From positions 62,001 through 126,000 of the forward strand of contig NZ_JAJNCZ010000009.1 in assembly GCF_021026345.1 (NCBI RefSeq): a DNA stretch of 64,000 nt, read 5' to 3'. The position numbers and the translations under genes were made by a program. The notes below the pieces were generated by a model. The model was not told the DNA's origin and made no database searches. It saw only the letters and a program-made list of their open reading frames with translations. Shown piece by piece: positions 1 to 64,000 of this stretch (its first letter is position 1; every line of letters begins with the position of its first letter). The DNA comes from Rhizobium sp. GN54. Lineage in GTDB: Bacteria > Pseudomonadota > Alphaproteobacteria > Rhizobiales > Rhizobiaceae.

Positions 1-529
1 AACTCGCCAAGCTCCGTCGCATTGGAGTCCGTCCGGGGATCTTTTACTCTCAGGTCAGAGAGGGGCTCGGAGTGAGCTTCGTTCATCGCTTCGGTTACTC
101 CCATGGGGAAGCAGATCTTGGGGCGAAACGCCGACGCAGAGAAAGCCTATCTTGCTGATGGAACTGCGCAAGTCGTTCGCCCGGGAGAACATGTTCGTAC
201 CTGTTCGCACCTGTCGGTTTTAGGTGATTGAGCGAGTATGTATCCGTCGCACAGCCGCGGGAGGCGAACCCATCGGTGAGTGCAGGAGTGGCGGGAGTTA
301 CATCCGCGACAATCCAGGCAGCGACCGCACCGTCAGAACGGAACGCAAGGTTTCTTGCGAGCGCCAACAGGGAGACTTGTCGAGATCAATTCCTTTCCCA
401 TCACCCATTTTGGAGCATCGGTCGACGGCGCCCGATATCGCTCTGACCAACGATCAAGTTCCTGCGCTAATGGACCCGGCCGATGGCCCTCAGGCTTTCC
501 AAATATTCAAGCTGATCAAGGAGCAGAGA
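1..529. other. Left-edge region without a recognisable intact gene
   Basis: No complete gene is supported here. A frame is open from the window edge and stops at 156-158 on the plus strand (51 codons). It could be the tail of a gene that starts outside the window, but I do not recognise it. The other frames over this stretch look like chance readings. The notable content is the direct-repeat promoter element at 187-251. The rest (252-529) has no convincing coding signal until the ribosome binding site just before 530. Confidence 0.4.
187..251 (+). promoter_or_regulatory. Direct-repeat regulatory element with -10-like segment (copy 1)
   Basis: The 26 bases at 187-212 are identical to 9857-9882. 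They contain a short palindrome (GAACATGTTC) followed by two tandem 10-bp repeats of the form GTTCGYACCT (193-202 and 203-212). At the same distance downstream in both copies (232-249 and 9902-9919) lies a second conserved block, GCGA-S-TAT...TCC-R-TCG, that looks like a -10 region. The layout suggests an activator that binds tandem half-sites one helical turn apart next to the -35 position. This copy precedes the 530 leader relic and the sulfatase at 901. The link to transcription is inferred. Confidence 0.6.
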
Positions 530-715
530 ATGAGCTTTCCAGATGCCGAAACTTCCAAGGCCAACCGTCCGCTGAATATCAATCGTCGCGATCCGCTGCT
601 TGGCGGCACAGTGCTCGTGGCTGCCTCTGCAGCCATTGCATCAGGTGCCCCGGGCACGGCCCGAGCGCAGGAACAGCCGGCCGGCGGCGGCACAGATCAG
701 CGTCTCGCCTCCTGA
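530..715 (+). pseudogene. 61-codon Tat-like leader relic (probable sulfatase-type N-terminus)
   Basis: This short frame begins with ATG behind an excellent ribosome binding site (AAGGAG at 518-523, spacer 6). It encodes a twin-arginine-like leader: an RRDPLLGG motif near residues 24-31, then an Ala/Gly/Val-rich hydrophobic stretch and an ARAQ-type cleavage region. After a Gly-rich linker it stops, and no mature protein follows. Such leaders are typical of exported alphaproteobacterial arylsulfatases and related enzymes, where the linker leads into a PNILVI-type sequence. The same motif occurs in the intact sulfatase at 901. I infer the remains of a second sulfatase whose catalytic part was deleted. 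It could still be translated as a short peptide. Confidence 0.45.
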
Positions 716-900
716 TGGAAATATTGACCGCGGCGGCAACGGGTGCAACCGATCGCGATCGGCGGTCTTGGTCCTATCAAGTCCTGTCGCGTTATCAACT
801 GCTGCTTGTCAGGGTCAAGTCAAGCTCTATTTCAAGCTCGGCACCACTGCGGTCGGGCAGCCATTTTCACAGTGTCACTGGAATTCGATGGAGGTTGTAA

Positions 901-2478
901 ATGCGAATTGGGATGAGAATAAGCCTACTTCTTCTTGCTGCCAGCGCGTTGACGGCAGCAACACCCTCACTGGCCCAAGAGGCAGCAGCGGAAAAGCCAA
1001 ACATCCTTGTCATTTTCGGCGATGATATCGGGCAGACCAATCTATCCACATACAGCTTCGGGCTCATGGGGTACACCACCCCAAATATCGACCGAATTGC
1101 GAACGAAGGTTTGAAGTTTACAGACTACTACGCCGAGCAAAGCTGCACCGCCGGACGCTCAACTTTCCTGACCGGCCAGGCCACGCTACGTACCGGACTT
1201 TCCAAGGTCGGCCTGCCCGGCGCCGATGTTGGGCTGCAACCCTCCGACGTAACAATCGCATCAATCCTCAAGGATCAGGGTTACGCCACGGGCCAGTTCG
1301 GCAAGAACCATCTTGGCGATAAGGACGAGTTCCTTCCGACGGCACATGGTTTCGACGAGTTCTTCGGCAATCTTTACCATCTCAATGCCGAAGAAGAACC
1401 CGAAAACTTCAACTACCCGCAGGACCCCGAGTTCCGCAAAAGTTTCGGGCCGCGCGGCGTCATCAAGGCCTCGGCTGACGGCAAGATAGAAGACACCGGA
1501 GCTCTGACGCGCAAGCGGATGGAAACCATAGATGATGAAACATCGGGGGCGGCGATAGACTTCATCGACAGGCAGGTGAAGGCAGACAAGCCGTTTTTCG
1601 TGTGGATGAACACGACACGGATGCATTTCCGCACACACGTCCGCCCCGAAAACCGCAGCAAACCAGGTCTGACAGCCTTGACCGAGTATGCCGACGGCAT
1701 GATCGAAACCGACAAGCTTGTTGGCACCGTCCTCGACAAGCTTGACCAACTTGGAATTGCTGAGAACACAATCGTGGTCTATACCACCGACAATGGCCCG
1801 CATCAGAACTCGTGGCCAGATGCCGGCACAACGCCGTTCCGGAGCGAGAAGAATACCAATTGGGAGGGTGCTTTCCGCGTGCCAGCGATGGTTCGTTGGC
1901 CCGGACACATCAAACCCGGTACCATCGCCACTGGCATCTTCTCGGGCCTTGACTGGTTGCCAACCCTGGCGGCTGCCGCTGGCGACGGCAACATAAAGGA
2001 CCGGCTGCTGAATGGGACGACGATCGCCGGGAAGCAGTACAAGAACCATCTCGATGGCTACAACCAGCTCGATTATCTGACAGGCAAGACCGATCAGAGC
2101 GCCCGTAAGGAGTTCTATTACTTCAACGACGATGGCGATATGGTCGCAATGCGCTACGAGAATTGGAAGATCGTCTTTTCAGAGCAACGTGCGACAGGTA
2201 CCCTTCGGATCTGGGCGGAACCGTTTACCCCCCTTCGCGTGCCGAAGCTTTTCGACCTCCGCGCCGATCCTTATGAACGCGCGGACGTTACCTCCAACAC
2301 CTACTACGACTGGTTGATAGACCGCGTGTTCCTGCTCGTTCCGGCCCAAGCGATGGCTGGACAGTTCCTGGCCACGTTCAAGGACTTTCCGCCAGCCCAA
2401 CGTGCAGCAAGCTTCTCCATCGATCAGATTCAGGAGAATCTCAACGAGTCATTTAAGAATGCGGGCGGCGGACAGTAA
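901..2478 (+). CDS. Exported arylsulfatase (formylglycine-dependent sulfatase)
   Basis: This 525-residue sulfatase hydrolyses sulfate esters, probably in the periplasm. A Sec-type signal peptide covers about residues 1-26, and an RBS (GGAGG) lies just upstream of the ATG. The mature part opens with PNILVIFGDDIG, whose Asp41 and Asp42 are calcium ligands in this family. It continues with SCTAGR, in which Cys82 is the residue oxidised to formylglycine (C-x-A-x-R form) and Arg86 stabilises it. Later conserved segments are GQFGKNHLGD and TTDNGPH. The cognate maturase is encoded at 13779. The natural substrate cannot be read from the sequence; alkyl, aryl or polysaccharide sulfates are possible. 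Confidence 0.93.
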   Translation: MRIGMRISLLLLAASALTAATPSLAQEAAAEKPNILVIFGDDIGQTNLSTYSFGLMGYTTPNIDRIANEGLKFTDYYAEQSCTAGRSTFLTGQATLRTGLSKVGLPGADVGLQPSDVTIASILKDQGYATGQFGKNHLGDKDEFLPTAHGFDEFFGNLYHLNAEEEPENFNYPQDPEFRKSFGPRGVIKASADGKIEDTGALTRKRMETIDDETSGAAIDFIDRQVKADKPFFVWMNTTRMHFRTHVRPENRSKPGLTALTEYADGMIETDKLVGTVLDKLDQLGIAENTIVVYTTDNGPHQNSWPDAGTTPFRSEKNTNWEGAFRVPAMVRWPGHIKPGTIATGIFSGLDWLPTLAAAAGDGNIKDRLLNGTTIAGKQYKNHLDGYNQLDYLTGKTDQSARKEFYYFNDDGDMVAMRYENWKIVFSEQRATGTLRIWAEPFTPLRVPKLFDLRADPYERADVTSNTYYDWLIDRVFLLVPAQAMAGQFLATFKDFPPAQRAASFSIDQIQENLNESFKNAGGGQ

Positions 2479-2503
2479 GCTCGCTAGTTCGAACTGAAAT
2501 GAA

Positions 2504-2533
2504 GAGATGGCTCGGAACCCCGCGAGCCATCTC
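2504..2533 (+). terminator. Strong hairpin downstream of the sulfatase gene
   Basis: A perfect 11-bp stem (GAGATGGCTCG, 2504-2514, with its complement at 2523-2533) and an 8-base loop lie 25 bases after the sulfatase stop codon. No U-tract follows, so it may stabilise the 3' end of the mRNA or be a weak terminator. Confidence 0.5.
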
Positions 2534-2574
2534 AGGGTGCCTAGATTGCCGCACGACCCCAGCAGTGTTCGCCT

Positions 2575-3113
2575 TTGCTTATGCGGCCGCTGTGGATTGA
2601 ATAGCCGGAGTGGTTGCCGCTCTTTCCACCCGACGATTCCTGTTGGAGGATCGTCGGGCTAATCGAATAGGAGGGAGGACGGCGAGGATGACGACAGGGA
2701 CAATGATCGGAATCGACCTGGCGAAGAACGTTTTCCAGGTGCATAGAGCCTCAATGACCGGGGAGTTGCAGTTCCGCAAGAAGCTATCTCGGCTACAATT
2801 CCGCAAGTTCATGGCGGACGATCCTGTGGCAACCGTGGTGATGGAGGCCTGCGGAAGCGCGCACTATTGGGCTCGGGAGATGGCCAGACTTGGCCGATCG
2901 CACCGCAGTATGTGCGGCCCTTCGTGAAGCGCCAGAAGAACTATGCTGCGGATGCCGAACCGATCGTTATCGCCGCGCAGCGACCTGAGATGCGCTTTCA
3001 TCACGCAGAAGGCAGAGGAACAGCAAACGCAAGCGCTTCTGTCCCGCGCGGGAGAGAACGACTTGTGCGTCCGCGTACGGAGCTGGTGAACGCGCTGCGC
3101 TCAATCCTTTAAG
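2575..3113 (+). mobile_element. IS110-family insertion sequence remnant
   Basis: The N-terminal third of an IS110/IS1111-type DEDD transposase starts at about 2688 (MIGIDLAKNVFQVH from 2703, the first catalytic Asp region). It is intact to about 2925. The homology then continues in another frame (PQYVRPFVKRQKN, a DAAD-equivalent read as YAADAEP, IVIAAQRPEMRF, then RERLVRPRTELVNAL), so at least one frameshift is present. It stops near 3112, and the C-terminal serine-containing domain is missing. A hairpin with CCCGACGAT/ATCGTCGGG arms lies just upstream (about 2629-2659). The element is clearly inactive. It separates the sulfatase from the end of the Bat operon and marks a rearrangement point. 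Confidence 0.85.
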
Positions 3114-3191
3114 AGTTCGGGCATCTGAACCGCCCTCGCGGACTTCAGGAGAAAACTTGTTCGTCGTCTTGCTTGTCATAGACCCTACTTC

Positions 3192-4595
3192 TCACGAGTT
3201 AGGGTCTCCGGCAAATCCGGGGCGGTTCAGTTTCGACTTCCGGCGGGCATACTCCACCGGATTGAGGGGCGGCAGTGCCGGTGACTCGGGCGCTTTTCGA
3301 TTCTTGCCGGCAGCGGCTAGCCAAGCAATCCGAGCTTTGCCAAGGCCGGCCAAAAGCACGCTTGTGGTCGCCAGCGACTCGCACGCTGTCGGAACTCCAT
3401 AGATAACCTGCAGATGGGCGTTGTAGGCCTTCAGTGTCTCCTCGTCGGCGAAGCGCCCGAGCCAGGATTGAAGCGGAGCAATTCCCGCCTTGCGCGACCA
3501 TGCATCGATCGCCTTCTCGATCCCGGACGGCGAACCGTCGTTGCAGGCATCCACGACGTGCCGGAAATAGGCTTCCTCCGATTGTCGCTGCTGTGACCGG
3601 CGCTCGGCCCACCGTGCCTCGAGCCGGGACAGGCCGCGCGCGAGAAGGGCCAAAACGAGACCGGTGGCCAATGCTCCCACGACGACGGCAACAAGGCGGA
3701 GCCAGTCGAACGGCGGCTCATCGGATGGCGAGGCGGGCGGCGCGATTGCCGGCGGCGATGCGAGTGCCGGGGCGACCGTCACAGTCACCTCCGGAGTTCC
3801 CGCCGATTGATTCTTTTCCGTCGCCGGGTCGAACCAGCTCAGTTCGATCGCCTGCAGCACATAGGTGCCGGGATCGGCAAAGAGATAGCTCACCACATCC
3901 TTGCGTATGCCTGCGACCGCCTGCCCGTTGCGGTCCGTTTCATCAGAGAGCGACGGGTCCCGGTGGTAGATCCGCACGCCGTCGGGCGCCGGAAGGTCCG
4001 GCTCGGGGATCATCATGGCACGCATGCCCTCGGCTCGAACGGTAATCGTGCGCACGAGCGTGTCGCCGGCGCTCAGCTTCGACGGGTCCTGATCGAGTTC
4101 CTGCGTAACGCTGACCTTGGCAGCCACCACACCTGGGCCGCCTTCGGCACCAGGAGCTGCCTGCACGGAAAATCGCAGCGGAGGAATTGCGACCCTGCCC
4201 TGCGACACCTGCCCCGGCACTGCGGCGTAGCCGAACGGGATTTCAGCCGGCGGCAGGGCGAACGCGCCTGCGCGCTGCGGCGTGACGACATAGGTGCGCC
4301 GAATTCCCGAATATGCGGTTCCGTCGATCGTCTCGTTGAGGTTCAGGGCCTGGCCGTCCTGAAGCGTCACGATCGCGCCCGGAAGATCGATCGGCGGGAA
4401 CTGCGGCGGCTGCAGGAAATAGTTCGGAACAAGAACGTCGACGTCGACCAGGACCTCCTGACCGACATAAAGTGTCCGCTTGGATTGCAGCGCAGCGCGC
4501 GCAAGCGGATCGGCGGCCTGGCTGGTGGCCGCTCCCAGGAGCAGGCTGAGCAGCAACGTGAGAAGACTAGCGAAGAAGGACGGGATCAAGGTCAT
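3192..4595 (-). CDS. batD: BatD-like protein (oxygen tolerance / Bat operon)
   Basis: This 467-residue envelope protein is the last gene of the MoxR/Bat operon. A signal peptide covers residues 1-28. A beta-rich periplasmic region follows, starting with the family-typical pattern on membrane-protected substrates (VGQEVLVDVDVLVPNYFLQPP, about 45-65). One membrane helix lies at about 299-318, with a basic cytoplasmic tail after it. The start was placed at the ATG that overlaps the batBC stop codon by four bases (ATGA), which implies translational coupling; longer upstream readings lack a signal peptide. BatD proteins are thought to act in an envelope complex with the VWA proteins BatA and BatB, but the molecular role is not settled. 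An imperfect hairpin spans the stop codon. Confidence 0.85.
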   Translation of the reverse strand: MTLIPSFFASLLTLLLSLLLGAATSQAADPLARAALQSKRTLYVGQEVLVDVDVLVPNYFLQPPQFPPIDLPGAIVTLQDGQALNLNETIDGTAYSGIRRTYVVTPQRAGAFALPPAEIPFGYAAVPGQVSQGRVAIPPLRFSVQAAPGAEGGPGVVAAKVSVTQELDQDPSKLSAGDTLVRTITVRAEGMRAMMIPEPDLPAPDGVRIYHRDPSLSDETDRNGQAVAGIRKDVVSYLFADPGTYVLQAIELSWFDPATEKNQSAGTPEVTVTVAPALASPPAIAPPASPSDEPPFDWLRLVAVVVGALATGLVLALLARGLSRLEARWAERRSQQRQSEEAYFRHVVDACNDGSPSGIEKAIDAWSRKAGIAPLQSWLGRFADEETLKAYNAHLQVIYGVPTACESLATTSVLLAGLGKARIAWLAAAGKNRKAPESPALPPLNPVEYARRKSKLNRPGFAGDPNS

Positions 4596-6160
4596 TGCTT
4601 TGCCGCTCCGGATGCTTCGATTGCGAACTTGCGCGCCAGGAGATCGGCGGGAGACACCTGGATGTTGCGCATCCACAATTCCGCCGATTGCGCACCGCCT
4701 TCGACCCTGCCCTCCTTGCCGCGCTTGCCTTTGTCGTCGAACTGGATCTCGTCTGGCGAGAAATCCGCGGCCTCCTGCTGCTGCTCCTGTTCCTCGTCGT
4801 CCTTCTGCTTCTTGCGGCGCTCCGCCAGCGCCAGGTTGGCTTTCGCCTCCTCCCATTCCGGGCGTTGCTTCAACGCTTGCTGATAGGCCGCAATTGCTTC
4901 ATCCGCCTCGTCCAAGTGCATCAGGGCATTGCCCTGGTTGAAGTAGCTTTCGGCGGTGGTCGATCGCGCGAACGCATCGATCGCGTCCTGATAGCGCCCG
5001 GCGCGGTAGAGCGCAGTACCCAGCCAGGCCGGATCGGTGAACTGTTCCGCCGCAGCCTGATAGTCGCCGCGGTCTAAGGCCCGCCGCCCCTGCTGGTCCG
5101 GTGTCAGCCAGAGATCGGCAAAATCGGCAGCCTGCGCCGGTGGCGCGCCTCCAAGTGAGAGAAAAAGGAAGAGAGCACCAAGCCAGTGGATCTTCTGCCC
5201 GCGGCGGAAAGTGAGCGCGGTGAGAAGGGCGACAGGGATGGTCAGGTACCAGCCGAAATCGCGCCAGCGCGTCAGCCCCTCCTCGGACTTCTGCGCGAAC
5301 GAAGTCTGGATGCGGCGGACGATCCAGTCGACGTCGCCGTCATCTAGCGTCACGGTCGCTACCTGCGCAGGGGACGACGATTGAAGTTCCTTCAAGGCGT
5401 CGACATCGAATTGCGCCAGGACGCGCGCACCCGTGCCGTCGGTCAGATACTCGCCGTCTCCGATTTTGACAGGGCCACCTTCCGGCGTACCGATGCCAAG
5501 GACCATCAGGTCGTTGCGTCCCTTGTAGCCACTGAAGGCGGGGAGGGCACCGCGCTCGACCCCATCTGTCAAGAACAGGATCGTGCCGGGGGCCGTCTCG
5601 TCGGCGAGTGCTGCCTCGACGGTTTCCAGGGCGCTCGCGGTATCCTTGCCGGGAACCGGCATCACCGCAGGCGAGAGGGCGACGAGATAGGTGGCGACCA
5701 GCGAGGCGTCGTCGGTCAGCGGCAGCGCCATATGCGCAGAGCCGGCATAGGCAAACAGCGCCGTGCGCGCGCCCTGCCGCCGCGCCATGATGTCCTGGAC
5801 CTTCAGCTTTGCGCGCTCGAGTCGGGTCGGCGTGATGTCGGTGGCGTTCATCGTCGGGCCGAGATCGATCACCACCGCCAGCGGTGCCGTATCCTCCACG
5901 AAGGGCGGGCGTTCGCGCTCCCAGGTCGGTCCTGCAACGGCAATTCCTGACAGCGCGATCAGGAAGGCGACGTGGTGGATGGGTCGCAGGCCGCGGACCC
6001 GGTCGCGGCCGACCAGAAGATGATCGAGCAGATTTGGAGCGATGAAGTTCTTCCACCTCGACCGCATGTCGGATTGCCGATCCAGCAGCCATATCAGGAG
6101 GAGCGCTGCCGCTACCGTCAGAAGCCACCAAGGCCGCAGGAAGTGAAACTCGGCGATCAT
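4592..6160 (-). CDS. BatB-BatC fusion: membrane VWA domain plus TPR
   Basis: This 522-residue protein joins two functions that are separate genes in many Bat operons. Residues 1-80 hold two membrane helices. Residues 93-270 are a von Willebrand A domain. About 315-350 is hydrophobic, and about 360-465 are tetratricopeptide repeats (FNQGNALMHL, IAAYQQALKQRPEWEEAKANL), followed by a charged KKQKDDEEQEQQ tail. The metal-site motif reads DLGPT at 99-103 where DxSxS is canonical, so metal binding may be lost or altered. The gene overlaps batA upstream and batD downstream by four bases each. I infer a scaffold that presents BatA/BatD to the MoxR ATPase. Confidence 0.85.
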   Translation of the reverse strand: MIAEFHFLRPWWLLTVAAALLLIWLLDRQSDMRSRWKNFIAPNLLDHLLVGRDRVRGLRPIHHVAFLIALSGIAVAGPTWERERPPFVEDTAPLAVVIDLGPTMNATDITPTRLERAKLKVQDIMARRQGARTALFAYAGSAHMALPLTDDASLVATYLVALSPAVMPVPGKDTASALETVEAALADETAPGTILFLTDGVERGALPAFSGYKGRNDLMVLGIGTPEGGPVKIGDGEYLTDGTGARVLAQFDVDALKELQSSSPAQVATVTLDDGDVDWIVRRIQTSFAQKSEEGLTRWRDFGWYLTIPVALLTALTFRRGQKIHWLGALFLFLSLGGAPPAQAADFADLWLTPDQQGRRALDRGDYQAAAEQFTDPAWLGTALYRAGRYQDAIDAFARSTTAESYFNQGNALMHLDEADEAIAAYQQALKQRPEWEEAKANLALAERRKKQKDDEEQEQQQEAADFSPDEIQFDDKGKRGKEGRVEGGAQSAELWMRNIQVSPADLLARKFAIEASGAAKQ

Positions 6161-7161
6161 GCCCCCGCCTCGCTGTCCCGGCGGTGGAACGCACCGACCG
6201 ACAGGAGCCACATCACGACGTGATAGGCGAGCACCAGGAGCACGGCAGCGCCGAGCGGATAGTGGAACAGCTCTATGCGTGGCCGCCAGCTCAGGGTCTT
6301 TTGGTTGGCCGGCGTGATCTGGTCGAGCAGCGTGTAGATGTCGGCGAGCGAATTCTGGTCCTGGCCGAAGAAGTAGCGCCCGCCGGTCGTGGCTGCGATT
6401 TTCTCCAGAACAGCCGCATCAAGTTTCTCTTCCCCTTGCGCGGCCGGATCGCCAATCCCGACAGTGTGGATGCGAACATTATTGTCTTTCGCAATCTCTG
6501 CGGCCTTGTCCGCCGGCATCTTGCTGGCCGTATCGTTGCCGTCCGTCAGCACGATCAACACCTTGTCCGGTGCCTGGCTCTGTTCGAACATCTTGATCGA
6601 AAGGCCGATCGCATCGCCGAGCGCCGTTCGCGGCCCGGCCATTCCCGGCAGCGTGTCGGCGAGCATGGTGCGCACGGTGCCGTGGTCCATCGTGAAGGGC
6701 ACGAGCGGGTAAGGCGCGTCCCCGAAGGCGACAAGGCCAAGTCGATCGTTCGGGCGGCGCTCTATGAAGTCGGCGACCACCGTCTTCACGGCATCGACGC
6801 GGGCTTGCAGATTGCCCTCGGGATCGCGGAAATCACGCGTGTCCATCGACTGCGAAAGATCGAGCGCCAGCATCAGGTCGCGTTGAGGCTCGGTCTTCTC
6901 GATCGGCGGCTCGACAAATTGCGGCCTTGCCAGCGCCAGTACGACGAGAACCCAGCAGATCAGGCCGATGATCTTCTGCAGCAGGTTCGCCCGCGGCACG
7001 ACGGAACCTTCGGTCGGGCCGATGCCGGCAGCCTTGGTGATGTCTTCGAAGAAGGGGATGCGCACCGCCGCGGTCTGCTCGCGGTAGGGGGGCAGGAGCC
7101 ACCAGACGAGAAACGGAAGCGGGAGAAGGAACAGCAGCCAGGGATGGTCAAGAGTGTACAT
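6157..7161 (-). CDS. batA: BatA-like membrane VWA protein
   Basis: This 334-residue protein has N-terminal membrane helices (about 6-24 and 63-78). A von Willebrand A domain follows with an intact metal-ion-dependent adhesion motif, DLSQS at 101-105, and downstream conserved Thr and Asp positions (PRTALGDAIG, VLTDGNDT). A C-terminal helix lies at about 310-328. It matches BatA of Bacteroides and proteobacterial aerotolerance operons. Its start lies 14 bases inside the end of the DUF4381 gene, and its stop overlaps batBC, so the six genes form one transcription unit. In such operons the VWA proteins are probable clients or partners of the MoxR AAA+ ATPase. Confidence 0.9.
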   Translation of the reverse strand: MYTLDHPWLLFLLPLPFLVWWLLPPYREQTAAVRIPFFEDITKAAGIGPTEGSVVPRANLLQKIIGLICWVLVVLALARPQFVEPPIEKTEPQRDLMLALDLSQSMDTRDFRDPEGNLQARVDAVKTVVADFIERRPNDRLGLVAFGDAPYPLVPFTMDHGTVRTMLADTLPGMAGPRTALGDAIGLSIKMFEQSQAPDKVLIVLTDGNDTASKMPADKAAEIAKDNNVRIHTVGIGDPAAQGEEKLDAAVLEKIAATTGGRYFFGQDQNSLADIYTLLDQITPANQKTLSWRPRIELFHYPLGAAVLLVLAYHVVMWLLSVGAFHRRDSEAGA

Positions 7162-7678
7162 CGTGGCCCTCTATCCATCGGCGCGCGCCGGCAAACGCCC
7201 GCCGGGCCATGTCTTCATTCGCAGGTCCGGCCGCCGGCAGGCGATATTCGGTTTCGGCAAAGAAGCGATAGGTCTCGTCGTCGAGGACGGCCTTGCCTGC
7301 GTATGTCCTGAGGAAGTCCGACCATTGCTGTCCGGCCAATGCCGCCACTGCGTCGCGCGGCCAGACGGCAAGCGCCGTGCGCTTGATCAGCGACGGCAGG
7401 CGCTGCAGGGCGTCCGCACGGCCCGCTGCCTGTCCCACGGCTGCCTCCAGCGCTGCGAGTTCCGCAAGCGCTTCGCGTCGATAGCGGTTCTGCGTCCGAT
7501 GACGACGCCAGCGCCAGAGGACGAAGGCAAGCGCCAAGGCAATGAGTGCGGCAAGTGCTGCCCATCCCCATGTCGCCGGCATCATCGATACCGGTGGCGG
7601 CAGGGCGATGTCTGCCAGTTCGCGCAAGGTGGCTGCCAGCATGGGGTCGGTCGGCGGGGACGCGGTGGTGGACTCCAT
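7148..7678 (-). CDS. DUF4381-family membrane protein of the MoxR operon
   Basis: This 176-residue protein has one membrane helix at about residues 38-57 (WAALAALIALALAFVLWRW) and then an Arg-rich segment and a soluble helical domain. The pattern of the N-terminal LRELADIALPPPVSMMPATWGW matches the DUF4381 family, which sits between DUF58 and BatA genes in many MoxR operons. It starts directly after the DUF58 stop codon. Function is unknown; by position it is a component of the envelope Bat assembly. Confidence 0.8.
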   Translation of the reverse strand: MESTTASPPTDPMLAATLRELADIALPPPVSMMPATWGWAALAALIALALAFVLWRWRRHRTQNRYRREALAELAALEAAVGQAAGRADALQRLPSLIKRTALAVWPRDAVAALAGQQWSDFLRTYAGKAVLDDETYRFFAETEYRLPAAGPANEDMARRAFAGARRWIEGHDVHS

Positions 7679-8674
7679 TCAACGCCTCCTCTGCCGCCAT
7701 GCGAGCTGACCGAGGAGCGTGCGCAACTGCGGGGCAACCTCCTCCGCAGCGGAGACCGGCAGCATCGGCAGCCCCATCTCCTTCTGCCAGGACAAGAGGT
7801 CCCGGCCCCGATTGCGGGCGAAGCTGTCGACGGCATCACGGACATTGCTGCGGCCGAACTGCAACTCCGCCTGGAGCGCCCCGCCGCTGATCACCATGTC
7901 GCCTTGGCGCGGAAGCTCGAGCAGGAAAGGATCGTAGATGAGGATGGCGATCACATCGTTTGCGACCGACATCTTCAAGAGAAGGTCCCGTGTTGCCGGC
8001 CCATGCCCGTCGAAATCGCTGACGACGATCACCAGATGGTCGTGTCGGGCGACTGCGGCAACCTTCGAGAGGACGGCGTCGAGTTGTCCGGGCGCCCGCG
8101 TTGCGTCCGACGTCGCGCTGAGCACCCTGTTCTTGACCGATATCGCATCGGAAAAGCGAATGACGGCTTCGCGGCTGCGATGCGGGCGCACGGCTTCCTG
8201 CTCCCCGTCGTTGAATACCAAGCCGCCGACCCGGTCGCCCAGCGCCATGACACGCCAGGCACAAAGGGCGGCGACTTGCGCCGCCGCAACCGACTTCATC
8301 AAACGCCGGCTGCCGAAGAACATGTTGACGCGCTGGTCGACGACGATCAGCGCGGGTCGATCCTTCTCCTCGTCATAGACCCGCACGAAGGGCTGCCCCG
8401 TACGGGCGGTAACGCGCCAGTCGATGGTGCGGATGTCGTCGCCAGGCATGTAGTTGCGCAGTTCCTCGAAGCTCAGGCCGCGACCGCGCATGCGCGACTC
8501 GTGCCGGCCAGCGAGCAGCCGGCGGACCGGTGCCTTCCGCAGGAAGGTCAGGTCGCAGGCGATGGGCTCGAGTGCGGCGAGATCGTCGACCGTGACATAG
8601 ACACCTTCCGCGCCCTTCGCAGCCGGCGGCGCCATCCCTTTCGTCCTGCCGAACGCGGGTAGAGAAATCGCCAT
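7679..8674 (-). CDS. DUF58 (VWA-like) protein of the MoxR operon
   Basis: This 331-residue soluble protein carries the DUF58 signature at about residues 62-90 (RGRGLSFEELRNYMPGDDIRTIDWRVTAR). A degenerate VWA-like fold follows (PALIVVDQRVNMFFGSR; VIVVSDFDGHG). DUF58 proteins are almost always encoded next to MoxR ATPases and are thought to bridge the ATPase and its targets. The gene starts 16 bases after the moxR stop and ends directly before the DUF4381 gene. Confidence 0.88.
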   Translation of the reverse strand: MAISLPAFGRTKGMAPPAAKGAEGVYVTVDDLAALEPIACDLTFLRKAPVRRLLAGRHESRMRGRGLSFEELRNYMPGDDIRTIDWRVTARTGQPFVRVYDEEKDRPALIVVDQRVNMFFGSRRLMKSVAAAQVAALCAWRVMALGDRVGGLVFNDGEQEAVRPHRSREAVIRFSDAISVKNRVLSATSDATRAPGQLDAVLSKVAAVARHDHLVIVVSDFDGHGPATRDLLLKMSVANDVIAILIYDPFLLELPRQGDMVISGGALQAELQFGRSNVRDAVDSFARNRGRDLLSWQKEMGLPMLPVSAAEEVAPQLRTLLGQLAWRQRRR

Positions 8675-8690
8675 CGCAAGTCCCTCCCTG

Positions 8691-9662
8691 TCAAGCCGTC
8701 GCCACCTTCTCTACTATCCTGTCGATCGCCTGGTCCGCAGTCGTCCCGCCAGCATGCGCCTCGTAGGAGAGCACGAGCCTGTGGCGGAAGATGCCGTGGA
8801 CGGTCGCCTGGACGTCGTCGGGCGTCACGAAATCCCGGCCGTCCATCCAGGCGTGGGCGCGCGAGACGCGGTCCAGCCCGATCACGCCGCGCGGACTGAC
8901 GCCGACCTGGATCCACTTTGCCAGGTCCGCATCGATCTTGTCAGGATATCGCGTCGCCATCACGAGTGCTACGATATAGTCCTCGATGGCCTTGGAGACG
9001 TTGATTTCGGAAATTTCCCGGCGCGATGCAAGCACGACATCGGCGGCGAGTTTCTCCGCGGCGGCCGCCTTGCCATGGGTCGTCTTTTCCTCCGAACGGA
9101 CAAGCTTCATGATTGCGGCCTCCGAGGCCGCATCCGGATAATCGACGCGTATGTGCATGAGGAAGCGGTCGAGCTGCGCCTCGGGCAAGGGATAGGTGCC
9201 TTCCTGCTCGATGGGGTTCTGCGTCGCCATGACGAGGAAGAGTTCCGGTAGCGGATGGCTCTCGCCACCGACCGTGACCTGCCGCTCCTCCATCGCCTCC
9301 AGCAGCGCCGACTGGACCTTGGCCGGTGCGCGATTGATCTCGTCCGCCAGGATCAGGTTGGCGAAGACGGGACCCTGCTGGAACTTGAACTCGCCCTTCC
9401 CGCCCTCGCTGTAATAAACCTCGGAGCCGGTGATGTCGGAGGGGAGCAAGTCCGGCGTGAATTGTATGCGCGAGAGATCGGCGTCAAGGTTCTTGGCGAG
9501 GCTCTTGATCGCGCGGGTCTTGGCAAGGCCGGGCAGCCCTTCGACAAGCAGGTGGCCATTCGACAGGAGGCCCAGCAGCAGGCGCTCGATCAACCCCTCC
9601 TGCCCGATGATCGATTGTCCCATTCTCGCAGCAAGTTCGCGGATGTCGTCTCGATTTCCCAT
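8691..9662 (-). CDS. moxR: MoxR-family AAA+ ATPase
   Basis: This 323-residue AAA+ ATPase is the first gene of the leftward operon. Walker A is GLPGLAKT at about 43-50 and Walker B is LILADEINRAP at about 103-113. The helix-2 insert and sensor 1 (ATQNPIEQEG) follow, then the AAA lid. MoxR ATPases act as chaperones that help activate or mature enzyme complexes together with VWA proteins. Because the operon lies between a sulfatase and its maturase, a role in the assembly or folding of cluster products is an attractive but unproven inference. The promoter must lie in 9663-9856, divergent from the 9943 operon. Confidence 0.93.
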   Translation of the reverse strand: MGNRDDIRELAARMGQSIIGQEGLIERLLLGLLSNGHLLVEGLPGLAKTRAIKSLAKNLDADLSRIQFTPDLLPSDITGSEVYYSEGGKGEFKFQQGPVFANLILADEINRAPAKVQSALLEAMEERQVTVGGESHPLPELFLVMATQNPIEQEGTYPLPEAQLDRFLMHIRVDYPDAASEAAIMKLVRSEEKTTHGKAAAAEKLAADVVLASRREISEINVSKAIEDYIVALVMATRYPDKIDADLAKWIQVGVSPRGVIGLDRVSRAHAWMDGRDFVTPDDVQATVHGIFRHRLVLSYEAHAGGTTADQAIDRIVEKVATA

Positions 9663-9856
9663 CGTTTAGTCCTTCGACCGTTGGCATATGCATGGAGCAC
9701 AAAGGTGCGTCTGAGACGGCTACAAATCCTCGCTGTCGGAGAATGCGCCAAAGAGCGGTTGGCACAAGATCTTCGCGGCTTCGACACCTGACAGATCACC
9801 ACCGGGCGGCGAGGGCTGCAACAGAATTCTCGCCGGATACCGCTGCGCAACCCTAT

Positions 9857-9921
9857 GAACATGTTCGTACCTGTTCGCACCTAGCGTGTTTCGAACAAGG
9901 CGCGACTATTGTTCCATCGAA
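9857..9921 (+). promoter_or_regulatory. Direct-repeat regulatory element with -10-like segment (copy 2)
   Basis: This is the second copy of the element at 187-251. The first 26 bases are identical (9857-9882), with tandem GTTCGYACCT repeats at 9863-9872 and 9873-9882. The downstream block at 9902-9919 matches about 14 of 18 bases at identical spacing. It lies 22-60 bases before the ATG at 9943 and between the divergent moxR operon and the 9943-14744 operon. It is therefore well placed as promoter of the rightward operon. Confidence 0.65.
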
Positions 9922-9942
9922 CGTCCATCCGGGTTTGCCGTC

Positions 9943-10194
9943 ATGTCGGACTTGACCGCGGTGATTGACCACTTTCCGGCCCATGAACTCACAATCCGGC
10001 GGCTCTATGCGAACGCACCGGATTTCCGGGTGCTTTGCGAGGACTACGAGGCCGCCCGGCGTGCGCTCGAACACTGGTGCTCCGATGGAACGAAGGCCGA
10101 AGACTTTCAGCGACTGCTTGCGGAGATCGAAGACGAGATATCCGAGGCCCTGCAGAACTCGTTCAACCGGATCCGACGCAACCCGGAAACCTGA
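9943..10194 (+). CDS. Small conserved protein of unknown function
   Basis: This 83-residue acidic, helical, soluble protein opens its cluster operon. I recognise no named domain. The segments VIDHFPAHELTIRRLYANAPDFRVLCEDYEAA and LLAEIEDEISEAL suggest two or three amphipathic helices. The start is the ATG at 9943, giving MSDLTAVID; a frame that begins earlier (9886) would overlap the promoter element. The next gene starts 32 bases later. Confidence 0.6.
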   Translation: MSDLTAVIDHFPAHELTIRRLYANAPDFRVLCEDYEAARRALEHWCSDGTKAEDFQRLLAEIEDEISEALQNSFNRIRRNPET

Positions 10195-10226
10195 ACATCC
10201 GGCTTCATCACCCTGGAGGTCCCGCA

Positions 10227-11213
10227 ATGACAATACTCCGCCATGTCGCCGCCTGGACCGCGGCACTCATCTTGCTCATCGCTCCCATCGTGGCCATGGC
10301 GGATGACCTGCCGTCTTGGAACGACGGGCAATCGAAGCGGAACATCATCGAATTCGTGACGGCTGTTACGACCGCAGGCGGTCCGGACCATGTCGCGCCT
10401 GCCGATCGCGTGGCGGTCTTCGACAATGACGGCACGCTCTGGGGCGAGCAGCCGATGTATGTCCAGCTAGCCTTCGCGCTGGACCGCATCAAGGCGCTTG
10501 CCCCCGATCACCCGGAATGGAAGGAGACCGAACCCTTCAAATCCGTGCTTGCCGGCGATCTCGCAGGGGTTGCGGCTTCCGGCGAAAAAGGGCTCGTCGA
10601 CCTCGTCGGCGTCACCCATGCAGGCATGACCAGCGACGAGTTCACCAGGATTGCCGGCGACTGGATCGACACCGCCAGGCACCCGAAGACCGGGAAGCCG
10701 TATACGTCGATGGTATTTCAGCCGATGCTCGAACTGATCGCCTATCTCAAGGCAAACGAGTTCAAGGTGTTCATCGTCTCCGGCGGCGGGATCGAGTTCA
10801 TGCGGCCCTGGACAGAACGGATCTACGGAATTCCCGCCGAGAACGTCGTCGGGTCATCGATCAAGTCGCGGTACGACGACAAGGACGGAAAGCCCTCCAT
10901 CGTCCGCCTGCCGGAAGTCGACTTCATCGACGATGGCCCGGGCAAGCCGATAGGGATCTATGGCCACATCGGCCGACGCCCGATCGCTGCCTTCGGGAAT
11001 TCGGACGGCGACTTCCAGATGCTGGAATGGACGACGTCGGGACCGGGGCGGACCTTCGGCCTGATCGTCCATCATGACGACGCCGAAAGAGAATACGCCT
11101 ACGACCGCAACTCACACTTTGGGAAGCTTGATAGAGGTCTGGCGGAGGGCCCGAAACGCGGCTGGAACATCGTCAGCATGAAGAACGACTGGAACAAGGT
11201 GTATCCGCATTAG
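10227..11213 (+). CDS. Exported HAD-superfamily phosphatase
   Basis: This 328-residue protein has a signal peptide (residues 1-25, ending AMADD) and a haloacid-dehalogenase fold. Motif I is VAVFDNDGTLW with Asp66 as nucleophile and Asp68 as acid/base. Motif II is FIVSGGG, and motif III/IV is FGNSDGDFQML. A good RBS (GGAGG) precedes the ATG. A periplasmic phosphatase or phosphonatase activity is likely; the substrate is unknown. In this setting it may remove phosphate from the compound whose sulfate is removed by the sulfatase, but that is only an inference. Confidence 0.88.
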   Translation: MTILRHVAAWTAALILLIAPIVAMADDLPSWNDGQSKRNIIEFVTAVTTAGGPDHVAPADRVAVFDNDGTLWGEQPMYVQLAFALDRIKALAPDHPEWKETEPFKSVLAGDLAGVAASGEKGLVDLVGVTHAGMTSDEFTRIAGDWIDTARHPKTGKPYTSMVFQPMLELIAYLKANEFKVFIVSGGGIEFMRPWTERIYGIPAENVVGSSIKSRYDDKDGKPSIVRLPEVDFIDDGPGKPIGIYGHIGRRPIAAFGNSDGDFQMLEWTTSGPGRTFGLIVHHDDAEREYAYDRNSHFGKLDRGLAEGPKRGWNIVSMKNDWNKVYPH

Positions 11214-11284
11214 CCGCAAATGCCGCGTTCGCAGTGCCTCACAGCTCATTTCTATTCGTATTTTTACCCCGGGAGCATCTGACA

Positions 11285-12652
11285 GTGACCATTGCCTTCA
11301 GCCTCGTCGGCCGCACAGTCGGTTCGTTGATCGTCACACTCCTTCTTACGAGTAGCCCGCTTCTGGCTTCCAATGCCAGCGCGCAAGACAGCTCTCATAG
11401 CCAACCTGCCGTCGATGGCAGCGAGAACACGCCCGACCTGCTCACGGAGGAAGAACTCGAAGTGCTCGTGGCACGGATCGCGCTCTATCCTGATGAACTC
11501 GTTGCGGTGATCTCGTCTGCTTCGCTGTTTCCCCTCCAGATCGTGGAAGCGGATCGGTTCCTTCAGCAATCAAAATCAGACAAGGACCTGAAGCCGAAGG
11601 AAAGCTGGGATGGCAGCGTGATCTCGCTGCTGAATTATCCCCAGGTCGTCAAGATGATGAGCGACGACCTCGAATGGACCCAGGCGCTCGGCAGTGCGCT
11701 GTCCTTCCAGCAAAAGGACGTGTTGATCGCCGTTCAAACCTTGCGCGACAAGGCCGTGGCGGGCAACGTCATCAAGAGCGACGACAAGATCACTGTCGTG
11801 AACGAGGGCGACAATGTCGTCATTCAATCCAAGGACCCGGAGAAGATATATGTTCCGCAGTACGAGCCGCAGATGCTCTACGAGCCAGGCTATCCCCCTG
11901 CCCCGGTTGCCTATTATCCCGATCCCTATCCGAACTACTATTATCCAACGGCACCCTTTTTCGCTGCCGCCGTCACCGGCGTCGCATGGGCATCCGTGAT
12001 GGACTGGGACGACTGGGGCGTGTGGGGAGGCGACTGGCACGGAGGCGACGTCGATATCGATTGCGACGGCTGCTTCAACCACATCGACATCGATCGGGAC
12101 AAGCTGAAGTTCAACGACGTCGACTGGAAGAATGTCGACCGATCCAAGATCAAGTTCGACCGGAACCAGTTCAACAGGATCGACCACAACGCGTTGAAAA
12201 GCGACTTCAAATCGAACCGGAACAACAACATCTCCGCGCGCGCAAAGAATGTAAGGCGCGGGCACGGGGACACGATTTCTGGCAATCATCCCAAAGTGTC
12301 GGTCGGCGACATCCGGAAGAGCAAGGTCGATGCGGACAGAATTCGTAATCGCGAAAGCAACATCAGGCCGGCGAACGCGAGGCAGGCTGCGGGTTCCCAC
12401 CGACAGGGCGCTTCCGATACGCACATCGGTTCGAAGCACTCGCCCCAGCACGTGACGCGCCATGCAAAACAACCGAAACCGGGGGCACATGCCCAAAGAC
12501 ATGCCACCGGAAACCATTCCGTGCTCGGCCATCCGGGAAATCGCCATCAGACCCACCTCTCGTCAAATCGAGGACGGCACTCCATGGGTGGCGGGCATCG
12601 CGGCGGCGGCGGGCACAAAGTCGTCAGGCACGGCGGCGGTCGCCACCGCTGA
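11285..12652 (+). CDS. DUF3300-family exported protein
   Basis: I place the start at the GTG at 11285, which has GGGAG nine bases upstream and gives a convincing signal peptide (cleavage near residue 33, SNASAQ). A GTG at 11234 would put a poor leader in front. The DUF3300 domain fills about residues 50-205 (LTEEELEVLVARIALYPDELVAVI, LNYPQVVKMM, VYVPQYEP-like IYVPQYEPQMLYEPGY). A low-complexity tail rich in Asn, Asp, Lys and then His/Gly follows and ends in GGGRHR. DUF3300 and DUF2950 genes are frequent neighbours, as here, but neither has a known biochemical role. Envelope location is likely. Confidence 0.87.
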   Translation: MTIAFSLVGRTVGSLIVTLLLTSSPLLASNASAQDSSHSQPAVDGSENTPDLLTEEELEVLVARIALYPDELVAVISSASLFPLQIVEADRFLQQSKSDKDLKPKESWDGSVISLLNYPQVVKMMSDDLEWTQALGSALSFQQKDVLIAVQTLRDKAVAGNVIKSDDKITVVNEGDNVVIQSKDPEKIYVPQYEPQMLYEPGYPPAPVAYYPDPYPNYYYPTAPFFAAAVTGVAWASVMDWDDWGVWGGDWHGGDVDIDCDGCFNHIDIDRDKLKFNDVDWKNVDRSKIKFDRNQFNRIDHNALKSDFKSNRNNNISARAKNVRRGHGDTISGNHPKVSVGDIRKSKVDADRIRNRESNIRPANARQAAGSHRQGASDTHIGSKHSPQHVTRHAKQPKPGAHAQRHATGNHSVLGHPGNRHQTHLSSNRGRHSMGGGHRGGGGHKVVRHGGGRHR

Positions 12653-12677
12653 GGAAGGTGCAAAGGAGATGTTCACG

Positions 12678-13634
12678 ATGAAAGCACTTCGCAACGGTAT
12701 CGCCGCCTCCCTGTGCGCCCTCCTGCTCGGCACCACGGCACTGAACGCGGTCGCGCAGGTCACAGATTCCGGTACCGAATCCTTGAACGCGTACGTTGCC
12801 TCCGGGGAGCCGCAGACGTTTGCAACAGCAGAGGAGGCCGTCGAGACCTTCAAGTCGACAGTGGCTGGAGGGGACTTCGACAAGCTAGCCACTCTCCTCG
12901 GGCTCGAAGTCGCCAGAACAAGGCACAGCGACGGCATAATGGATGCCTACACCGACATCCAGTCCCGTGTGAAGGAACATGTCGGCGTTCAGGACGTCAA
13001 CGGCAGAAAGGTGATCGAACTTGGAGGCGAGCGTTGGCCGTTTCCGTTCCCGATCGCAAAAGGCGCCGACGGCAGATGGGCTTTCGCCACCTATGTCGGC
13101 CTGGAAGAGGTCGCCAATCGCCGGGTCGGCGAGAACGAGCTTTCGACGATCGCGACCCTGCATGCCTATGTGGAAGCGCAGGAGCGGTATGCCCTTGCGG
13201 ACCACGATGGCGACGGCGTTCTCGAATACGCGCAGAAGCTCATCAGCTCGGACGGAGCGCAAGACGGGTTGTACTGGCCGGCTGATCAATTTGGCGGCGA
13301 GGAAAGCCCTGCCGGGCCTGCGTTGGCAGATGGCGATGCGTTGCAATCTGCCAAAGCGGGAGACGGCTTCAACGGCTATCACTATCGCATCCTAACCCGC
13401 CAGGGAGATGCAATTGCCGGCGGGGCGCACGACTACCGTATCAACGGCAACATGATCGCAGGCTTTGCTCTGGTAGCATGGCCGGTGAACTATGGTGTGA
13501 GCGGTGTCAAGACCTTCGCCGTCGACCGGCATGGGATCGTGTACGAGGCGGACCTCGGTGAAAAGACCAGCGAAATTGCGGCAGGGATAGAAACGTTCAA
13601 CCCAAACGACGATTGGGATATCGTCGACGACTGA
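12678..13634 (+). CDS. DUF2950-family exported protein
   Basis: This 318-residue protein has a signal peptide (MKALRNGIAASLCALLLG...NAVAQ, about 1-27). The DUF2950 domain follows: TFATAEEAVETF, IELGGERWPFPFPI, a DHDGDGVLEYAQKL segment that resembles a calcium-binding loop, and YHYRILTRQG. The ATG at 12678 is chosen over 12669 because AAGGAG (12663-12668) has proper spacing only to the former. It follows the DUF3300 gene by 25 bases. The pair is probably co-translated and may work together in the envelope; function is unknown. Confidence 0.87.
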   Translation: MKALRNGIAASLCALLLGTTALNAVAQVTDSGTESLNAYVASGEPQTFATAEEAVETFKSTVAGGDFDKLATLLGLEVARTRHSDGIMDAYTDIQSRVKEHVGVQDVNGRKVIELGGERWPFPFPIAKGADGRWAFATYVGLEEVANRRVGENELSTIATLHAYVEAQERYALADHDGDGVLEYAQKLISSDGAQDGLYWPADQFGGEESPAGPALADGDALQSAKAGDGFNGYHYRILTRQGDAIAGGAHDYRINGNMIAGFALVAWPVNYGVSGVKTFAVDRHGIVYEADLGEKTSEIAAGIETFNPNDDWDIVDD

Positions 13635-13778
13635 GACTGACTATGCCTGTTCAGCAGTAGCTCGTCGCCTCTGCTCTCCCGCGGAAATTCGGCTGCGGCA
13701 GCAAGGCATGGTAGGCATTGCATCGACTATGAAGCAACTTCTCCGCGCTTCACGACCGCCAGCACCAGGGAAGCACGC

Positions 13779-14744
13779 ATGCATCCACAGAAACGTCTCA
13801 TTGAGGAGCACGACAGCAGCATCAAACCAGGAATGGTTTGGATTCCCGGAGGGACCTTTATCATGGGGTCCGACGGGCACTATCCGGAGGAGGCTCCTGC
13901 CCATCCCGTAGCTGTCGACGGGTTCTGGATGGACGAAGCGCCGGTAACGAACCGACAATTTTTCGCCTTCGTCAAAGCAACGGACTACGTCACCTTTGCC
14001 GAAAAGAGGCTGCTCGCCAGAGACTATCCTGGGGCGCCTCAGAAGAACCTAAGGGCTGGTTCCCTCGTATTCACGTCACCTACCGTGCCCATTCAGGGGA
14101 GCAGCATCTCCCAGTGGTGGATATTCACTCGTGGAGCAAACTGGCGACGACCGCTCGGGCGCAAGAGCAGTATAGGCAATATCCTCGACCACCCCGTCGT
14201 GCATGTCGCTTACTGCGACGCGGAGGCCTATGCCGCATGGGCAGGTAAGGCGCTCCCCACTGAGGCGGAGTGGGAATTCGCCGCGCGCGGCGGTCTCGAC
14301 CAGGCGGAGTTTGCCTGGGGAAACGAACTCATTCCCGGAGGCCGTCACATGGCGAATATCTGGCAGGGCAGCTTCCCGCTTCAAAACCTGTTGTCCGATG
14401 GCTACGAACGAACGTCCCCGATTCGATCATTCCCCCCGAATGACTATGGCCTCTACGACATGATCGGCAATACTTGGGAGTGGACGGCGGACTTCTGGAC
14501 TACACGACACCCCGAAGCAGCGGCGAAGGCGTGCTGTATCCCTTCAAATCCTCGGAGTACCGACATTTCTGGAAGCATTGATCCCGCACAGGTTGAACTC
14601 GGCATTCCACGGCGGGTCCTGAAGGGGGGATCACACCTTTGTGCGCCCAATTATTGTCGCCGTTATCGGCCAGCAGCGCGTCATGCCCAGGAGATTGACA
14701 CGACCACCAGCCATGTCGGTTTCCGCTGCGTCATACGCCCGTGA
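13779..14744 (+). CDS. Formylglycine-generating enzyme (sulfatase-modifying factor)
   Basis: This 321-residue FGE-sulfatase domain protein oxidises the sulfatase active-site cysteine to C-alpha-formylglycine with O2 and copper. Family landmarks are MVWIPGGTFIMGSDGHYPEEAPAH, FWMDEAPVTNRQF, LPTEAEWEFAARGG, GNTWEWTADFW, and the catalytic cysteine pair Cys288 and Cys293 in LCAPNYCRRYRPAAR. It has no signal peptide, which suits modification of the unfolded sulfatase in the cytoplasm before export. The obvious client is the sulfatase at 901. It ends the 9943 operon after a 144-base gap. Confidence 0.93.
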   Translation: MHPQKRLIEEHDSSIKPGMVWIPGGTFIMGSDGHYPEEAPAHPVAVDGFWMDEAPVTNRQFFAFVKATDYVTFAEKRLLARDYPGAPQKNLRAGSLVFTSPTVPIQGSSISQWWIFTRGANWRRPLGRKSSIGNILDHPVVHVAYCDAEAYAAWAGKALPTEAEWEFAARGGLDQAEFAWGNELIPGGRHMANIWQGSFPLQNLLSDGYERTSPIRSFPPNDYGLYDMIGNTWEWTADFWTTRHPEAAAKACCIPSNPRSTDISGSIDPAQVELGIPRRVLKGGSHLCAPNYCRRYRPAARHAQEIDTTTSHVGFRCVIRP

Positions 14745-14791
14745 CATCGCTCCGGCTCTAAGCACCCTGAACAGACGCGGCGCCAAACGCT

Positions 14792-16603
14792 TCACGGAAG
14801 GCCGGTAATCTCTTCGGGTTCCGTCCATCCTGCTTTGCGGAGACCTGCCACAACGGCGACAATAATGGAATCAATTGCCTGGTGTCGGCGGTACGCCGCC
14901 GCAGGGTCCCTGTAGAGCATCGGCGAGATCTCGGCCATCTTTGCGAGAGCCTCCGCTGCGGCTGTCTTGTGGCCCAGGGCACCTTCGGCAATTGCCACGA
15001 GAGACCAGCTTACGCTCGAGCCGTCAATGCTCGAGGCCCTGGCGGTTTCGAGCATCTCCTCGTATCGCCCGTTCAGGTAGTGATCGATTGCAAGAAGGTG
15101 CCGGTACCAGCCAGGCGGATTGACCGTGTTCGCGATCGCTTGCCGGAGGTAGGGAACTCCCTCTTCGAAACGTCCGCGCACTGCAAGCCGCCAACCGAGT
15201 TGAGCCAGCGTGTCGGGATCGTTCGGATTGAGTTCCAACGCCCGCCGCTGGATGCGCTCGCTCTCTGGATAATTGCCCATGTAATGATGAATGGAAGCTT
15301 GGGCCTTAAGGGCGGTGATGTTGTTAGCGTCCAGCGACAGGGCGTGAGCGACCGTCGACAGTCCACGCTGGAAGGCCCTCCAGGCGTCTCCATCGACTGC
15401 CCAGCCAAAGCGCCCGGCATCCATGTGCAGCCAGCCAAGCATTGCCCATGCGTCAGCATACATCGGGTCTCGAACGACGGACTGCTCAAGGCAGGTCATG
15501 ACAGCCTTGTGCCCGGCTGCCGTGAAAGATCGCCGATAGGCGAAGGCACGCAGAACGCATTCATGGCTTGACGTGCTCGGCGCGGCTTCATCCCGCAATC
15601 GGTCGCTTTCTTCCTTCCGGATGACGCCGTAGGGTTGCCCAAGCGCCGACGCCACCGCCGAAGCGATTTCGTCCCGAATTGCAATTAGCGAGCGCGCTGA
15701 TCTGGGCCGTTCGAAAGTGCCGATCCAAATGATCCGATGCGTGTCGACCTCAAGGAGGCGCGCCGAGATCCGTATGGAATCGGCCCCCGCATCAAAATGG
15801 ACGCTACCGTCCACAATATAGGTCAGGCCGAGCCGATCGCCGATTTCCATAGGATCACCGGTCATCGTCCCACTGGTCGTTGCCGGCGGCAAGTACAAGC
15901 GATAACCGGAAAAGCGGCTCAGGTCCGCCATGATTTGATCGGCGAACCCGCTTCCAAGCGCGGCATGCTCGGCGTTGCTACCATCCGTCGCAAATGCCAT
16001 CACTGCAAGTGCGGGACCGTGACTACTTTCCTGACGGACCAATCCCGACCGCGACCAGTAGACATAGCCGGTACTAACAACGAGGAGCGTGAGAACGAGT
16101 GCTACGCCCCATGCCAGCCGCCGTGATCGAGCCAGCAAGCCCAAAGGTGCCCGTGGAGAGGGATCGGTAGCAGCGACTTGCTCGGCCTGCAGTGAAACAG
16201 TTGTCGCAACCTCCCCGATGTCCTTTTCAGACCATTCGATGGTCGGTGCATATTGCCCTTTGGGAATGGAGATACGTATCGCATTGTCGCGTCCGGATGA
16301 CGCATAGTACCCGTCGAGGTCGTGCCGCAGCCTGCGCGCTTCAAGACGCACGATGGGATCGGTCTGGGGGTCGAAATCGTCGTCACGGCCGAAAACGACT
16401 GTGGCGATTGTATACCCCTTGAGCTCGCGATCCCTGCCCGCAAGCATCTCTTCAACGAGATATCTCAGCAGCTTTCGGCGACGGGGTGTGCCCTTGAAAT
16501 CAGAACTGTCGAGGATTCTTTGAAGCTCATCCTGCACCGTCTCCGGGGGCGGGCACGAACTCGACGACGCTTCGGCATATTCTTTCTGCCATCGTGTTGG
16601 CAT
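14792..16603 (-). CDS. Membrane TolB-like / TPR signalling protein
   Basis: This 603-residue protein has four parts. Residues 20-125 are a conserved cytoplasmic domain (LLRYLVEEMLAGRDRELKGYTIATVVFGR, DPIVRLEARRLRHDLDGYY) that often precedes TolB-like modules in rhizobial proteins. One transmembrane helix lies at 163-183. About 195-330 is a TolB-like domain (LAVMAFATDGSNAEHAALGSGFADQI, YIVDGSVH). About 350-600 are TPR repeats. The ATG at 16603 has a strong RBS (GGGAGG). The architecture resembles proteins annotated as adenylate cyclase regulators, but no catalytic cyclase motif is present. It is encoded on the same strand as, and downstream of, a true adenylyl cyclase. Confidence 0.8.
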   Translation of the reverse strand: MPTRWQKEYAEASSSSCPPPETVQDELQRILDSSDFKGTPRRRKLLRYLVEEMLAGRDRELKGYTIATVVFGRDDDFDPQTDPIVRLEARRLRHDLDGYYASSGRDNAIRISIPKGQYAPTIEWSEKDIGEVATTVSLQAEQVAATDPSPRAPLGLLARSRRLAWGVALVLTLLVVSTGYVYWSRSGLVRQESSHGPALAVMAFATDGSNAEHAALGSGFADQIMADLSRFSGYRLYLPPATTSGTMTGDPMEIGDRLGLTYIVDGSVHFDAGADSIRISARLLEVDTHRIIWIGTFERPRSARSLIAIRDEIASAVASALGQPYGVIRKEESDRLRDEAAPSTSSHECVLRAFAYRRSFTAAGHKAVMTCLEQSVVRDPMYADAWAMLGWLHMDAGRFGWAVDGDAWRAFQRGLSTVAHALSLDANNITALKAQASIHHYMGNYPESERIQRRALELNPNDPDTLAQLGWRLAVRGRFEEGVPYLRQAIANTVNPPGWYRHLLAIDHYLNGRYEEMLETARASSIDGSSVSWSLVAIAEGALGHKTAAAEALAKMAEISPMLYRDPAAAYRRHQAIDSIIVAVVAGLRKAGWTEPEEITGLP

Positions 16604-17045
16604 ACGGACCTCCCGCGGGGCGTGCGACGCATTCAACGTCGTAACCACAGGGAAATCCAGTGCAAAAAGTACACTGGGTATATTTTCCGTTCCAACGCTA
16701 GCGCTGTCCTGGTGATTTATGCTGCGAAAGCTTCGCGCCAAAAGCTCATTCGTGCTCACGGATGGTGCGGCCCCGGCGAGCGCCCTGACGACGGGATTGG
16801 GTAGCGAAGGGGAAATCATTTCCGCGTTGGGGCCGATGGCCGACCGTCCGCTGGTAGGACACCAATACGAAGAGCGGACATCAAAGTCCTTGCCGCCAAG
16901 CTCTGGGATTGGCCCAAAGCGGCTTCTCTGTCCTATGCTTGACGCGATTGGAACGTCACCTCCTCGACTGCCAATTGCAAAGGTCTCGGCGTAGCGGCCA
17001 CCACGACCACCGCTAGTTGCCGGAGCCTCGATGCCAGGCCAACGC
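16604..17045. other. Intergenic stretch between cyclase and TPR genes
   Basis: This 442-base stretch holds the upstream region of the TPR gene (near 16604-16690, AT-richer than its surroundings) and one copy of a dispersed repeat (16803-16893). I see no gene in it. Confidence 0.5.
16803..16893. repeat. Dispersed imperfect repeat, copy 1
   Basis: This stretch of about 90 bases aligns with 28093-28187 at roughly 75% identity. The shared landmarks in order are GGAAATCATTTCC, TGGGGCCG, CGGCT/CGCTG, TAGGACAC and GCGGACATC. A shorter match to the first block (AGCGGAAATAATTGCC) is present at about 38557-38572. Origin is unknown; it may be the end of an old mobile element or a noncoding repeat. Confidence 0.5.
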
Positions 17046-18971
17046 TCATGCTGTCAATTCATAGACTCGCACCGCGGCCTCGAAACCTTTCGGCGTCACG
17101 GTATCGACAGCTCTGAAGGCGAACCGATCCGCTACCTTTTCACGGACGGCGTCGCTGGTGAGGATCTCGGTGCCGTAATCCTTGTTCAGCGCCTCCAGCC
17201 GGGCCGCCATGTTCACAGTTGCGCCGAGAACCGTGTAGCTCATTCGATCCGACGAGCCAACATTGCCGACGACGGCCTCGCCCGTATGAAGACCGAACCG
17301 AGTTCTGTAGGCGGGCCAGCCCTCCCGTTCAAACTCCTGAATTAGCATATGGCTCGCGTCACGACATGCGAGCGCCGCGGAACAGGCATGTGCTACATGA
17401 TCTGGGTCCTCTGCCGGGGCATTCCAGATCGCCATGACCGCATCGCCGACGTACTTATCAACCGTGCCATTGTTTGCCATGATCACCTCGGTCAGCGCGG
17501 CAAGGTAACGGGAAGTGTAGAGCATGAGTTTTTCGGGATCTGCGTGCTCCGAGATATGGGTAAAGCCCGCGATGTCCGTGAACAAGATCGTGATCTCTCG
17601 GCGGGAGCCGCCGAGTCGCAACGCTGTTCCGCTCTCGATGAGCTGTTGTACAAGGCGCTTCGGGACGAAACTGGCAAAGGTCTGTACCACCGCCCGCATA
17701 GTCGACACTGATTGGCCCAGGTCGTCGATCTCACGGATCGAAGAGTGCACTCGCTTGCCCTCTCCCTGTACATCAAAACGCTGGATCTGATCGGTTTCTA
17801 CCGCCAGAGCATTCATGGAGCGGGATAGCAGCGAGCCGATCCACCAGACCACGGGCAACGAGGCAAAAACGAACGCGAGGGCGAGCAGGAGCAACCTGCG
17901 CCTTCCTGCCTCTACCTCCGAAAAGAACTCATCAAGCGGCGCCACGACAGCTAGGCGGAGATTAGCCGAACCGGCTGTCTCAATCGAACGGAACGCTGCA
18001 ACGTAGGTCCGGCCGTCCCGGGCCTCAAAGAACTGCTGGGCAACACCGCTCTGCCTCCACGCCATCAACGGAACGCCGACATCGATGGCCTCGACTTGAT
18101 CAAGTCGAGGCAGGTCCGCAGTGCCGTCCGAGGATGCGGCTTTCAAGAACTCGGTCATCCGCGGATGGGCGATCAGCCGGCCGCTGTCGTCGAACAGGAA
18201 GACTACACCCGACTGCCCTAGTTTCTGCGCGCGCAGGAAGGCATCAACGTCGGCGAGCAGTATGTCGCCAGCGACTATGCCGAGCCGCGGCGCCGTGAAT
18301 GGCGCCCGCACGGTGTACCCGATCAGGTTGGCAACCTTGAATACGTAAGGGTCGGTAATCGCGCCGGCGCCGGGCTCGAATGCGCCGAGATACCATGGCC
18401 TGGTCCGAGGATCGTAGTCCGCCTCGCGCTGCGCCTGAGTCAACGTCGTGAGGTCTGTGGAGAGAAAGTAGGTGGTCCGTATCCGTGTCGACGATCCAGG
18501 CGGTCGGTCCATCACGGTCAACCGGAAGGCTGAATCCGCGGGCGCCCCAAGTTGCGCCCGGACGGCAGGCCCGGCCCGGTCAAGGGCGTCGAGCTCGATA
18601 AAAGCTCCGTCGTCGTACCCGACATACAAGTTGTAGAGCTGTTCGTGTTGCCGAAGAAGCACCGCTAGGATTGCATTGAGGGACTGGTTGTCCGAGATCG
18701 CCGCGGTTTCCACGGAAGGGAGTTGCTTCAGCACCGCCAGGGCGCCCTGGACCTCCTTGAATTGCCGGTCCACCCGCTCCGCTGTGTGTTCTGCGACCCG
18801 GTCGATGAAGGTCAGGGCGGCGGTACGGGTGATCGCCTTCGCCCGGTCGAAGCTGAGGAAGACGAGGGCTAGGCCGACGCACAGGACGACCGCAACAAAC
18901 AGCGCGGTGATTGAGAGCTGGAATCCGATCCTGACGCGGTAGCGCGCTTTTCCCGTCGGCGTTTCCGGCAT
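17046..18971 (-). CDS. Membrane class III adenylyl/guanylyl cyclase with Cache and HAMP domains
   Basis: This 641-residue receptor cyclase makes cyclic nucleotide, most likely cAMP. A membrane helix lies at about 17-40. An extracytoplasmic double-Cache sensor fills about 55-345 (DPRTRPWY at about 187-194 is the classic dCache signature). A second helix lies at about 357-380, then HAMP, then the catalytic domain at 455-640. Catalytic residues visible are the metal Asp466 in FTDIAGFT, Lys506 in VDKYVGD and Asp510. The transition-state segment is in NMAARLEAL. It probably senses a small molecule outside the membrane. The downstream TPR gene and the sulfatase genes may be in its regulatory reach, but that is an inference. 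Confidence 0.92.
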   Translation of the reverse strand: MPETPTGKARYRVRIGFQLSITALFVAVVLCVGLALVFLSFDRAKAITRTAALTFIDRVAEHTAERVDRQFKEVQGALAVLKQLPSVETAAISDNQSLNAILAVLLRQHEQLYNLYVGYDDGAFIELDALDRAGPAVRAQLGAPADSAFRLTVMDRPPGSSTRIRTTYFLSTDLTTLTQAQREADYDPRTRPWYLGAFEPGAGAITDPYVFKVANLIGYTVRAPFTAPRLGIVAGDILLADVDAFLRAQKLGQSGVVFLFDDSGRLIAHPRMTEFLKAASSDGTADLPRLDQVEAIDVGVPLMAWRQSGVAQQFFEARDGRTYVAAFRSIETAGSANLRLAVVAPLDEFFSEVEAGRRRLLLLALAFVFASLPVVWWIGSLLSRSMNALAVETDQIQRFDVQGEGKRVHSSIREIDDLGQSVSTMRAVVQTFASFVPKRLVQQLIESGTALRLGGSRREITILFTDIAGFTHISEHADPEKLMLYTSRYLAALTEVIMANNGTVDKYVGDAVMAIWNAPAEDPDHVAHACSAALACRDASHMLIQEFEREGWPAYRTRFGLHTGEAVVGNVGSSDRMSYTVLGATVNMAARLEALNKDYGTEILTSDAVREKVADRFAFRAVDTVTPKGFEAAVRVYELTA

Positions 18972-19220
18972 CTGCGAGCCTCTTGAGCGGGAAGTCCCTA
19001 AAATTGTGAATGTTAAGGGTAGACCCTGACCCGTACAGTGTCGAGCGTACGCGGTGGCTCTCCACGGTGACGGCTTAGGGCCCTGGAGCCACTAGTAATC
19101 TTGAGAGGTCCGAAAAGACTCATGGGCGTGACGTCGGCAGAGCACGAGCGAACTTCCGCAGGGATCGTTTCTAAGCATTGACCGGAATAAGTGGGGGTCC
19201 ACGCCCACAAGCTGCCAACT

Positions 19221-20447
19221 TCAATGACCGGCCAAGACGAGCGTCTGCACTGGGAGCAGCACTGCTTGCATCCTTAGGATCATCGCATGCACGAGCCCAA
19301 CGGCATCGACGGCGTGCAAGAACAACCAACGGAGCGTACCGATATCCTGATCGGCGAGCGCGTCATGATTATTAGTGTATGCATTGGCGATGCAACTGCT
19401 TCCCGGCGGGATACCATCCAGGCCGCCAGGAAATAGTGGTTGCAGGAAGACGGTCAGCGTCCCCGGCTGCCCCATTTGCTGAACATCAATCAGTTGATCG
19501 TTCGCGCGCAATTGTCCGGCCGCGATGACATCCTGAACATCGGTCACCACCATGGGAATGATGGTGAAAGGCTTTCCTACACAAGTTGCTTCGGCGATCA
19601 TTCCTCGCTTGATCACCTGCGCTTCGATCTGCCCAAAACCAGCGACAAGGGTGGTTCGCCCGGCATTCTCCGGCACCAGAACACCGGCGGGGCGTAGCAT
19701 TGCGTTCACAACGTCGCCGGGGCGTAACGCAAACTGTTGCACCGTACCGGCGACGCCAGCCCGGACGAGCGTCTTGTCCAGTTCGACCTGCGCTTCCGCC
19801 AGGGCTGCTTCGGAGCTTGCCTTTTGGGTTGGGAATAAAACCCCGATCTGTGTCTCCAGGGTCTCTTTCTTTGCGAGCGCTGCATCTACCGCACCTTTGC
19901 GGCTATCGATTGCTGTTGCCAAGCGTTCGACTTCGCGCCTGGAAACAGCACCACTGTCCACAAGTTGTGCCTTCATCTCGTGTTCGTCGACCGCCATCTG
20001 ATAGGCACCCTGAGCCTCCTGGATCAGGCCATCCACGCCCGCAAGTTCGGTTTGCGCGACAGTCGTCTCCGCGACGATTTCGGCGATGCGCCGGCGAGCA
20101 GTCTCGAGGGCGGCTTTTTGCGCGGAACCGTCGAGGCGGAAGAGCGGTGCGCCTGCTTCGACCTTCCCGTTTACCTCAACATAAACCTCTTCGACGCGGC
20201 CGATCGTCTCCGGCAGAATCGTGACCGTCCGGAATATCGCCGTGACGTTCCTGGTCGAAGGGTGGAAGTAGAAAATCATCGTGATCAGCAAAACGGTCAG
20301 CAGTAGACAGGCGGTAATGCCCCAGCGTAGCTCGTACCACATGCTATAAAGAGTGATTTCGCGGCCAATCCGCTTCCCCTGAGCATAACGTCGATAAAGA
20401 TAGTCGGGGAGGATCGTAAGAATGGAGCAGAGGAACAACTCGAACAT
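19221..20447 (-). CDS. HlyD-family membrane fusion protein
   Basis: This 408-residue inner-membrane protein has one helix at about 47-66 (GITACLLLTVLLITMIFYF). Lipoyl/barrel-sandwich halves lie on each side of a coiled-coil hairpin (about 115-215), with beta-rich segments after it (TLVRAGVAGTVQQFALRPGDVV). Unlike ABC or RND adaptors, no transporter gene follows. Instead a small membrane protein gene lies directly upstream with a gap of three bases, as in yiaV/yiaW-type pairs. The last 60 residues carry a second hydrophobic region. Role is unknown; envelope transport or assembly is likely. Confidence 0.82.
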   Translation of the reverse strand: MFELFLCSILTILPDYLYRRYAQGKRIGREITLYSMWYELRWGITACLLLTVLLITMIFYFHPSTRNVTAIFRTVTILPETIGRVEEVYVEVNGKVEAGAPLFRLDGSAQKAALETARRRIAEIVAETTVAQTELAGVDGLIQEAQGAYQMAVDEHEMKAQLVDSGAVSRREVERLATAIDSRKGAVDAALAKKETLETQIGVLFPTQKASSEAALAEAQVELDKTLVRAGVAGTVQQFALRPGDVVNAMLRPAGVLVPENAGRTTLVAGFGQIEAQVIKRGMIAEATCVGKPFTIIPMVVTDVQDVIAAGQLRANDQLIDVQQMGQPGTLTVFLQPLFPGGLDGIPPGSSCIANAYTNNHDALADQDIGTLRWLFLHAVDAVGLVHAMILRMQAVLLPVQTLVLAGH

Positions 20448-20450
20448 CGA

Positions 20451-20891
20451 TCAGATACCCTCTCCGGGCGCATCCGTCTTGGGCGCTGGCTCAGCCGGCA
20501 CGACCGGTTCTTCGGATATCAGTGCAGGATCGCCTGTCGATTCCGCATCCCGGCCGGAAAGCTTCGCCAGGGATTGCGCGATGGAGTAAAGCGGTGACGA
20601 AAAATCTGGGATGTGGATAAAGGCCAGTAGCAGGCCGGCAATCCAGAAAAGGTGGTTGTGCGTAAAAAGCGAAATCAAAGCCAGGACGGCCACGACTTCC
20701 ATCTGCACCATGCTTGTGCGATGCGCCATGCGCTCGGGGACGGCATGAAGTTGAAAGTACAAATTGCCGATGACAAGCACTGCCAACAATAGGAAAATGG
20801 CAACGGCAACGAACAGATAATCGGTTTGCCCCGGCGGGCTTATGAAGACAGGCAAGTGCTCAATCGCGGCTGGATGAATCGTTTGTTCCAT
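20451..20891 (-). CDS. Small inner-membrane protein paired with HlyD-like protein
   Basis: This 146-residue protein has two or three membrane helices (about 25-45, 65-80 and 82-95) and a Pro/Ala/Glu-rich tail. I recognise no certain family. Its layout resembles the DUF3302 protein YiaW that partners YiaV, a HlyD-like protein, so I infer that the two gene products form a complex. The downstream gene starts three bases after its stop. Confidence 0.7.
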   Translation of the reverse strand: MEQTIHPAAIEHLPVFISPPGQTDYLFVAVAIFLLLAVLVIGNLYFQLHAVPERMAHRTSMVQMEVVAVLALISLFTHNHLFWIAGLLLAFIHIPDFSSPLYSIAQSLAKLSGRDAESTGDPALISEEPVVPAEPAPKTDAPGEGI

Positions 20892-21265
20892 TCCGGCATG
20901 CTACCTCAAGAAAGAGTACGGCTTATCAGCGCCGTGCGATTCTGGCGTGAGAGTACGGCTTCCTGCAGCTTAGGCAAGCGGCTTCGGGCGATTTTTGTTT
21001 CCGCGTCGCGGCAAGGAAATGCTGGTTAAGGAAACCGCGCTGACGTCGGCCCTCATTCGCATGGCCTTGAGTTGCCGCAGAATTCGGTAGGCGGGCGTCC
21101 GCTGTTCGCGCAGAGCGGACAACGAGCGTCGACAGGACCATGGGCACCGTACTGATCCGGCTTGTGTGGGGCCAAAGTCACGTCCTGTATCGCTCATCCC
21201 GCACGTTCTTCTTTTTGAAATAGGCACCGCTAGGCATGCCGAATTGGATGGGTGCGAGACGACAC
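20892..21265. other. Intergenic region, no gene seen
   Basis: This 374-base stretch is the upstream region of the HlyD-type operon and the downstream region of the GYD gene. A short direct repeat GAGTACGGCTT occurs twice, about 37 bases apart (near 20917 and 20951), next to the operon start and could be an operator. Nothing else is supported. Confidence 0.35.
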
Positions 21266-21592
21266 CTACGCTCCTGGCGATCGATAACCAACCGTTCTAG
21301 CTAACTCCATAGCCACCAGTGTTTCCTCCACCGTAAGCAATGGCGTCGTCTCGTACTTTGACACAGCGCCACCGCCTCCAATCGCGATTGCGACGGCGGC
21401 CATCGAGACGTTGTCGGGTGCCTCCCACAGGGTATACCCGTCGTGCGATCCGAATGCGTACCAAAAGCCGTGAAGCTTACCCCCGACTGATTCAATGTAA
21501 CTGCGCGCGGCATCCCGACGGTCTTCGGGATTTCTTGTCAATCGGTCCCAGGTTTGGGGTGTGTAGCTGAAGCGTGTCAGGTAGAGTGCCAT
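21266..21592 (-). CDS. GYD-domain protein
   Basis: This 108-residue protein contains the GYD domain, a ferredoxin-like fold of about 90 residues. The signature (FGSHDGYTLWEAPDN, about 46-60) and the start (MALYLTRFSYTPQTWDRL) are typical. GGAG lies eight bases before the ATG. The family has no defined reaction; members occur widely in rhizobia and may bind small ligands. It is a single gene here. Confidence 0.82.
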   Translation of the reverse strand: MALYLTRFSYTPQTWDRLTRNPEDRRDAARSYIESVGGKLHGFWYAFGSHDGYTLWEAPDNVSMAAVAIAIGGGGAVSKYETTPLLTVEETLVAMELARTVGYRSPGA

Positions 21593-21788
21593 TGCCGATG
21601 CTCCTCACTCGTTACCAGATCATTTTACAGCATAGTCGGGATACAATCGTATCGACAAAACGGCCTCCGTGTCGCTTTGCGGCAATACTTGTCTTGGTCG
21701 CCCGCCATTGGCGCTGGGCCGATGCTGGGCTATAATCCATCAGTTGCCGGAGAGGCATCCGCGCTCTGGCTTTGGAGGAGCGACGCCC

Positions 21789-22028
21789 ATGATTGTCAGG
21801 ATTTCAACTGCCCTTTTTTTGGCGCTCGCGCCTGTGAATGCCTTCGCCAACCAGTGCCCCACCATGATGACGGCAAATGACGCAGCCCTCCCGAACGCCT
21901 CCTTGTCTGAAGCCGACATGGCCAAGGTCAAGCAGCTACGACAGCAAGGCGAACAGTTGCACCAGTCCGGCGACCACACAGGCTCGGAGGCAGCACTCGG
22001 GGAAGCGAAGAAAATGCTCGGACTCTAA
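21789..22028 (+). CDS. Small exported protein of unknown function
   Basis: This 79-residue protein has a clear signal peptide (MIVRISTALFLALAPVNAFANQ). The mature part is short and helical, ends in QGEQLHQSGDHTGSEAALGEAKKMLGL and looks like half of a TPR repeat. An RBS (GGAGGAG, about 21774-21780) supports the ATG at 21789. Function is unknown. Confidence 0.68.
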   Translation: MIVRISTALFLALAPVNAFANQCPTMMTANDAALPNASLSEADMAKVKQLRQQGEQLHQSGDHTGSEAALGEAKKMLGL

Positions 22029-22378
22029 AGAGCCGGATCGCCCCCGGCCTTTAAGCTTCGAAAAGTTCGAACGGTCGGCAAGGCCGCTCGGCTACTCTTC
22101 CGTTTTGTGGTCTAGTGGCCGAAGATCAACGTTCGCTTGTGGCGCAATCAAGCCGTCGAGCCCTGTTGCTGGCGACGTCTGCTTTCGGGCGGCGGCCAAG
22201 TTGGTCTCTACGGCCGATATGCGGGCGCTTAGCAGACGACACCTGACGGCCGGTTTGAGGGCGCAAAGCGGACGCTCGCCGAGTGCTCCGTAAGTCTCAA
22301 GCCAGGCCGAACCTAGAACGCAGTTGCGGAGAACTCGGCGACCCGCGCAGCAGGACGCCAAGCTCCTCACAAACGAGT
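22029..22378. other. Intergenic region, no gene seen
   Basis: This 350-base stretch separates two convergent genes. I find no convincing coding frame, hairpin with U-tract, or repeat. Confidence 0.4.
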
Positions 22379-24010
22379 TCACATGGACTGGGCGACAGGT
22401 TCGCTCACAGCTATCAGACCGTGTGTGTTTCGGATCAAATCGGCGGCCCGCTCTCCGATGACAACGCACGGCGCCATCGTGTTGCCAGTGGTGATCCGGG
22501 GCATGATCGAAGAGTCCGCGATACGGAGCCCGTCGATACCGTATACCTTGAGCTCATTGTCGACCACCGACATGTTGTCGCGTCCCATCTTGGCTGTGCA
22601 GGACTGATGCCAATAGGTGACTGCTGAGCGCCTGATAAAGTCGATCATTCCTGATCTGTCGCGCTGCCCCGGAGCGGTTTCGCCCGTCACCAAAGGTCTA
22701 AAGCCATCGCTGTTTCCAAGTTCGCGGCATAATTCCACTGCGGCCAACGCGGCTGCCATGTCTTCCGGCTCACTGAGTGAGTTCGGTTCAATCAGGACGG
22801 GGTCGTTCATATCGGGGCCAGAGAGCCTCAATCGGCCGCGGCTTTTCGGCTGTGCGAGACCATTGAACATGGTCCAGCCGTGCTCCGGTGTTTCGAGACC
22901 GGCCTCAAGCGGCGACGGGACGGCGAACTCCAACTGGCACTGGAGGACGTCAGGCTGGGACAGACGTGCGTCACTCTTCCAGTAGAGGTTTGCCTCGCAG
23001 CCGCTACCGCCCACTGCTTCCGGTTTTCGGTAGGCCCAGGTGCAGCCGAAGGCGAGATGATCCTGATGATTGCGACCAACACCCGGCAGGTGTTGCACGA
23101 CTGGGATGCCATGCGATTGCAGTTCGTTTTCCGGGCCGATTCCGGACTGCATAAGGACCTTCGGCGTATTGATCGCGCCAAGTGACAGCACCGTTTCGCA
23201 ATGCGCCATGAACTGGCGTCGCCGACCATCGATCAGAGCTTCCACACCTCTTACCCGCTTACCATCGAAGATGAGACGCGTAACCAACGCCTCGGTGATC
23301 ACCATCAAATTTGGACGCGACAGCAGCGGTTCAACATAGGATTCAAACACGGTTTCCCGCTTACCCTCCCGGATACGCAGTTCAGCAATCGATGCACCGC
23401 CAGATGCCTCCATCATTTCGCCGTTCGTGGTATTATAGAGAGGTATCCCTATGGCAGATGCCGCGTTCAACAGGGCCTCCGCCACTGCCTGCGGAGAAGT
23501 AGGCTGCGCCACATATGCAGGCCCACCTACCCCGCGACGAGTAGGGTCCGGAGCGCCTTGCCAGTTTTCGATCCGGCTATAGTAGCCAAGGATCGACTGA
23601 TAGCCCCAGGCGTCATCCCCGGCCTCTGCGGCAAAGTGATTCCAGTCTTCCTTATGTCCCCTGGCCCATACCATGACGTTGATGCTCGAACCCCCGCCAA
23701 GCCCTTTGCCCATGCTGAGATGAAGTCGTCGGCCATCCAGACCAGGTGTCGGTTGTCCAACGAAGCCCCAGTCCCGGCGGGAGCCAAGATTCAACGGCCA
23801 TTGCGCAGGGTTCGATACTGTCTCGGATTTATGATCTCCACCTGCTTCGAGCAGGAGAACGCTCGCGTTTCCATTCTCTGCCAGGCGCGCTGCAACAACC
23901 GAGCCGCTGGACCCAGCGCCGCAGACGATGAAGTCGAAGACATCGCCGACCGGGTTGTGCGCGAAAGACGTATTTGCAGGTACATTTTCATCATGGATAT
24001 ACAGTTTCAC
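22379..24010 (-). CDS. GMC-family FAD oxidoreductase (choline dehydrogenase-like)
   Basis: This 543-residue flavoenzyme oxidises an alcohol. The FAD-binding motif is FDFIVCGAGSSGSVVAARLAE (about 25-45). The GMC signature lies in GKGLGGGSSINVMVWARG, and the catalytic His lies in TYWHQSCTAKMG near residue 478. The GTG start is supported by GGAGG seven bases upstream. The closest named relatives are choline dehydrogenase and alcohol dehydrogenase (acceptor), but the substrate cannot be assigned. No betaine aldehyde dehydrogenase gene lies nearby, which speaks against a standard bet operon. Confidence 0.88.
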   Translation of the reverse strand: MKLYIHDENVPANTSFAHNPVGDVFDFIVCGAGSSGSVVAARLAENGNASVLLLEAGGDHKSETVSNPAQWPLNLGSRRDWGFVGQPTPGLDGRRLHLSMGKGLGGGSSINVMVWARGHKEDWNHFAAEAGDDAWGYQSILGYYSRIENWQGAPDPTRRGVGGPAYVAQPTSPQAVAEALLNAASAIGIPLYNTTNGEMMEASGGASIAELRIREGKRETVFESYVEPLLSRPNLMVITEALVTRLIFDGKRVRGVEALIDGRRRQFMAHCETVLSLGAINTPKVLMQSGIGPENELQSHGIPVVQHLPGVGRNHQDHLAFGCTWAYRKPEAVGGSGCEANLYWKSDARLSQPDVLQCQLEFAVPSPLEAGLETPEHGWTMFNGLAQPKSRGRLRLSGPDMNDPVLIEPNSLSEPEDMAAALAAVELCRELGNSDGFRPLVTGETAPGQRDRSGMIDFIRRSAVTYWHQSCTAKMGRDNMSVVDNELKVYGIDGLRIADSSIMPRITTGNTMAPCVVIGERAADLIRNTHGLIAVSEPVAQSM

Positions 24011-24156
24011 GTGAGTTCCTCCGTGAATTAATTTCTGGTAAATTTGCTAAAGTCGTGGTCGCGAAAGACGAGGAAATGCTCATGGATCTTGGAAGGATCC
24101 GACGCCCTACCGGCATCTCGCTCGGGCCTGCGGTCTGTTTAACAGATTTGTTTCAG

Positions 24157-24190
24157 CGTCATCGGGAGGGTCTCGACCTTCCCGATGACG
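24157..24190 (-). terminator. Perfect hairpin downstream of the alpha/beta hydrolase gene
   Basis: An 11-bp perfect stem (CGTCATCGGGA, 24157-24167, with its complement at 24180-24190) and a 12-base loop lie 10 bases beyond the stop codon at 24200. The run after it on the minus strand is only weakly T-rich, so it may terminate weakly or protect the mRNA end. Confidence 0.5.
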
Positions 24191-24199
24191 CGAAGTCGA

Positions 24200-24991
24200 T
24201 CATTGCTTTTTCGCCGACACGGTCTTGGCGGCCTGATCAATGGTATCGGCGATGGCCGCAGGCTGCGTCATGAACAAGGCGTGGCTTGCCGACACCTTGG
24301 TGATCTTCGCCTTGATGCGCTCAGCCATGTGGATCAGCATGGCCTGATCAAAAGCTTTGTCCTCGGTGGCAATAACAGCCCAGCTAGGCTTGGTGCGCCA
24401 TGCCGCATTCTCGAGCTTCGTGGCGAACGCCGACATGTTGATTGGCACCTGCGCGTCCCTCATGAACGCAACATCGGCATCGCTGACGTCATGAGCGAAC
24501 CCAGCCTTGAACTTTGCCGGGCTGACATATCCAAAACCATCCTTTGTGGTCTCGATGACGAATTCCGCTGCCGGAGCAAATCCTTCGTATTGCTGAGCCG
24601 TCGTTTCGCCGGCATCGGGTGAGAGAGCGGAGACATAGACGAGACCGGCAACCTTCGGATCGATGCCAGTCTCCGTGATAACAGTACCGCCCCAGGAATG
24701 TCCGACGAGAATGACCGGACCATCCTGCCGCTCGAGCGCACGTCTGGTGGCAGCAACGTCGTCTTCGAGCGAGGTCAGAGGGTTCTGGACGATTGTGACG
24801 CGATAGCCGCGCTTCTTAAGATTGTCGTAAACGCCCTTCCAGCCAGAGCCATCAGCAAATGCGCCATGGACGAGCACAACGTTTTTGACGGCCTGGCTTT
24901 CAGGGATGGTGTCGGCGGCGTTTGCGGGCATTGCGGCGGATATGGCGGCGGCTGCGATAGCGGCAACGGTGGTTGTGGTCGTGCGTGTCAT
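24200..24991 (-). CDS. Exported alpha/beta-fold hydrolase
   Basis: This 263-residue protein has a signal peptide (residues 1-25, ending PANAAD). The alpha/beta hydrolase core has an oxyanion region VHGAFADGSGW, nucleophile Ser in GHSWGG (about 97-102) and a catalytic His near SASHALFM. It resembles the periplasmic salicylate-esterase/EstC-like group in the fold family. It is transcribed divergently from the OhrR-like regulator at 25134, and two palindromic candidate operators lie between them, so it is a likely target of that regulator. Confidence 0.87.
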   Translation of the reverse strand: MTRTTTTTVAAIAAAAISAAMPANAADTIPESQAVKNVVLVHGAFADGSGWKGVYDNLKKRGYRVTIVQNPLTSLEDDVAATRRALERQDGPVILVGHSWGGTVITETGIDPKVAGLVYVSALSPDAGETTAQQYEGFAPAAEFVIETTKDGFGYVSPAKFKAGFAHDVSDADVAFMRDAQVPINMSAFATKLENAAWRTKPSWAVIATEDKAFDQAMLIHMAERIKAKITKVSASHALFMTQPAAIADTIDQAAKTVSAKKQ

Positions 24992-25023
24992 GGCTTTTTC
25001 CTTTCGGTTTTAGCGATAACTAT

Positions 25024-25084
25024 TATCACGATATATAAATTGTCAGATCTTGAACTGCTCGTCAACATAATTCTTATCGCGATA
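25024..25084. promoter_or_regulatory. Two palindromic candidate operators between hydrolase and OhrR-like gene
   Basis: TATCACGATA (25024-25033) and the perfect palindrome TATCGCGATA (25075-25084) share the extended core TTATC-R-CGATAT and lie 51 bases apart, about five helical turns. They occupy the AT-rich intergenic region of the divergent pair, where a MarR dimer would be expected to bind. Function is inferred. Confidence 0.55.
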
Positions 25085-25133
25085 TTGGTTTTCGCTGTAA
25101 CCTTGATTATATTGGTGCGCAAAGGAGCCCAGA

Positions 25134-25601
25134 ATGACCAAACCCCATAATGATCCACCGCCATTGCACGATCAGTTGTGCTACGCGATTTACACTGCTG
25201 GCATCGCCATTCAGCGCGCCTACAAGCCCCTCCTCGACGAATTGGGCCTGACTTACCCGCAGTATCTCGTGCTCAACGTTTTGTGGAGCGAAGACGAGCA
25301 AACGGTCGGCGCCATTGCCAACACCCTTGCACTGGAATCCAGCACGCTTACACCACTCTTGAAGCGCCTTGAGACATCCGGCTTGTTGCGCAGGAGCCGA
25401 AACCTCAGCAACGAGCGGCAAGTGGTGATCGCGTTGACCGAAGAAGGTCGGGCATTGCAGCACAAGGCAGGCTGCCTCAGCGACACGTTGCTTGCAGCTT
25501 CGACCCAGACGCCCCCGGAGTTGGCCGCTTTGAACCGCGACGTGCGCTATCTCCGCAACGCGATCTACTCCCAGATTGGCGGGTGGGACACACCCGCCTG
25601 A
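25134..25601 (+). CDS. OhrR-like MarR-family transcriptional regulator
   Basis: This 155-residue winged-helix repressor has the OhrR layout. The N-terminal segment DQLCYAIY holds Cys16 at the place of the peroxide-sensing cysteine. LTYPQYLVLNVLW and the recognition region LALESSTLTPLLKRLETSGLLRR follow, then the wing SNERQVVIALTEEG. AAGGAG lies before the ATG. OhrR proteins usually sit beside ohr, an organic hydroperoxide reductase gene. None is present here; the divergent partner is an exported hydrolase. Confidence 0.88.
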   Translation: MTKPHNDPPPLHDQLCYAIYTAGIAIQRAYKPLLDELGLTYPQYLVLNVLWSEDEQTVGAIANTLALESSTLTPLLKRLETSGLLRRSRNLSNERQVVIALTEEGRALQHKAGCLSDTLLAASTQTPPELAALNRDVRYLRNAIYSQIGGWDTPA

Positions 25602-25614
25602 TCTGCAGGGGCGC

Positions 25615-26394
25615 CTACGCCGTGGGCACCGTACCTCCGTCGATCGTGTATTCGGTACCCGTGATCGAAGACGCGCGGTCGGAGGCGAGGAATGCGATCA
25701 GATCTGCGACCTCTTCAGGATTCGCCGGCCGACCAAGCGGAATGCCACCCAGTGCATCCATGATGATCTTCTTGCCGCCTTCCAGATCAGTACCGGCTTG
25801 CTTCGCCAAGCGCTCGGCCAAACGGACTGAGGCCTCCGTTGCGATCCACCCAGGCGACACCCGCACGACCCGGATACCTTTGGGCGAAACTTCCTTCGAT
25901 ATCGACTTGCTGTAAGTCGAAAGCGCTGCTTTTGCCGCTGCATACGCGGTCGTCGATTCCGGAAGCGGCATGACCCCCTGGATGGATGTCACGTGCACGA
26001 CCACCCCGCATCCTCGGGCAACCATGTCCGGGACAAGGAGCCGATCAAGTCGAACAGCCGGAAACAGATTGAGTGACAGCTCCTTGTCCCATTCGTCTTC
26101 GGATAGCGCCGCAAAGCCACCCCCGGCTGCTGAAGAGCCTCCAAGCATGTGGACAATGATATCGACGTCACCCAGGCGCTGACGCGCGGCGTCAGCAACA
26201 ATTGCACATCCTTCTTCGGTGGTCAGGTCAGCTTCTACGAACAACTCTTCCGGGAGGCTTTCCGGACGCGCCCGCGCCGTCGTCAGCACCTGTGCACCGC
26301 GTTCGCGAAACAGGTTGACCGTCGCAGCGCCGGCGCCTTTCGTTCCAGCGGTGATGAGAGCGCGTTTACCTCTAAGATTGAGAAAATCGATCAT
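25615..26394 (-). CDS. Short-chain dehydrogenase/reductase
   Basis: This 259-residue NAD(P)-dependent oxidoreductase has the cofactor motif [15 protein letters not shown] (TGxxxGxG-like, near residues 12-25) and the catalytic Tyr-Lys in [14 protein letters not shown]. The Ser lies in [12 protein letters not shown], and the C-terminal segment is [13 protein letters not shown]. The ATG overlaps the stop of the upstream NTF2-like gene by one base, so the two are translated together. The substrate is unknown. Confidence 0.88.
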
Positions 26395-26714
26395 CACTTG
26401 ATCTCCAGTCTGGCGATTTTGTCGTTTTTGGTGGTGAAAGGGAGGGTGAGCGTCACCGGACTGCCGGGGAACTGACCGCTTACATTCGCGCGGACGAGCG
26501 CTTTGTCGCCGTCGCGTGTGGCTTCGACAGGGTCAGCGACGTAGTTGGTCGCTGTTTTCACAGCCGCCCACCATTGGCGAATTGCGGCAATGCCTCGGTG
26601 GCGAGCGTCTTCGTCTTCGACAACTGCGTCATCCAAAAAGGCCTCTGAAAACGCTTCCACATCATTGCGGCGGTCGGCGTCAAAGTACGCGGCAACTGTT
26701 GGGGGCATATCCAT
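26394..26714 (-). CDS. NTF2-like / SnoaL-fold small protein
   Basis: This 106-residue protein has the cone-shaped NTF2 fold pattern ([40 protein letters not shown]). The ATG at 26714 is preferred because GGAG lies at proper distance; a start five codons upstream lacks an RBS. Members include isomerases, dehydratases and stress proteins, so the reaction cannot be assigned. It forms a two-gene unit with the SDR gene, divergent from the LysR gene. Confidence 0.78.
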
Positions 26715-26810
26715 TGTGTTTCTCCACATGATCTGACCAGAAACTTACCCCTCGACCATTGCGCAGATAAGTGGGATAAACCGGCATGCGATAGTGAACA
26801 AGTCGGGACA

Positions 26811-27716
26811 ATGGAACAACCCAATCTCAAAGAGCTGGAAGCGATCATCGCGATTGCACGGCGCGGCACATTCCGCGCAGCGGCCATCGATCTCGGCATG
26901 TCCACGACAGCGCTGAGCCACACAGTAGGCAGACTTGAAGCGGGACTCGGCGTCCGATTGTTCAACCGAACCACGCGCAGCGTCTCGCTGACGGATGCCG
27001 GCAGGCTCTTTATGCAACAGGTCGCGCCTTCCCTTCAGGATCTCCGTACCGCTCTGGAGACCGTGCGCTCGCAACGCGAAACACCTTCCGGAACGATACG
27101 TATCAACGCAGCACCCTTTGCCGCGCGCGCCATCATCTCACCTCTCGTACTTGAGTTCCTGCGCCGCTATCCAGACATGCACGTTGATATCGTCACCGAG
27201 GGAAGATTGGTGGATGTCGTCGGCGACGGATTCGATCTAGGCGTCAGGGTTGCGGGCCTTGTACCCACCGACATGATTGCCGTTGCGCTCGGCAGGCCAC
27301 AGCGACATGCGGTGGTCGGCTCTCCCGAGTATTTCGAGAAGTATGGAAAGCCACTGGCTCCCCCCGACCTTTTCAATCACAAATGCATCCGCGTTCGTCT
27401 TCCCGATGGATCACTGTTTCGGTGGCGCTTCGAAAAGGACGGGGAACAGGTGCAAATTGATGTGCGCGGCCCGATAACGTTGGATGAAGCGAGCCTTACG
27501 AGAACCGCCGTTCTCGATAGTGCCGGCGTAGGATACATTTTCGAACAAGACATTCTCCCGGACATCGACGCTGGGCGCGTCATCCGTATTCTGGAAGACT
27601 GGACGCCGCCCTATCCGGGGCTTTGCCTCTACTATCCTGGGCGGCGCAATCTATCGGCTGGGGTCAGGGCTTTCTTGGAACTAGCTCGTGAACTCTCGCG
27701 ACGGGCGACCGGGTGA
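26811..27716 (+). CDS. LysR-family transcriptional regulator
   Basis: This 301-residue regulator has the N-terminal winged helix ([56 protein letters not shown], about 5-60). The C-terminal effector-binding domain belongs to the subgroup with [15 protein letters not shown] and DLGVRVAGL. The 96-base gap to the divergent NTF2/SDR pair contains an ACTTA...TAAGT inverted repeat (26743-26772) that could be its site. It most likely controls the divergent pair. Confidence 0.9.
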
Positions 27717-27785
27717 CCCGTCGATGGAGCGCCACACTGCGCCAACTGCGTCGCCTTGAAGGTATTAGCACTCCCGACCCAGCGA

Positions 27786-27980
27786 CTAACGCACAAGGAT
27801 TGGTAACTGTGACAGCGCCTTACGCAGGTTCTCGGCATTCAATGGCAGGTGTTCGGCGACAGTCAGTTCGACGACATCTGACACCTCAGCGACTTTCGCG
27901 AGAAGACTGACGACGGTATGAAGTGTGAGCCAGTCCGTCGACGATACTCTCAACTGCCCAGATAGGCCTTCGGGGTTGCT
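27786..27980 (-). pseudogene. C-terminal coding relic, perhaps arginase-family
   Basis: A minus-strand frame ends with a TAG at 27786-27788. It reads as good protein for about 48-60 codons: DWLTLHTVVSLLAKVAEV, then DVVELTVAEHLPLNAENL and LRKALSQLPIL. The VVxLTVAEHLPxxxxxLxxxL pattern is like the end of arginase/agmatinase-superfamily proteins. No start codon or upstream domain is found, so only the 3' end of a gene survives. Family assignment is tentative. Confidence 0.35.
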
Positions 27981-28092
27981 GTCTTCGCACGGCGCACGCG
28001 CCTCCTATTGCGCGTTCCGGACGATCATTACGAAAGCAGACTGACTGCTTCCCAGAACCCAAGGGGGGTGGTGTGAACGACCGGAGTGCGGG

Positions 28093-28187
28093 CGCGAAGC
28101 GGAAATCATTTCCCGTGTGGGGCCGGAAGCGGAATGTCGGCTACTAGGACACTCAACACCGTAGGCAGCGGACATCGCAGTTCTCGC
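28093..28187. repeat. Dispersed imperfect repeat, copy 2
   Basis: This copy pairs with 16803-16893. The blocks AGCGGAAATCATTTCC, GTGGGGCCG, TAGGACAC and GCGGACATC occur in the same order and nearly the same spacing. Confidence 0.5.
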
Positions 28188-28280
28188 CGTAACGGTCCGG
28201 GATCGCCCCCCAAACCGGACGTTATCGGATCGTCAAACCCCGCTATACGCCACGGGATTGTTCGGATGTCTGGGCGCGTC

Positions 28281-28400
28281 TTAGAAGGTTGCAGACTTTT
28301 TCAGCCGGAATGCGAAGGCGTCGCCGTGCTGGTTGAGGCGGTCGGCGTCGGATGGCGCGGCCGCCGTTGTCGACACGATCTTGCGCCGCGTTACGGCCAC
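28281..28400 (-). CDS. Possible 39-residue small protein after the second antiporter
   Basis: A GTG-initiated frame starts five bases after the stop of the antiporter gene. It runs 39 codons with codon choice typical of the neighbours (segments SDADRLNQHGDAFAFRLKK) and ends in TAA. The purine-rich GAAGGGA directly before the GTG is too close for an ideal RBS, so translation would rely on coupling. It may also be a leftover of a longer gene. Confidence 0.25.
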   Translation of the reverse strand: MAVTRRKIVSTTAAAPSDADRLNQHGDAFAFRLKKSATF

Positions 28401-28405
28401 TCCCT

Positions 28406-30103
28406 TCAATTACTTCCAGCGACGATACCGACGATGACCGTTCCCCACGTGGTCAGCATGATGTGTCCAATCGGGACCGCCGGCGTGTAGCCGAGAACGG
28501 CAACCGTGCTCCCCGATCGATCCTGGACAGCCGCCATGGCGGCCGTCATGGTCTGCGCCCCGGCGAGCCCGCCAAGCAGCAAGATGGGGTTCATGCGCAG
28601 TATGTATCGCCCAAAGTAAAGCCCGACAATCATCGGCATGATGGTGACGATCATACCGCCGAACAGGAGCCCAATGCCCGCCTCGGCTATGGCGGAGGTA
28701 AACACAGGTCCGGCATGAAGGCCGGTCATCGCAACGAAGGCGGCAAGACCGAGCGCAGTCATCAGTGAAACGGCGGCATCCGGTATCCGGCCAAAGAGCG
28801 GAAAGTGCGTGCGCAAATGCCCCACCAGCAGGCCCAGCAGAAGCGTGCCCACGCTCGTGCTCAACGAAATTCGCATATTGCCGATAGGAAAGGTTACGAG
28901 AACGCCGACAAGGCCGCCCAAGAATATGGCAAGGCCGAGAACGAAGAAGTCCGTTGTCGTCGTCGGTGCAACGACTACGCCGATTCGCTTGGCGGCGTTC
29001 GATACGACCGCTTCGGGTCCCACAAGGCGCAGAATATCACCCCGGTCGAGCGTAATCCCTGGAGCGAGTGGAATTTCCTGCCCTCCGCGTGTAACCGTGC
29101 GTAGATAGAGGCTCCGCGCCCAGCCCTCGTTGGCGAGGTCCTCGATGCTGCGGCCGGCGACTTCACGGTTTGCCAGCAGCACGTCCGAGACCGATATCGG
29201 TACATCGAGCAGTTCGCGATCCTCTACTTCCTCGGCGCGCGGGCCGAGCACGTCGACCAAAGTCTGCCGTGTCCCCGACACGGCAACGATGTCTCCCGGC
29301 CTCATCAATATCTCCGGAGCCGCTTCCAGGATGGAATCGCCTCTGCGGATGCGTTGGACGAAAAGTCTGTTCCCCCGAAATCTCGCCTCCGCGTCCGCTA
29401 TGGACACGCCGGCGATCGGCGCGTTTTCCGCGATCCGGTAGGCACGCATTTCGAACCGATGCCAGGCCGAAGCGACCCCCACCGCCTTGCGGGTCATTCC
29501 GAATTCCTTCTCCAGATTCAGTGCCTCGGCAACCAGGTCTATGCCGAGCAGCTTGGGCCCGACGACACTGCAGAACAGAATGACGCCAACCGCGCCGAAC
29601 ACGTAGCAAAGTGCGTCGGCGACTGCGACGTGCGCAACGAAACGTACACGGTCCGCCTCGGGCAGTGGCAATGCATTGATCGCCTCGGTCGCCGTGCCCA
29701 TTGCCGGGCTCTCGGTCAGCGCCCCGGACAGGAGGCCCGCGGCAAAACCGGGATCAAGGCCAAGGAGCTTGGCAACCACGACTGCGGTGAGAAGCCCCGT
29801 CACGCATACCACGACCGCGAGGAGTACGGGTTTGATACCATCCCGCTTCAATGCCTGCAGGAACTGTGGTCCGACCGAATAGCCGATACCGAAGAGGAAC
29901 AGCAGAAACAGAAACGATTTCGCCATTCCGGAAACCGGAACTTCGGCGAACTGCCCGATGAAAATCCCGGCAAACAGAGAGCCGGTGACTGGACCGAGGC
30001 TGAAAGTCCCGAATTTGATGCCACCGATCAGGTATCCGATGCTGATGGCGAGGAATACGGCGAGTTCAGGATACTTGATGAGGAAATGCTCGACCCAAAC
30101 CAT
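28406..30103 (-). CDS. AspT-family (AAE) antiporter, second paralogue
   Basis: This 565-residue carrier has the AspT architecture: N-terminal membrane helices (about 1-180), a central hydrophilic part with two TrkA-C-like domains (about 205-370; GVSIADAEARFRGNRLFVQRIRRG, LRPGDIVAVSG-like MRPGDIVAVSG) and C-terminal helices (about 385-565). It is homologous over its full length to the AspT at 33433 but clearly diverged. The ATG at 30103 is chosen for MVWVEHFLIKYPELAVFLAISIGY, which matches the start of family members. It lies downstream of the large PLP decarboxylase gene, so it probably exchanges that enzyme's substrate and product. Confidence 0.85.
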   Translation of the reverse strand: MVWVEHFLIKYPELAVFLAISIGYLIGGIKFGTFSLGPVTGSLFAGIFIGQFAEVPVSGMAKSFLFLLFLFGIGYSVGPQFLQALKRDGIKPVLLAVVVCVTGLLTAVVVAKLLGLDPGFAAGLLSGALTESPAMGTATEAINALPLPEADRVRFVAHVAVADALCYVFGAVGVILFCSVVGPKLLGIDLVAEALNLEKEFGMTRKAVGVASAWHRFEMRAYRIAENAPIAGVSIADAEARFRGNRLFVQRIRRGDSILEAAPEILMRPGDIVAVSGTRQTLVDVLGPRAEEVEDRELLDVPISVSDVLLANREVAGRSIEDLANEGWARSLYLRTVTRGGQEIPLAPGITLDRGDILRLVGPEAVVSNAAKRIGVVVAPTTTTDFFVLGLAIFLGGLVGVLVTFPIGNMRISLSTSVGTLLLGLLVGHLRTHFPLFGRIPDAAVSLMTALGLAAFVAMTGLHAGPVFTSAIAEAGIGLLFGGMIVTIMPMIVGLYFGRYILRMNPILLLGGLAGAQTMTAAMAAVQDRSGSTVAVLGYTPAVPIGHIMLTTWGTVIVGIVAGSN

Positions 30104-30267
30104 GACCAGACTAGCTCCCACCCGCCCCGCCGTAGGGGCCCTCATTCTCGGCCTGAACACTGCAACTTGAGCTATGAAATGGGCCATGCGCGCGCGGCTC
30201 GTCTTCCCGCCCCGCAAATTTGCCGTGGCAGCGACAGCGCGCGAGCAGGACCCGAAGGCGCGGGAGC

Positions 30268-33006
30268 TTACCGCGGCGTTGCTCGCGCCGCCGGTCGCCG
30301 TTTTGCCTTGGCTGCAACCGCGTCGGCCTTGACCAGCTTCAGCCCACGGGCTTTCTCGTAACCATGGATCTCCTTGACATCCAGTTTGCGCATAAAGTCG
30401 ATCGTTTCCTGTGTCAGCACCTGGCCCGGCACCATGATCGGAAACCCTGGCGGATAAGGAATGACGAAGTTGGCGGAGACCATCTCCGGCCCGTCCTTGA
30501 GCCGACGGTCGGATTCGGAACCGATCAGCGGAACGTATTCGCAAACCGAGGCATCATACGCATTGAAGAAGGCGGTGCGGATGTCACCCTCCGGCGTCGT
30601 GCGCCCCGCATCGCCGCGGAACACCTCGTGGAAGTGGCTGAAGTTCGGAAGGTCCGGCACGTCGGTCATCAGCGACTTTACCCGCGCTGCGAAGGCGGCC
30701 CGTTCCTCCTTGCCGCCGTCCGCCAGGCGCTTCTCTATCCCATGGCAGATCTCGACAAGAACGCGGACGAGATGGGCGACATCACTGCGCGTGTTGTTGA
30801 TGTTCGACTGCAGCAGCACACTGTTGCGCGACGTTTTGTTCAACTGGATATCGTACTCGTTCGCCAGCAGCCCCTTGAATTGCGTTCCATCGAAACCGGC
30901 GGTTCCGCAAACCAGTGTCATGCGCGTGGGATCGAGATAGAACTCGTCCTCCCGCATTGCCTTGACCGCGGTTGCCCATGTCGAGCCCGGGGCCAGGAAG
31001 TCCTTGAAGCCTGACTGTCGATACGCAGCCGGGATCATTTCGTCGGCGCCGAGGACACGGAAGTATTTCGAGATCAGCTCGTGCTCGTTCACCGCTTGAC
31101 GGATCTTGAGCGCAATCTCGATTGCGTTCATCACCAGCCCGTAGCCATCGAGCTCCATCTGCCGCCGCGCGACGTCGAGGCTGGCGATCAGTTGCTGGTT
31201 CGGACTGGTCGAGGCGTGCGTGAACACGGCCTCGTGGAATTGCGCCTCCACAGTGTGAAAATCCACGTCCTTGACCAACAGCATGGAGCCCTGCCGGATC
31301 GCCGACATTGATTTGTGCGTGGAGTTGGTCTGGTAGACACGAAGTCGTACGAGGCGAGGGTCAGGGATCAGCCGCGCCGCAAGCAGTGTCTCGTCAGAGG
31401 GGTCCTCGCCGAGGTCCGCGCGTTGTTTTTCATAGGCCTCGGCCGAGGCGGGATCCCGCAGCCATTCCTCAATATCTGCGGCGGCCCCCATCGCCGTGCG
31501 CGGGCGCAGGAATGGCGAGAAGCGGGCAAATCCCGACCACGCCTCATCCCAGAGAAAGACAAGGTCCGGCTTGATTGCGAGACATTCCTCCATCACGCGC
31601 CTGACATTGTACATATGCCCGTCGAAGGTGCAGTTGGTCAGGTCGAGCAATTTCAACCGGTCGAGACGACCCTCAGCCCTCAGCGCCAGCAGCGCGCGCT
31701 TGATGGCGTCGAGCGGCACCGCGCCGTACATCGAATATTCCGTCATCGGGAATGCCTCGACGTAGTAGGGCTGTGCGCCCGTGAGGACCATGCCGTAATG
31801 GTGCGATTTGTGGCAGTTGCGGTCGACCACCGCGATGTCGCCGGGGGCCAGGAGCGCCTGCACCGCCATCTTGTTGGAGGTGGACGTTCCGTTCGTCACG
31901 AAGAAGACATGGTCGGCACCGAAGGCACGCGCGGCCATTTCCTGCGAGCGCTTGATGTTGCCGGTCGGTTCCAGCAGGCTGTCCAGCCCACCCGTCGTAG
32001 CGCTGCTTTCCGCCAAAAACAGGTTGAGCCCATAGAATTCGCCCATGTCCCGGATCCAGTCGGACTTGAAGACCGACTTGCCGCGGGCAATGGGCAGGGC
32101 ATGAAATGTACCGATCGGACGCCGCGCATACTTCTTCAGATTGTCGAAGAATGGCGTTTCGTACCGGTCCTGTACGCCTTCAAGAATGGCCAGGTGCATC
32201 TCGAGCGGCTCCTCGACCGCGTAGAAGATGCGTCGCACGGCATCTGCCGCCGGATCGCCGGCAAGCTTCTCCACCTGGCGGTCGGAGAGGAGATAGACGT
32301 CGAGTTCCGGACGAACCCGCTTCAAGCTACGGGCCAGGCGAAGAGCCGATGCATCCGGCCCCTCGGCTTCCCCGAGCGGATCGAGCACCGAGCGAAGCAC
32401 GGGCGCGTCGTGGCGCGAGCGATAGGGAAAACCTTCGGCGAGAACGACCGCAATGATATCGGGGTTCAACGCGGCGGCGCAGAACGCATCCTCGAAGGAT
32501 CCGACCAGAATGGGCTCATAGACGAAGGCATCCTCCGGCCGGCGCAGCCGCCGGATTTCAGCGGCGAAGGCGGGCCACCGCGCGGCCGGCTGGCTGTTGA
32601 CGAACAGGACCTCGAAATACGGCCGGCGACCGCCCGTTTCGCCGGTTCCCGGCGGCATGATATCGGCCACTTCGGTGTCCGACATCTCGTCATGGACGTC
32701 CCACTCGCCTGGGCGCGCGCGATAGGCGTGCGTGAGGAGCCCGTTTGAGATGCGACGCGCAAGTCTTGCCGCTCCGCCCGCGTCGTTGGTGGCGACGCGC
32801 TCCTTCAAGGCTGCGAGCAGTCGCACACCCGGATAGGCGTGGTACTCCTCCGCCGGCTCCACGGCGGCGATCGCCGTTTCCAGCGCGGACCGCTCGCCGT
32901 GGCTGGCGGCCCACGCATCGGCCAGCGCCGTGATGTCGCGCCAGTTGTCGGCGCGCGAAGAATGGATGAGCAGAAATTGATCGATATGTGTGGTCTTGCT
33001 TGGCAT
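30268..33006 (-). CDS. Large PLP-dependent Orn/Lys/Arg-type decarboxylase
   Basis: This 912-residue fold-type I amino acid decarboxylase removes CO2 from a basic or related amino acid. Residues 1-285 form an N-terminal part that includes a receiver-like wing (IIAVVLAEGFPYRS). The PLP domain follows with TNGTSTSNK (371-379), the cofactor Asp487 in LWDEAWSG and the Schiff-base Lys565 in NSTHKSMSA. The C-terminal domain ends near 890. Typical bacterial relatives have 710-760 residues, so it is unusually long at the N-terminus. GGAG precedes the ATG at 33006. It is flanked by AspT-family antiporters instead of the APC-type exchangers normal for this enzyme class; the true substrate is therefore open. 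Confidence 0.88.
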   Translation of the reverse strand: MPSKTTHIDQFLLIHSSRADNWRDITALADAWAASHGERSALETAIAAVEPAEEYHAYPGVRLLAALKERVATNDAGGAARLARRISNGLLTHAYRARPGEWDVHDEMSDTEVADIMPPGTGETGGRRPYFEVLFVNSQPAARWPAFAAEIRRLRRPEDAFVYEPILVGSFEDAFCAAALNPDIIAVVLAEGFPYRSRHDAPVLRSVLDPLGEAEGPDASALRLARSLKRVRPELDVYLLSDRQVEKLAGDPAADAVRRIFYAVEEPLEMHLAILEGVQDRYETPFFDNLKKYARRPIGTFHALPIARGKSVFKSDWIRDMGEFYGLNLFLAESSATTGGLDSLLEPTGNIKRSQEMAARAFGADHVFFVTNGTSTSNKMAVQALLAPGDIAVVDRNCHKSHHYGMVLTGAQPYYVEAFPMTEYSMYGAVPLDAIKRALLALRAEGRLDRLKLLDLTNCTFDGHMYNVRRVMEECLAIKPDLVFLWDEAWSGFARFSPFLRPRTAMGAAADIEEWLRDPASAEAYEKQRADLGEDPSDETLLAARLIPDPRLVRLRVYQTNSTHKSMSAIRQGSMLLVKDVDFHTVEAQFHEAVFTHASTSPNQQLIASLDVARRQMELDGYGLVMNAIEIALKIRQAVNEHELISKYFRVLGADEMIPAAYRQSGFKDFLAPGSTWATAVKAMREDEFYLDPTRMTLVCGTAGFDGTQFKGLLANEYDIQLNKTSRNSVLLQSNINNTRSDVAHLVRVLVEICHGIEKRLADGGKEERAAFAARVKSLMTDVPDLPNFSHFHEVFRGDAGRTTPEGDIRTAFFNAYDASVCEYVPLIGSESDRRLKDGPEMVSANFVIPYPPGFPIMVPGQVLTQETIDFMRKLDVKEIHGYEKARGLKLVKADAVAAKAKRRPAARATPR

Positions 33007-33432
33007 CGCACGCTCCAATTCAATTCCGAATGAACCATCCGCACGACCAATTCGCATGATGATTTGGCCCCGGCTAAAACAAAGGTTGAAAATGACTCTG
33101 CAGCATTTGGAGACTTGGCCCCGGCATTGCCCCCTGCGCAGCTTCAAAGACAATCCACTGCGGCCGGGGCCAGGCGCTGGGTCATCATCATTACAAGTAC
33201 CATGCCCCAGATTGTCAGCAGCGTATTGCCGACCGCATAGGTGACGGTATAGCCAAGCCGTGGGATCTGGCTCGGGCACGATCGTTGATCATGCCAAGTT
33301 CACGAACGTCGACCTCTTCCGCCGTCTGGACTGTTAGGCTCACCGGCATCACGCCGCATGCAATTGCGGAATGGTGAAGGACCGGCAACGAAGAGGCATC
33401 TTGCCCTTAGTGCGCCGGCTCCGAAGTGCGGG
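33007..33432. other. Intergenic region with an aspT relic
   Basis: This 426-base stretch lies between the antiporter at 33433 and the decarboxylase. It contains the antiporter relic at 33144-33340 and the upstream region of the decarboxylase gene (33007-33140). No intact gene is present. Confidence 0.6.
33144..33340 (-). pseudogene. Frameshifted relic of an AspT C-terminus
   Basis: On the minus strand the sequence encodes LGMINDRA and then, after a frameshift near 33275, [16 protein letters not shown] followed by [15 protein letters not shown] and a stop at 33144-33146. This matches the C-terminal end of the intact AspT at 33433 ([40 protein letters not shown]) almost residue for residue. 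It is a remnant of a third aspT copy immediately upstream of the decarboxylase gene. Deletion between tandem copies is the simplest origin. Confidence 0.8.
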
Positions 33433-35124
33433 TCAGGCAAGCAACATGACGACGACCATCCCCCAGATCGTCAGTAGCGTGTTGCCGATGGCATAAGTTA
33501 CCGTATACCCGAGTGCCGGCACCTGGCTCTTTGCAGCGTCCGTGATCATGCCGAGCGCCGCCGTCGTGGTCCGGGCACCGGCGCAGGCGCCGAACAGGAT
33601 CGCCGGGTCGAACTTGAACAGGTACTTTCCAGTGTACATCGCAAGGATCAGCGGAAGCGTGGTCGCAAGGACGCCCCAGAGGAACAGACTTATTCCAAGC
33701 TCCTTCAGCCCTGCCACGAAGCCCGGACCGGCACTGATGCCCACCACGGCGATGAAGACATTGAGGCCCACCGAATTCATGAACCAGACCGTCGATGACG
33801 GAATGCGCCCGAAGGTCGGGTGTACCGAGCGCAGCCAGCCGAACACGAGGCCGGAGATCAGCGCCCCGCCGGCAGTGGAAAGTGTCAGCGGCACACCGCC
33901 GATCGTCAGGACCAGCGAGCCGATGATCGCGCCGAGCGTGATCGCAGCGCCGATGAAGGCGACGTCCGCCACGTCGGTGGCGCGGTCGAGGTAGCCGATG
34001 CCTTTCGTGGCGGCAGCAATGTCCTGCGGGCGGCCGACAAGTGTCAGGATGTCGCCACGATGGATTTTTGTGTCCGACAGGATGGGGATAACCGTCGCGG
34101 TGGCGCCGCGCACGATCTTGCGCAGAAAGACGCCGCGAACGCTTGGCGACTTGGAAAGCTCGGCCAGCGTCCTGCCGTCGATCTCTTTGCTGGTAACGTA
34201 GACGTCCACACCCTCGGCCGGGACGTTCTGCAGTTCTGGGTCGTTCACTTCCTCGGCCGCGTGGCCGAGCACCTCGACCAGCACCTCGCGCGGACCTGCG
34301 ACGGCGACGACGTCACCGGCCTTGAGTATCGTATCGGCGGACGCCTCCTCGATGCGACCGTCGCGGCGGATGCGCTCGACGAAGACGCGCGCATCCGGGA
34401 CCATCGCCTCCGCCTGTTGGGCGGACATGCCCACGACGCGGCCCTCCGGTTTGATGCGGTAGGCCCTTAGTTCGAAGCGGTGCCAGGCGGAACCCGCGCC
34501 ACCGAGTTCCTTGGCGGCGCTGTGTCGGGTTTCATAATCCTTGCAGGCTGCTGCGAGGTCGATTCCAAGCAACCTTGGGCCGATGAGCGCTAGGATGACC
34601 GCCGATCCGGCTGTGCCGAAAATATACGTCACCGCGTAAGCGATCGGCATCGCATTGAGCATCGTGTTGGCCTGGTCCGCCGGTAGCCCGAGGCGATTGA
34701 TGGCGTCCGTGGCAAGTCCCATCGACGCGGAGATCGTCTGCGAACCAGCATAAAGGCCCGCGGCAGAGCCGACGTCGTAGCCGGCGAACATTGCCAGGCT
34801 CACCGGGATCGCCAAGCAGTAGATGCAGACGAGCACGGAGAAGGCGGCCTGGGGCAACCCATCCGAGGCGATGCCGCGCACAAATTGCGGCCCGACCCCA
34901 TAACCAACTGCGAAAAGGAACATCAGGAAGAAGATCGATTTGACGTTCGGCGAGACGGTGATGCCGAGTTGCCCGATGATCACGGCTGCGAGCAGGGTCG
35001 AGGTGACGGCACCAAGTCCCAACCCCTTATAGGTGAACTTGCCCACGAAATAGCCGATCGCCAGAGACAGGAAAATGGCGATCTCGGGATATTTTTGAAG
35101 CGTTCCGGCGAACCATTCCAACAT
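33433..35124 (-). CDS. aspT: Aspartate:alanine antiporter
   Basis: This 563-residue electrogenic exchanger imports aspartate and exports alanine. Membrane helices fill about 1-180 and 385-563, with two TrkA-C-like domains between (about 205-370). The ATG at 35124 has AGGAG eight bases upstream; a longer reading is not needed. It follows asdA by 54 bases on the same strand, the arrangement known from Tetragenococcus and other bacteria, where AsdA and AspT form a proton-motive metabolic cycle. Confidence 0.9.
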
Positions 35125-35178
35125 GCAAAGTTCTCCTGCTGCAGGGGGAACATTCAAGAGGCACGAAGGCAGTCCAGA

Positions 35179-36804
35179 TTATGGTTGGGCCAGTTCGCCC
35201 TTCGCGGCGCGGTATGCCTGAAGATAACCGCGCGCCACCGCACGGATCGCCCGCCCGATCGAATCGTAGGCCTCGTCCGGCAAGTTGGCGAACGACACCC
35301 GGACCGACCAGTTCGGTGCGTCGAAACCCGAGCCGTTGAGCACCACGATGCCGTGGTCCTCGGCAAGCTTGAAGGCGATGTCGAGTGGGTGCACGTTCTC
35401 CTTCACCCAGTCCGTCACCTCCTCGCCCACATATTTGCGTGCCCAGTATTCGTAGTCGATGATGCCGTAGTAGCGATCGAAATAGGGCCTGGCCTTGAAC
35501 TCGATCCCCATGCCGTTCATCAGCTTCTCGAACCGCCGCTGGCAGATGGCCATGCAGGCCTTCTGATAGACCTTGTCCTGGTCCATCATCTCGACAAGGC
35601 CGAACAATGACATCATCACCTGCTGCGGCAGCGACAGGCCGGCCGTATGGTTCAGTGCGACGTCGCGGCTGTCGGCGACAATGCGGTCGATGAACTTGAG
35701 ATCGCGCGGGTGCGGTGTCATTGCCTTGTAACGGCCATCGAACAGCTTTTGCGTCGCCTCCGGCATCGCGCGTATCTTCTTGTCGAAAATGTTGTCTTGG
35801 GCGACAGCGACGACGCCGAGACGCCAGCCGGTGCACCCAAAGTACTTGGAATAGGAATAGACCCCGATCGTGTTGTGCGGCAGATGGCCCATGACCGATT
35901 CGAAATTCGGCACGAAAGTGCCGTAGACGTCATCCGTCAGGATCATCAGGTCCGGCCGTTTCGACTTCACGAACTTGACCAGCCGGTCCATGCTCTCCGG
36001 GTCGATTGCCACGGCCGACGGATTGCCAGGGTTGACGATGAAGAGAGCCTTGACGCTCTTGTCCTCCAGCGGCTTGAGGTCTTCGTCGGTGATCTGAAAG
36101 CGATCCTCGGCCTCCACCGATACAGTGATCTGTTTCAGCGCGTAGTCTTCAAGGTGCGGCATCTCCAGGTAGGGCGTGAAGATCGGCGTGACCAGAGCGA
36201 TGGTGTCGCCGGAATTGAGCAGTCGGGCGTTCTTCAATGCCTTGAAGATGTAGCACATCGCCGCCGTGCCGCCTTCGACCGGGTAGAGGTCGAATTTGTC
36301 GTTCGGGCGGTGGCCCGCGCACATGGCCCACATGAGATACTCGTGCGTGATCGCTTCATTGTGCACGAGCGCGCGGTCCGGCACGGGGTAATGGTCGCCG
36401 ATGATCGAGTCCGTCAGTTCGTTGACGAATTTGTCGGGATCGAAGGAGAACTTGGCAATGGCGAAGTCGACCGCGGCATCGAGCGTCTCGGCGCCGGGCG
36501 TGTCCGGATCGCCCTTCCGCCGGTCGACCCATCCTTTCAGGCGTTTGTAGCAGCCATCGGCGGGCGGCATTCCAGCAAGGCCGGCTTCCTCGTCAAACAT
36601 GACGCGCTTGGACTCGGTCAAGGCAAACTGGCCGAGAAGAAAGAAGGCTTCGCGCGCCTTGGTCGCGATCCAGTTGGGATTTCCGCGCCCTGCATTGAGA
36701 TACGCCCGTCCTGACTTGTCGGCCTGGGCCAGTCGGATGAGTTCGTCTTTGATCTCGAAAGGACTGAGGTCTACAAATTTTGCATAGATACCCGCATTAG
36801 TCAT
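35179..36804 (-). CDS. asdA: L-aspartate 4-decarboxylase (bifunctional aspartate aminotransferase)
   Basis: This 541-residue PLP enzyme converts aspartate to alanine and CO2, with side aspartate aminotransferase activity. Family landmarks are NAGRGNPNW (about 38-45), NPGNPSAV, LTDDVYGTFVP and the PLP Lys320 in SYSKYFGCTGWRLG. The long length, compared with about 400 in ordinary aminotransferases, is typical of AsdA. Three ATG codons are stacked; the third (36804) is best placed behind GGGGAGGA, and the first is 36810. With the downstream aspT it consumes a cytoplasmic proton and generates membrane potential. Confidence 0.92.
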   Translation of the reverse strand: MTNAGIYAKFVDLSPFEIKDELIRLAQADKSGRAYLNAGRGNPNWIATKAREAFFLLGQFALTESKRVMFDEEAGLAGMPPADGCYKRLKGWVDRRKGDPDTPGAETLDAAVDFAIAKFSFDPDKFVNELTDSIIGDHYPVPDRALVHNEAITHEYLMWAMCAGHRPNDKFDLYPVEGGTAAMCYIFKALKNARLLNSGDTIALVTPIFTPYLEMPHLEDYALKQITVSVEAEDRFQITDEDLKPLEDKSVKALFIVNPGNPSAVAIDPESMDRLVKFVKSKRPDLMILTDDVYGTFVPNFESVMGHLPHNTIGVYSYSKYFGCTGWRLGVVAVAQDNIFDKKIRAMPEATQKLFDGRYKAMTPHPRDLKFIDRIVADSRDVALNHTAGLSLPQQVMMSLFGLVEMMDQDKVYQKACMAICQRRFEKLMNGMGIEFKARPYFDRYYGIIDYEYWARKYVGEEVTDWVKENVHPLDIAFKLAEDHGIVVLNGSGFDAPNWSVRVSFANLPDEAYDSIGRAIRAVARGYLQAYRAAKGELAQP

Positions 36805-37162
36805 CATCATTCCTCCCCAAATCTCATGCCTGGCGGCAATCGACGCTGAAATGTGGACTTTACGCTCGGTCGAGGCATCGTACGTCGTGCTCGACTAAAA
36901 AGACAGATACATTCTTTGGTGGAGTGGGCTATTCGGCTTTATACTAAAAGTTCTCAAGCATGGCACGCCGTAGTTGATTCTCAAACTGGCACAATCTAGC
37001 ACTGTCTGTGCGGTGGAGGTTACGCAAGGTGTTCCATCGTTCTCCTGTTCAAAAGCACCTGAGGGCACGCCGCCTGCGCGGAAGTGACCAGGAATGACCT
37101 GGAAGATAGGATTGACGGCTCGAATCTACGGCGGCAATTGCGTGGATAAAACCGTGTGGCAT
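36805..37162. other. Upstream region of asdA
   Basis: This stretch of about 358 bases between the porin stop and asdA contains the asdA leader and presumably its promoter. I see no gene and no convincing operator; a TGGCAC string at 36962 does not have the spacing of a sigma-54 site. Confidence 0.4.
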
Positions 37163-38209
37163 TCAGAAGTTCCTCTGGAACCTCACGACGCCACCCCAGT
37201 TCTTCGCCTCGGGCCCGTCTTTTTCATCCATGTCGTTTCTGTAATTGAGCTCAGGCGTGACGGTAAAGCCGGGCACCACCGTGTACGCAATGTTGAGTGC
37301 CCCTTCGGCATCGCCACCCTCGTCGAAGTTGGCCGAGATGTTGATGGCTGCCTTCTCAGTCAGTTCATAGGTTCCGCCAACCCATAGCGCCCAGTCACCA
37401 TCCCAGTTGGTATAGACGTTGCGCTCGTCACCATCGGTGTTCCACCCGCCCATGGCGAAGACCGAAATCGGTCCAAACGTACCGTCCAGGCGGAGCTTCA
37501 ACGCGCCCGATTCGGTTTGGTCGACATACGCCCCGACGAAACGGGCCTCGAAGGCATCGGCCTTGTAGCCGACCGCGCCAACCATATCCGGCATATAGTT
37601 GTCGTCGCCATCTGTGGTCGGTTCGTCGTCGCTGTCGTCTTCCACCGATGCAGCAACGGACCAGCCCGCGCCACTCTTGTAGGTATAGCGGATCTGGTTG
37701 CGGCCGAAATCGCCATAGTCGACATCGTACCAGTCGTTGATCGTGTTTCCGGCATCACCCATGAATTCCGTATAGAGCGTATCGGAGAAGCCGAGCCGGA
37801 AGCCTGCTAGCTCGATATACATGTTCTCCATGTTGATGCTGGGGCTGGTGTTGTCGTCTCGATTGATCTCCGCTTCCGAATAGGTCTTCAGCGCACCGTA
37901 CTCCGTGTCAGCGGCCGTACTGATACGCAAAGTGAAGCGGGTGCGGGTAAACCAGGAATCACCGCCGCCGCCGGGGTAGGTGTTCTGTGGATTGACGTCA
38001 CCACCCTCGACGTCGAGGCGGAGATAGCCGCCGAGCTTGAGACAGGTCTCCGTGCCGGGAATGTAGAAGTAGCCGTCGCCGAAGGCGTCACAGACGCGCA
38101 CATATTCCATCGGCTCGGGCTCGGCGGCAATGATCGCATCGGCAGCTTGCGCGCCGGAAACTGCTGCCAGTGCCGCGCCCGTCCCCAAAAGCAAACGCTT
38201 CAATTCCAT
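37163..38209 (-). CDS. Alphaproteobacterial porin (Porin_2 family, RopA-like)
   Basis: This 348-residue outer-membrane beta-barrel has a signal peptide (residues 1-23, ending GAQAAD). Next comes the family motif of a cysteine pair in VRVCDAFGDGYFYIPGTETCLKLGGYLR (two halves, about 38-66). Alternating beta strands follow and the last residue is Phe (FQRNF), as needed for barrel insertion. GGAGGAG precedes the ATG at 38209. It would let small polar solutes such as amino acids enter, and it lies directly upstream of the asdA/aspT genes on the same strand. Confidence 0.9.
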   Translation of the reverse strand: MELKRLLLGTGAALAAVSGAQAADAIIAAEPEPMEYVRVCDAFGDGYFYIPGTETCLKLGGYLRLDVEGGDVNPQNTYPGGGGDSWFTRTRFTLRISTAADTEYGALKTYSEAEINRDDNTSPSINMENMYIELAGFRLGFSDTLYTEFMGDAGNTINDWYDVDYGDFGRNQIRYTYKSGAGWSVAASVEDDSDDEPTTDGDDNYMPDMVGAVGYKADAFEARFVGAYVDQTESGALKLRLDGTFGPISVFAMGGWNTDGDERNVYTNWDGDWALWVGGTYELTEKAAINISANFDEGGDAEGALNIAYTVVPGFTVTPELNYRNDMDEKDGPEAKNWGGVVRFQRNF

Positions 38210-38748
38210 GGCTGCTTCTCCTCCCGGCACCCGTCGTCGACCATATTCCGCTTATGATTAAGCACAAGCTCGGAATCGATTTTGACGAACGCGCGTCCGT
38301 CCGAAACAATTGCAGAGATGTAGGATGGTCACTAAAGACCTCCCACAGTCATCCGATTCGTGCCGCTACCTTGCCGGCCCTGGCAAGCCGCTGATAATAC
38401 GGGAAATGGGGTGCGGCCATCCCTGTTTTCCGCGCTACAAGCTACCTCGGCAGTCCTTCGCATGTCCGCTTTCGAGACTTCGCGAGGGTGGATTCTATGG
38501 CCGAGATGAAGGCGCAAAGCTGCCGCACGCTCCATCGCTGCGGCACCACAAACGTGAGATCCGAAAGCGGAAATAATTGCCGCTCGCCCGTCGTGTTGAC
38601 TGATGCCCAAAGCCAGGGCACAAATGTGGCATCCATGGTCGCTCGCGGCAGGAGAATATAGGGAAATCAAGGTATTTTTTCTAAGCCATTGAAATAATGT
38701 GAGAATCCAGGTTCCCCAGCCAATCCCCCGCTAAATCCGGCCTTCTCC
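38210..38748. other. Gene-free region downstream of chrA
   Basis: This stretch of about 539 bases holds the porin promoter region at its left side. Several short frames (up to about 110 codons on the minus strand near 38332-38670) show no family resemblance. A short match to the dispersed repeat core (AGCGGAAATAATTGCC) lies at about 38557. The stretch looks degraded. Confidence 0.4.
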
Positions 38749-40173
38749 CTACCCTCGCCCCGCCCCCGCGACGTGCCAGGCCATGCCGGCGAGCGCGCAG
38801 CAGGCGATGGTGGCGATGACCGGGAGCTTGAAGCGGAAGATGGCGAGGGCTGCGGCGGCGCTGAGGGCGAGCGAGGGGAGCGAAAGGGTGGACCAGACGG
38901 GCAGTTCCAGCCATAGCGGGCCGAGCCGCAGAATGTCCGTTCCGGCGAACAGGAAATGCAGGCCGAACCAGAGCGCGAGATTGACGATCACGCCGACGAC
39001 GGCCGCGGTGATCGCCGACATCGCGCCCGCGAGTGCGGCATTGCCCCGCAGCCTTTCGATGAACGGGGCGCCAAGGAAGATCCACAGGAAGCACGGCAGG
39101 AAGGTGACCCAAGTGGCCAGCACGGCCGCCAGCGTCGCTGCGGTCATCGGATCGAGGCTGCCGGGATTGCGGTAGGCGCCCATGAAGCCGACGAATTGCA
39201 GGACCATGATCAGCGGTCCCGGCGTCGTCTCGGCCATGCCGAGGCCGTCGATCATCTCGGTCGGCTTCAGCCAGCCATAGTGCTGGACCGCCTCTTGGGC
39301 GACATAGGAGAGCGCCGCATAGGCGCCGCCGAAGGTGACAACGGCCATCCTGCTGAAGAACAGGCCGATCTGCGTGAACACGTCGTCGCTGCCGAAAAGG
39401 ACATAGAGAAGCGCCACGGGGCCGAGCCACAGGAAAAGCAGCACGGCGCTTATCCGCAGCGACCATCGAAGGTTCGGCCTGGCGTGGTCCGGCGTGCCCT
39501 CCCCCAGCACCGAATCGTCATCGGAAAGGCCCGCGCCAGCGCCCGCCCTGTCGCCGGCGCCGGGCTTGAAGAGAGTCGCGCCGGACCGCGAGCCGACAAA
39601 GCCGGCAATGGCCGCGGCAATGATGATCAGCGGAAAGGAGATGCGGAAGAAGAAGATCGCGACGAAGGCCACCGCAGCGATCGCGATCATGGCGGGGCTG
39701 CGCAGCGCGCGGCTGCCGATGCGGATCGCGGCCTGGACGACGACCGCGAGCACGGCCGCCTTGAGGCCGAAGAACATGCCTTCGACCACGCCGACGTTCC
39801 CAAAGGCGACGTACAGGTAGCTGAGGGCGAGGATGGCGAAGAAGCCCGGCAGCACGAACAGCACACCGGCGACGAAGCCGCCCGCGGTCCTGTGCAGCAG
39901 CCAGCCGATATAGACGGCAAGCTGTTGCGCCTCCGGCCCGGGCAGCAGCATGCAATAGTTCAGCGCATGCAGGAAACGGCGTTCGCCGATCCACTTCTTC
40001 TCGTCGACGACGATCCTGTGCATCAGGGCGATCTGCCCGGCGGGCCCACCGAAACTCAGCGCCGCCACGCGGAGCCAGACATGGAAAGCCTCGCGAAAGG
40101 AGATGCCATGCGCCATTCCACCGTCCTTCTCGCCACGACGCGCGCCGCGGGCGACGGCAGCAGACATCTTCAT
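38749..40173 (-). CDS. chrA: ChrA-family chromate transporter
   Basis: This 474-residue membrane protein has the two-repeat CHR architecture. The first repeat starts with FREAFHVWLRVAALSFGGPAGQIALMHR and includes the proline/glycine-rich LPGPEAQQLAVYIGW. The second has FFSRMAVVTFGGAYAALSYV and TTPGPLIMVLQFVGF. Homologues export chromate by chemiosmotic antiport and give chromate resistance. The ATG at 40173 gives MKMSAAVARG and has a purine-rich GGAGGGG upstream. No chrB regulator is visible. Confidence 0.9.
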   Translation of the reverse strand: MKMSAAVARGARRGEKDGGMAHGISFREAFHVWLRVAALSFGGPAGQIALMHRIVVDEKKWIGERRFLHALNYCMLLPGPEAQQLAVYIGWLLHRTAGGFVAGVLFVLPGFFAILALSYLYVAFGNVGVVEGMFFGLKAAVLAVVVQAAIRIGSRALRSPAMIAIAAVAFVAIFFFRISFPLIIIAAAIAGFVGSRSGATLFKPGAGDRAGAGAGLSDDDSVLGEGTPDHARPNLRWSLRISAVLLFLWLGPVALLYVLFGSDDVFTQIGLFFSRMAVVTFGGAYAALSYVAQEAVQHYGWLKPTEMIDGLGMAETTPGPLIMVLQFVGFMGAYRNPGSLDPMTAATLAAVLATWVTFLPCFLWIFLGAPFIERLRGNAALAGAMSAITAAVVGVIVNLALWFGLHFLFAGTDILRLGPLWLELPVWSTLSLPSLALSAAAALAIFRFKLPVIATIACCALAGMAWHVAGAGRG

Positions 40174-40196
40174 CGAATCATTCCCCTCCACCACCG

Positions 40197-40637
40197 TCAG
40201 CTCCAGGCACCGGTCGCCAGCGCAAGCACAGCATAGCGACCGACCTTGGCGACCGATACCAGCACCAGGAAGGTCGCCAGCGGCACCCTGAGGATGCCGG
40301 CTGCGACCGTGATCGGATCGCCGATGACCGGCAGCCAGCTCGCCAGCAGCGACCACTTGCCATACCGCCCGTACCAGCGCCCGGCCGCATCGAGGCTTTT
40401 GGCGGAAACGGGAAACCAGCGCCTGGTCCGAAAGCGGGCTATACCGCGCCCGAGTGACCAATTGACGACGGAACCGAGGATGTTTCCGACGCTTGCAACG
40501 GTGACGAGCGCGACGACGGGATAGTCCCCGGTCAGGATCAGGACGACGAGCGCGGTCTCCGATTGCGCCGGAAGGACGGTCGCGGCCAGGAAGGCTGCCA
40601 GAAAGAGGCCGAGATAGGCGCCGACTGCTGCGGTCAT
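40197..40637 (-). CDS. YqaA-family membrane protein (DedA/SNARE-associated relative)
   Basis: This 146-residue inner-membrane protein has four or so helices and the family motifs LPAQSETALVVLIL, SVGNILGSVVNWSLGRG and WLPVIGDPITVAAGILRVP. YqaA proteins are distant relatives of DedA; their transport role is uncertain. It follows the RcnA gene by 42 bases and precedes the chromate transporter gene by 23 bases, so the three may be co-transcribed. Confidence 0.85.
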   Translation of the reverse strand: MTAAVGAYLGLFLAAFLAATVLPAQSETALVVLILTGDYPVVALVTVASVGNILGSVVNWSLGRGIARFRTRRWFPVSAKSLDAAGRWYGRYGKWSLLASWLPVIGDPITVAAGILRVPLATFLVLVSVAKVGRYAVLALATGAWS

Positions 40638-40679
40638 GTCACCGCACCCGACGCGGAGGGAAAGGACCTTCGGCGCGCT

Positions 40680-41888
40680 TCATCCCGGCTCCGTCGCCGC
40701 CGCCGTTTCCGCCTGCGCCGACAGGCCCTGCAGGCCGTGGAAGCCGACATAGAGCCCGACCAGCACGATCAGAAGGCCGGAGACATAGGGCGCCCTGCGG
40801 GCGAGCGTGCCGAACCAGCTCCAGCGCGTCGTCGCATGGCGGACGCTGAGGGCGGCCAGCGCCCCGACCGTCACGAGCGTGATGGCAAGGCCGATCGAGA
40901 AGCAGAGGACGAGGGCGAAGCCGAGGGTGAACTCGCGCAGTTGCAGGCAGAGAAGCAGGACCGTGATCGCGGCCGGGCATGGAATGAGGCCGCCGGTCAA
41001 TCCGAACAGAACGATCTGCCAGGTCGTCACCTTGCGATCGGAAAACCTGCGGCGGATGTCGTTCGCATGGGCGCGCTCGTGCGCATCCTGGTAGCCATCC
41101 GCGTCGACGTCCGGCCCCTGATCGTGGTCGTGGTCCTCGACGAAGGAGACGTCGTAGTCGTGGCTGTGATTGCCATGCCCCAGCGAGAGGCGGGCTATGA
41201 AGGCGTGCGGCTCGGCGATCTCCGTCGTCGATTGCAGGCAGGCGCCGCTGTCGGCGAACTGGAAATCCTGCCGCGTCCCGTCCGGCCGCTCGATGGTGAC
41301 GGTGACGTCAACTGCGCGCCAGGCATGACCGCCAAGGGTTCGCAGCCGGAAGACCGGAGGCACGCCGTCCTCGAAGATGGCGAGTTCCACGACGCCGTGC
41401 CCGGTATCGATCCGCCGGGTGTCGCCCTGGGCCGCAGGGTCCGGCCGGTCATGATCGTGGCCGTGCGCCCCGTGATGGTGGTGGGCGTGGTCATGGTGGT
41501 GATGATGGTCGTGCGCCATGCCGGCGGCCGATTTCGCCTGCCTCTGGTCCTGCCATGTCCGCCACAGCATCCAGAGCGCGATCGCGATGATGATCGCTCC
41601 GGATACAAGCTGGAAGTAGGGTTCGAAGACCTCGGCATCGACGTCCCGCCACAGGTACATGCCGGCAAAGGCTATGCCCCAGACGACGGCCGTGTGCGAG
41701 ACCGTGGCGGCAAGGCCGAGGAGCACCGCCTGCGCCACGGTTCCCCGGACAGCAACGATGAAGGCGGCCATCATCGTCTTCGAATGGCCGGGCTCAAGGC
41801 CGTGCAGCGCGCCCAGCAACACGGCGCTCGGAATGAACAGCCAGGCGTGCGCCGACCCCTGTCGGATCAACTCGGCGAAATCGGGCAT
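40680..41888 (-). CDS. RcnA/NicO-type nickel/cobalt efflux protein
   Basis: This 402-residue membrane exporter has the HGLEPGHSKTMMAAFIVA signature at about residues 29-46 and a long cytoplasmic His-rich loop (around 125-150) with many HD/HH pairs followed by a soluble insertion. C-terminal helices (GGLIPCPAAITVLLLCL) complete the NicO fold. It would export Ni2+ and Co2+. Compared with E. coli RcnA (274 residues) the central insertion is much larger. The gene follows its repressor by nine bases. Confidence 0.9.
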   Translation of the reverse strand: MPDFAELIRQGSAHAWLFIPSAVLLGALHGLEPGHSKTMMAAFIVAVRGTVAQAVLLGLAATVSHTAVVWGIAFAGMYLWRDVDAEVFEPYFQLVSGAIIIAIALWMLWRTWQDQRQAKSAAGMAHDHHHHHDHAHHHHGAHGHDHDRPDPAAQGDTRRIDTGHGVVELAIFEDGVPPVFRLRTLGGHAWRAVDVTVTIERPDGTRQDFQFADSGACLQSTTEIAEPHAFIARLSLGHGNHSHDYDVSFVEDHDHDQGPDVDADGYQDAHERAHANDIRRRFSDRKVTTWQIVLFGLTGGLIPCPAAITVLLLCLQLREFTLGFALVLCFSIGLAITLVTVGALAALSVRHATTRWSWFGTLARRAPYVSGLLIVLVGLYVGFHGLQGLSAQAETAAATEPG

Positions 41889-41897
41889 TGTCTGACC

Positions 41898-42173
41898 TCA
41901 GAGATATTTGGTGATAGCCTTGAACTCGTCGATGGACCGGCGCTGATCGCGCGCCAGCGATCCGACAGCGTCCTCCAGGCAATGATCGAGATGATCCTGG
42001 ATCAGCGTCCGCTTGGCGTTGGCGATCGCCTTTTCGACGGCATGGAGCTGCTGCGCCAGATCGAGGCAGGGCTTGCCGTCCTCGATCATGGCGATCACGC
42101 TCTTCAGGTGCCCCTCGGCGCGGCGCAGCCGCTTGACGATCTCGGGATGGGTGTCGTGCTTGTGTTCCGTCAT
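41898..42173 (-). CDS. CsoR/RcnR-family metal-sensing repressor (DmeR-like)
   Basis: This 91-residue all-helical repressor has the ligand pattern Cys36, His61, His64 and Cys65 plus His4, His6 and His9 in the N-terminal tail. The sequence HLDHCLEDAVGSL and the end SIDEFKAITKYL match the rhizobial DmeR group, which responds to Ni2+ or Co2+. It is the first gene of the exporter operon, so it should repress itself and the RcnA-like gene until metal binds. Confidence 0.88.
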   Translation of the reverse strand: MTEHKHDTHPEIVKRLRRAEGHLKSVIAMIEDGKPCLDLAQQLHAVEKAIANAKRTLIQDHLDHCLEDAVGSLARDQRRSIDEFKAITKYL

Positions 42174-42180
42174 GTCTATT

Positions 42181-42200
42181 TCCTATCCCCCCGGATAGGA
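42181..42200 (-). promoter_or_regulatory. RcnR/DmeR-type operator palindrome
   Basis: A perfect inverted repeat, TCCTATCC - CCCC - GGATAGGA, starts seven bases upstream of the repressor ATG. A G/C tract flanked by AT-containing inverted repeats is the known operator form of the RcnR/CsoR family, so this is a strong candidate site for autoregulation. Confidence 0.8.
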
Positions 42201-42342
42201 TGTTGCAAGAGGCGCATGCGCGGTTTCTCGCCGACGTCAACGATCGGCGGCGACCGCCCGTCATCGTGGTGGCGAAAGGCGCGTTCCGGCACTATCATCG
42301 CCTTTGCCGTTTCCCTCTCGTCGCACCGAAAGGACAATGGTC

Positions 42343-42555
42343 ATGGAACAGGCGACTGCAGTTGAACTGGCCCGGGAATACATGCGGCTCGGCGGCCACA
42401 GGCTGTCGAAGATTGACGACGACCACGTCGCCACGCGGACGTGGGAGCACGATACGCCCGAGGCCGAAGCCTACTGGAACGAGAACATCGAGCCGCTCGA
42501 CGAACGCCACAAGCGCGAGGTGATCACGCTCCTGCCCTCGATCAACCAGGTCTAG
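42343..42555 (+). CDS. Small conserved protein, function unknown
   Basis: This 70-residue acidic protein starts at the ATG at 42343 (AAGGA eight bases upstream; an ATG two codons earlier is too near to it). It begins MEQATAVELAREYMRLGGHRL and ends ITLLPSINQV. No known domain is visible. The codon use resembles its neighbours and supports a real gene. Confidence 0.6.
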   Translation: MEQATAVELAREYMRLGGHRLSKIDDDHVATRTWEHDTPEAEAYWNENIEPLDERHKREVITLLPSINQV

Positions 42556-42579
42556 TTCAGACGGCGAACGCGCCCGAAA

Positions 42580-43719
42580 TCACGGGCCTGCCGATTGCGA
42601 ACCGTCGTCGCCGTGGGTGAACTCCGTGCCTTCCGGGAAGAGCCCAGACATGCGCTGCTGGACGCGATCCATGGCGCCGTTCAACTTCTTGGCCTGCACC
42701 TTGTTGTCGTTGGCATAGAGGCGCTTTGCCATCGGCGCATAGCCGTCGAGCAGCCTGCCGGTGCGGCAATCGCGGGCCTCGGAGCCATCGGTCAGGGCGC
42801 GCGACATGTATTCGATGCCTTCCATCAGGATCGGCTGGATGTCGCCCTTGTGCCTCATCGACAGCAGCGTGCTCCGGCCCGACTGGTTCATCTCGATCTG
42901 GGCGGCCTGGGTCAGCCCGATCAGCGAATATTGCGGATGGACGCAGTCCCTGTCGCGCAGCTCCTTCACTTCGCCATCGTCGGCGACAATCTCCGGCAAC
43001 TGTCGCTGCGCCTCCCTGAGACCGGCCCTGTACAGCCGCTCGTCGTTGTTGAAGACCCCGAGCGTCATGTCCGCCAGCGCTCCAGAGACGCCCTGGTTGT
43101 CCGAGCGGTTGCGCCGCATCTCCTGGCGCTGTTCGTGCAGCCGCCCCAGGAACGCGCGGAACTTGCGGACGTCCTTGTCCTTCCACTCCGGCCCTGGCGC
43201 ACCGTAGGGATGCTTGTAGTAGAGGATGATCTCGGCGGCATTTGCCCAGATCGGGATCGCCCAGGCCGCCTCCAGCGGGATCTGCCCGGGCCCGGTCTTG
43301 GTGCCCTTTTCGCGGGTCAGGGCCACGAACTTGTCCGCCCAGGCGTTCATGATCTCGATCGATTTCGCGCGGTAGCGGTTGTCGCCCGTCTTCACCCAGC
43401 GCAGGGCGGTGAAATAGGCAGCCGCCATGTCGTTGCGGAAGCGCTTCTCCGATTCGTTGCTGGTTCGCGCCACCACGACGACATAGTCCATCGGCCTCGG
43501 CTGGTAGTCGGCCGAAAACCGCCTGTCCTTGTCGAGAGACGCATAGTAGGCCTGCCGCCGATCCGACGAGCGGGCATCCTTCTCCAGCCGCGACAATACG
43601 TTCAGCCGTCCGGCGGAATTGATCAGGCCCGGATGCTTGAATTCGGCGGCCAGGGCATTGGCTGCAAGCAGAATGGCTGCCGCCAGCGTGAGGGCCGCGT
43701 GGGGAATGCGAAGGTTCAT
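42580..43719 (-). CDS. Exported alginate-lyase-domain protein
   Basis: This 379-residue protein has a signal peptide (about 1-25, ANALAAEF). An all-helical (alpha/alpha)-toroid lyase pattern follows: MDYVVVVARTSNESEKRFRNDMAAAYFTALRW, IEIMNAWADKF, IPLEAAWAIPIWANAAEIILYY, DNQGVSGALADMTLGVFNND. This matches the alginate lyase (PF05426-like) family that cleaves uronic-acid polysaccharides by beta-elimination. The substrate may be alginate or another acidic exopolysaccharide. Confidence 0.78.
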   Translation of the reverse strand: MNLRIPHAALTLAAAILLAANALAAEFKHPGLINSAGRLNVLSRLEKDARSSDRRQAYYASLDKDRRFSADYQPRPMDYVVVVARTSNESEKRFRNDMAAAYFTALRWVKTGDNRYRAKSIEIMNAWADKFVALTREKGTKTGPGQIPLEAAWAIPIWANAAEIILYYKHPYGAPGPEWKDKDVRKFRAFLGRLHEQRQEMRRNRSDNQGVSGALADMTLGVFNNDERLYRAGLREAQRQLPEIVADDGEVKELRDRDCVHPQYSLIGLTQAAQIEMNQSGRSTLLSMRHKGDIQPILMEGIEYMSRALTDGSEARDCRTGRLLDGYAPMAKRLYANDNKVQAKKLNGAMDRVQQRMSGLFPEGTEFTHGDDGSQSAGP

Positions 43720-43781
43720 CTGTGTGTCCGCTCTTTTCTGCCGCCTGATTGGAAAATGCCGGTCGAAACGCCGATAGTGCG

Positions 43782-44042
43782 TCAACGGCCCCGGGCCGGT
43801 TCGCCGCCCGGCGCATAATAGGTCTTCTGCTGGAAGGCGAACACGTTGCCGCAGCGGCAGCGCACCATGTGCCTCGCCGGATCGCTGGAGGCGCGCTCGG
43901 TGGAAAAGCCCACCGGCATCTCGTCGATCCTGAAACCCGGGGTCTTGCGCCGCGGGTCGTCGTCCTCGGAGACCTCCGCGAAGCCCGTGCGCCCGCATTT
44001 GGAGCATTCCAGCTTCCTCGAATATCGATCCCGTGCCGCCAT
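43782..44042 (-). CDS. Small zinc-ribbon-like protein
   Basis: This 86-residue protein has CSKCG near the N-terminus (about 12-16) and CRCGN near the C-terminus, which together can bind one Zn2+. The ATG at 44042 gives MAARDRYSRKLECSKCG. No further domain is recognised; a role in RNA or protein binding is possible. Confidence 0.6.
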   Translation of the reverse strand: MAARDRYSRKLECSKCGRTGFAEVSEDDDPRRKTPGFRIDEMPVGFSTERASSDPARHMVRCRCGNVFAFQQKTYYAPGGEPARGR

Positions 44043-44125
44043 GTCCGCTTCCACCGTCCGTTCCTGCGGGGCCTGCTTACACGGATTCGGCGCCGGCCCC
44101 AATCCGCTCCTGCCCGCCGTCGCGC

Positions 44126-44626
44126 TCAGCGCTGCCCGCCGCCCCCCGATATCACCGGACTTTCGACGCGGTCACCGGTGCGGATGCCGAGCTTGCGCGC
44201 TGTGCCGCCGTTGAGTTCGAGGACATAGGCCACCGGCACGCGCGAATCGATGATCGCCTCGGAATGCGGTTCGGCGTTTTCGCGGATGGTGCGGATCGCG
44301 CCGCCCTCGTCGATGAAGAGCATATCCAGCGGCAGGTAGGTGTTCTTCATCCACATCAGCACCTGGCGGGTCTCGCCGAAGGAGAAGAGCATGCCGCGGT
44401 CGGCCGCCATGGTGCGGCGGTTCATCAGCCCCTGCGCGCGCTGGCGGGGCGTCAGCGCCAGTTCGACCGTGAACGCGTGGCGGGCGCCGCCCTGCGTGAC
44501 GATCGAAAGCTGCCCCTCCTGGAAGGTCTCTTCCGCCAGTGCCGGCGCCAGGCCGGCAAGCAACAAAAAAAGCGCCACGAGGGCGCTATGGACGCGGCGA
44601 AGCGCCGGGCGGACGGCCGTGGCCAT
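44126..44626 (-). CDS. DUF192-family exported protein
   Basis: This 166-residue protein has a signal peptide (about 1-31, ending PALAEE) and a DUF192 domain: FTVELALTPRQRAQGLMNRR, GMLFSF, VLMWMKNTYLPLDMLFIDE, YVLELNGGTARKLGI. The family is widespread in bacteria and archaea, with no established reaction. The ATG shares one base with the stop codon of the cold-shock gene upstream (TGATG), so translation is coupled, an arrangement common in rhizobia. Confidence 0.87.
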   Translation of the reverse strand: MATAVRPALRRVHSALVALFLLLAGLAPALAEETFQEGQLSIVTQGGARHAFTVELALTPRQRAQGLMNRRTMAADRGMLFSFGETRQVLMWMKNTYLPLDMLFIDEGGAIRTIRENAEPHSEAIIDSRVPVAYVLELNGGTARKLGIRTGDRVESPVISGGGGQR

Positions 44627-45204
44627 CAGTGCGCCCGGTTGCCCGGCATCGGGTTGTCCGGATGGATCTCGGCCGCCATCAGGCCCTTCTCGCCGTCGCC
44701 GAAGCGGACGAGCACGACCTGGCCCGGGCGAAGCTCCGTCAGGCCGAAGCGGCGCAGCGTCTCCATGTGGATGAAGATGTCCTCGGTCCCCTCCCCGCGG
44801 GTCAGGAAGCCGAAGCCCTTCGTGCGGTTGAACCACTTGACCAGCACCCGTTCCAGCCCGCTCGTCGCGGTGACCTGCACATGCGTCTTGACCGGCGGCA
44901 TCTGCGAGGGATGCACCGCGGTCGACTGGTCCATGGAAAGAATGCGGAAGGCCTGGAAACCGCGGTCGCGGCGCTGGATCAGGGCCACCACGCGGGTGCC
45001 TTCCAGCACCGTCTGGTAGCCGTCCCGGCGCAGGCAGGTGACGTGTACCAGCACGTCCTGCATGCCGTTGTCCGGCACGATGAACCCGAACCCCTTGGCG
45101 ACGTCGAACCATTTGATAACGCCGGTGATCTCGATCAGGTCGACCGCCTCGCCACCCTGGTCATCACGCTCCGTGATTTCCTTCGTAGACATCCTGTCCG
45201 CCAT
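44626..45204 (-). CDS. Double cold-shock-domain protein
   Basis: This 192-residue protein has two cold-shock (OB) domains. The first, at about 27-90, has the RNP1-like KGFGFIVPD and the RNP2-like DVLVHV. The second, at about 120-185, has KGFGFLTRG and DIFIHM. Single-domain CspA proteins have about 70 residues; this tandem form is typical of alphaproteobacteria. It binds single-stranded RNA or DNA and may act as an RNA chaperone in stationary phase or cold. An alternative ATG at 45192 gives a start four residues later. Confidence 0.88.
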   Translation of the reverse strand: MADRMSTKEITERDDQGGEAVDLIEITGVIKWFDVAKGFGFIVPDNGMQDVLVHVTCLRRDGYQTVLEGTRVVALIQRRDRGFQAFRILSMDQSTAVHPSQMPPVKTHVQVTATSGLERVLVKWFNRTKGFGFLTRGEGTEDIFIHMETLRRFGLTELRPGQVVLVRFGDGEKGLMAAEIHPDNPMPGNRAH

Positions 45205-45397
45205 GATCTGCCCAGCCCCTCGATTACGCGTCACATTACGGTTAACTGATTCTTGCCAATCAGAATAACATCGTCCCATTGCGGTAGGGCAAGCCTTCAC
45301 GAAAAGTTTTGCCCGTAACCCTCCATAGACCACGAGGCTTGCCTCTGGCTGACAATCTCCTATCTTCCCGCCCATTCGTTCACTGAGGATTTGAGGC

Positions 45398-45838
45398 ATG
45401 CGCTACCTACACACCATGGTCCGGGTCACCAACATCGAGCAGTCGCTCCGCTTCTATCGGGACCTGATGGGTTTCGTCGAAACCCGCAGGATGGAGAACG
45501 ACAAGGGGCGCTTCACCCTGATCTTCCTCGCAGCCCCCGAGGACGTCGCCTCGGCAAAAGCGAGCGCCGCCCCCTGTATCGAACTGACCTACAACTGGGA
45601 TCCGGAGACCTATTCAGGCGGGCGCAATTTCGGCCACCTCGCCTACGAGGTCGACGATATCTACGGCTTCTGCCAGAAGCTGATGGACAACGGTGTGACG
45701 ATCAACCGGCCGCCCCGCGACGGCCACATGGCCTTCGTGCGCTCGCCCGACGGCATCTCGTTCGAGATCCTGCAGAAGGGCGAACGCCTGCCGCCGGCCG
45801 AACCCTGGGCCTCCATGGCGAACACCGGCAGCTGGTAA
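45398..45838 (+). CDS. gloA: Lactoylglutathione lyase (glyoxalase I)
   Basis: This 146-residue metalloenzyme converts the hemithioacetal of methylglyoxal and glutathione to S-lactoylglutathione. Metal ligands are His6 in RYLHTMVRV, Glu in CIELTYNW, His in FGHLAYEVDD and Glu in SFEILQKGE, which fits the Ni2+/Co2+-type bacterial class. Its short length agrees. It is a single gene, divergent from the cold-shock gene. Confidence 0.92.
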   Translation: MRYLHTMVRVTNIEQSLRFYRDLMGFVETRRMENDKGRFTLIFLAAPEDVASAKASAAPCIELTYNWDPETYSGGRNFGHLAYEVDDIYGFCQKLMDNGVTINRPPRDGHMAFVRSPDGISFEILQKGERLPPAEPWASMANTGSW

Positions 45839-46204
45839 GCCTCGCACAACGCTTGCCCTTTAGCACTCGTTATCGATCGCAGGCGCCTGCCTTCCGGTCG
45901 TCGCCCCGGGTCAACGGCCCGGGCACGGCCGACTGCAACGCCTGCGCGCAATTTCACCACGGTTTCGCCGTCTTTTGCCCGGAATATGCCGCGGCTGTCG
46001 GCGGGTGGATGATTCCTGAGGGAGGAGAGCCCCGGCGCCGCCCCGATGGCTCATTCCGGTGGAATTTCGAGCAAGCGGCCCGCATTGCCATGCGGGCCTG
46101 CGGGGGAGCCACGACGGGCCATTCCTTCCCGAGGAGCTTCCCGGATGCGGACAAGCACGGCCGATCCCTTTCGGCCGGCGCAAAAATGCAGGGATCCGAA
46201 CCTC
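45839..46204. other. Intergenic region, no gene seen
   Basis: This 366-base stretch is GC-rich. Open frames cross it in several readings but none shows protein-like composition or an RBS. It is the leader of the lipoprotein gene. Confidence 0.4.
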
Positions 46205-47533
46205 ATGACGACGTGCGGAATGGGTAGACATGCGACAAGGTTGCGGAACGGGCTGCTGATGGCCGTCTCCGCACTGGTCCTGAACGGCTGCGTATCGGCA
46301 TCAGGCGACCTGCAATCCGAGGACGACGCCGCCCTTTCGCAGGCGACCCCGGGCCAGCAGGAGCAGGCGCAGGCCGGCGAAGACGGAGCCGTGGACGGCT
46401 ACCGCGACCCGATGGTCAATGCCGGCCGGGGTTCTGTCGCGGGCGAAGGTCCGTCGGCGCGCTCCGCGACCGGGAGCGATCCGTCCGAGCCGTCGAGCTT
46501 TGCCGATGCGGTCATGCAGCCCGCCCAGGTGAATGCCAACCAGACCAGTATCTTCGCCTCCGCCGCCCCGGCGGTCTCGTCCGGCGATACGCCCGCGGGC
46601 GCCGATCCGGACCCGTCCGGCCGCGCGATCACCAATCTCTATCAGGCCAATCCAGGCGCCATTCCCGCCGGCGGCGCCACCACGGGCTCGATTCCGGGCT
46701 CACCGGCCGCCCCCGGCACACCTCCTGCCTTCGACGAGGAAGCGTCCGTCGTTCCCGACCACGTTCCCGTTCCGACCAGCGTCCGCTCGGCCCTGGTGGC
46801 CGAGGGCGAAGGCAACGATGCCCAGCGCGCGCTGGCGGCGACGGTGACCGATGACATTCCTGCCACGGAGACGGCAGCCGGCACCGCTGACGACGGCAAG
46901 CCGGCCGATGGTTCCGAACCGCGGCTGACGCTCGCCGCATTGTTTGCGGCCAAGCGCAAAACACCCAACGCCGATCCGACCGGCAAACCGGCACCGGCGC
47001 GGCAGGCGCGGCTTCTCACCCGCGAGACCGCGGCCGCCCGCCAGACGGCCGCGCTGGTGCCCACCGCCCTGCCCGGCGTCCTGTCGACCGCAGCTCCTGT
47101 CGACCATTCCGAGCTCGAGGAGGACGGCCCAGACGAGGACGACAACGGCGTGACAGAGATCGCCTCGCTTGCGGGGCTGGCCCGCCTGTCACCGAACGGG
47201 CTTTGGCTGCAGACGGAAAAGGTCAATACCGGCTGCTTCAAGCCGGAACTGCTGGCTGTCCTGAAATCGGTCGAGCAGCACTACGGCAAGCCGGTCATCG
47301 TCACCTCCGGCGTCCGCGCGATGAAGCGCAACCGGGCAAAGCAGTCGCTCCACACCCGCTGCGAGGCCGCCGACATCCAGATCGCCGGCGTCAGCCGGTG
47401 GGAACTCGCCGAATACCTGCGCAGCAGGCCGGGTCGCGGCGGCGTCGGCACCTACTGCCACACCGAATCCGTCCATATCGACATCGGCCCGGAACGCGAC
47501 TGGAACTGGAAATGTCGCAGCCGGCGCAAGTAG
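46205..47533 (+). CDS. Lipoprotein with long disordered linker and M15A/DUF882-like domain
   Basis: This 442-residue protein has a lipobox (SALVLNGC, Cys about 29). About 280 residues of low-complexity Ala/Pro/Gly/Asp sequence follow. A C-terminal domain of about 110 residues then shows LLAVLKSVEQHYGKPVIVTSGVRAMKRN, QSLHTRCEAADIQI, and YCHTESVHIDIG. The H-x6-D and H-x-D pattern is that of M15A/DUF882 metallopeptidases, such as YcbK and VanX relatives, that trim peptidoglycan. The linker could span to the wall. The start is ATG 46205; ATG 46220 is an alternative. Confidence 0.82.
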   Translation: MTTCGMGRHATRLRNGLLMAVSALVLNGCVSASGDLQSEDDAALSQATPGQQEQAQAGEDGAVDGYRDPMVNAGRGSVAGEGPSARSATGSDPSEPSSFADAVMQPAQVNANQTSIFASAAPAVSSGDTPAGADPDPSGRAITNLYQANPGAIPAGGATTGSIPGSPAAPGTPPAFDEEASVVPDHVPVPTSVRSALVAEGEGNDAQRALAATVTDDIPATETAAGTADDGKPADGSEPRLTLAALFAAKRKTPNADPTGKPAPARQARLLTRETAAARQTAALVPTALPGVLSTAAPVDHSELEEDGPDEDDNGVTEIASLAGLARLSPNGLWLQTEKVNTGCFKPELLAVLKSVEQHYGKPVIVTSGVRAMKRNRAKQSLHTRCEAADIQIAGVSRWELAEYLRSRPGRGGVGTYCHTESVHIDIGPERDWNWKCRSRRK

Positions 47534-47694
47534 CCGTCCTCCTTCGCCGAGGACCACCGACGGGCGCTTTTGGGCGCCGCGACCGGACCAGGCTAACAAG
47601 AACTGTCCGCAACGCATTGATTGCAAGAGGATTTTCGGTCGGGGCGATTCGCCGGGGACAGATGACGTTTTTTTGACATCCCGCCCGTTTGGCG

Positions 47695-47723
47695 CTTGCG
47701 CAACCGCAAGGCGCCCACTATAA
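47695..47723 (+). promoter_or_regulatory. Promoter of first tRNA-Glu(UUC)
   Basis: The -35 is CTTGCG (47695-47700) and the -10 is CTATAA (47718-47723) with a 17-base spacer, 12 bases before the mature tRNA. The same -35 hexamer with a 17-base spacer precedes both other copies. Confidence 0.75.
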
Positions 47724-47735
47724 ACCGCCCCGCAC

Positions 47736-47810
47736 GCGCCCTTCGTCTATCGGTTAGGACGTCAGATTTTCATTCTGAAAAGAGGGGTTCGACTCCCCTA
47801 GGGCGTGCCA
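47736..47810 (+). tRNA. tRNA-Glu (anticodon UUC), copy 1
   Basis: This 75-nt tRNA folds as a cloverleaf. The acceptor stem GCGCCCT pairs with AGGGCGT, with an encoded CCA at 47808-47810. The anticodon stem TCAGA/TCTGA holds the loop TTTTCAT (anticodon TTC). The T-arm is GGGG-TTCGACT-CCCC. It is identical to the copies at 47956 and 48213. Confidence 0.97.
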
Positions 47811-47914
47811 CCTCCTTCCGTCCGTCCACGCCAACGGCAGCGCTGTCCCGCAAGGCCGCATTTCCACGACCGCACAGGCCTTGTGAATTATTTGCCGGAG
47901 CGCGCATTTTTCGC

Positions 47915-47943
47915 CTTGCGCAAACCGGGGCGCCTGAGTAGAA
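47915..47943 (+). promoter_or_regulatory. Promoter of second tRNA-Glu(UUC)
   Basis: CTTGCG (47915-47920), 17-base spacer, GTAGAA (47938-47943), then 12 bases to the tRNA. Confidence 0.65.
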
Positions 47944-47955
47944 GTCGCCCCGCAC

Positions 47956-48030
47956 GCGCCCTTCGTCTATCGGTTAGGACGTCAGATTTTCATTCTGAAA
48001 AGAGGGGTTCGACTCCCCTAGGGCGTGCCA
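47956..48030 (+). tRNA. tRNA-Glu (anticodon UUC), copy 2
   Basis: This copy is base-identical to the one at 47736, with anticodon TTC and encoded CCA (48028-48030). A T-rich run follows about 20 bases later and may terminate its transcript. Confidence 0.97.
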
Positions 48031-48169
48031 CTTCCCTTCTCCGCGTTCTTTTTTCTTATACTCCGGCCGGCTCGGCTGCGATCTGTTCCGCCGTGCGCGA
48101 ATCTCCGAGAGGCGCTTCGGGCCCAGTGCGAGAATCCCCGGAAATTTGCGCCGAATCATCATTTTAGGG

Positions 48170-48198
48170 CTTGCGCGGCACGGGGGTGCTGGCTAGAA
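48170..48198 (+). promoter_or_regulatory. Promoter of third tRNA-Glu(UUC)
   Basis: CTTGCG (48170-48175), 17-base spacer, CTAGAA (48193-48198), then 14 bases to the tRNA. Confidence 0.65.
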
Positions 48199-48212
48199 GA
48201 CGGCCACCGCAC

Positions 48213-48287
48213 GCGCCCTTCGTCTATCGGTTAGGACGTCAGATTTTCATTCTGAAAAGAGGGGTTCGACTCCCCTAGGGCGTGCCA
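48213..48287 (+). tRNA. tRNA-Glu (anticodon UUC), copy 3
   Basis: This third base-identical copy has anticodon TTC and CCA at 48285-48287. The spacers between the copies (145 and 182 bases) are not alike, whereas the bases just before each gene (CCGCAC or similar) are. Confidence 0.97.
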
Positions 48288-48334
48288 CTTCCCTGACAGA
48301 ACCAGCGACAATCCATCCTGGCAAGACACGTCAA

Positions 48335-49063
48335 ATGGCAATGCTCCTGATTCCGGGCTTCATGCTCGATGCCGATCTATGGCGCGACGTGGAGCCGGCA
48401 TTGGCCGAATTCGGCCCCATACGCCACGCCGATCTCTCGCAGGATGGCACGGTGGACGATATGGCCCGCCGCGCATTGGCCGAGGCACCGGAGAAATTTG
48501 CCCTCACCGGTTTTTCGATGGGCGGCTACGTCGCACGACAGATTGCGCGGCAAGCGCCTGAACGGGTGACTGCCCTCATTCTCATCGCCACCTCCGCGCG
48601 GGGCGACAGCGATGTTCAGGTCCAGCGAAAGGCTGCCATTGCCGCGCAGGACGGCAGCGCAGTGTTCAAGGGCCTCAGCACGTCGGCCGTTGCGTCCTCC
48701 CTGCATCCGGACAATGTCACGCGGATGGACCTCATTGGGCGTATCCAGGCGATGGGCCAACGGCTCGGGGCCGAGGTGTTCCGTCGCCAGTCCCTTCTCG
48801 ACCGACGGGACGAACGCGGCGACCTGCACTCGATCCGGTGTCCGGCACTCGTCATTGCCGGAGAGAAGGACAGGCTCAGGTCGAGAGCCGAAGCCATCGA
48901 GCTTCACCACGGGCTGGCCGGCTCGTCACTTAAGATTGTCGAGAACACCGGGCACATGATCCCCCTCGAGGCCCCGGATGCCTTGGCGCAGGTCATGGGC
49001 GATTGGCTTCGTCCCCAGCAGCGCGCATCGCAGGGCGCGATCGCAGGTAAGGCGCCCAGATAG
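48335..49063 (+). CDS. Alpha/beta-fold hydrolase
   Basis: This 242-residue cytoplasmic hydrolase has an oxyanion region LIPGFMLDADLW, nucleophile Ser in GFSMGGYVA (about 59-67), catalytic Asp near IAGEKDRL and His in NTGHMIPLEAP. It resembles the MhpC/BioH-like carboxylesterase group; the substrate is unknown. It is a single gene between the tRNA-Glu array and a convergent gene. Confidence 0.85.
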   Translation: MAMLLIPGFMLDADLWRDVEPALAEFGPIRHADLSQDGTVDDMARRALAEAPEKFALTGFSMGGYVARQIARQAPERVTALILIATSARGDSDVQVQRKAAIAAQDGSAVFKGLSTSAVASSLHPDNVTRMDLIGRIQAMGQRLGAEVFRRQSLLDRRDERGDLHSIRCPALVIAGEKDRLRSRAEAIELHHGLAGSSLKIVENTGHMIPLEAPDALAQVMGDWLRPQQRASQGAIAGKAPR

Positions 49064-49070
49064 GGAAACG

Positions 49071-49556
49071 TCACCCCGCCTTCCGGTACCGATAGCGGAA
49101 GGTGCAGCAGGGCGCGCCGGCCATGATCGTCTGCTTGCGCTCCAGTTCGATGTTCGGATCGTAGCCCTGGCAGAAGGTGCCGTCGCGATTGCACGACATC
49201 AGGTGGCCAATCTCCGCCAGCCCCATCTCCCGGTAGGTCTCGGCATAGCGACATCGGGTGACGTTGAAGTCGTAGGTCTCCTCGGTCGCCTCCAGAACCT
49301 CGACCTCGAGCGCGGAATCGGCAGTCCACAGATCATAGAGCTTGATGAAGCTCGCCATCGAGGTCACCCCGCCCGGCTCGCGCGCCGCAAACGCCTTGCC
49401 CTCGGCAATCGCGGCCTTGCGCACCGCACTGTCGATGATAGCGTCGGCCGTTTCCCGGCCCAGCACCGCCATCATCTCCGCATGGATCGGCCCGATCACC
49501 TGCGCCTGCAGGCGGCGCTTCACCAGAACCGGAATGTCCAGCGTATCCTTGGTCAT
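49071..49556 (-). CDS. L-2-amino-thiazoline-4-carboxylic acid hydrolase-like protein
   Basis: This 161-residue protein contains the family pattern of ATC hydrolases: YDFNVTRCRYAETYREMGLAEIGHLMSCNRDGTFCQGYDPNIEL and the end GAPCCTFRYR, with several conserved Cys residues. In Pseudomonas the enzyme opens the thiazoline ring on the way to cysteine, but many homologues lack that pathway, so the reaction here is uncertain. The ATG at 49556 has GGGGGA upstream. Its stop lies seven bases from the convergent hydrolase stop. Confidence 0.8.
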   Translation of the reverse strand: MTKDTLDIPVLVKRRLQAQVIGPIHAEMMAVLGRETADAIIDSAVRKAAIAEGKAFAAREPGGVTSMASFIKLYDLWTADSALEVEVLEATEETYDFNVTRCRYAETYREMGLAEIGHLMSCNRDGTFCQGYDPNIELERKQTIMAGAPCCTFRYRYRKAG

Positions 49557-49929
49557 GCGAAAATCCCCCGGTACCTCTGCCGCTCGCCATCCAACTAGGA
49601 CGGGCGGCAGCTCTGCAATGCATGCATATAATATCACGGCATCGGTCGCGTTATGCCGGAGAAAATCGAAGGACTACAACGACAGCCATGTTTGCGTGTC
49701 CGTTCGCAGTTCTTGGGCGCATGACGTCGTCGCGGAAGACGACGTCCATGACCCGATGCGGCCTTGTTCACGACGCCCCAACGAGCACGTCCGGCGCAGG
49801 CGGACTGGGCCGCGGGGAGCTTTGCAGAGCAAGGGATAACGTACCGTGGGGCGCGATTGACGCCTACGGCCGTTGTGATATGAGCGCGGGACGCAGACGC
49901 CGCGCCGGCAGGGTTGGAGAAGCAACAAA
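49557..49929. other. Intergenic region between divergent genes, no gene seen
   Basis: This 373-base stretch contains the divergent promoters of the 49071 and 49930 genes. Frames on both strands are short and unlike protein. No repeat or hairpin stands out. Confidence 0.4.
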
Positions 49930-50769
49930 ATGCAATTGGATTCGCGCAAGAAGGTCGATGGCGTCGTGAAAAGCCAGCCAACCGTAATCCCGACCTATCA
50001 GAGCATCGATGAACTGCTGCAGGCAGGCTTCGGCACATGCGGCCATTACTTCTTCCAGAACAACGAACGGAAGAGATACATCCTGGTCTTCTTCAACGGA
50101 GCGATGAACGGCAGGCACCATTCGGAAACGCCCCTGTTCAACCGTTGGTCATGGGCCAAGAAGTGCCGGTTTCCCGTCGTCTGCGTCAGCGATCCTGCGG
50201 TCGCGCCTTCGACCGGCCTGCATATCGACTGGTATCTCGGGCGCAAGGACGATTGGACGCTGGAGAAAATCTGGGCGCAGTTGCACCATATCCGGTCGGT
50301 GATCGCGCCAGAGGCCGAGTTCATCGTCATGGGCTCGTCCGGAGGCGGCTTCGCCGCTCTGCAGTCCACCATGATGGGCCACGCCAAGGAATGTTACTGC
50401 ATCAATCCGCAGGTCGAACTGTGGCGCTTCCAGAACCAGCCCCGCTATTTCGCGTCGCTCAGCAAATACAACGGCGACGATTCCGGCCAGATCCCGCCGG
50501 AACACCTGCACCGCTTCTCCGTGATCGAGGCAGGCAAGAGCGGCGCCCACCGCGGGTCGAATATCTTCTACGCGCGGAACAATGCGGACGTGTCCCATGT
50601 CCGCGACCATTACCTGCCGTTCATGGCAGAGTTTTCCGCCAAGCCTCACAATCGCACCAGGAAGATCCACCATATCTCCTTCAGGGACGCCACCCTGAAG
50701 CACAAACCGCCGAGCTACGAACAGACGCTCAAGATTTTCGGTCAGCCGTTTCAGCGGCTCATGAAGTAA
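49930..50769 (+). CDS. Uncharacterised serine-hydrolase-like protein
   Basis: This 279-residue cytoplasmic protein belongs to no family I can name. The segment FIVMGSSGGGFAALQSTMMG (about 135-154) has the G-x-S-x-G elbow of alpha/beta hydrolases with Ser in GSSGG. A preceding strand RYILVFFNGAMNGR (about 49-62) would fit the oxyanion region. A late DVSHVRDHYLPF contains a possible catalytic His. It resembles proteins encoded with polysaccharide or capsule genes, but none are near. GGAG supports the start. Confidence 0.68.
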   Translation: MQLDSRKKVDGVVKSQPTVIPTYQSIDELLQAGFGTCGHYFFQNNERKRYILVFFNGAMNGRHHSETPLFNRWSWAKKCRFPVVCVSDPAVAPSTGLHIDWYLGRKDDWTLEKIWAQLHHIRSVIAPEAEFIVMGSSGGGFAALQSTMMGHAKECYCINPQVELWRFQNQPRYFASLSKYNGDDSGQIPPEHLHRFSVIEAGKSGAHRGSNIFYARNNADVSHVRDHYLPFMAEFSAKPHNRTRKIHHISFRDATLKHKPPSYEQTLKIFGQPFQRLMK

Positions 50770-50914
50770 TCCGCCGCACAGTCCAGGGCAATCGCTTGAA
50801 GGCGCATGGAATCTCCTCCGTTCTCAGCCGATCGCCCTGGCGTTCGGCGTGATGGGACTTGAAGATCGACAAGCGTTGCACTATTTGCTTTTCCAGCATT
50901 ACAGCCACCCGCAA

Positions 50915-50989
50915 GCGCCCATCGTCTAGCGGTCAGGACATCGCCCTCTCACGGCGAAAACACGGGTTCGATTCCCGTTGGGCGTACCA
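50915..50989 (+). tRNA. tRNA-Glu (anticodon CUC)
   Basis: This 75-nt tRNA has the acceptor stem GCGCCCA with TGGGCGT and encoded CCA at 50987-50989. The anticodon stem TCGCC/GGCGA holds the loop CTCTCAC (anticodon CTC). The T-arm is CGGG-TTCGATT-CCCG. It reads GAG and complements the UUC isoacceptor encoded three times upstream. Confidence 0.96.
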
Positions 50990-51051
50990 CCCCCGGTTCC
51001 AACACTCGATCCATTCTGCGGGCAGTCCGGCAGAGCTCGCACGACGCCAAT

Positions 51052-52851
51052 TCAGAACGCGTTTGCCGCATCACTGATGCGGAACTGCACGCGTCTGGTG
51101 CCCTGCCACTGATCGGCCGAGACGGTGCCGGCGACGTGTAGCGCCTGGCCGCGGCGGCTCAGGCAGAAGGCGCCGAGCGGTGCGTCGGCGGCGCGAAAGG
51201 CCATGCCGTCGATGCGGCTGCGGTCGGGGCCTTCCAGCGTCAGCTTCAGGTGGTTGACGCCGACCTGGCGTACGTCGACGAGCCGGTGGGCAGCGAGCGC
51301 GAAGACGGGCTGGGGATGGCCGGCGCCGTAGGGGCCTGCCTGCTCCAGCTGGTCGGCGAGCGCGATCGTGGCGCCGGAGGCCGAAAGCGCTCCGTCGATC
51401 TTCATCGTCCGCGTCGCCGTCAGTTCGCGCACGCTCTTGTCCGCCCGTTCCTCGAAGAAGCTCCTGAGCCGCCCGAGATTGGCGCGCTCCACCGTCAATC
51501 CTGCCGCCATGCCATGGCCGCCGCCCTTGACGAGGATGCCCTCCTCCACGGCGGCGCGCACCATCCGGCCGAGATCGAAGCCGTTGATCGAACGGCCCGA
51601 GCCGGTCCCCTTGCCGGAGGCGTCGAAGGCGATCGCAAAGGCCGGCCGGTGGAAGCGGTCCTTCAGCCGCGAGGCCAGGAGACCGACGACGCCCGGGTGC
51701 CAGCCGTCGCGGGCGGTCACTATGACCGAGGCGTTCTCCCCGGTGCCGTATTCCGCCGACGCCTCGGCCTCGGCTTCGGCCAGCATCGCTACCTCCAACG
51801 CCTGGCGCTCGCGGTTTAGCCCGTCCAGCTGCATCGCGATCGCCTCGGCCTGGGTATCGTCCTGCAGCGTCAGGAGCCGGCTTCCGAGAGCTGCGTCGCC
51901 GATCCGCCCGCCGGCATTGATGCGCGGTCCGACGAGGAAGCCGAGGTGATAGGGCGTCACCGGGCCGCCGATGCCGGCCTGTTTCAAAAGGGCGGCAAGA
52001 CCCGGATTGGCGAGATGGCGCGCTGCCACCAGCCCCTTGACCACATAGGCGCGGTTCAGCCCCTTCAGCGGCACCACGTCGCAGACGGTCGCGAGCGCCA
52101 CGAGGTCGAGCATGGCGAGAAGATCGAGGCTGCCGGCCCGGGCATCGCGGCCGCGCATCAGCCTCTGCAGCGCCACCAGCACCAGAAAGACGACGCCTGC
52201 GGCGCAAAGATGTCCCTGGCCGGAAAGGTCGTCCTCCCGGTTCGGGTTGACCAGTGCGGTGCAGGCCGGCAGGTCCTGGCCGACCTGGTGGTGGTCGATG
52301 ACCACGACGTCGATGCCGCGTTCGCGGGCATGCGCGATCGATTCGAAGCTGGTCGATCCGCAGTCGACGGTGACGATCAGCTTCGCGCCCCGATCGATCA
52401 GGGTGTTGATCGCCTGCGGGTTCGGGCCGTAGCCCTCGAAGATGCGGTCGGGAATGTAGATCTCGGCATCGACGCCGAAATGGACGAGGAAGCGGTAGAG
52501 GATCGCCGAGGCACAGGCGCCGTCGACGTCGTAGTCGCCGAAGATCGCGACCCGCTCGCGCCGGGCGATCGCCGCCGCGATGCGCTCGGCCGCCGCCTCG
52601 CAGTCGGTCATGCGATAGGGATCCGGCATCAGCCGGCGGAGCGTCGGGTCGAGAAACTCCAGCGCCTCGTCAAAGCCGACGCCGCGGCCAGCGAGTACGC
52701 GGGCGATCAGGTCGGGGATGCCGTGCGTCTGGGTCATCGCCAGCGCCCGGTTCTCGCCGGCCTGGTCGAGGCGGGCGATCCAGCGCTGCCCGGTGGCCGA
52801 TTGCTCAACCCCGAGGAAGGCGCGCTGGACGGGGTCGACCTCCTGGTTCAT
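51052..52851 (-). CDS. recJ: Single-stranded-DNA-specific exonuclease RecJ
   Basis: This 599-residue 5'-3' ssDNA exonuclease acts in recombination and repair. DHH-family motifs are all present: DYDVDGACASAIL (motif I, about 104), VTVDCGSTSFE, VIDHHQVG (motif III, DHH) and the DHHA1-type KGGGHGMAAGLTVE near 445-458. An OB-like C-terminal part follows. The ATG at 52851 follows AAGGAG; a GTG one codon earlier is too close to it. It is the last gene of a unit with hom (39-base gap). Confidence 0.95.
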   Translation of the reverse strand: MNQEVDPVQRAFLGVEQSATGQRWIARLDQAGENRALAMTQTHGIPDLIARVLAGRGVGFDEALEFLDPTLRRLMPDPYRMTDCEAAAERIAAAIARRERVAIFGDYDVDGACASAILYRFLVHFGVDAEIYIPDRIFEGYGPNPQAINTLIDRGAKLIVTVDCGSTSFESIAHARERGIDVVVIDHHQVGQDLPACTALVNPNREDDLSGQGHLCAAGVVFLVLVALQRLMRGRDARAGSLDLLAMLDLVALATVCDVVPLKGLNRAYVVKGLVAARHLANPGLAALLKQAGIGGPVTPYHLGFLVGPRINAGGRIGDAALGSRLLTLQDDTQAEAIAMQLDGLNRERQALEVAMLAEAEAEASAEYGTGENASVIVTARDGWHPGVVGLLASRLKDRFHRPAFAIAFDASGKGTGSGRSINGFDLGRMVRAAVEEGILVKGGGHGMAAGLTVERANLGRLRSFFEERADKSVRELTATRTMKIDGALSASGATIALADQLEQAGPYGAGHPQPVFALAAHRLVDVRQVGVNHLKLTLEGPDRSRIDGMAFRAADAPLGAFCLSRRGQALHVAGTVSADQWQGTRRVQFRISDAANAF

Positions 52852-52890
52852 CACTCTCCTTGGCGGCGCGGCGCTGCCACCGCGCGTTCG

Positions 52891-54213
52891 TCAGGCGGTC
52901 TTCGGCCGCTCGATGCGGATCACCTGCGCCTCACCGGCGAGATAACCCTCCCCGGTGATCGCCGCCACCGCGCGGCGGACGCTGTCCTCCATCGTCGCAT
53001 GGGTGACGAGGATGATCGTCTTCGGTTCGGCCGCCTCGCTGTGATGCTTCGAATGCTGGACGATCGATTCCAGCGAGATGCCGTTCTCGGCCATGTGGCC
53101 GGCGATGTTGGCGAACACCCCTGCCCGGTCCTCGACCGTCATGCGGATGAAATAGCCGCCGTGGTGTTTGCGGATCTGCGCGCGCTTGTAGGGCGCCAGC
53201 GAGGCCGCCGGCCGGCCGAGCACGGGCACCATCTGGGCACCCGGGCGGCTCTTGGCGATGTCGGCGATGTCGCCGAGCACGGCGGACGCCGTCGCATTGC
53301 CGCCGGCGCCGGGGCCGACCATCAGGAGTTCGCCGAGGATGTCGCTCTCGATCGCCACCGCATTGGTGACGCCGTCGACCTGGGCGATCTCGGATTCGAT
53401 CGGAACCATGGTCGGGTGAACCCGCTGCTCGATGCCGGTATCGGTCTTCTGCGCGACGCCGAGGAGCTTGATGCGGTAACCGAGGTCGGCGGCGGCACGG
53501 ATGTCCTCGATCGAGATGTTGCTGATGCCCTCGAGATAGATGTCGTCGGCCGAGATCCGGTTGCCGAAAGCGAGTGTCGTCAGGATGGAGAGCTTGTGCG
53601 CGGTGTCGTTGCCGTCGATGTCGAAGGCAGGATCCGCTTCGGCATAGCCGAGCCGCTGCGCCTCCTTCAGGCAGTCGGCAAACGACAGCCCCTCCTTCTC
53701 CATCTTGGTCAAGATGTAGTTGCAGGTGCCGTTCATGATGCCGTAGACGCGGGAGACGACGTTGCCGGTCAGAGATTCGCGCAGCGCCTTGATGACCGGA
53801 ATGCCGCCGGCCACCGCCGCCTCGTAGTTGAGCAGGCAGCCGCGCTCCTCGGCGATCGTCGCAAGCTCGACACCGTGGGCTGCCAGCAGCGCCTTGTTCG
53901 CGGTGACCACATGCACGCCGCGCGAGAGCGCCGCCTTGACGGCCGCAAGGGCCGGATCGCCGGCGCCGCCCATCAGTTCCACGAAGACGTCGATCTGCGG
54001 GTTTTCGGCCAGCGCCACCGGATCGTCGAACCAGGCGACGCGGGAGAGGTCGACCCCGCGGTCGCGCTTCCTGTCGCGGGCGCTGACGGCGACGATTTCG
54101 ATCGGGCGCCCGCAGGTCGAGGCCAGGCTTTCGCGGCGTTCGACGAGGATGCGGGCGAGCGAGGCCCCAACGGTACCCAAGCCCGCTATGCCGATCTTGA
54201 GGGCATCAGCCAT
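52891..54213 (-). CDS. hom: Homoserine dehydrogenase
   Basis: This 440-residue enzyme reduces aspartate semialdehyde to homoserine with NAD(P)H in threonine/methionine synthesis. The N-terminal Rossmann motif GLGTVGASLARIL lies at about 10-22. The catalytic region has GGIPVIKALRESL and KEAQRLGYAEADPAFDIDGNDTAHKL. A C-terminal ACT domain (about 355-430, GVFANIAGHMAENGIS) allows feedback inhibition by threonine. It lies 60 bases after the aminotransferase gene. In several rhizobia glpX sits between hom and recJ; here it is absent. Confidence 0.95.
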   Translation of the reverse strand: MADALKIGIAGLGTVGASLARILVERRESLASTCGRPIEIVAVSARDRKRDRGVDLSRVAWFDDPVALAENPQIDVFVELMGGAGDPALAAVKAALSRGVHVVTANKALLAAHGVELATIAEERGCLLNYEAAVAGGIPVIKALRESLTGNVVSRVYGIMNGTCNYILTKMEKEGLSFADCLKEAQRLGYAEADPAFDIDGNDTAHKLSILTTLAFGNRISADDIYLEGISNISIEDIRAAADLGYRIKLLGVAQKTDTGIEQRVHPTMVPIESEIAQVDGVTNAVAIESDILGELLMVGPGAGGNATASAVLGDIADIAKSRPGAQMVPVLGRPAASLAPYKRAQIRKHHGGYFIRMTVEDRAGVFANIAGHMAENGISLESIVQHSKHHSEAAEPKTIILVTHATMEDSVRRAVAAITGEGYLAGEAQVIRIERPKTA

Positions 54214-54273
54214 GATGAAAAGTCCTATCGATATGGATTGTGCCCACCGGCGAAGACCGGCGGGCCAAGGAGA

Positions 54274-55491
54274 TCAGCGGTGGGCGTTCAGCGAGATGAC
54301 GTTGTGCATCGTCTCGTCGGCCGACGACAGGAAGCGCTTGATGTTGCGGGCCGCCTGACGGATCCGGTGCTCGTTCTCGACCAGCGCGATGCGCACGTAG
54401 TCGTCGCCCTGCTCGCCGAAGCCGATGCCGGGCGCAACCGCCACGTCGGCCTTCTCGACCAGGAGCTTGGAGAACTCCAGGCTGCCGAGATGGCGGAACT
54501 TTTCGGGAATCTTCGCCCAGGCGAACATAGTAGCGGCCGGCGGCGGCACCTCGAATCCGGCCTTGCCGAAGGTGTCGACCATCACGTCGCGGCGGCGCTT
54601 ATAGATGCTGCGCACCTCGGCGATGTCGGAACCGTCGCCGTTCAGGGCATGTGTCGCAGCCACCTGGATCGGCGTGAAGGCGCCGTAGTCGAGGTAGGAT
54701 TTCACCCGCGTCAGCGCCGCGATCAGCCGCTCGTTGCCGACGGCGAAGCCCATGCGCCAGCCAGGCATGGAGAAGGTCTTCGACATCGAGGTGAACTCGA
54801 CGGTGATGTCAATCGCGCCCGGCACCTCCAGCACCGACGGCGGCGGTGCGCCGTCGAAATAGATCTCGGAATAGGCGAGGTCCGACAGCACGATGATATC
54901 GTGCTTCTTGGCGAACGCGATGACGTCCTTGTAGAAATCGAGGCTTGCCACCTGCGCCGTCGGGTTCGACGGGTAGTTCAGGATCAGCGCCAGCGGCTTG
55001 GGGATGGAGTGGCGCACGGCGCGCTCGAGCGGGCCGAAGAAGCTCTCATCCGGTTCCACCGAAATGGAGCGGATGACGCCGCCCGCCATCAGGAAACCGA
55101 AGGCGTGGATCGGATAGGTCGGGTTCGGGCACAGCACCACGTCGCCGGGTGCGGTGATCGCCTGGGCCATGTTGGCGAAGCCCTCCTTGGAGCCCAACGT
55201 CGCCACGACCTGGGTATCCGGGTTGAGCTTCACGCCGAAGCGGCGGGCGTAGTAGGCGGCCTGGGCGCGGCGCAGGCCGGGAATGCCCTTGGAGGCGGAG
55301 TAGCGATGGGTGCGCGGGTCCTGCACGACCTCGCACAGCTTGTCCACGATCGCCTTGGGCGTCGGCAGGTCCGGGTTGCCCATGCCGAGGTCGATGATGT
55401 CGGCCCCGCCCGCTCGCGCGCTCGCTTTCAAACGGTTGACCTGCTCGAAAACATATGGCGGCAGACGCCGGACCTTGTGAAACTCTTCCAT
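54274..55491 (-). CDS. Class I/II aminotransferase (AlaC / LL-diaminopimelate-type)
   Basis: This 405-residue PLP aminotransferase starts at MEEFHKVRRLPPYVFEQV. Landmarks are DLGMGNPDLPTP, NYPSNPTAQVA, LSDLAYSEIYFD and the Schiff-base Lys in SMSKTFSMPGWRMGF. Relatives are annotated as glutamate-pyruvate aminotransferase AlaC or as LL-diaminopimelate aminotransferase. The position before hom suits amino-acid biosynthesis. The next gene downstream is hom in the same orientation. Confidence 0.9.
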   Translation of the reverse strand: MEEFHKVRRLPPYVFEQVNRLKASARAGGADIIDLGMGNPDLPTPKAIVDKLCEVVQDPRTHRYSASKGIPGLRRAQAAYYARRFGVKLNPDTQVVATLGSKEGFANMAQAITAPGDVVLCPNPTYPIHAFGFLMAGGVIRSISVEPDESFFGPLERAVRHSIPKPLALILNYPSNPTAQVASLDFYKDVIAFAKKHDIIVLSDLAYSEIYFDGAPPPSVLEVPGAIDITVEFTSMSKTFSMPGWRMGFAVGNERLIAALTRVKSYLDYGAFTPIQVAATHALNGDGSDIAEVRSIYKRRRDVMVDTFGKAGFEVPPPAATMFAWAKIPEKFRHLGSLEFSKLLVEKADVAVAPGIGFGEQGDDYVRIALVENEHRIRQAARNIKRFLSSADETMHNVISLNAHR

Positions 55492-55667
55492 CTCAGACCC
55501 CGTTGGGCACGGTCGTCGTTGCGCCCAGGGATCGGACGCCCCGCCTTCCGTGCAAATCAAGATTTCCGGTTAGGCGGGAATATGTCCGATTTGATGACAC
55601 TCCGCCCACCGAAACGGTCACTTGGACCATTCAAGGCTTTGCGTCCAATCGTGCGTAAACGCAAGCG

Positions 55668-56018
55668 CTAATTCTGGATTTCGTTCAGCGTATCGGCCCC
55701 GTGATTCTGGGCCAGCGCATCCATCTCGGCCATCTGCCGCCGGTATTCGGCCTCCGATATCGTGCCGGCGCGCCGCTGCGCGCCAAGCCCGCTGACCCGG
55801 GCGCTGATCTTCGCCGCTTCCTCGTCGCTCATCTGGGCGGTCGCGGCCTGGACCCTTGCCGTGATGTCGGGATAGGTGGTGGAACGGTCGGCGCCGGGAT
55901 TGACGGCTTGCGCATTGGTCGTCGTGGTCGATGCCGAGGTGCATCCGGCGGCAACCGCCAAGGTGCCGCAGATCGCGACCGCCGCACCAAGCCTTCTCAA
56001 ATCATACGCCATGCCCAT
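55668..56018 (-). CDS. Small lipoprotein of unknown function
   Basis: This 116-residue protein has a lipoprotein signal: a basic start, a hydrophobic stretch GAAVAICGTLAVAAGC and the lipobox AAGC. The mature part is Thr/Ser-rich and then forms a helical hairpin with RRAGTISEAEYRRQMAEMDAL, which resembles the SHOCT motif. Either ATG 56018 or ATG 56012 could start it; both fit a GGAG upstream. It is divergent from phaC. Confidence 0.65.
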   Translation of the reverse strand: MGMAYDLRRLGAAVAICGTLAVAAGCTSASTTTTNAQAVNPGADRSTTYPDITARVQAATAQMSDEEAAKISARVSGLGAQRRAGTISEAEYRRQMAEMDALAQNHGADTLNEIQN

Positions 56019-56178
56019 CCCGCTCCGCGCAGCCAAATACTTCCGGTCCGGCGGCGCGCTGCCGCCCCGTCCGGACGGCGCCCGCCTTCAAGGTGGCGCC
56101 GAAGAACTCTATGGCCCTTTTATTCTTTTTCCGGCAGGATGTAAAAACGGAACTAACAAGAAAATCCGGAGGAAACGG

Positions 56179-58026
56179 GTGAGCCAGGAGAAGGACGGCG
56201 ACACGCGCGAGGCAGCCGGGTTTGCAGGTTTCGACCCCAAGACGATCGAACCCTACGTCGTCAGGAATCCCGAGGCACTCGCAGTCAATCTGGCCCGAAC
56301 GGTCGAACAGCTCGGCCGCGCCGCATCGGCCTGGCTGGCCCCGCGCGAGCGGGGCGAGAAGGTCGATACCGTCGCAGACCCCGTCGTCGACATGGTCAAG
56401 ACCCTGTCCAGGGTCTCCGAATACTGGATCTCCGATCCGCGGCGAACGCTGGAGGCGCAGACCCACCTGTTCGGCAGCTATTTCGGCATCTGGACGCGAA
56501 CGCTGCAGAAGCTCGGCGGCGAGGCCGAGCCCGTCCCGGACGATGCCCGGCACGCCGCGGACAAGCGATTCGCCGACGAGGACTGGGCACGGAATCCCTT
56601 CTTCGACTTCCTGCGCCAGGCCTATTTCGTCACCTCCGACTGGGCGGAGAAGATGGTGTCGGAGGCCGAGGGGCTGGACGAGCACACGCGGCACAAGGCC
56701 GCCTTCTACGTCCGCCAGATCACCAGCGCCCTGTCGCCGTCGAACTTCGTCACCACCAATCCGCAGCTCTACCGCGAGACGGTCGCCAGCAACGGCGAGA
56801 ACCTCGTGCGCGGTATGCGGATGCTGGCCGAGGACATCATGGCCGGCAAGGGCGACCTGAAGCTCCGGCAGACCGATACCAGCAAGTTCGCCGTCGGCGA
56901 GAACCTGGCGGTGACGCCGGGCAAGGTCATCGCCCAGAGCGACGTCTGCCAGGTGATCCAGTACGACGCCACCACCGAAGACGTGCTCAAGCGTCCGCTG
57001 CTGATCTGCCCGCCGTGGATCAACAAATTCTACGTCCTCGACCTCAACCCGCAGAAATCCTTCATCAAATGGGCGGTGGACCAGGGCCACACGGTGTTCG
57101 TCATCTCCTGGGTCAATCCGGACGAACGGCATGCCCGCAAGGACTGGGAGTCCTACGCCCGCGAAGGGATCGATTTCGCGCTCACGACGATCAAGCAGGC
57201 CTGCGGCGAGGACGAGGTCAACGCGGTCGGCTATTGCGTCGGCGGCACGCTGCTTGCGGCCACGCTCGCCTTGCATGCGCAGGAGGGTGACAAGCGCATC
57301 CGCTCGGCGACGCTGTTCACGACGCAGGTCGACTTCACCCATGCCGGCGATCTGAAGATCTTCGCCGACGAGGACCAGATCGCAGCGCTCGAGCAGGGCA
57401 TGGCGGCGGTCGGCTATCTCGACGGCTCGAAGATGGCGAACGCCTTCAACATGCTGCGCTCGTCGGAGCTGATCTGGCCCTATTTCGTCAACAACTACCT
57501 GAAGGGCCAGGAGCCCCTGCCCTTCGACCTGCTCTACTGGAACTCCGATTCGACACGGATGCCGGCGGCCAACCACTCCTACTACCTGCGCAACTGCTAC
57601 CTGACGAACAGCCTCAGCCGGGGCGAGATGACGCTCGCCGGCAAGAAGCTGTCACTGAAAGACGTGAAGATTCCGATCTACAACCTCGCGACGCGGGAGG
57701 ACCATATCGCACCCGCTCGCTCCGTCTTCGTCGGCAGCAGCATTTTCGGCGGCAAGGTCACCTTCGTTCTGTCCGGTTCCGGCCATATCGCCGGCGTCGT
57801 CAACCCGCCCGACCGCAACAAGTACCAGTTCTGGACCGGTGGACCGCCCAAGGGCGAGTATGACGACTGGGTGAAATCGGCCAGGGAAACCGCCGGCTCC
57901 TGGTGGCCGCACTGGCACGCCTGGATCGAGAATCTGGACGGCCGCAAGGTCCTCGCCCGCAAGACCGGCGGCCCGCTCAACTCGATCGAGGAAGCCCCCG
58001 GCTCCTACGTCCGGATGCGGGCGTGA
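56179..58026 (+). CDS. phaC: Class I poly(3-hydroxyalkanoate) synthase
   Basis: This 615-residue enzyme polymerises (R)-3-hydroxyacyl-CoA to PHB-type storage granules. The N-terminal PhaC_N domain lies at about 120-290 (RFADEDWARNPFFDFLRQAYF). The alpha/beta core has catalytic Cys353 in the lipase-like box GYCVGG. The catalytic Asp lies in NLATREDHIAP and His in GSGHIAGVVNPP. The GTG start has GGAGG at 56168-56172, spacer 6. The length is typical for class I. phaA and phaB are not in the window, as is usual in rhizobia. Confidence 0.95.
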   Translation: MSQEKDGDTREAAGFAGFDPKTIEPYVVRNPEALAVNLARTVEQLGRAASAWLAPRERGEKVDTVADPVVDMVKTLSRVSEYWISDPRRTLEAQTHLFGSYFGIWTRTLQKLGGEAEPVPDDARHAADKRFADEDWARNPFFDFLRQAYFVTSDWAEKMVSEAEGLDEHTRHKAAFYVRQITSALSPSNFVTTNPQLYRETVASNGENLVRGMRMLAEDIMAGKGDLKLRQTDTSKFAVGENLAVTPGKVIAQSDVCQVIQYDATTEDVLKRPLLICPPWINKFYVLDLNPQKSFIKWAVDQGHTVFVISWVNPDERHARKDWESYAREGIDFALTTIKQACGEDEVNAVGYCVGGTLLAATLALHAQEGDKRIRSATLFTTQVDFTHAGDLKIFADEDQIAALEQGMAAVGYLDGSKMANAFNMLRSSELIWPYFVNNYLKGQEPLPFDLLYWNSDSTRMPAANHSYYLRNCYLTNSLSRGEMTLAGKKLSLKDVKIPIYNLATREDHIAPARSVFVGSSIFGGKVTFVLSGSGHIAGVVNPPDRNKYQFWTGGPPKGEYDDWVKSARETAGSWWPHWHAWIENLDGRKVLARKTGGPLNSIEEAPGSYVRMRA

Positions 58027-58402
58027 GGTAACTCGGCCTGACAGATTTGGCACGGGATGCGTCGGGCTGGCGCGCACCCATACCTCCCCCTTGAGGGGGG
58101 AGGTCGCCGCGAAGCGGCGGGTGGGGGTGACACGCCGCAGAACAGTGACAGACCTTTCTCGCTGCTCCCCGGATCACCCCACCCCGGCACTGCGTGCCGA
58201 CCCTCCCCCTCAAGGGGAGGGTGTTCGTCGCGGCAGCCCACCGCGCCGAACCTACGAGCCGCTCGGCCGCAGGCCGCTTCCCATCGGACAATCATCTACT
58301 CGCTACTCGCCATTCCCTATTCGCTATCCCCTACCCGCCCATCTCTGCTAAGCAGCCCCCTCACCCCTACCGCCACATTCGATCCACCCATTTCGGTCCC
58401 GC
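58027..58402. other. Intergenic region holding a palindromic repeat
   Basis: This 376-base stretch carries the repeat at 58083-58221 and no gene. Its right side (58230-58402) shows no clear promoter and only a poor RBS for sfsA. Confidence 0.5.
58083..58221. repeat. Rhizobial intergenic palindromic repeat (RIME-like)
   Basis: Two G/C-rich palindromes (58083-58103, CCTCCCCC-TTGA-GGGGGGAGG form, and 58201-58221, CCCTCCCC-CTCA-AGGGGAGGG form) bound the element. Inside, GGGTGGGGGTGA near 58119 pairs with TCACCCCACCCC near 58174, so the whole element can fold as one long arm with small side hairpins. Such mosaic elements are scattered through rhizobial intergenic DNA. It may act as a terminator for phaC. 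Confidence 0.7.
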
Positions 58403-59122
58403 ATGATCTTCGATCCACCCCTGGTGCCGGCCACGCTGGTGCAGCGCTACAAGCGCTTTCTCTTCGACGCAGTCCTCGACGACGGCACGGCGATCACCGG
58501 CTCCTGCCCGAACACCGGCTCCATGCGCGGGCTGACGACGCCGGGGTCGCGCATCTGGCTTTCCGAGCACGACGGCCCCTTGCGCAAGTACCGCCACCGG
58601 TTCGAGTTGATCGAGGCCGACGGCACCGTGGTCGGGGTCAATACCGGCCTGCCGAACCGGCTCGCGGAGGAGGCGATCCGCGCCGGCCTCGTCAGCGATC
58701 TCGCCGGCTATCCCGTGGTCGAGCGGGAAAGGAAGTATGGCCGCAATTCGCGCATAGACCTGCTCTTGTCGGGCGACGGCCGCGCGCCCACCTATGTCGA
58801 GGTCAAGAACGTCCATTTCTCCCGCATCCGCGGCCTTGCCGAGTTTCCCGACACGGCGACGGCGCGCGGCGCCAAGCATCTGGAGGAACTCGGGAACGTC
58901 GCCGAGGCCGGATGCCGCGCGGTGATGCTCTACGTCGTCCAGCGCGGCGACTGCGAGCGGTTCCAGGTCTGCTCCGACCTCGACCCGGTCTATGCCGCAG
59001 CCTTCGAACGGGCGCGGTCGCGCGGCGTCGAAGCCTATGCGGTCGGATGCAGCGTCTCGGCGCTGGAAATTCGCCCCGACGCATTGATCGCCATGGACGA
59101 AACAGCCATAGCTGCTTTATGA
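58403..59122 (+). CDS. sfsA: SfsA-family protein
   Basis: This 239-residue protein has an N-terminal OB-like part ([28 protein letters not shown]) and a C-terminal PD-(D/E)xK-like core ([22 protein letters not shown]). SfsA was named for sugar fermentation stimulation in E. coli; the family has been linked to DNA binding and nuclease-like folds, and the role remains unclear. It precedes map by 29 bases. Confidence 0.93.
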
Positions 59123-59151
59123 AATCCTGAGAGACAATCGAAAGTTCGACG

Positions 59152-59979
59152 ATGGTGACCTATATCGAAGCCTTTTCCGCGCCGATGAAGAATACCGGCG
59201 TGATCCGCCTCTACGGCAGCGAGGCGTTCGAAGGCATGCGCAAGGCCAGCCAGCTGACGGCGCGCGCGCTCGACGAAATCTATCCGCTGGTCAAGCCCGG
59301 CGTGACGACGGACGAGCTCGACCGCTTCGTGTTCGAGTTCGGCATGGACCACGGCGCCCTGCCGGCGACGCTGAACTATCGCGGCTACACGAAATCGTCC
59401 TGCATCTCGCTCAACCACGTCGTCTGCCACGGCATCCCCAACGACAAGCCGCTGCGCGAAGGCGATATCGCCAATATCGACATCACCTATATCCTCGACG
59501 GATGGCATGGCGATTCCAGTCGCATGTATCCGGTCGGCCAGATCAAGCGTTCGGCCGAGCGGCTGCTGGAGGTAACCTACGAGTGCCTGCTGCGCGGCAT
59601 CGCCGCCGTCAAGCCGGGCGTGCGCACCGGCGCCATCGGCGAAGCGATCCAGAAATATGCCGAGGCGGAGCGCTGCTCGGTCGTGCGCGACTTCTGCGGC
59701 CACGGCCTCGGCCGCCTCTTTCACGATGCGCCGAACATCCTCCACTACGGCAGCGCCAACGAGGGGCCAGAGCTGAAGGAAGGCATGATCTTCACCATCG
59801 AGCCGATGATCAATCTCGGCCGGCCGCATGTGAAGGTGCTTTCCGACGGATGGACCGCGGTGACCCGCGACCGTTCGCTGTCGGCGCAGTACGAACACGC
59901 CGTGGGCGTCACCGCCGACGGCTGCGAAGTCTTCACGCTCTCGCCTGGCGGCCTCGACCGGCCCGGCCTACCCGGATAG
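59152..59979 (+). CDS. map: Methionine aminopeptidase, type I
   Basis: This 275-residue metalloenzyme removes the initiator Met from new proteins. Metal ligands and catalytic residues are visible in family order: His in NHVVCHGIP, Asp in [16 protein letters not shown], His in [11 protein letters not shown], Glu in FTIEPMI and Glu in QYEHAVGV. The N-terminal 20 residues extend the core slightly, as in other alphaproteobacteria. It lies between sfsA and radC with short gaps. Confidence 0.95.
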
Positions 59980-59986
59980 GAACCCA

Positions 59987-60832
59987 ATGGGCAAGGACCC
60001 CGCACCGAAGGACGAACAGTCCGCTTCTGAGGAAGCGCAATCGGCAACGGGGTATGGCAGCCTGCTTCTCGGCGACGACGAGCGCGGGCATTTCGCCGAA
60101 CGCTCTGCCCGCCACGGAACGATCGGCGGGACCCGGGCGGCCGCCCCCGCCGACGTCGAGACGGCCCATTATCACGGCCACCGCGAGCGGTTGCGCAGCC
60201 GGTTCCGCGAGCACGGGGAAGCGGCGCTGGCGGACTACGAGATGCTGGAACTGCTGCTGTTCCGCCTCATTCCCCGGCGCGACACCAAGCCGATCGCCAA
60301 GGCCCTGCTCGACCGGTTCGGCACGCTCTCCGGCGTCCTCGGCGCGCCGCCGGCGCTGCTGCAGGAGGTCAAGGGCATCGGCGAGGCCGTCGCCCTCGAT
60401 CTCAAGCTGATTTCGACCGTGTCGCAGCGCATGCTGAAAAGCGAACTGCGCAACAAGCAGGTGCTCGGCTCCTGGACATCCGTCATCAACTATTGCCATG
60501 CCGCGATGGCGCATGAGAGCCGCGAGCAGTTCCGGATCCTGTTTCTGGACAAGCGCAACGTCCTGATCGCCGACGAGGTGCAGGGACGCGGCACCGTCGA
60601 CCACACGCCCGTCTATCCCCGCGAGGTGGTCAAGCGGGCGCTGGAGCTTTCGGCCACCGCCATCATCCTCGTGCACAACCACCCCTCCGGCGACCCGACG
60701 CCCTCGCGCGCCGACATCGAGATGACCAAGACCATCGTCGAGACCGCCCGCCCGCTCGGCATCGTCGTCCACGACCACATCATCATCGGCCGCGAAGGCC
60801 ATACGAGCCTCAAGGGCCTGCGGCTGATCTGA
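59987..60832 (+). CDS. radC: RadC/YeeS-type JAB-domain protein
   Basis: This 281-residue protein has a helix-hairpin-helix region ([21 protein letters not shown], about 115-140) and a C-terminal JAB/MPN metalloprotease-like domain with [14 protein letters not shown] (230-243; His230, His232 and Asp243 as metal ligands). It was once named DNA repair RadC; that role is now doubtful. It starts seven bases after map. The first 60 residues are low-complexity and acidic. Confidence 0.93.
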
Positions 60833-60980
60833 CGCCGGACAGCGTACGTTGAACGCAGGGAATTTTTCTGGCGCCGCAACATTTGCGCGAGGGCTTTGTT
60901 AAGCGATCACATAGAGGTTATAGGTACGACGGCAGAAATGCCGCAATGCAAAAGATTCTGTCCAGCTTCCGGAAGCGCCC

Positions 60981-62429
60981 ATGCAAGAATTTGATCTCGT
61001 CGTCGTCGGCAGCGGCCCCGCCGGTCGCAGGGGGGCGATCCAGGCCGCCAAGCTCGGCCACAAGGTTCTCGTCATCGAGCAGGGAAAGCGCGTCGGCGGC
61101 GTGTCCGTGCACACCGGCACGATCCCGTCCAAGACCCTTCGCGAGACGGCGCTCAACCTGACCGGCTGGCGCGAGCGCGGCTTCTACGGCCGCGCCTACC
61201 GCGTCAAGCAGGAGATCAGCGCCGAGGACCTGCGCCGCCGCCTGCTCATCACGCTCGACCACGAGGTCGAGGTGCTGGAGCACCAGTTCGCCCGCAACCG
61301 GGTGCAACTCATCCGCGGCAAGGCGAGCTTCCTTACGCCGGAAACGCTGCAGGTCATCAAGGAAGACGGCGAGATCCTGCACGTCTCGGGCAAGAGCATC
61401 ATGCTCGCGGTCGGCACCAAGCCCTACCGCCCCTTCAGCATCCCCTTCGACGGCAGGACCATCCTCGACAGCGACGAACTGCTGGAGATCGAGGAACTAC
61501 CGCGCTCGCTCGCCGTCATCGGCGCCGGCGTCATCGGCATCGAGTATGCGACGATCTTCAGCGCGCTCGACGCCCAGGTCACCGTGATCGATCCGAAGTC
61601 GACGATCCTCGATTTCATCGATCGCGAGATCGTCGAGGACTTCACCTATCAGCTGCGCGACCGCAACATGAAGCTGCTGCTCGGCACCAAGGCCGAGAAG
61701 ATCGAGAAGCTCGACACCGGCAAGTGCGCGATCACGCTCGACAACGGCCGCACCGTCGTCACCGACATGGTCCTCTACGCCGCCGGGCGCATGGGCGCCA
61801 CCGATACGCTGAACCTGGCGGCAGCCGGGCTCGAGGCGGACGACCGCGGGCGGTTGAAGGTCAATCTGGAGACGTTCGAGACGACGGTGCCGAACATCTA
61901 TGCGGCGGGCGACGTCGTCGGCTTCCCGAGCCTGGCCTCCACATCGATGGAACAGGGCCGCATCGCCGCCCGCGTCGCCGTCGGCGCCATCGCCAAGGAA
62001 CCGCAGAAGTATTTCCCCTACGGCATCTATGCCGTGCCGGAAATCTCCACCTGCGGCCTCACCGAGGAAGAGGTCAAGCAGCGCGGCATCCCCTACGAAT
62101 GCGGCATCGCCCGTTTCCGCGAAACTTCGCGCGGCCACATCATGGGGCTCGATTCGGGCCTACTGAAACTGATCTTCTCGCTGAAGACGCGGCGCCTGCT
62201 GGGCGTCCACATCGTCGGCGAAGGCGCGACCGAGCTCGTCCACATCGGCCAGGCGGTGCTGAACCTGAAGGGCACCGTCGAATATTTCGTCGAGAATACC
62301 TTCAACTATCCGACGCTGGCGGAAGCCTACAAGATCGCCGGGCTCGACGCCTGGAACCGCATGGGCGAGATCCGGCCTCCCGAAACCGTGGAGGCGCCGG
62401 CCGCCAAGAGCGCAACGCAGCGGAAATAG
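60981..62429 (+). CDS. sthA: Soluble pyridine nucleotide transhydrogenase (Si-specific)
   Basis: This 482-residue FAD enzyme exchanges hydride between NADPH and NAD+. FAD binding is at VVGSGPAGRRGAIQAA and NAD binding at VIGAGVIGIEYATIF; the dimer domain is C-terminal (EISTCGLTEEEVKQRG). The redox pair CxxxxC of lipoamide dehydrogenases is replaced by VSVHTGTIPSK, which marks it as SthA and not Lpd or Gor. It is a single gene. Confidence 0.92.
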   Translation: MQEFDLVVVGSGPAGRRGAIQAAKLGHKVLVIEQGKRVGGVSVHTGTIPSKTLRETALNLTGWRERGFYGRAYRVKQEISAEDLRRRLLITLDHEVEVLEHQFARNRVQLIRGKASFLTPETLQVIKEDGEILHVSGKSIMLAVGTKPYRPFSIPFDGRTILDSDELLEIEELPRSLAVIGAGVIGIEYATIFSALDAQVTVIDPKSTILDFIDREIVEDFTYQLRDRNMKLLLGTKAEKIEKLDTGKCAITLDNGRTVVTDMVLYAAGRMGATDTLNLAAAGLEADDRGRLKVNLETFETTVPNIYAAGDVVGFPSLASTSMEQGRIAARVAVGAIAKEPQKYFPYGIYAVPEISTCGLTEEEVKQRGIPYECGIARFRETSRGHIMGLDSGLLKLIFSLKTRRLLGVHIVGEGATELVHIGQAVLNLKGTVEYFVENTFNYPTLAEAYKIAGLDAWNRMGEIRPPETVEAPAAKSATQRK

Positions 62430-62445
62430 GCTGCCCGACCGCTGT

Positions 62446-62841
62446 TCAGTAGCCTTGCGGAAACTGGCGGGCGCCGTCCTCGATCTCGTAGTAGTCGCCC
62501 TTGTCGGCGCAGAAGATGTGGAAGCCGATCTTCAATCCAGTGGGCCGGTCGAACGCGCCGGCCATGATCGAGGTGTGGCCGGAGCCGTCGCCCTTCCAGA
62601 ACAGCGCAGAGCCGCAGGTCCGGCAGAAGCCGCGGCCGGCCATGTCGCTGGCCCTGTACCAGGTGACGTTGTCGGCCCCCTCGATCTCGAGGTTCTCGTC
62701 CTTAACGTTGGTGGCGGCATAGAAATGGCCGGACTGGCGGCGGCACTGGCTGCAATGGCAGGCGATCACCTCGCGCAGCGGCGCGGTCGTGCGGAAGCGG
62801 ACGCCGCCGCAGAGGCATTGCCCGGTGTGGATCTCGGCCAT
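62446..62841 (-). CDS. GFA-family (glutathione-dependent formaldehyde-activating-like) protein
   Basis: This 131-residue zinc protein has the Cys pattern CLCGGVRF, CHCSQCRRQSG and CRTCGSALFW of the Mss4-like GFA fold. AAGGGGAG lies before the ATG at 62841. The founding member was thought to aid S-hydroxymethylglutathione formation, but most homologues, including this one, are uncharacterised. Confidence 0.88.
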   Translation of the reverse strand: MAEIHTGQCLCGGVRFRTTAPLREVIACHCSQCRRQSGHFYAATNVKDENLEIEGADNVTWYRASDMAGRGFCRTCGSALFWKGDGSGHTSIMAGAFDRPTGLKIGFHIFCADKGDYYEIEDGARQFPQGY

Positions 62842-62904
62842 GGGCTCCCCTTCCAGCCTTCTTTCCAGGTTCCGTCGTACCGGACATGCACAACCGGACA
62901 CGCA

Positions 62905-62941
62905 CAAAAAGAACCGGGCCAGCTTCGGCAGCCGGCCCGGT
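62905..62941 (-). terminator. Rho-independent terminator of the DAHP synthase gene
   Basis: On the minus strand an 8-bp perfect stem (ACCGGGCC with GGCCCGGT; plus positions 62913-62920 and 62934-62941) is followed directly by TTCTTTTT. It lies about 75 bases downstream of the DAHP synthase stop codon and before the GFA gene. Confidence 0.85.
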
Positions 62942-63016
62942 CCTGTCAAATTCAGAAAATTCATCAGTCTTTTCAGTGCCGCTGATGGACGGCACCAAAG
63001 CATGAACGAAAGGCGA

Positions 63017-64000
63017 TCAGCCGTTCACCACCATGCGTTTTTCGTCCAGGCTGCTCTTCAGCCGCTCGGCCAGGAGGAAGGCCAGCTCCAGCGCCTGGTC
63101 CGCGTTGAGGCGCGGATCGCAATGCGTGTGATAGCGGTCGCCCAGGTCGGCGCCGGACAGCGCGCGGGCGCCGCCGGTGCACTCGGTCACGTCCTTGCCG
63201 GTCATCTCGATGTGGATGCCGCCCGGATGGGTGCCCTCGGAACGGTGGATCTGGAAGAAGCTCTCGACTTCCGACAGGATCCGTTCGAAGGGACGGGTCT
63301 TGTAGTTGTTGAGCGTGATCGTGTTGCCGTGCATCGGATCGCACGACCAGACCACTTTCTTCCCCTCCCGCTCGACCGCGCGGATGAGGCGCGGCAGGTT
63401 CTCGGCAACCTTGTCATGGCCGAAGCGGCAGATCAGCGTCAGCCGGCCGGCCTCGTTCGCCGGGTTGAGGGCGTCGATGAGCTCGATCAGGCCGTCGGCC
63501 GTCAGCGACGGACCGCACTTCAACCCGATCGGGTTCTTGATGCCGCGGCAGTATTCCACATGCGCGTGGTCCGCCTGGCGCGTACGGTCGCCGATCCAGA
63601 TCATGTGGCCGGAGGTCGCATACCAGTCGCCGGAGGTCGAATCGACGCGCGTCAGCGCCTGCTCGTAGCCGAGCAGCAGCGCCTCGTGGCTGGTGAAGAA
63701 ATCGGTCTCGCGCAGGCTCGGCTGGTTCTCGGCGGTAATCCCGATCGCCTTCATGAAGTCCATCGTCTCGGAGATCCGGTGCGCCAGCTTGCGGTAGCGC
63801 TCGGCCTGCGGGCTGTCCTTGACGAAGCCCAGCATCCACTGATGCACGTTCTCCAGGTTGGCGTAGCCGCCCATGGCGAAGGCGCGCAGAAGGTTCAGCG
63901 TCGCGGCCGACTGCCGGTAGGCCATGATCTGGCGCTCCGGATTGGGGATCCGGGCCTCTTCGGTGAACTCGATACCGTTGATGATGTCGCCGCGGTAGGA
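63017..64000 (-). CDS. Class II 3-deoxy-7-phosphoheptulonate (DAHP) synthase, 5' end outside window
   Basis: The last 327 codons of a class II (plant-like) DAHP synthase are present, and the frame stays open to the right edge. The enzyme joins erythrose 4-phosphate and PEP in the first step of the shikimate pathway. Recognisable segments are [78 protein letters not shown] and [19 protein letters not shown], with metal-ligand His and Glu residues. The full protein is expected to have about 455-460 residues. Confidence 0.94.

What the first reader, a model, noticed from the sequence alone, without database searches (positions are those of the whole stretch)
28406..33006. Orn/Lys/Arg-type decarboxylase paired with an AspT-family antiporter
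Decarboxylases of this class normally pair with APC-superfamily exchangers (AdiC, CadB, PotE). Here the partner on the same strand is an AspT-type (AAE) carrier, with a second AspT/AsdA pair upstream. Either AspT-family carriers can exchange a different substrate/product pair, or this decarboxylase has a substrate other than the basic amino acids. It would be a new proton-motive decarboxylation cycle.
Basis: partly seen in the sequence, partly recalled or inferred. Interest (0 to 1): 0.72.

Follow-up and report, generated by a model that had tools for sequence, protein, structure and literature searches.

The report
Decarboxylase locked to aspartate-type exchangers
A soil bacterium carries an amino-acid decarboxylase of unknown substrate whose gene has stayed beside membrane exchangers of the aspartate/alanine type in many relatives, which points to an undescribed acid-consuming, energy-saving cycle that can be tested directly.

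Summary
Minus strand: aspartate 4-decarboxylase (36810-35179), an AspT carrier (35124-33433), an Orn/Lys/Arg-fold decarboxylase (DEC, 33006-30268), a second AspT carrier (30103-28406). The pairing is not chance: in DEC's own clade (A) 76 of 87 loci have an AspT-family gene within about 600 bp, and 6 of 6 later loci have one next door; in the sister clade 0 of 17 plus 0 of 9. Six of the eleven exceptions still have an AspT pair 10-13 kb away. On the DEC tree adjacency arises once, with about four losses, while the class of the nearest carrier changes 10-15 times. DEC fails all curated arginine, lysine and ornithine decarboxylase models; the lysine/ornithine side-chain residue (CadA E526) is Asn in 87 of 87. 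AdiA also lacks that Glu, so arginine is not excluded. The nearest solved relative, Rv2531c, has no known activity. A glutamate symporter lies close by in 7 of 87 loci. My reading: a decarboxylation/exchange cycle, probably on an acidic amino acid, glutamate to GABA leading. The substrate is inferred, not shown. New variant of a known kind.

The parts
30268..33006 (-). DEC: PLP decarboxylase of the Orn/Lys/Arg fold, clade A, 912 aa (P0001, the numbering used here, starts 9 residues after the ATG)
   Evidence: PF01276 235.8 bits; best solved relative 9n0o Rv2531c, 732.7 bits over residues 42-895; Foldseek of the predicted model ranks 9n0o first
28406..30103 (-). AspT2: AspT-family (AAE) carrier directly downstream of DEC, 565 aa, carrier class 1
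   Evidence: TIGR03802 555.5 bits, cut-off 546.95; carrier tree
33433..35124 (-). AspT1: AspT-family carrier next to AsdA, 563 aa, carrier class 6
   Evidence: TIGR03802 688.2 bits; carrier tree
35179..36810 (-). AsdA: aspartate 4-decarboxylase, 543 aa
   Evidence: TIGR03801 711.3 bits, NF006755 727.5 bits; closest solved chains are L-aspartate beta-decarboxylases
33180..33272 (-). Relic of a third AspT carrier (last 31 residues), where relatives have a full AspT gene upstream of DEC
   Evidence: 96.8% aa identity to carriers upstream of DEC in L006, L007, L009, L030; 85-88% DNA identity over 123-136 bases to L110, L014, L006
31312..31314 (-). Codon of the PLP lysine (K556 of P0001, motif STHK)
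   Evidence: Aligned with CadA K367; K in 87 of 87 clade A and 17 of 17 clade B
30838..30840 (-). Codon of N714, the position of CadA E526 (side-chain amine recognition proposed for lysine decarboxylase)
   Evidence: N in 87 of 87 clade A and 17 of 17 clade B; E in CadA, SpeC, L132, L133; T in AdiA

Best explanation
DEC and its neighbouring AspT-family carrier form a decarboxylation/exchange cycle. The carrier brings in an anionic amino acid, most likely glutamate; DEC removes the alpha-carboxyl group with PLP in the cytoplasm, consuming a proton; the carrier expels the neutral product (GABA). Each turn would move one negative charge inward and use one proton, making proton-motive force and raising cytoplasmic pH, as AspT/AsdA does with aspartate and GadC/GadB with glutamate. 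Shown here: the genes, the conserved pairing, the altered active site. Inferred: the substrate, the exchange, the physiological effect. I put the functional coupling of DEC with AspT-family carriers at about 0.88; the confidence below is for the glutamate version.
For: Pairing: 76 of 87 clade A loci have an AspT ORF within about 600 bp of DEC, 0 of 17 clade B loci have one in the stretch read (Fisher p 1.6e-12, loci not independent). Six of 6 later clade A loci have one next door, five on the same strand within 600 bp and L192's divergent, 620 bp away; 0 of 9 later clade B loci. Tree: clade A is one clade (SH-aLRT 100, quick tree); AspT adjacency needs 5 changes, shuffled mean 24.8. The class of the nearest carrier changes at least 15 times over 42 rows, 14 with two related classes merged, 10 over the 37 rows with a downstream carrier. 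Class 12 is directly downstream of DEC in 36 of 37 copies. Known AAE carriers move aspartate, succinate, glutamate (PMC9527358, PMC9508256, passages). CadA V524 and E526, proposed to bind lysine (PMC5607190, passages), are Q712 and N714 here. A sodium/glutamate symporter lies within 3 kb of DEC in 7 of 87 clade A and 0 of 17 clade B loci; 5 of 5 scanned match PF03616, 3 of 4 scanned pass the gltS cut-off; 23 clade A genomes hold 0-2 each. Canonical glutamate decarboxylase (TIGR01788) is over cut-off in 2 of 24 clade A genomes, five more below it; none in the window's genome.
Against: No activity is known for any clade member or for Rv2531c (PMC12910592, passages). Eleven of 87 clade A loci lack a full AspT gene nearby; in six of them an AsdA-AspT-AspT set lies 10-13 kb off, so there the carriers sit with AsdA, not DEC. 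N714, R718 and R299 are shared with clade B, which has no AspT neighbour, so they do not prove an acidic substrate; AdiA lacks the glutamate at this position yet uses arginine. A change of nearest carrier can be loss of one of two carriers, not a new recruitment. GltS is in 7 loci only, six of one subtype. R76, implicated in transport by Tetragenococcus AspT, is Ser in AspT2 and Gly in AspT1. The tree program flags L192 as a long branch. Acid induction was not tested; an HdeA relative was found in 1 of 104 loci (one query).
Confidence: 0.38

Rival explanations
1. DEC decarboxylates aspartate at the alpha position to beta-alanine, and AspT-family carriers exchange aspartate for beta-alanine. 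It would share its substrate with the neighbouring AsdA.
For: Carrier class 6, the class that stands next to AsdA, also stands next to DEC, in some loci with no AsdA seen in the stretch (L041, L044). AsdA is in 24 of 87 clade A loci.
Against: Two enzymes would compete for aspartate in one cluster; a glutamate symporter recurs near DEC. 63 of 87 clade A loci show no AsdA in the stretch read.
Confidence: 0.17
2. DEC is a divergent basic amino acid decarboxylase, most likely for arginine, and AspT-family carriers here exchange the amino acid for its amine. This would be a new substrate pair for the carrier family.
For: After Rv2531c the nearest solved enzymes are AdiA, LdcI and ODC. AdiA has Thr, not Glu, at the CadA E526 position, so N714 does not exclude arginine.
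Against: No curated ADC, LDC or ODC model is met (171.3, 165.9, 143 bits against 1167, 968, 794). Known AAE substrates are acidic or neutral. E. coli AdiC and CadB as queries find nothing in 93 clade A loci.
Confidence: 0.2
3. DEC acts on some other amino acid, such as a non-protein acidic amino acid, with a matching AspT-family carrier.
For: Positions fixed in clade A only (H455, Q595, C691, Q724, N728) suggest a specificity unlike both the sister clade and the classical enzymes.
Against: No set of genes for such a pathway stood out among the recurrent neighbours, though most clusters were not annotated.
Confidence: 0.14
4. The genes are neighbours only because they lie in a shared stress island; DEC and the carriers do not share a substrate.
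For: Other genes recur around DEC in clade A and not in B: SulP in 34, an HlyD-like protein in 34, a PPK2-like protein in 31 of 106 loci; SulP is often directly upstream. In six loci without a near AspT the AsdA-AspT-AspT set lies 10-13 kb off in the same region.
Against: AspT is by far the most frequent and closest neighbour, of several classes; class 12 carriers are almost always directly behind DEC (36 of 37); basal clade A members of another bacterial class have AspT too.
Confidence: 0.11

Closest known systems
Rv2531c of Mycobacterium tuberculosis (PDB 9n0o, 9n0n, 9n0p)
   Same: Full-length sequence and fold match (732.7 bits, residues 42-895; Foldseek rank 1), ARG motif at R299, N at position 714, Q at position 595
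   Different: R718, R731, H455 and N728 are I, W, V and G in Rv2531c (alignment). No activity is known (PMC12910592, passages).
AspT/AsdA aspartate-alanine cycle
   Same: Same carrier family; AsdA and an AspT are neighbours in the window; decarboxylation coupled to electrogenic exchange is the proposed logic
   Different: AsdA is an aminotransferase-type beta-decarboxylase; DEC is of the Orn/Lys/Arg fold
AdiA/AdiC, CadA/CadB basic amino acid systems
   Same: Enzyme fold, PLP lysine motif, decarboxylase-carrier gene pairing (adiA/adiC and cadA/cadB seen)
   Different: Carrier family is AAE, not APC; DEC fails the curated models; E526 is Asn and the PGH-GG stretch reads PIARGKS
GadB/GadC glutamate-GABA system
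   Same: Would be the same chemistry if DEC uses glutamate
   Different: GadB belongs to PF00282 and GadC is an APC carrier (recalled); DEC does not match PF00282

Membership tests
Orn/Lys/Arg decarboxylase fold family (PF01276) | Score over the curated cut-off | tested here: met
   235.8 bits, cut-off 27
Orn/Lys/Arg decarboxylase fold family (PF01276) | PLP lysine in S-x-H-K | tested here: met
   STHK; K in 87 of 87 clade A loci
Arginine, lysine or ornithine decarboxylase proper | Score over the curated NCBIfam cut-off | tested here: not met
   171.3/1167, 165.9/968, 158.5/1056, 143/794, 139.9/1310, 92.2/950 bits
Lysine/ornithine decarboxylase | Acidic residue at CadA E526 for the side-chain amine | tested here: not met
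   N714 in 87 of 87; role of E526 is a proposal and docking result in PMC5607190 (passages)
Arginine, lysine or ornithine decarboxylase proper | Activity on the basic amino acid | not testable with these tools
   Needs an enzyme assay
AspT (aspartate-alanine antiporter, TIGR03802) | Score over cut-off 546.95 | tested here: met
   AspT1 688.2, AspT2 555.5. Two class 12 carriers from other loci score 380.2 and 365.8 and do not meet it
AspT (aspartate-alanine antiporter, TIGR03802) | R76 in TM3 as in Tetragenococcus AspT | tested here: not met
   G in AspT1, S in AspT2 at the aligned place; R76's role from a title cited in PMC9508256. Whether it defines the family is not known to me
AspT (aspartate-alanine antiporter, TIGR03802) | Exchange of aspartate for alanine | not testable with these tools
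   Needs a transport assay
AsdA, aspartate 4-decarboxylase (TIGR03801) | Score over cut-off 435.1 | tested here: met
   711.3 bits
Decarboxylase-antiporter acid-resistance system | Conserved decarboxylase/carrier pairing | tested here: met
   76 of 87 against 0 of 17; trees
Decarboxylase-antiporter acid-resistance system | Carrier exchanges substrate for product; induced by or protective against acid | not testable with these tools
   Needs experiments
Glutamate decarboxylase GadB (PF00282, TIGR01788) | Sequence family | tested here: not met
   DEC matches PF01276, PF03711 and, weakly, PF01212, not PF00282

The most novel reading that the evidence does not exclude
An Orn/Lys/Arg-fold enzyme has been turned to an acidic amino acid (glutamate, or aspartate) and pairs with AspT-family carriers, giving bacteria that mostly lack GadB a glutamate/GABA-type proton-motive cycle. 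The carrier family would then have several exchange pairs, with a class (12) dedicated to this enzyme, and the orphan Rv2531c-like group would get its first functional lead.
Probability: 0.45. Interest if true: 0.78.

Novelty: new variant of a known kind. Interest (0 to 1): 0.62.

Why it matters
Decarboxylation/exchange cycles are a main way for bacteria to survive acid and save energy. If confirmed, this adds a new enzyme-carrier combination, widens what AspT-family carriers can exchange, and gives a testable function to a structurally solved but uncharacterised decarboxylase group.

Tried and rejected
An arginine/agmatine system with an APC carrier was looked for: E. coli AdiC and CadB as tblastn queries (E 1e-3) found nothing in 93 clade A, 17 clade B and 2 other loci. 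'Neighbours by chance' was rejected on the sister-clade contrast and the trees. R718 as a mark of the AspT-linked clade was dropped: 16 of 17 clade B loci have it. The AlphaFold model (pLDDT 70.7, several active-site loops below 50) came without coordinates, so no pocket could be read; it only confirmed the fold. GabT/SSADH genes beside DEC in L120 looked like support for GABA but stand next to ectoine-utilisation genes and were not counted. The pairing was not seen in print: searched an open-access library; the lists were capped, and the three papers were seen as listings (one of them, PMC9508256, also as passages). Subscription journals are not covered. The cryoEM paper on Rv2531c is not held.

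Rows and dependence: the 87 clade A loci are those of 106 above 57% identity to the window DEC. They include two loci of one strain twice (L008/L026; L019/L064), so counts are of loci, not species, and one search returned only the best 80 of 276 matches. One search used 76 rows, thinned by hand, with 6 of the 11 loci without AspT. In one search, 42 of 43 AspT rows had a carrier state (L037 had none); classes depend on a chosen depth. Gaps use a nominal DEC length of 2,700 bp; its 77th locus within 3 kb is a 111-residue fragment in L085. Not recounted: short stretches L090-L094 (clade A; 5 of 5 show an AspT hit) and two partial matches, L149 and L150, which were not read further. Clade B loci L195 and L197-L199 are on short contigs, so an AspT beyond the end cannot be excluded. 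L207 is the same stretch as L079 and was left out of the later loci. The names SulP, HlyD-like and PPK2-like were partly given by me from resemblance; only a SulP gene was named by a record.

I had also given 15 carrier changes without the stricter counts (14 and 10).

Full report
What is in the sequence. The window is bases 62001-126000 of contig 28 of a 5.57 Mb genome, nearest by its decarboxylase to Ensifer and Rhizobium loci (best 92% identity). On the minus strand, in order of transcription, lie AsdA (36810-35179), AspT1 (35124-33433), DEC (33006-30268) and AspT2 (30103-28406). AsdA and AspT1 are separated by 54 bases, AspT1 and DEC by 426, DEC and AspT2 by 164. The 426-base gap holds a relic of a third AspT gene: its last 31 residues, 97% identical to carriers standing upstream of DEC in L006, L007, L009 and L030. 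The ancestor probably had an AspT on both sides of DEC, as 19 of 87 clade A loci still do.

What the enzyme is. DEC matches the Orn/Lys/Arg decarboxylase fold (PF01276, 235.8 bits) but falls far below every curated arginine, lysine and ornithine decarboxylase model that it hits. Its best solved relative by sequence and by fold is Rv2531c, described in a 2026 review as a probable decarboxylase whose activity was not clarified (PMC12910592, passages). The PLP lysine and its motif are intact (K556, 87 of 87), so it should be active. The residues proposed to bind lysine in lysine decarboxylase, V524 and E526 (docking and an older proposal cited in PMC5607190, passages), are Q712 and N714. N714 and Q712 are found in 87 of 87 clade A and 17 of 17 clade B loci; the PGH-GG stretch of the classical enzymes reads PIARGKS. 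AdiA has Thr at the E526 position, so arginine remains possible. Five positions are fixed in clade A in at least 86 of 87 loci and differ in all 17 clade B loci: H455, Q595, C691, Q724 and N728.

How conserved the pairing is. In clade A 76 of 87 have an AspT ORF within about 600 bp of DEC; in clade B 0 of 17 have one anywhere in the stretch. Six further clade A loci all have one next door: L187, L188, L189, L205 and L206 on the same strand within 600 bp, L192 divergently, 620 bp from the extended DEC frame. None of nine further clade B loci has one. The eleven clade A exceptions are L011, L013 and nine Bradyrhizobium loci. L011 keeps a stretch similar to the AspT relic upstream of DEC and L085 a 111-residue fragment. 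All eleven genomes hold AspT genes. In six (L058, L061, L068, L074, L080, L081) an AsdA-AspT-AspT set lies 10-13 kb from DEC; in L059 and L085 it is on another contig, in L082 on a contig of the same length with DEC outside the stretch read. In L011 and L013 AsdA-AspT lies on another contig. On a 76-row quick tree clade A is a single clade with SH-aLRT 100, and AspT adjacency needs five changes (read as one gain, four losses), against 24.8 for shuffled labels; the program flags L192 and the outgroups as long branches. Clade A members of another bacterial class (L121, L187, L188, L189) keep the pairing.

The carriers are not one inherited gene. A tree of the carriers gives seven classes standing next to DEC; the class of the nearest carrier changes at least 15 times over 42 DEC rows, 14 if two related classes are merged, 10 over the 37 rows with a downstream carrier. 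Some of these may be loss of one of two carriers. Class 12, two members of which score only 366-380 bits on the aspartate-alanine antiporter model (cut-off 546.95), is directly downstream of DEC in 36 of 37 copies. Different carriers of one family beside one enzyme clade are hard to explain unless DEC needs such a carrier.

What the substrate may be. AspT exchanges aspartate(1-) for alanine(0) (PMC9508256, passages), and the family also contains succinate and glutamate exporters (PMC9527358, passages). In 7 of 87 clade A loci a sodium/glutamate symporter lies within 3 kb of DEC, in 0 of 17 clade B loci. Five scanned match PF03616 at 283-380 bits; three of four scanned exceed the gltS cut-off, the fourth (297.6) just misses it. 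Six of the seven are one subtype (56-91% identical), L043 has another. The 23 clade A genomes searched carry 0-2 such genes each, so seven neighbours are far above chance, though they may be only three or four events. A canonical glutamate decarboxylase is over cut-off in 2 of 24 clade A genomes; five more have a weaker match, and the window's genome has none. The only PF00282 protein of the window's genome scores best, but weakly (108.5 bits, cut-off 900), as a diaminobutyrate decarboxylase. I therefore favour glutamate, then arginine or aspartate. This part is inference.

How it would work. The carrier brings in the anionic amino acid, DEC decarboxylates it and takes up a proton, the carrier expels the neutral product; charge movement plus proton use makes a proton-motive force. 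The neighbouring AsdA/AspT1 pair would do the same with aspartate. The acid-stress setting is only hinted at: one locus (L111) has an HdeA-family gene nearby, and one query found no other in 104 loci.

Distribution. In an even sample of 398 genomes of the phylum, 19 had a match at 1e-60: 7 clade A, 10 clade B, 2 others (classed). In 200 genomes of the family of L052's genome, 5 had one at 1e-200. The cluster is patchy, in keeping with transfer or frequent loss.

Verdict. The enzyme is a distinct, uncharacterised clade rather than an ordinary basic amino acid decarboxylase with an odd partner. Whether the cycle is new rests on an assay that can be done with one purified protein.

Noticed in passing
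window 33272-33180: Relic of the C-terminus of a third AspT carrier between AspT1 and DEC; a similar stretch stands upstream of DEC in L011 (7684-7840).
   Followed up: yes
L113, L118, L119, L122-L131 and L190, L191, L193-L199: The sister decarboxylase group (B) often sits in another recurrent cluster: carbon-nitrogen hydrolase, GabT-like aminotransferase, an ATP-grasp 'biotin carboxylase' and a C45 peptidase, with peptide ABC transporters in some. It looks like an undescribed pathway.
   Followed up: no
L182, L183, L186, L208-L216: Genomes whose DEC lacks a near AspT carry a tandem AspT-AspT pair next to AsdA; in six Bradyrhizobium it is 10-13 kb from DEC.
   Followed up: partly
window 19221-20447 and 20451-20891: An HlyD-like protein (my naming) and a small protein, neither matching Pfam; relatives of such proteins recur near DEC in 34 and 25 of 106 loci, all clade A. 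That the window genes belong to these clusters was judged by eye.
   Followed up: partly
window 17046-18971: Adenylate/guanylate cyclase with a dCache sensor domain.
   Followed up: no
window 38749-40461: Chromate transporter family protein, upstream of the Porin_2 gene (37163-38230) that precedes AsdA.
   Followed up: no
L111 15855-16148: HdeA/HdeB-family acid chaperone near DEC-AspT-AsdA in Rhizobium sp. T1473.
   Followed up: partly
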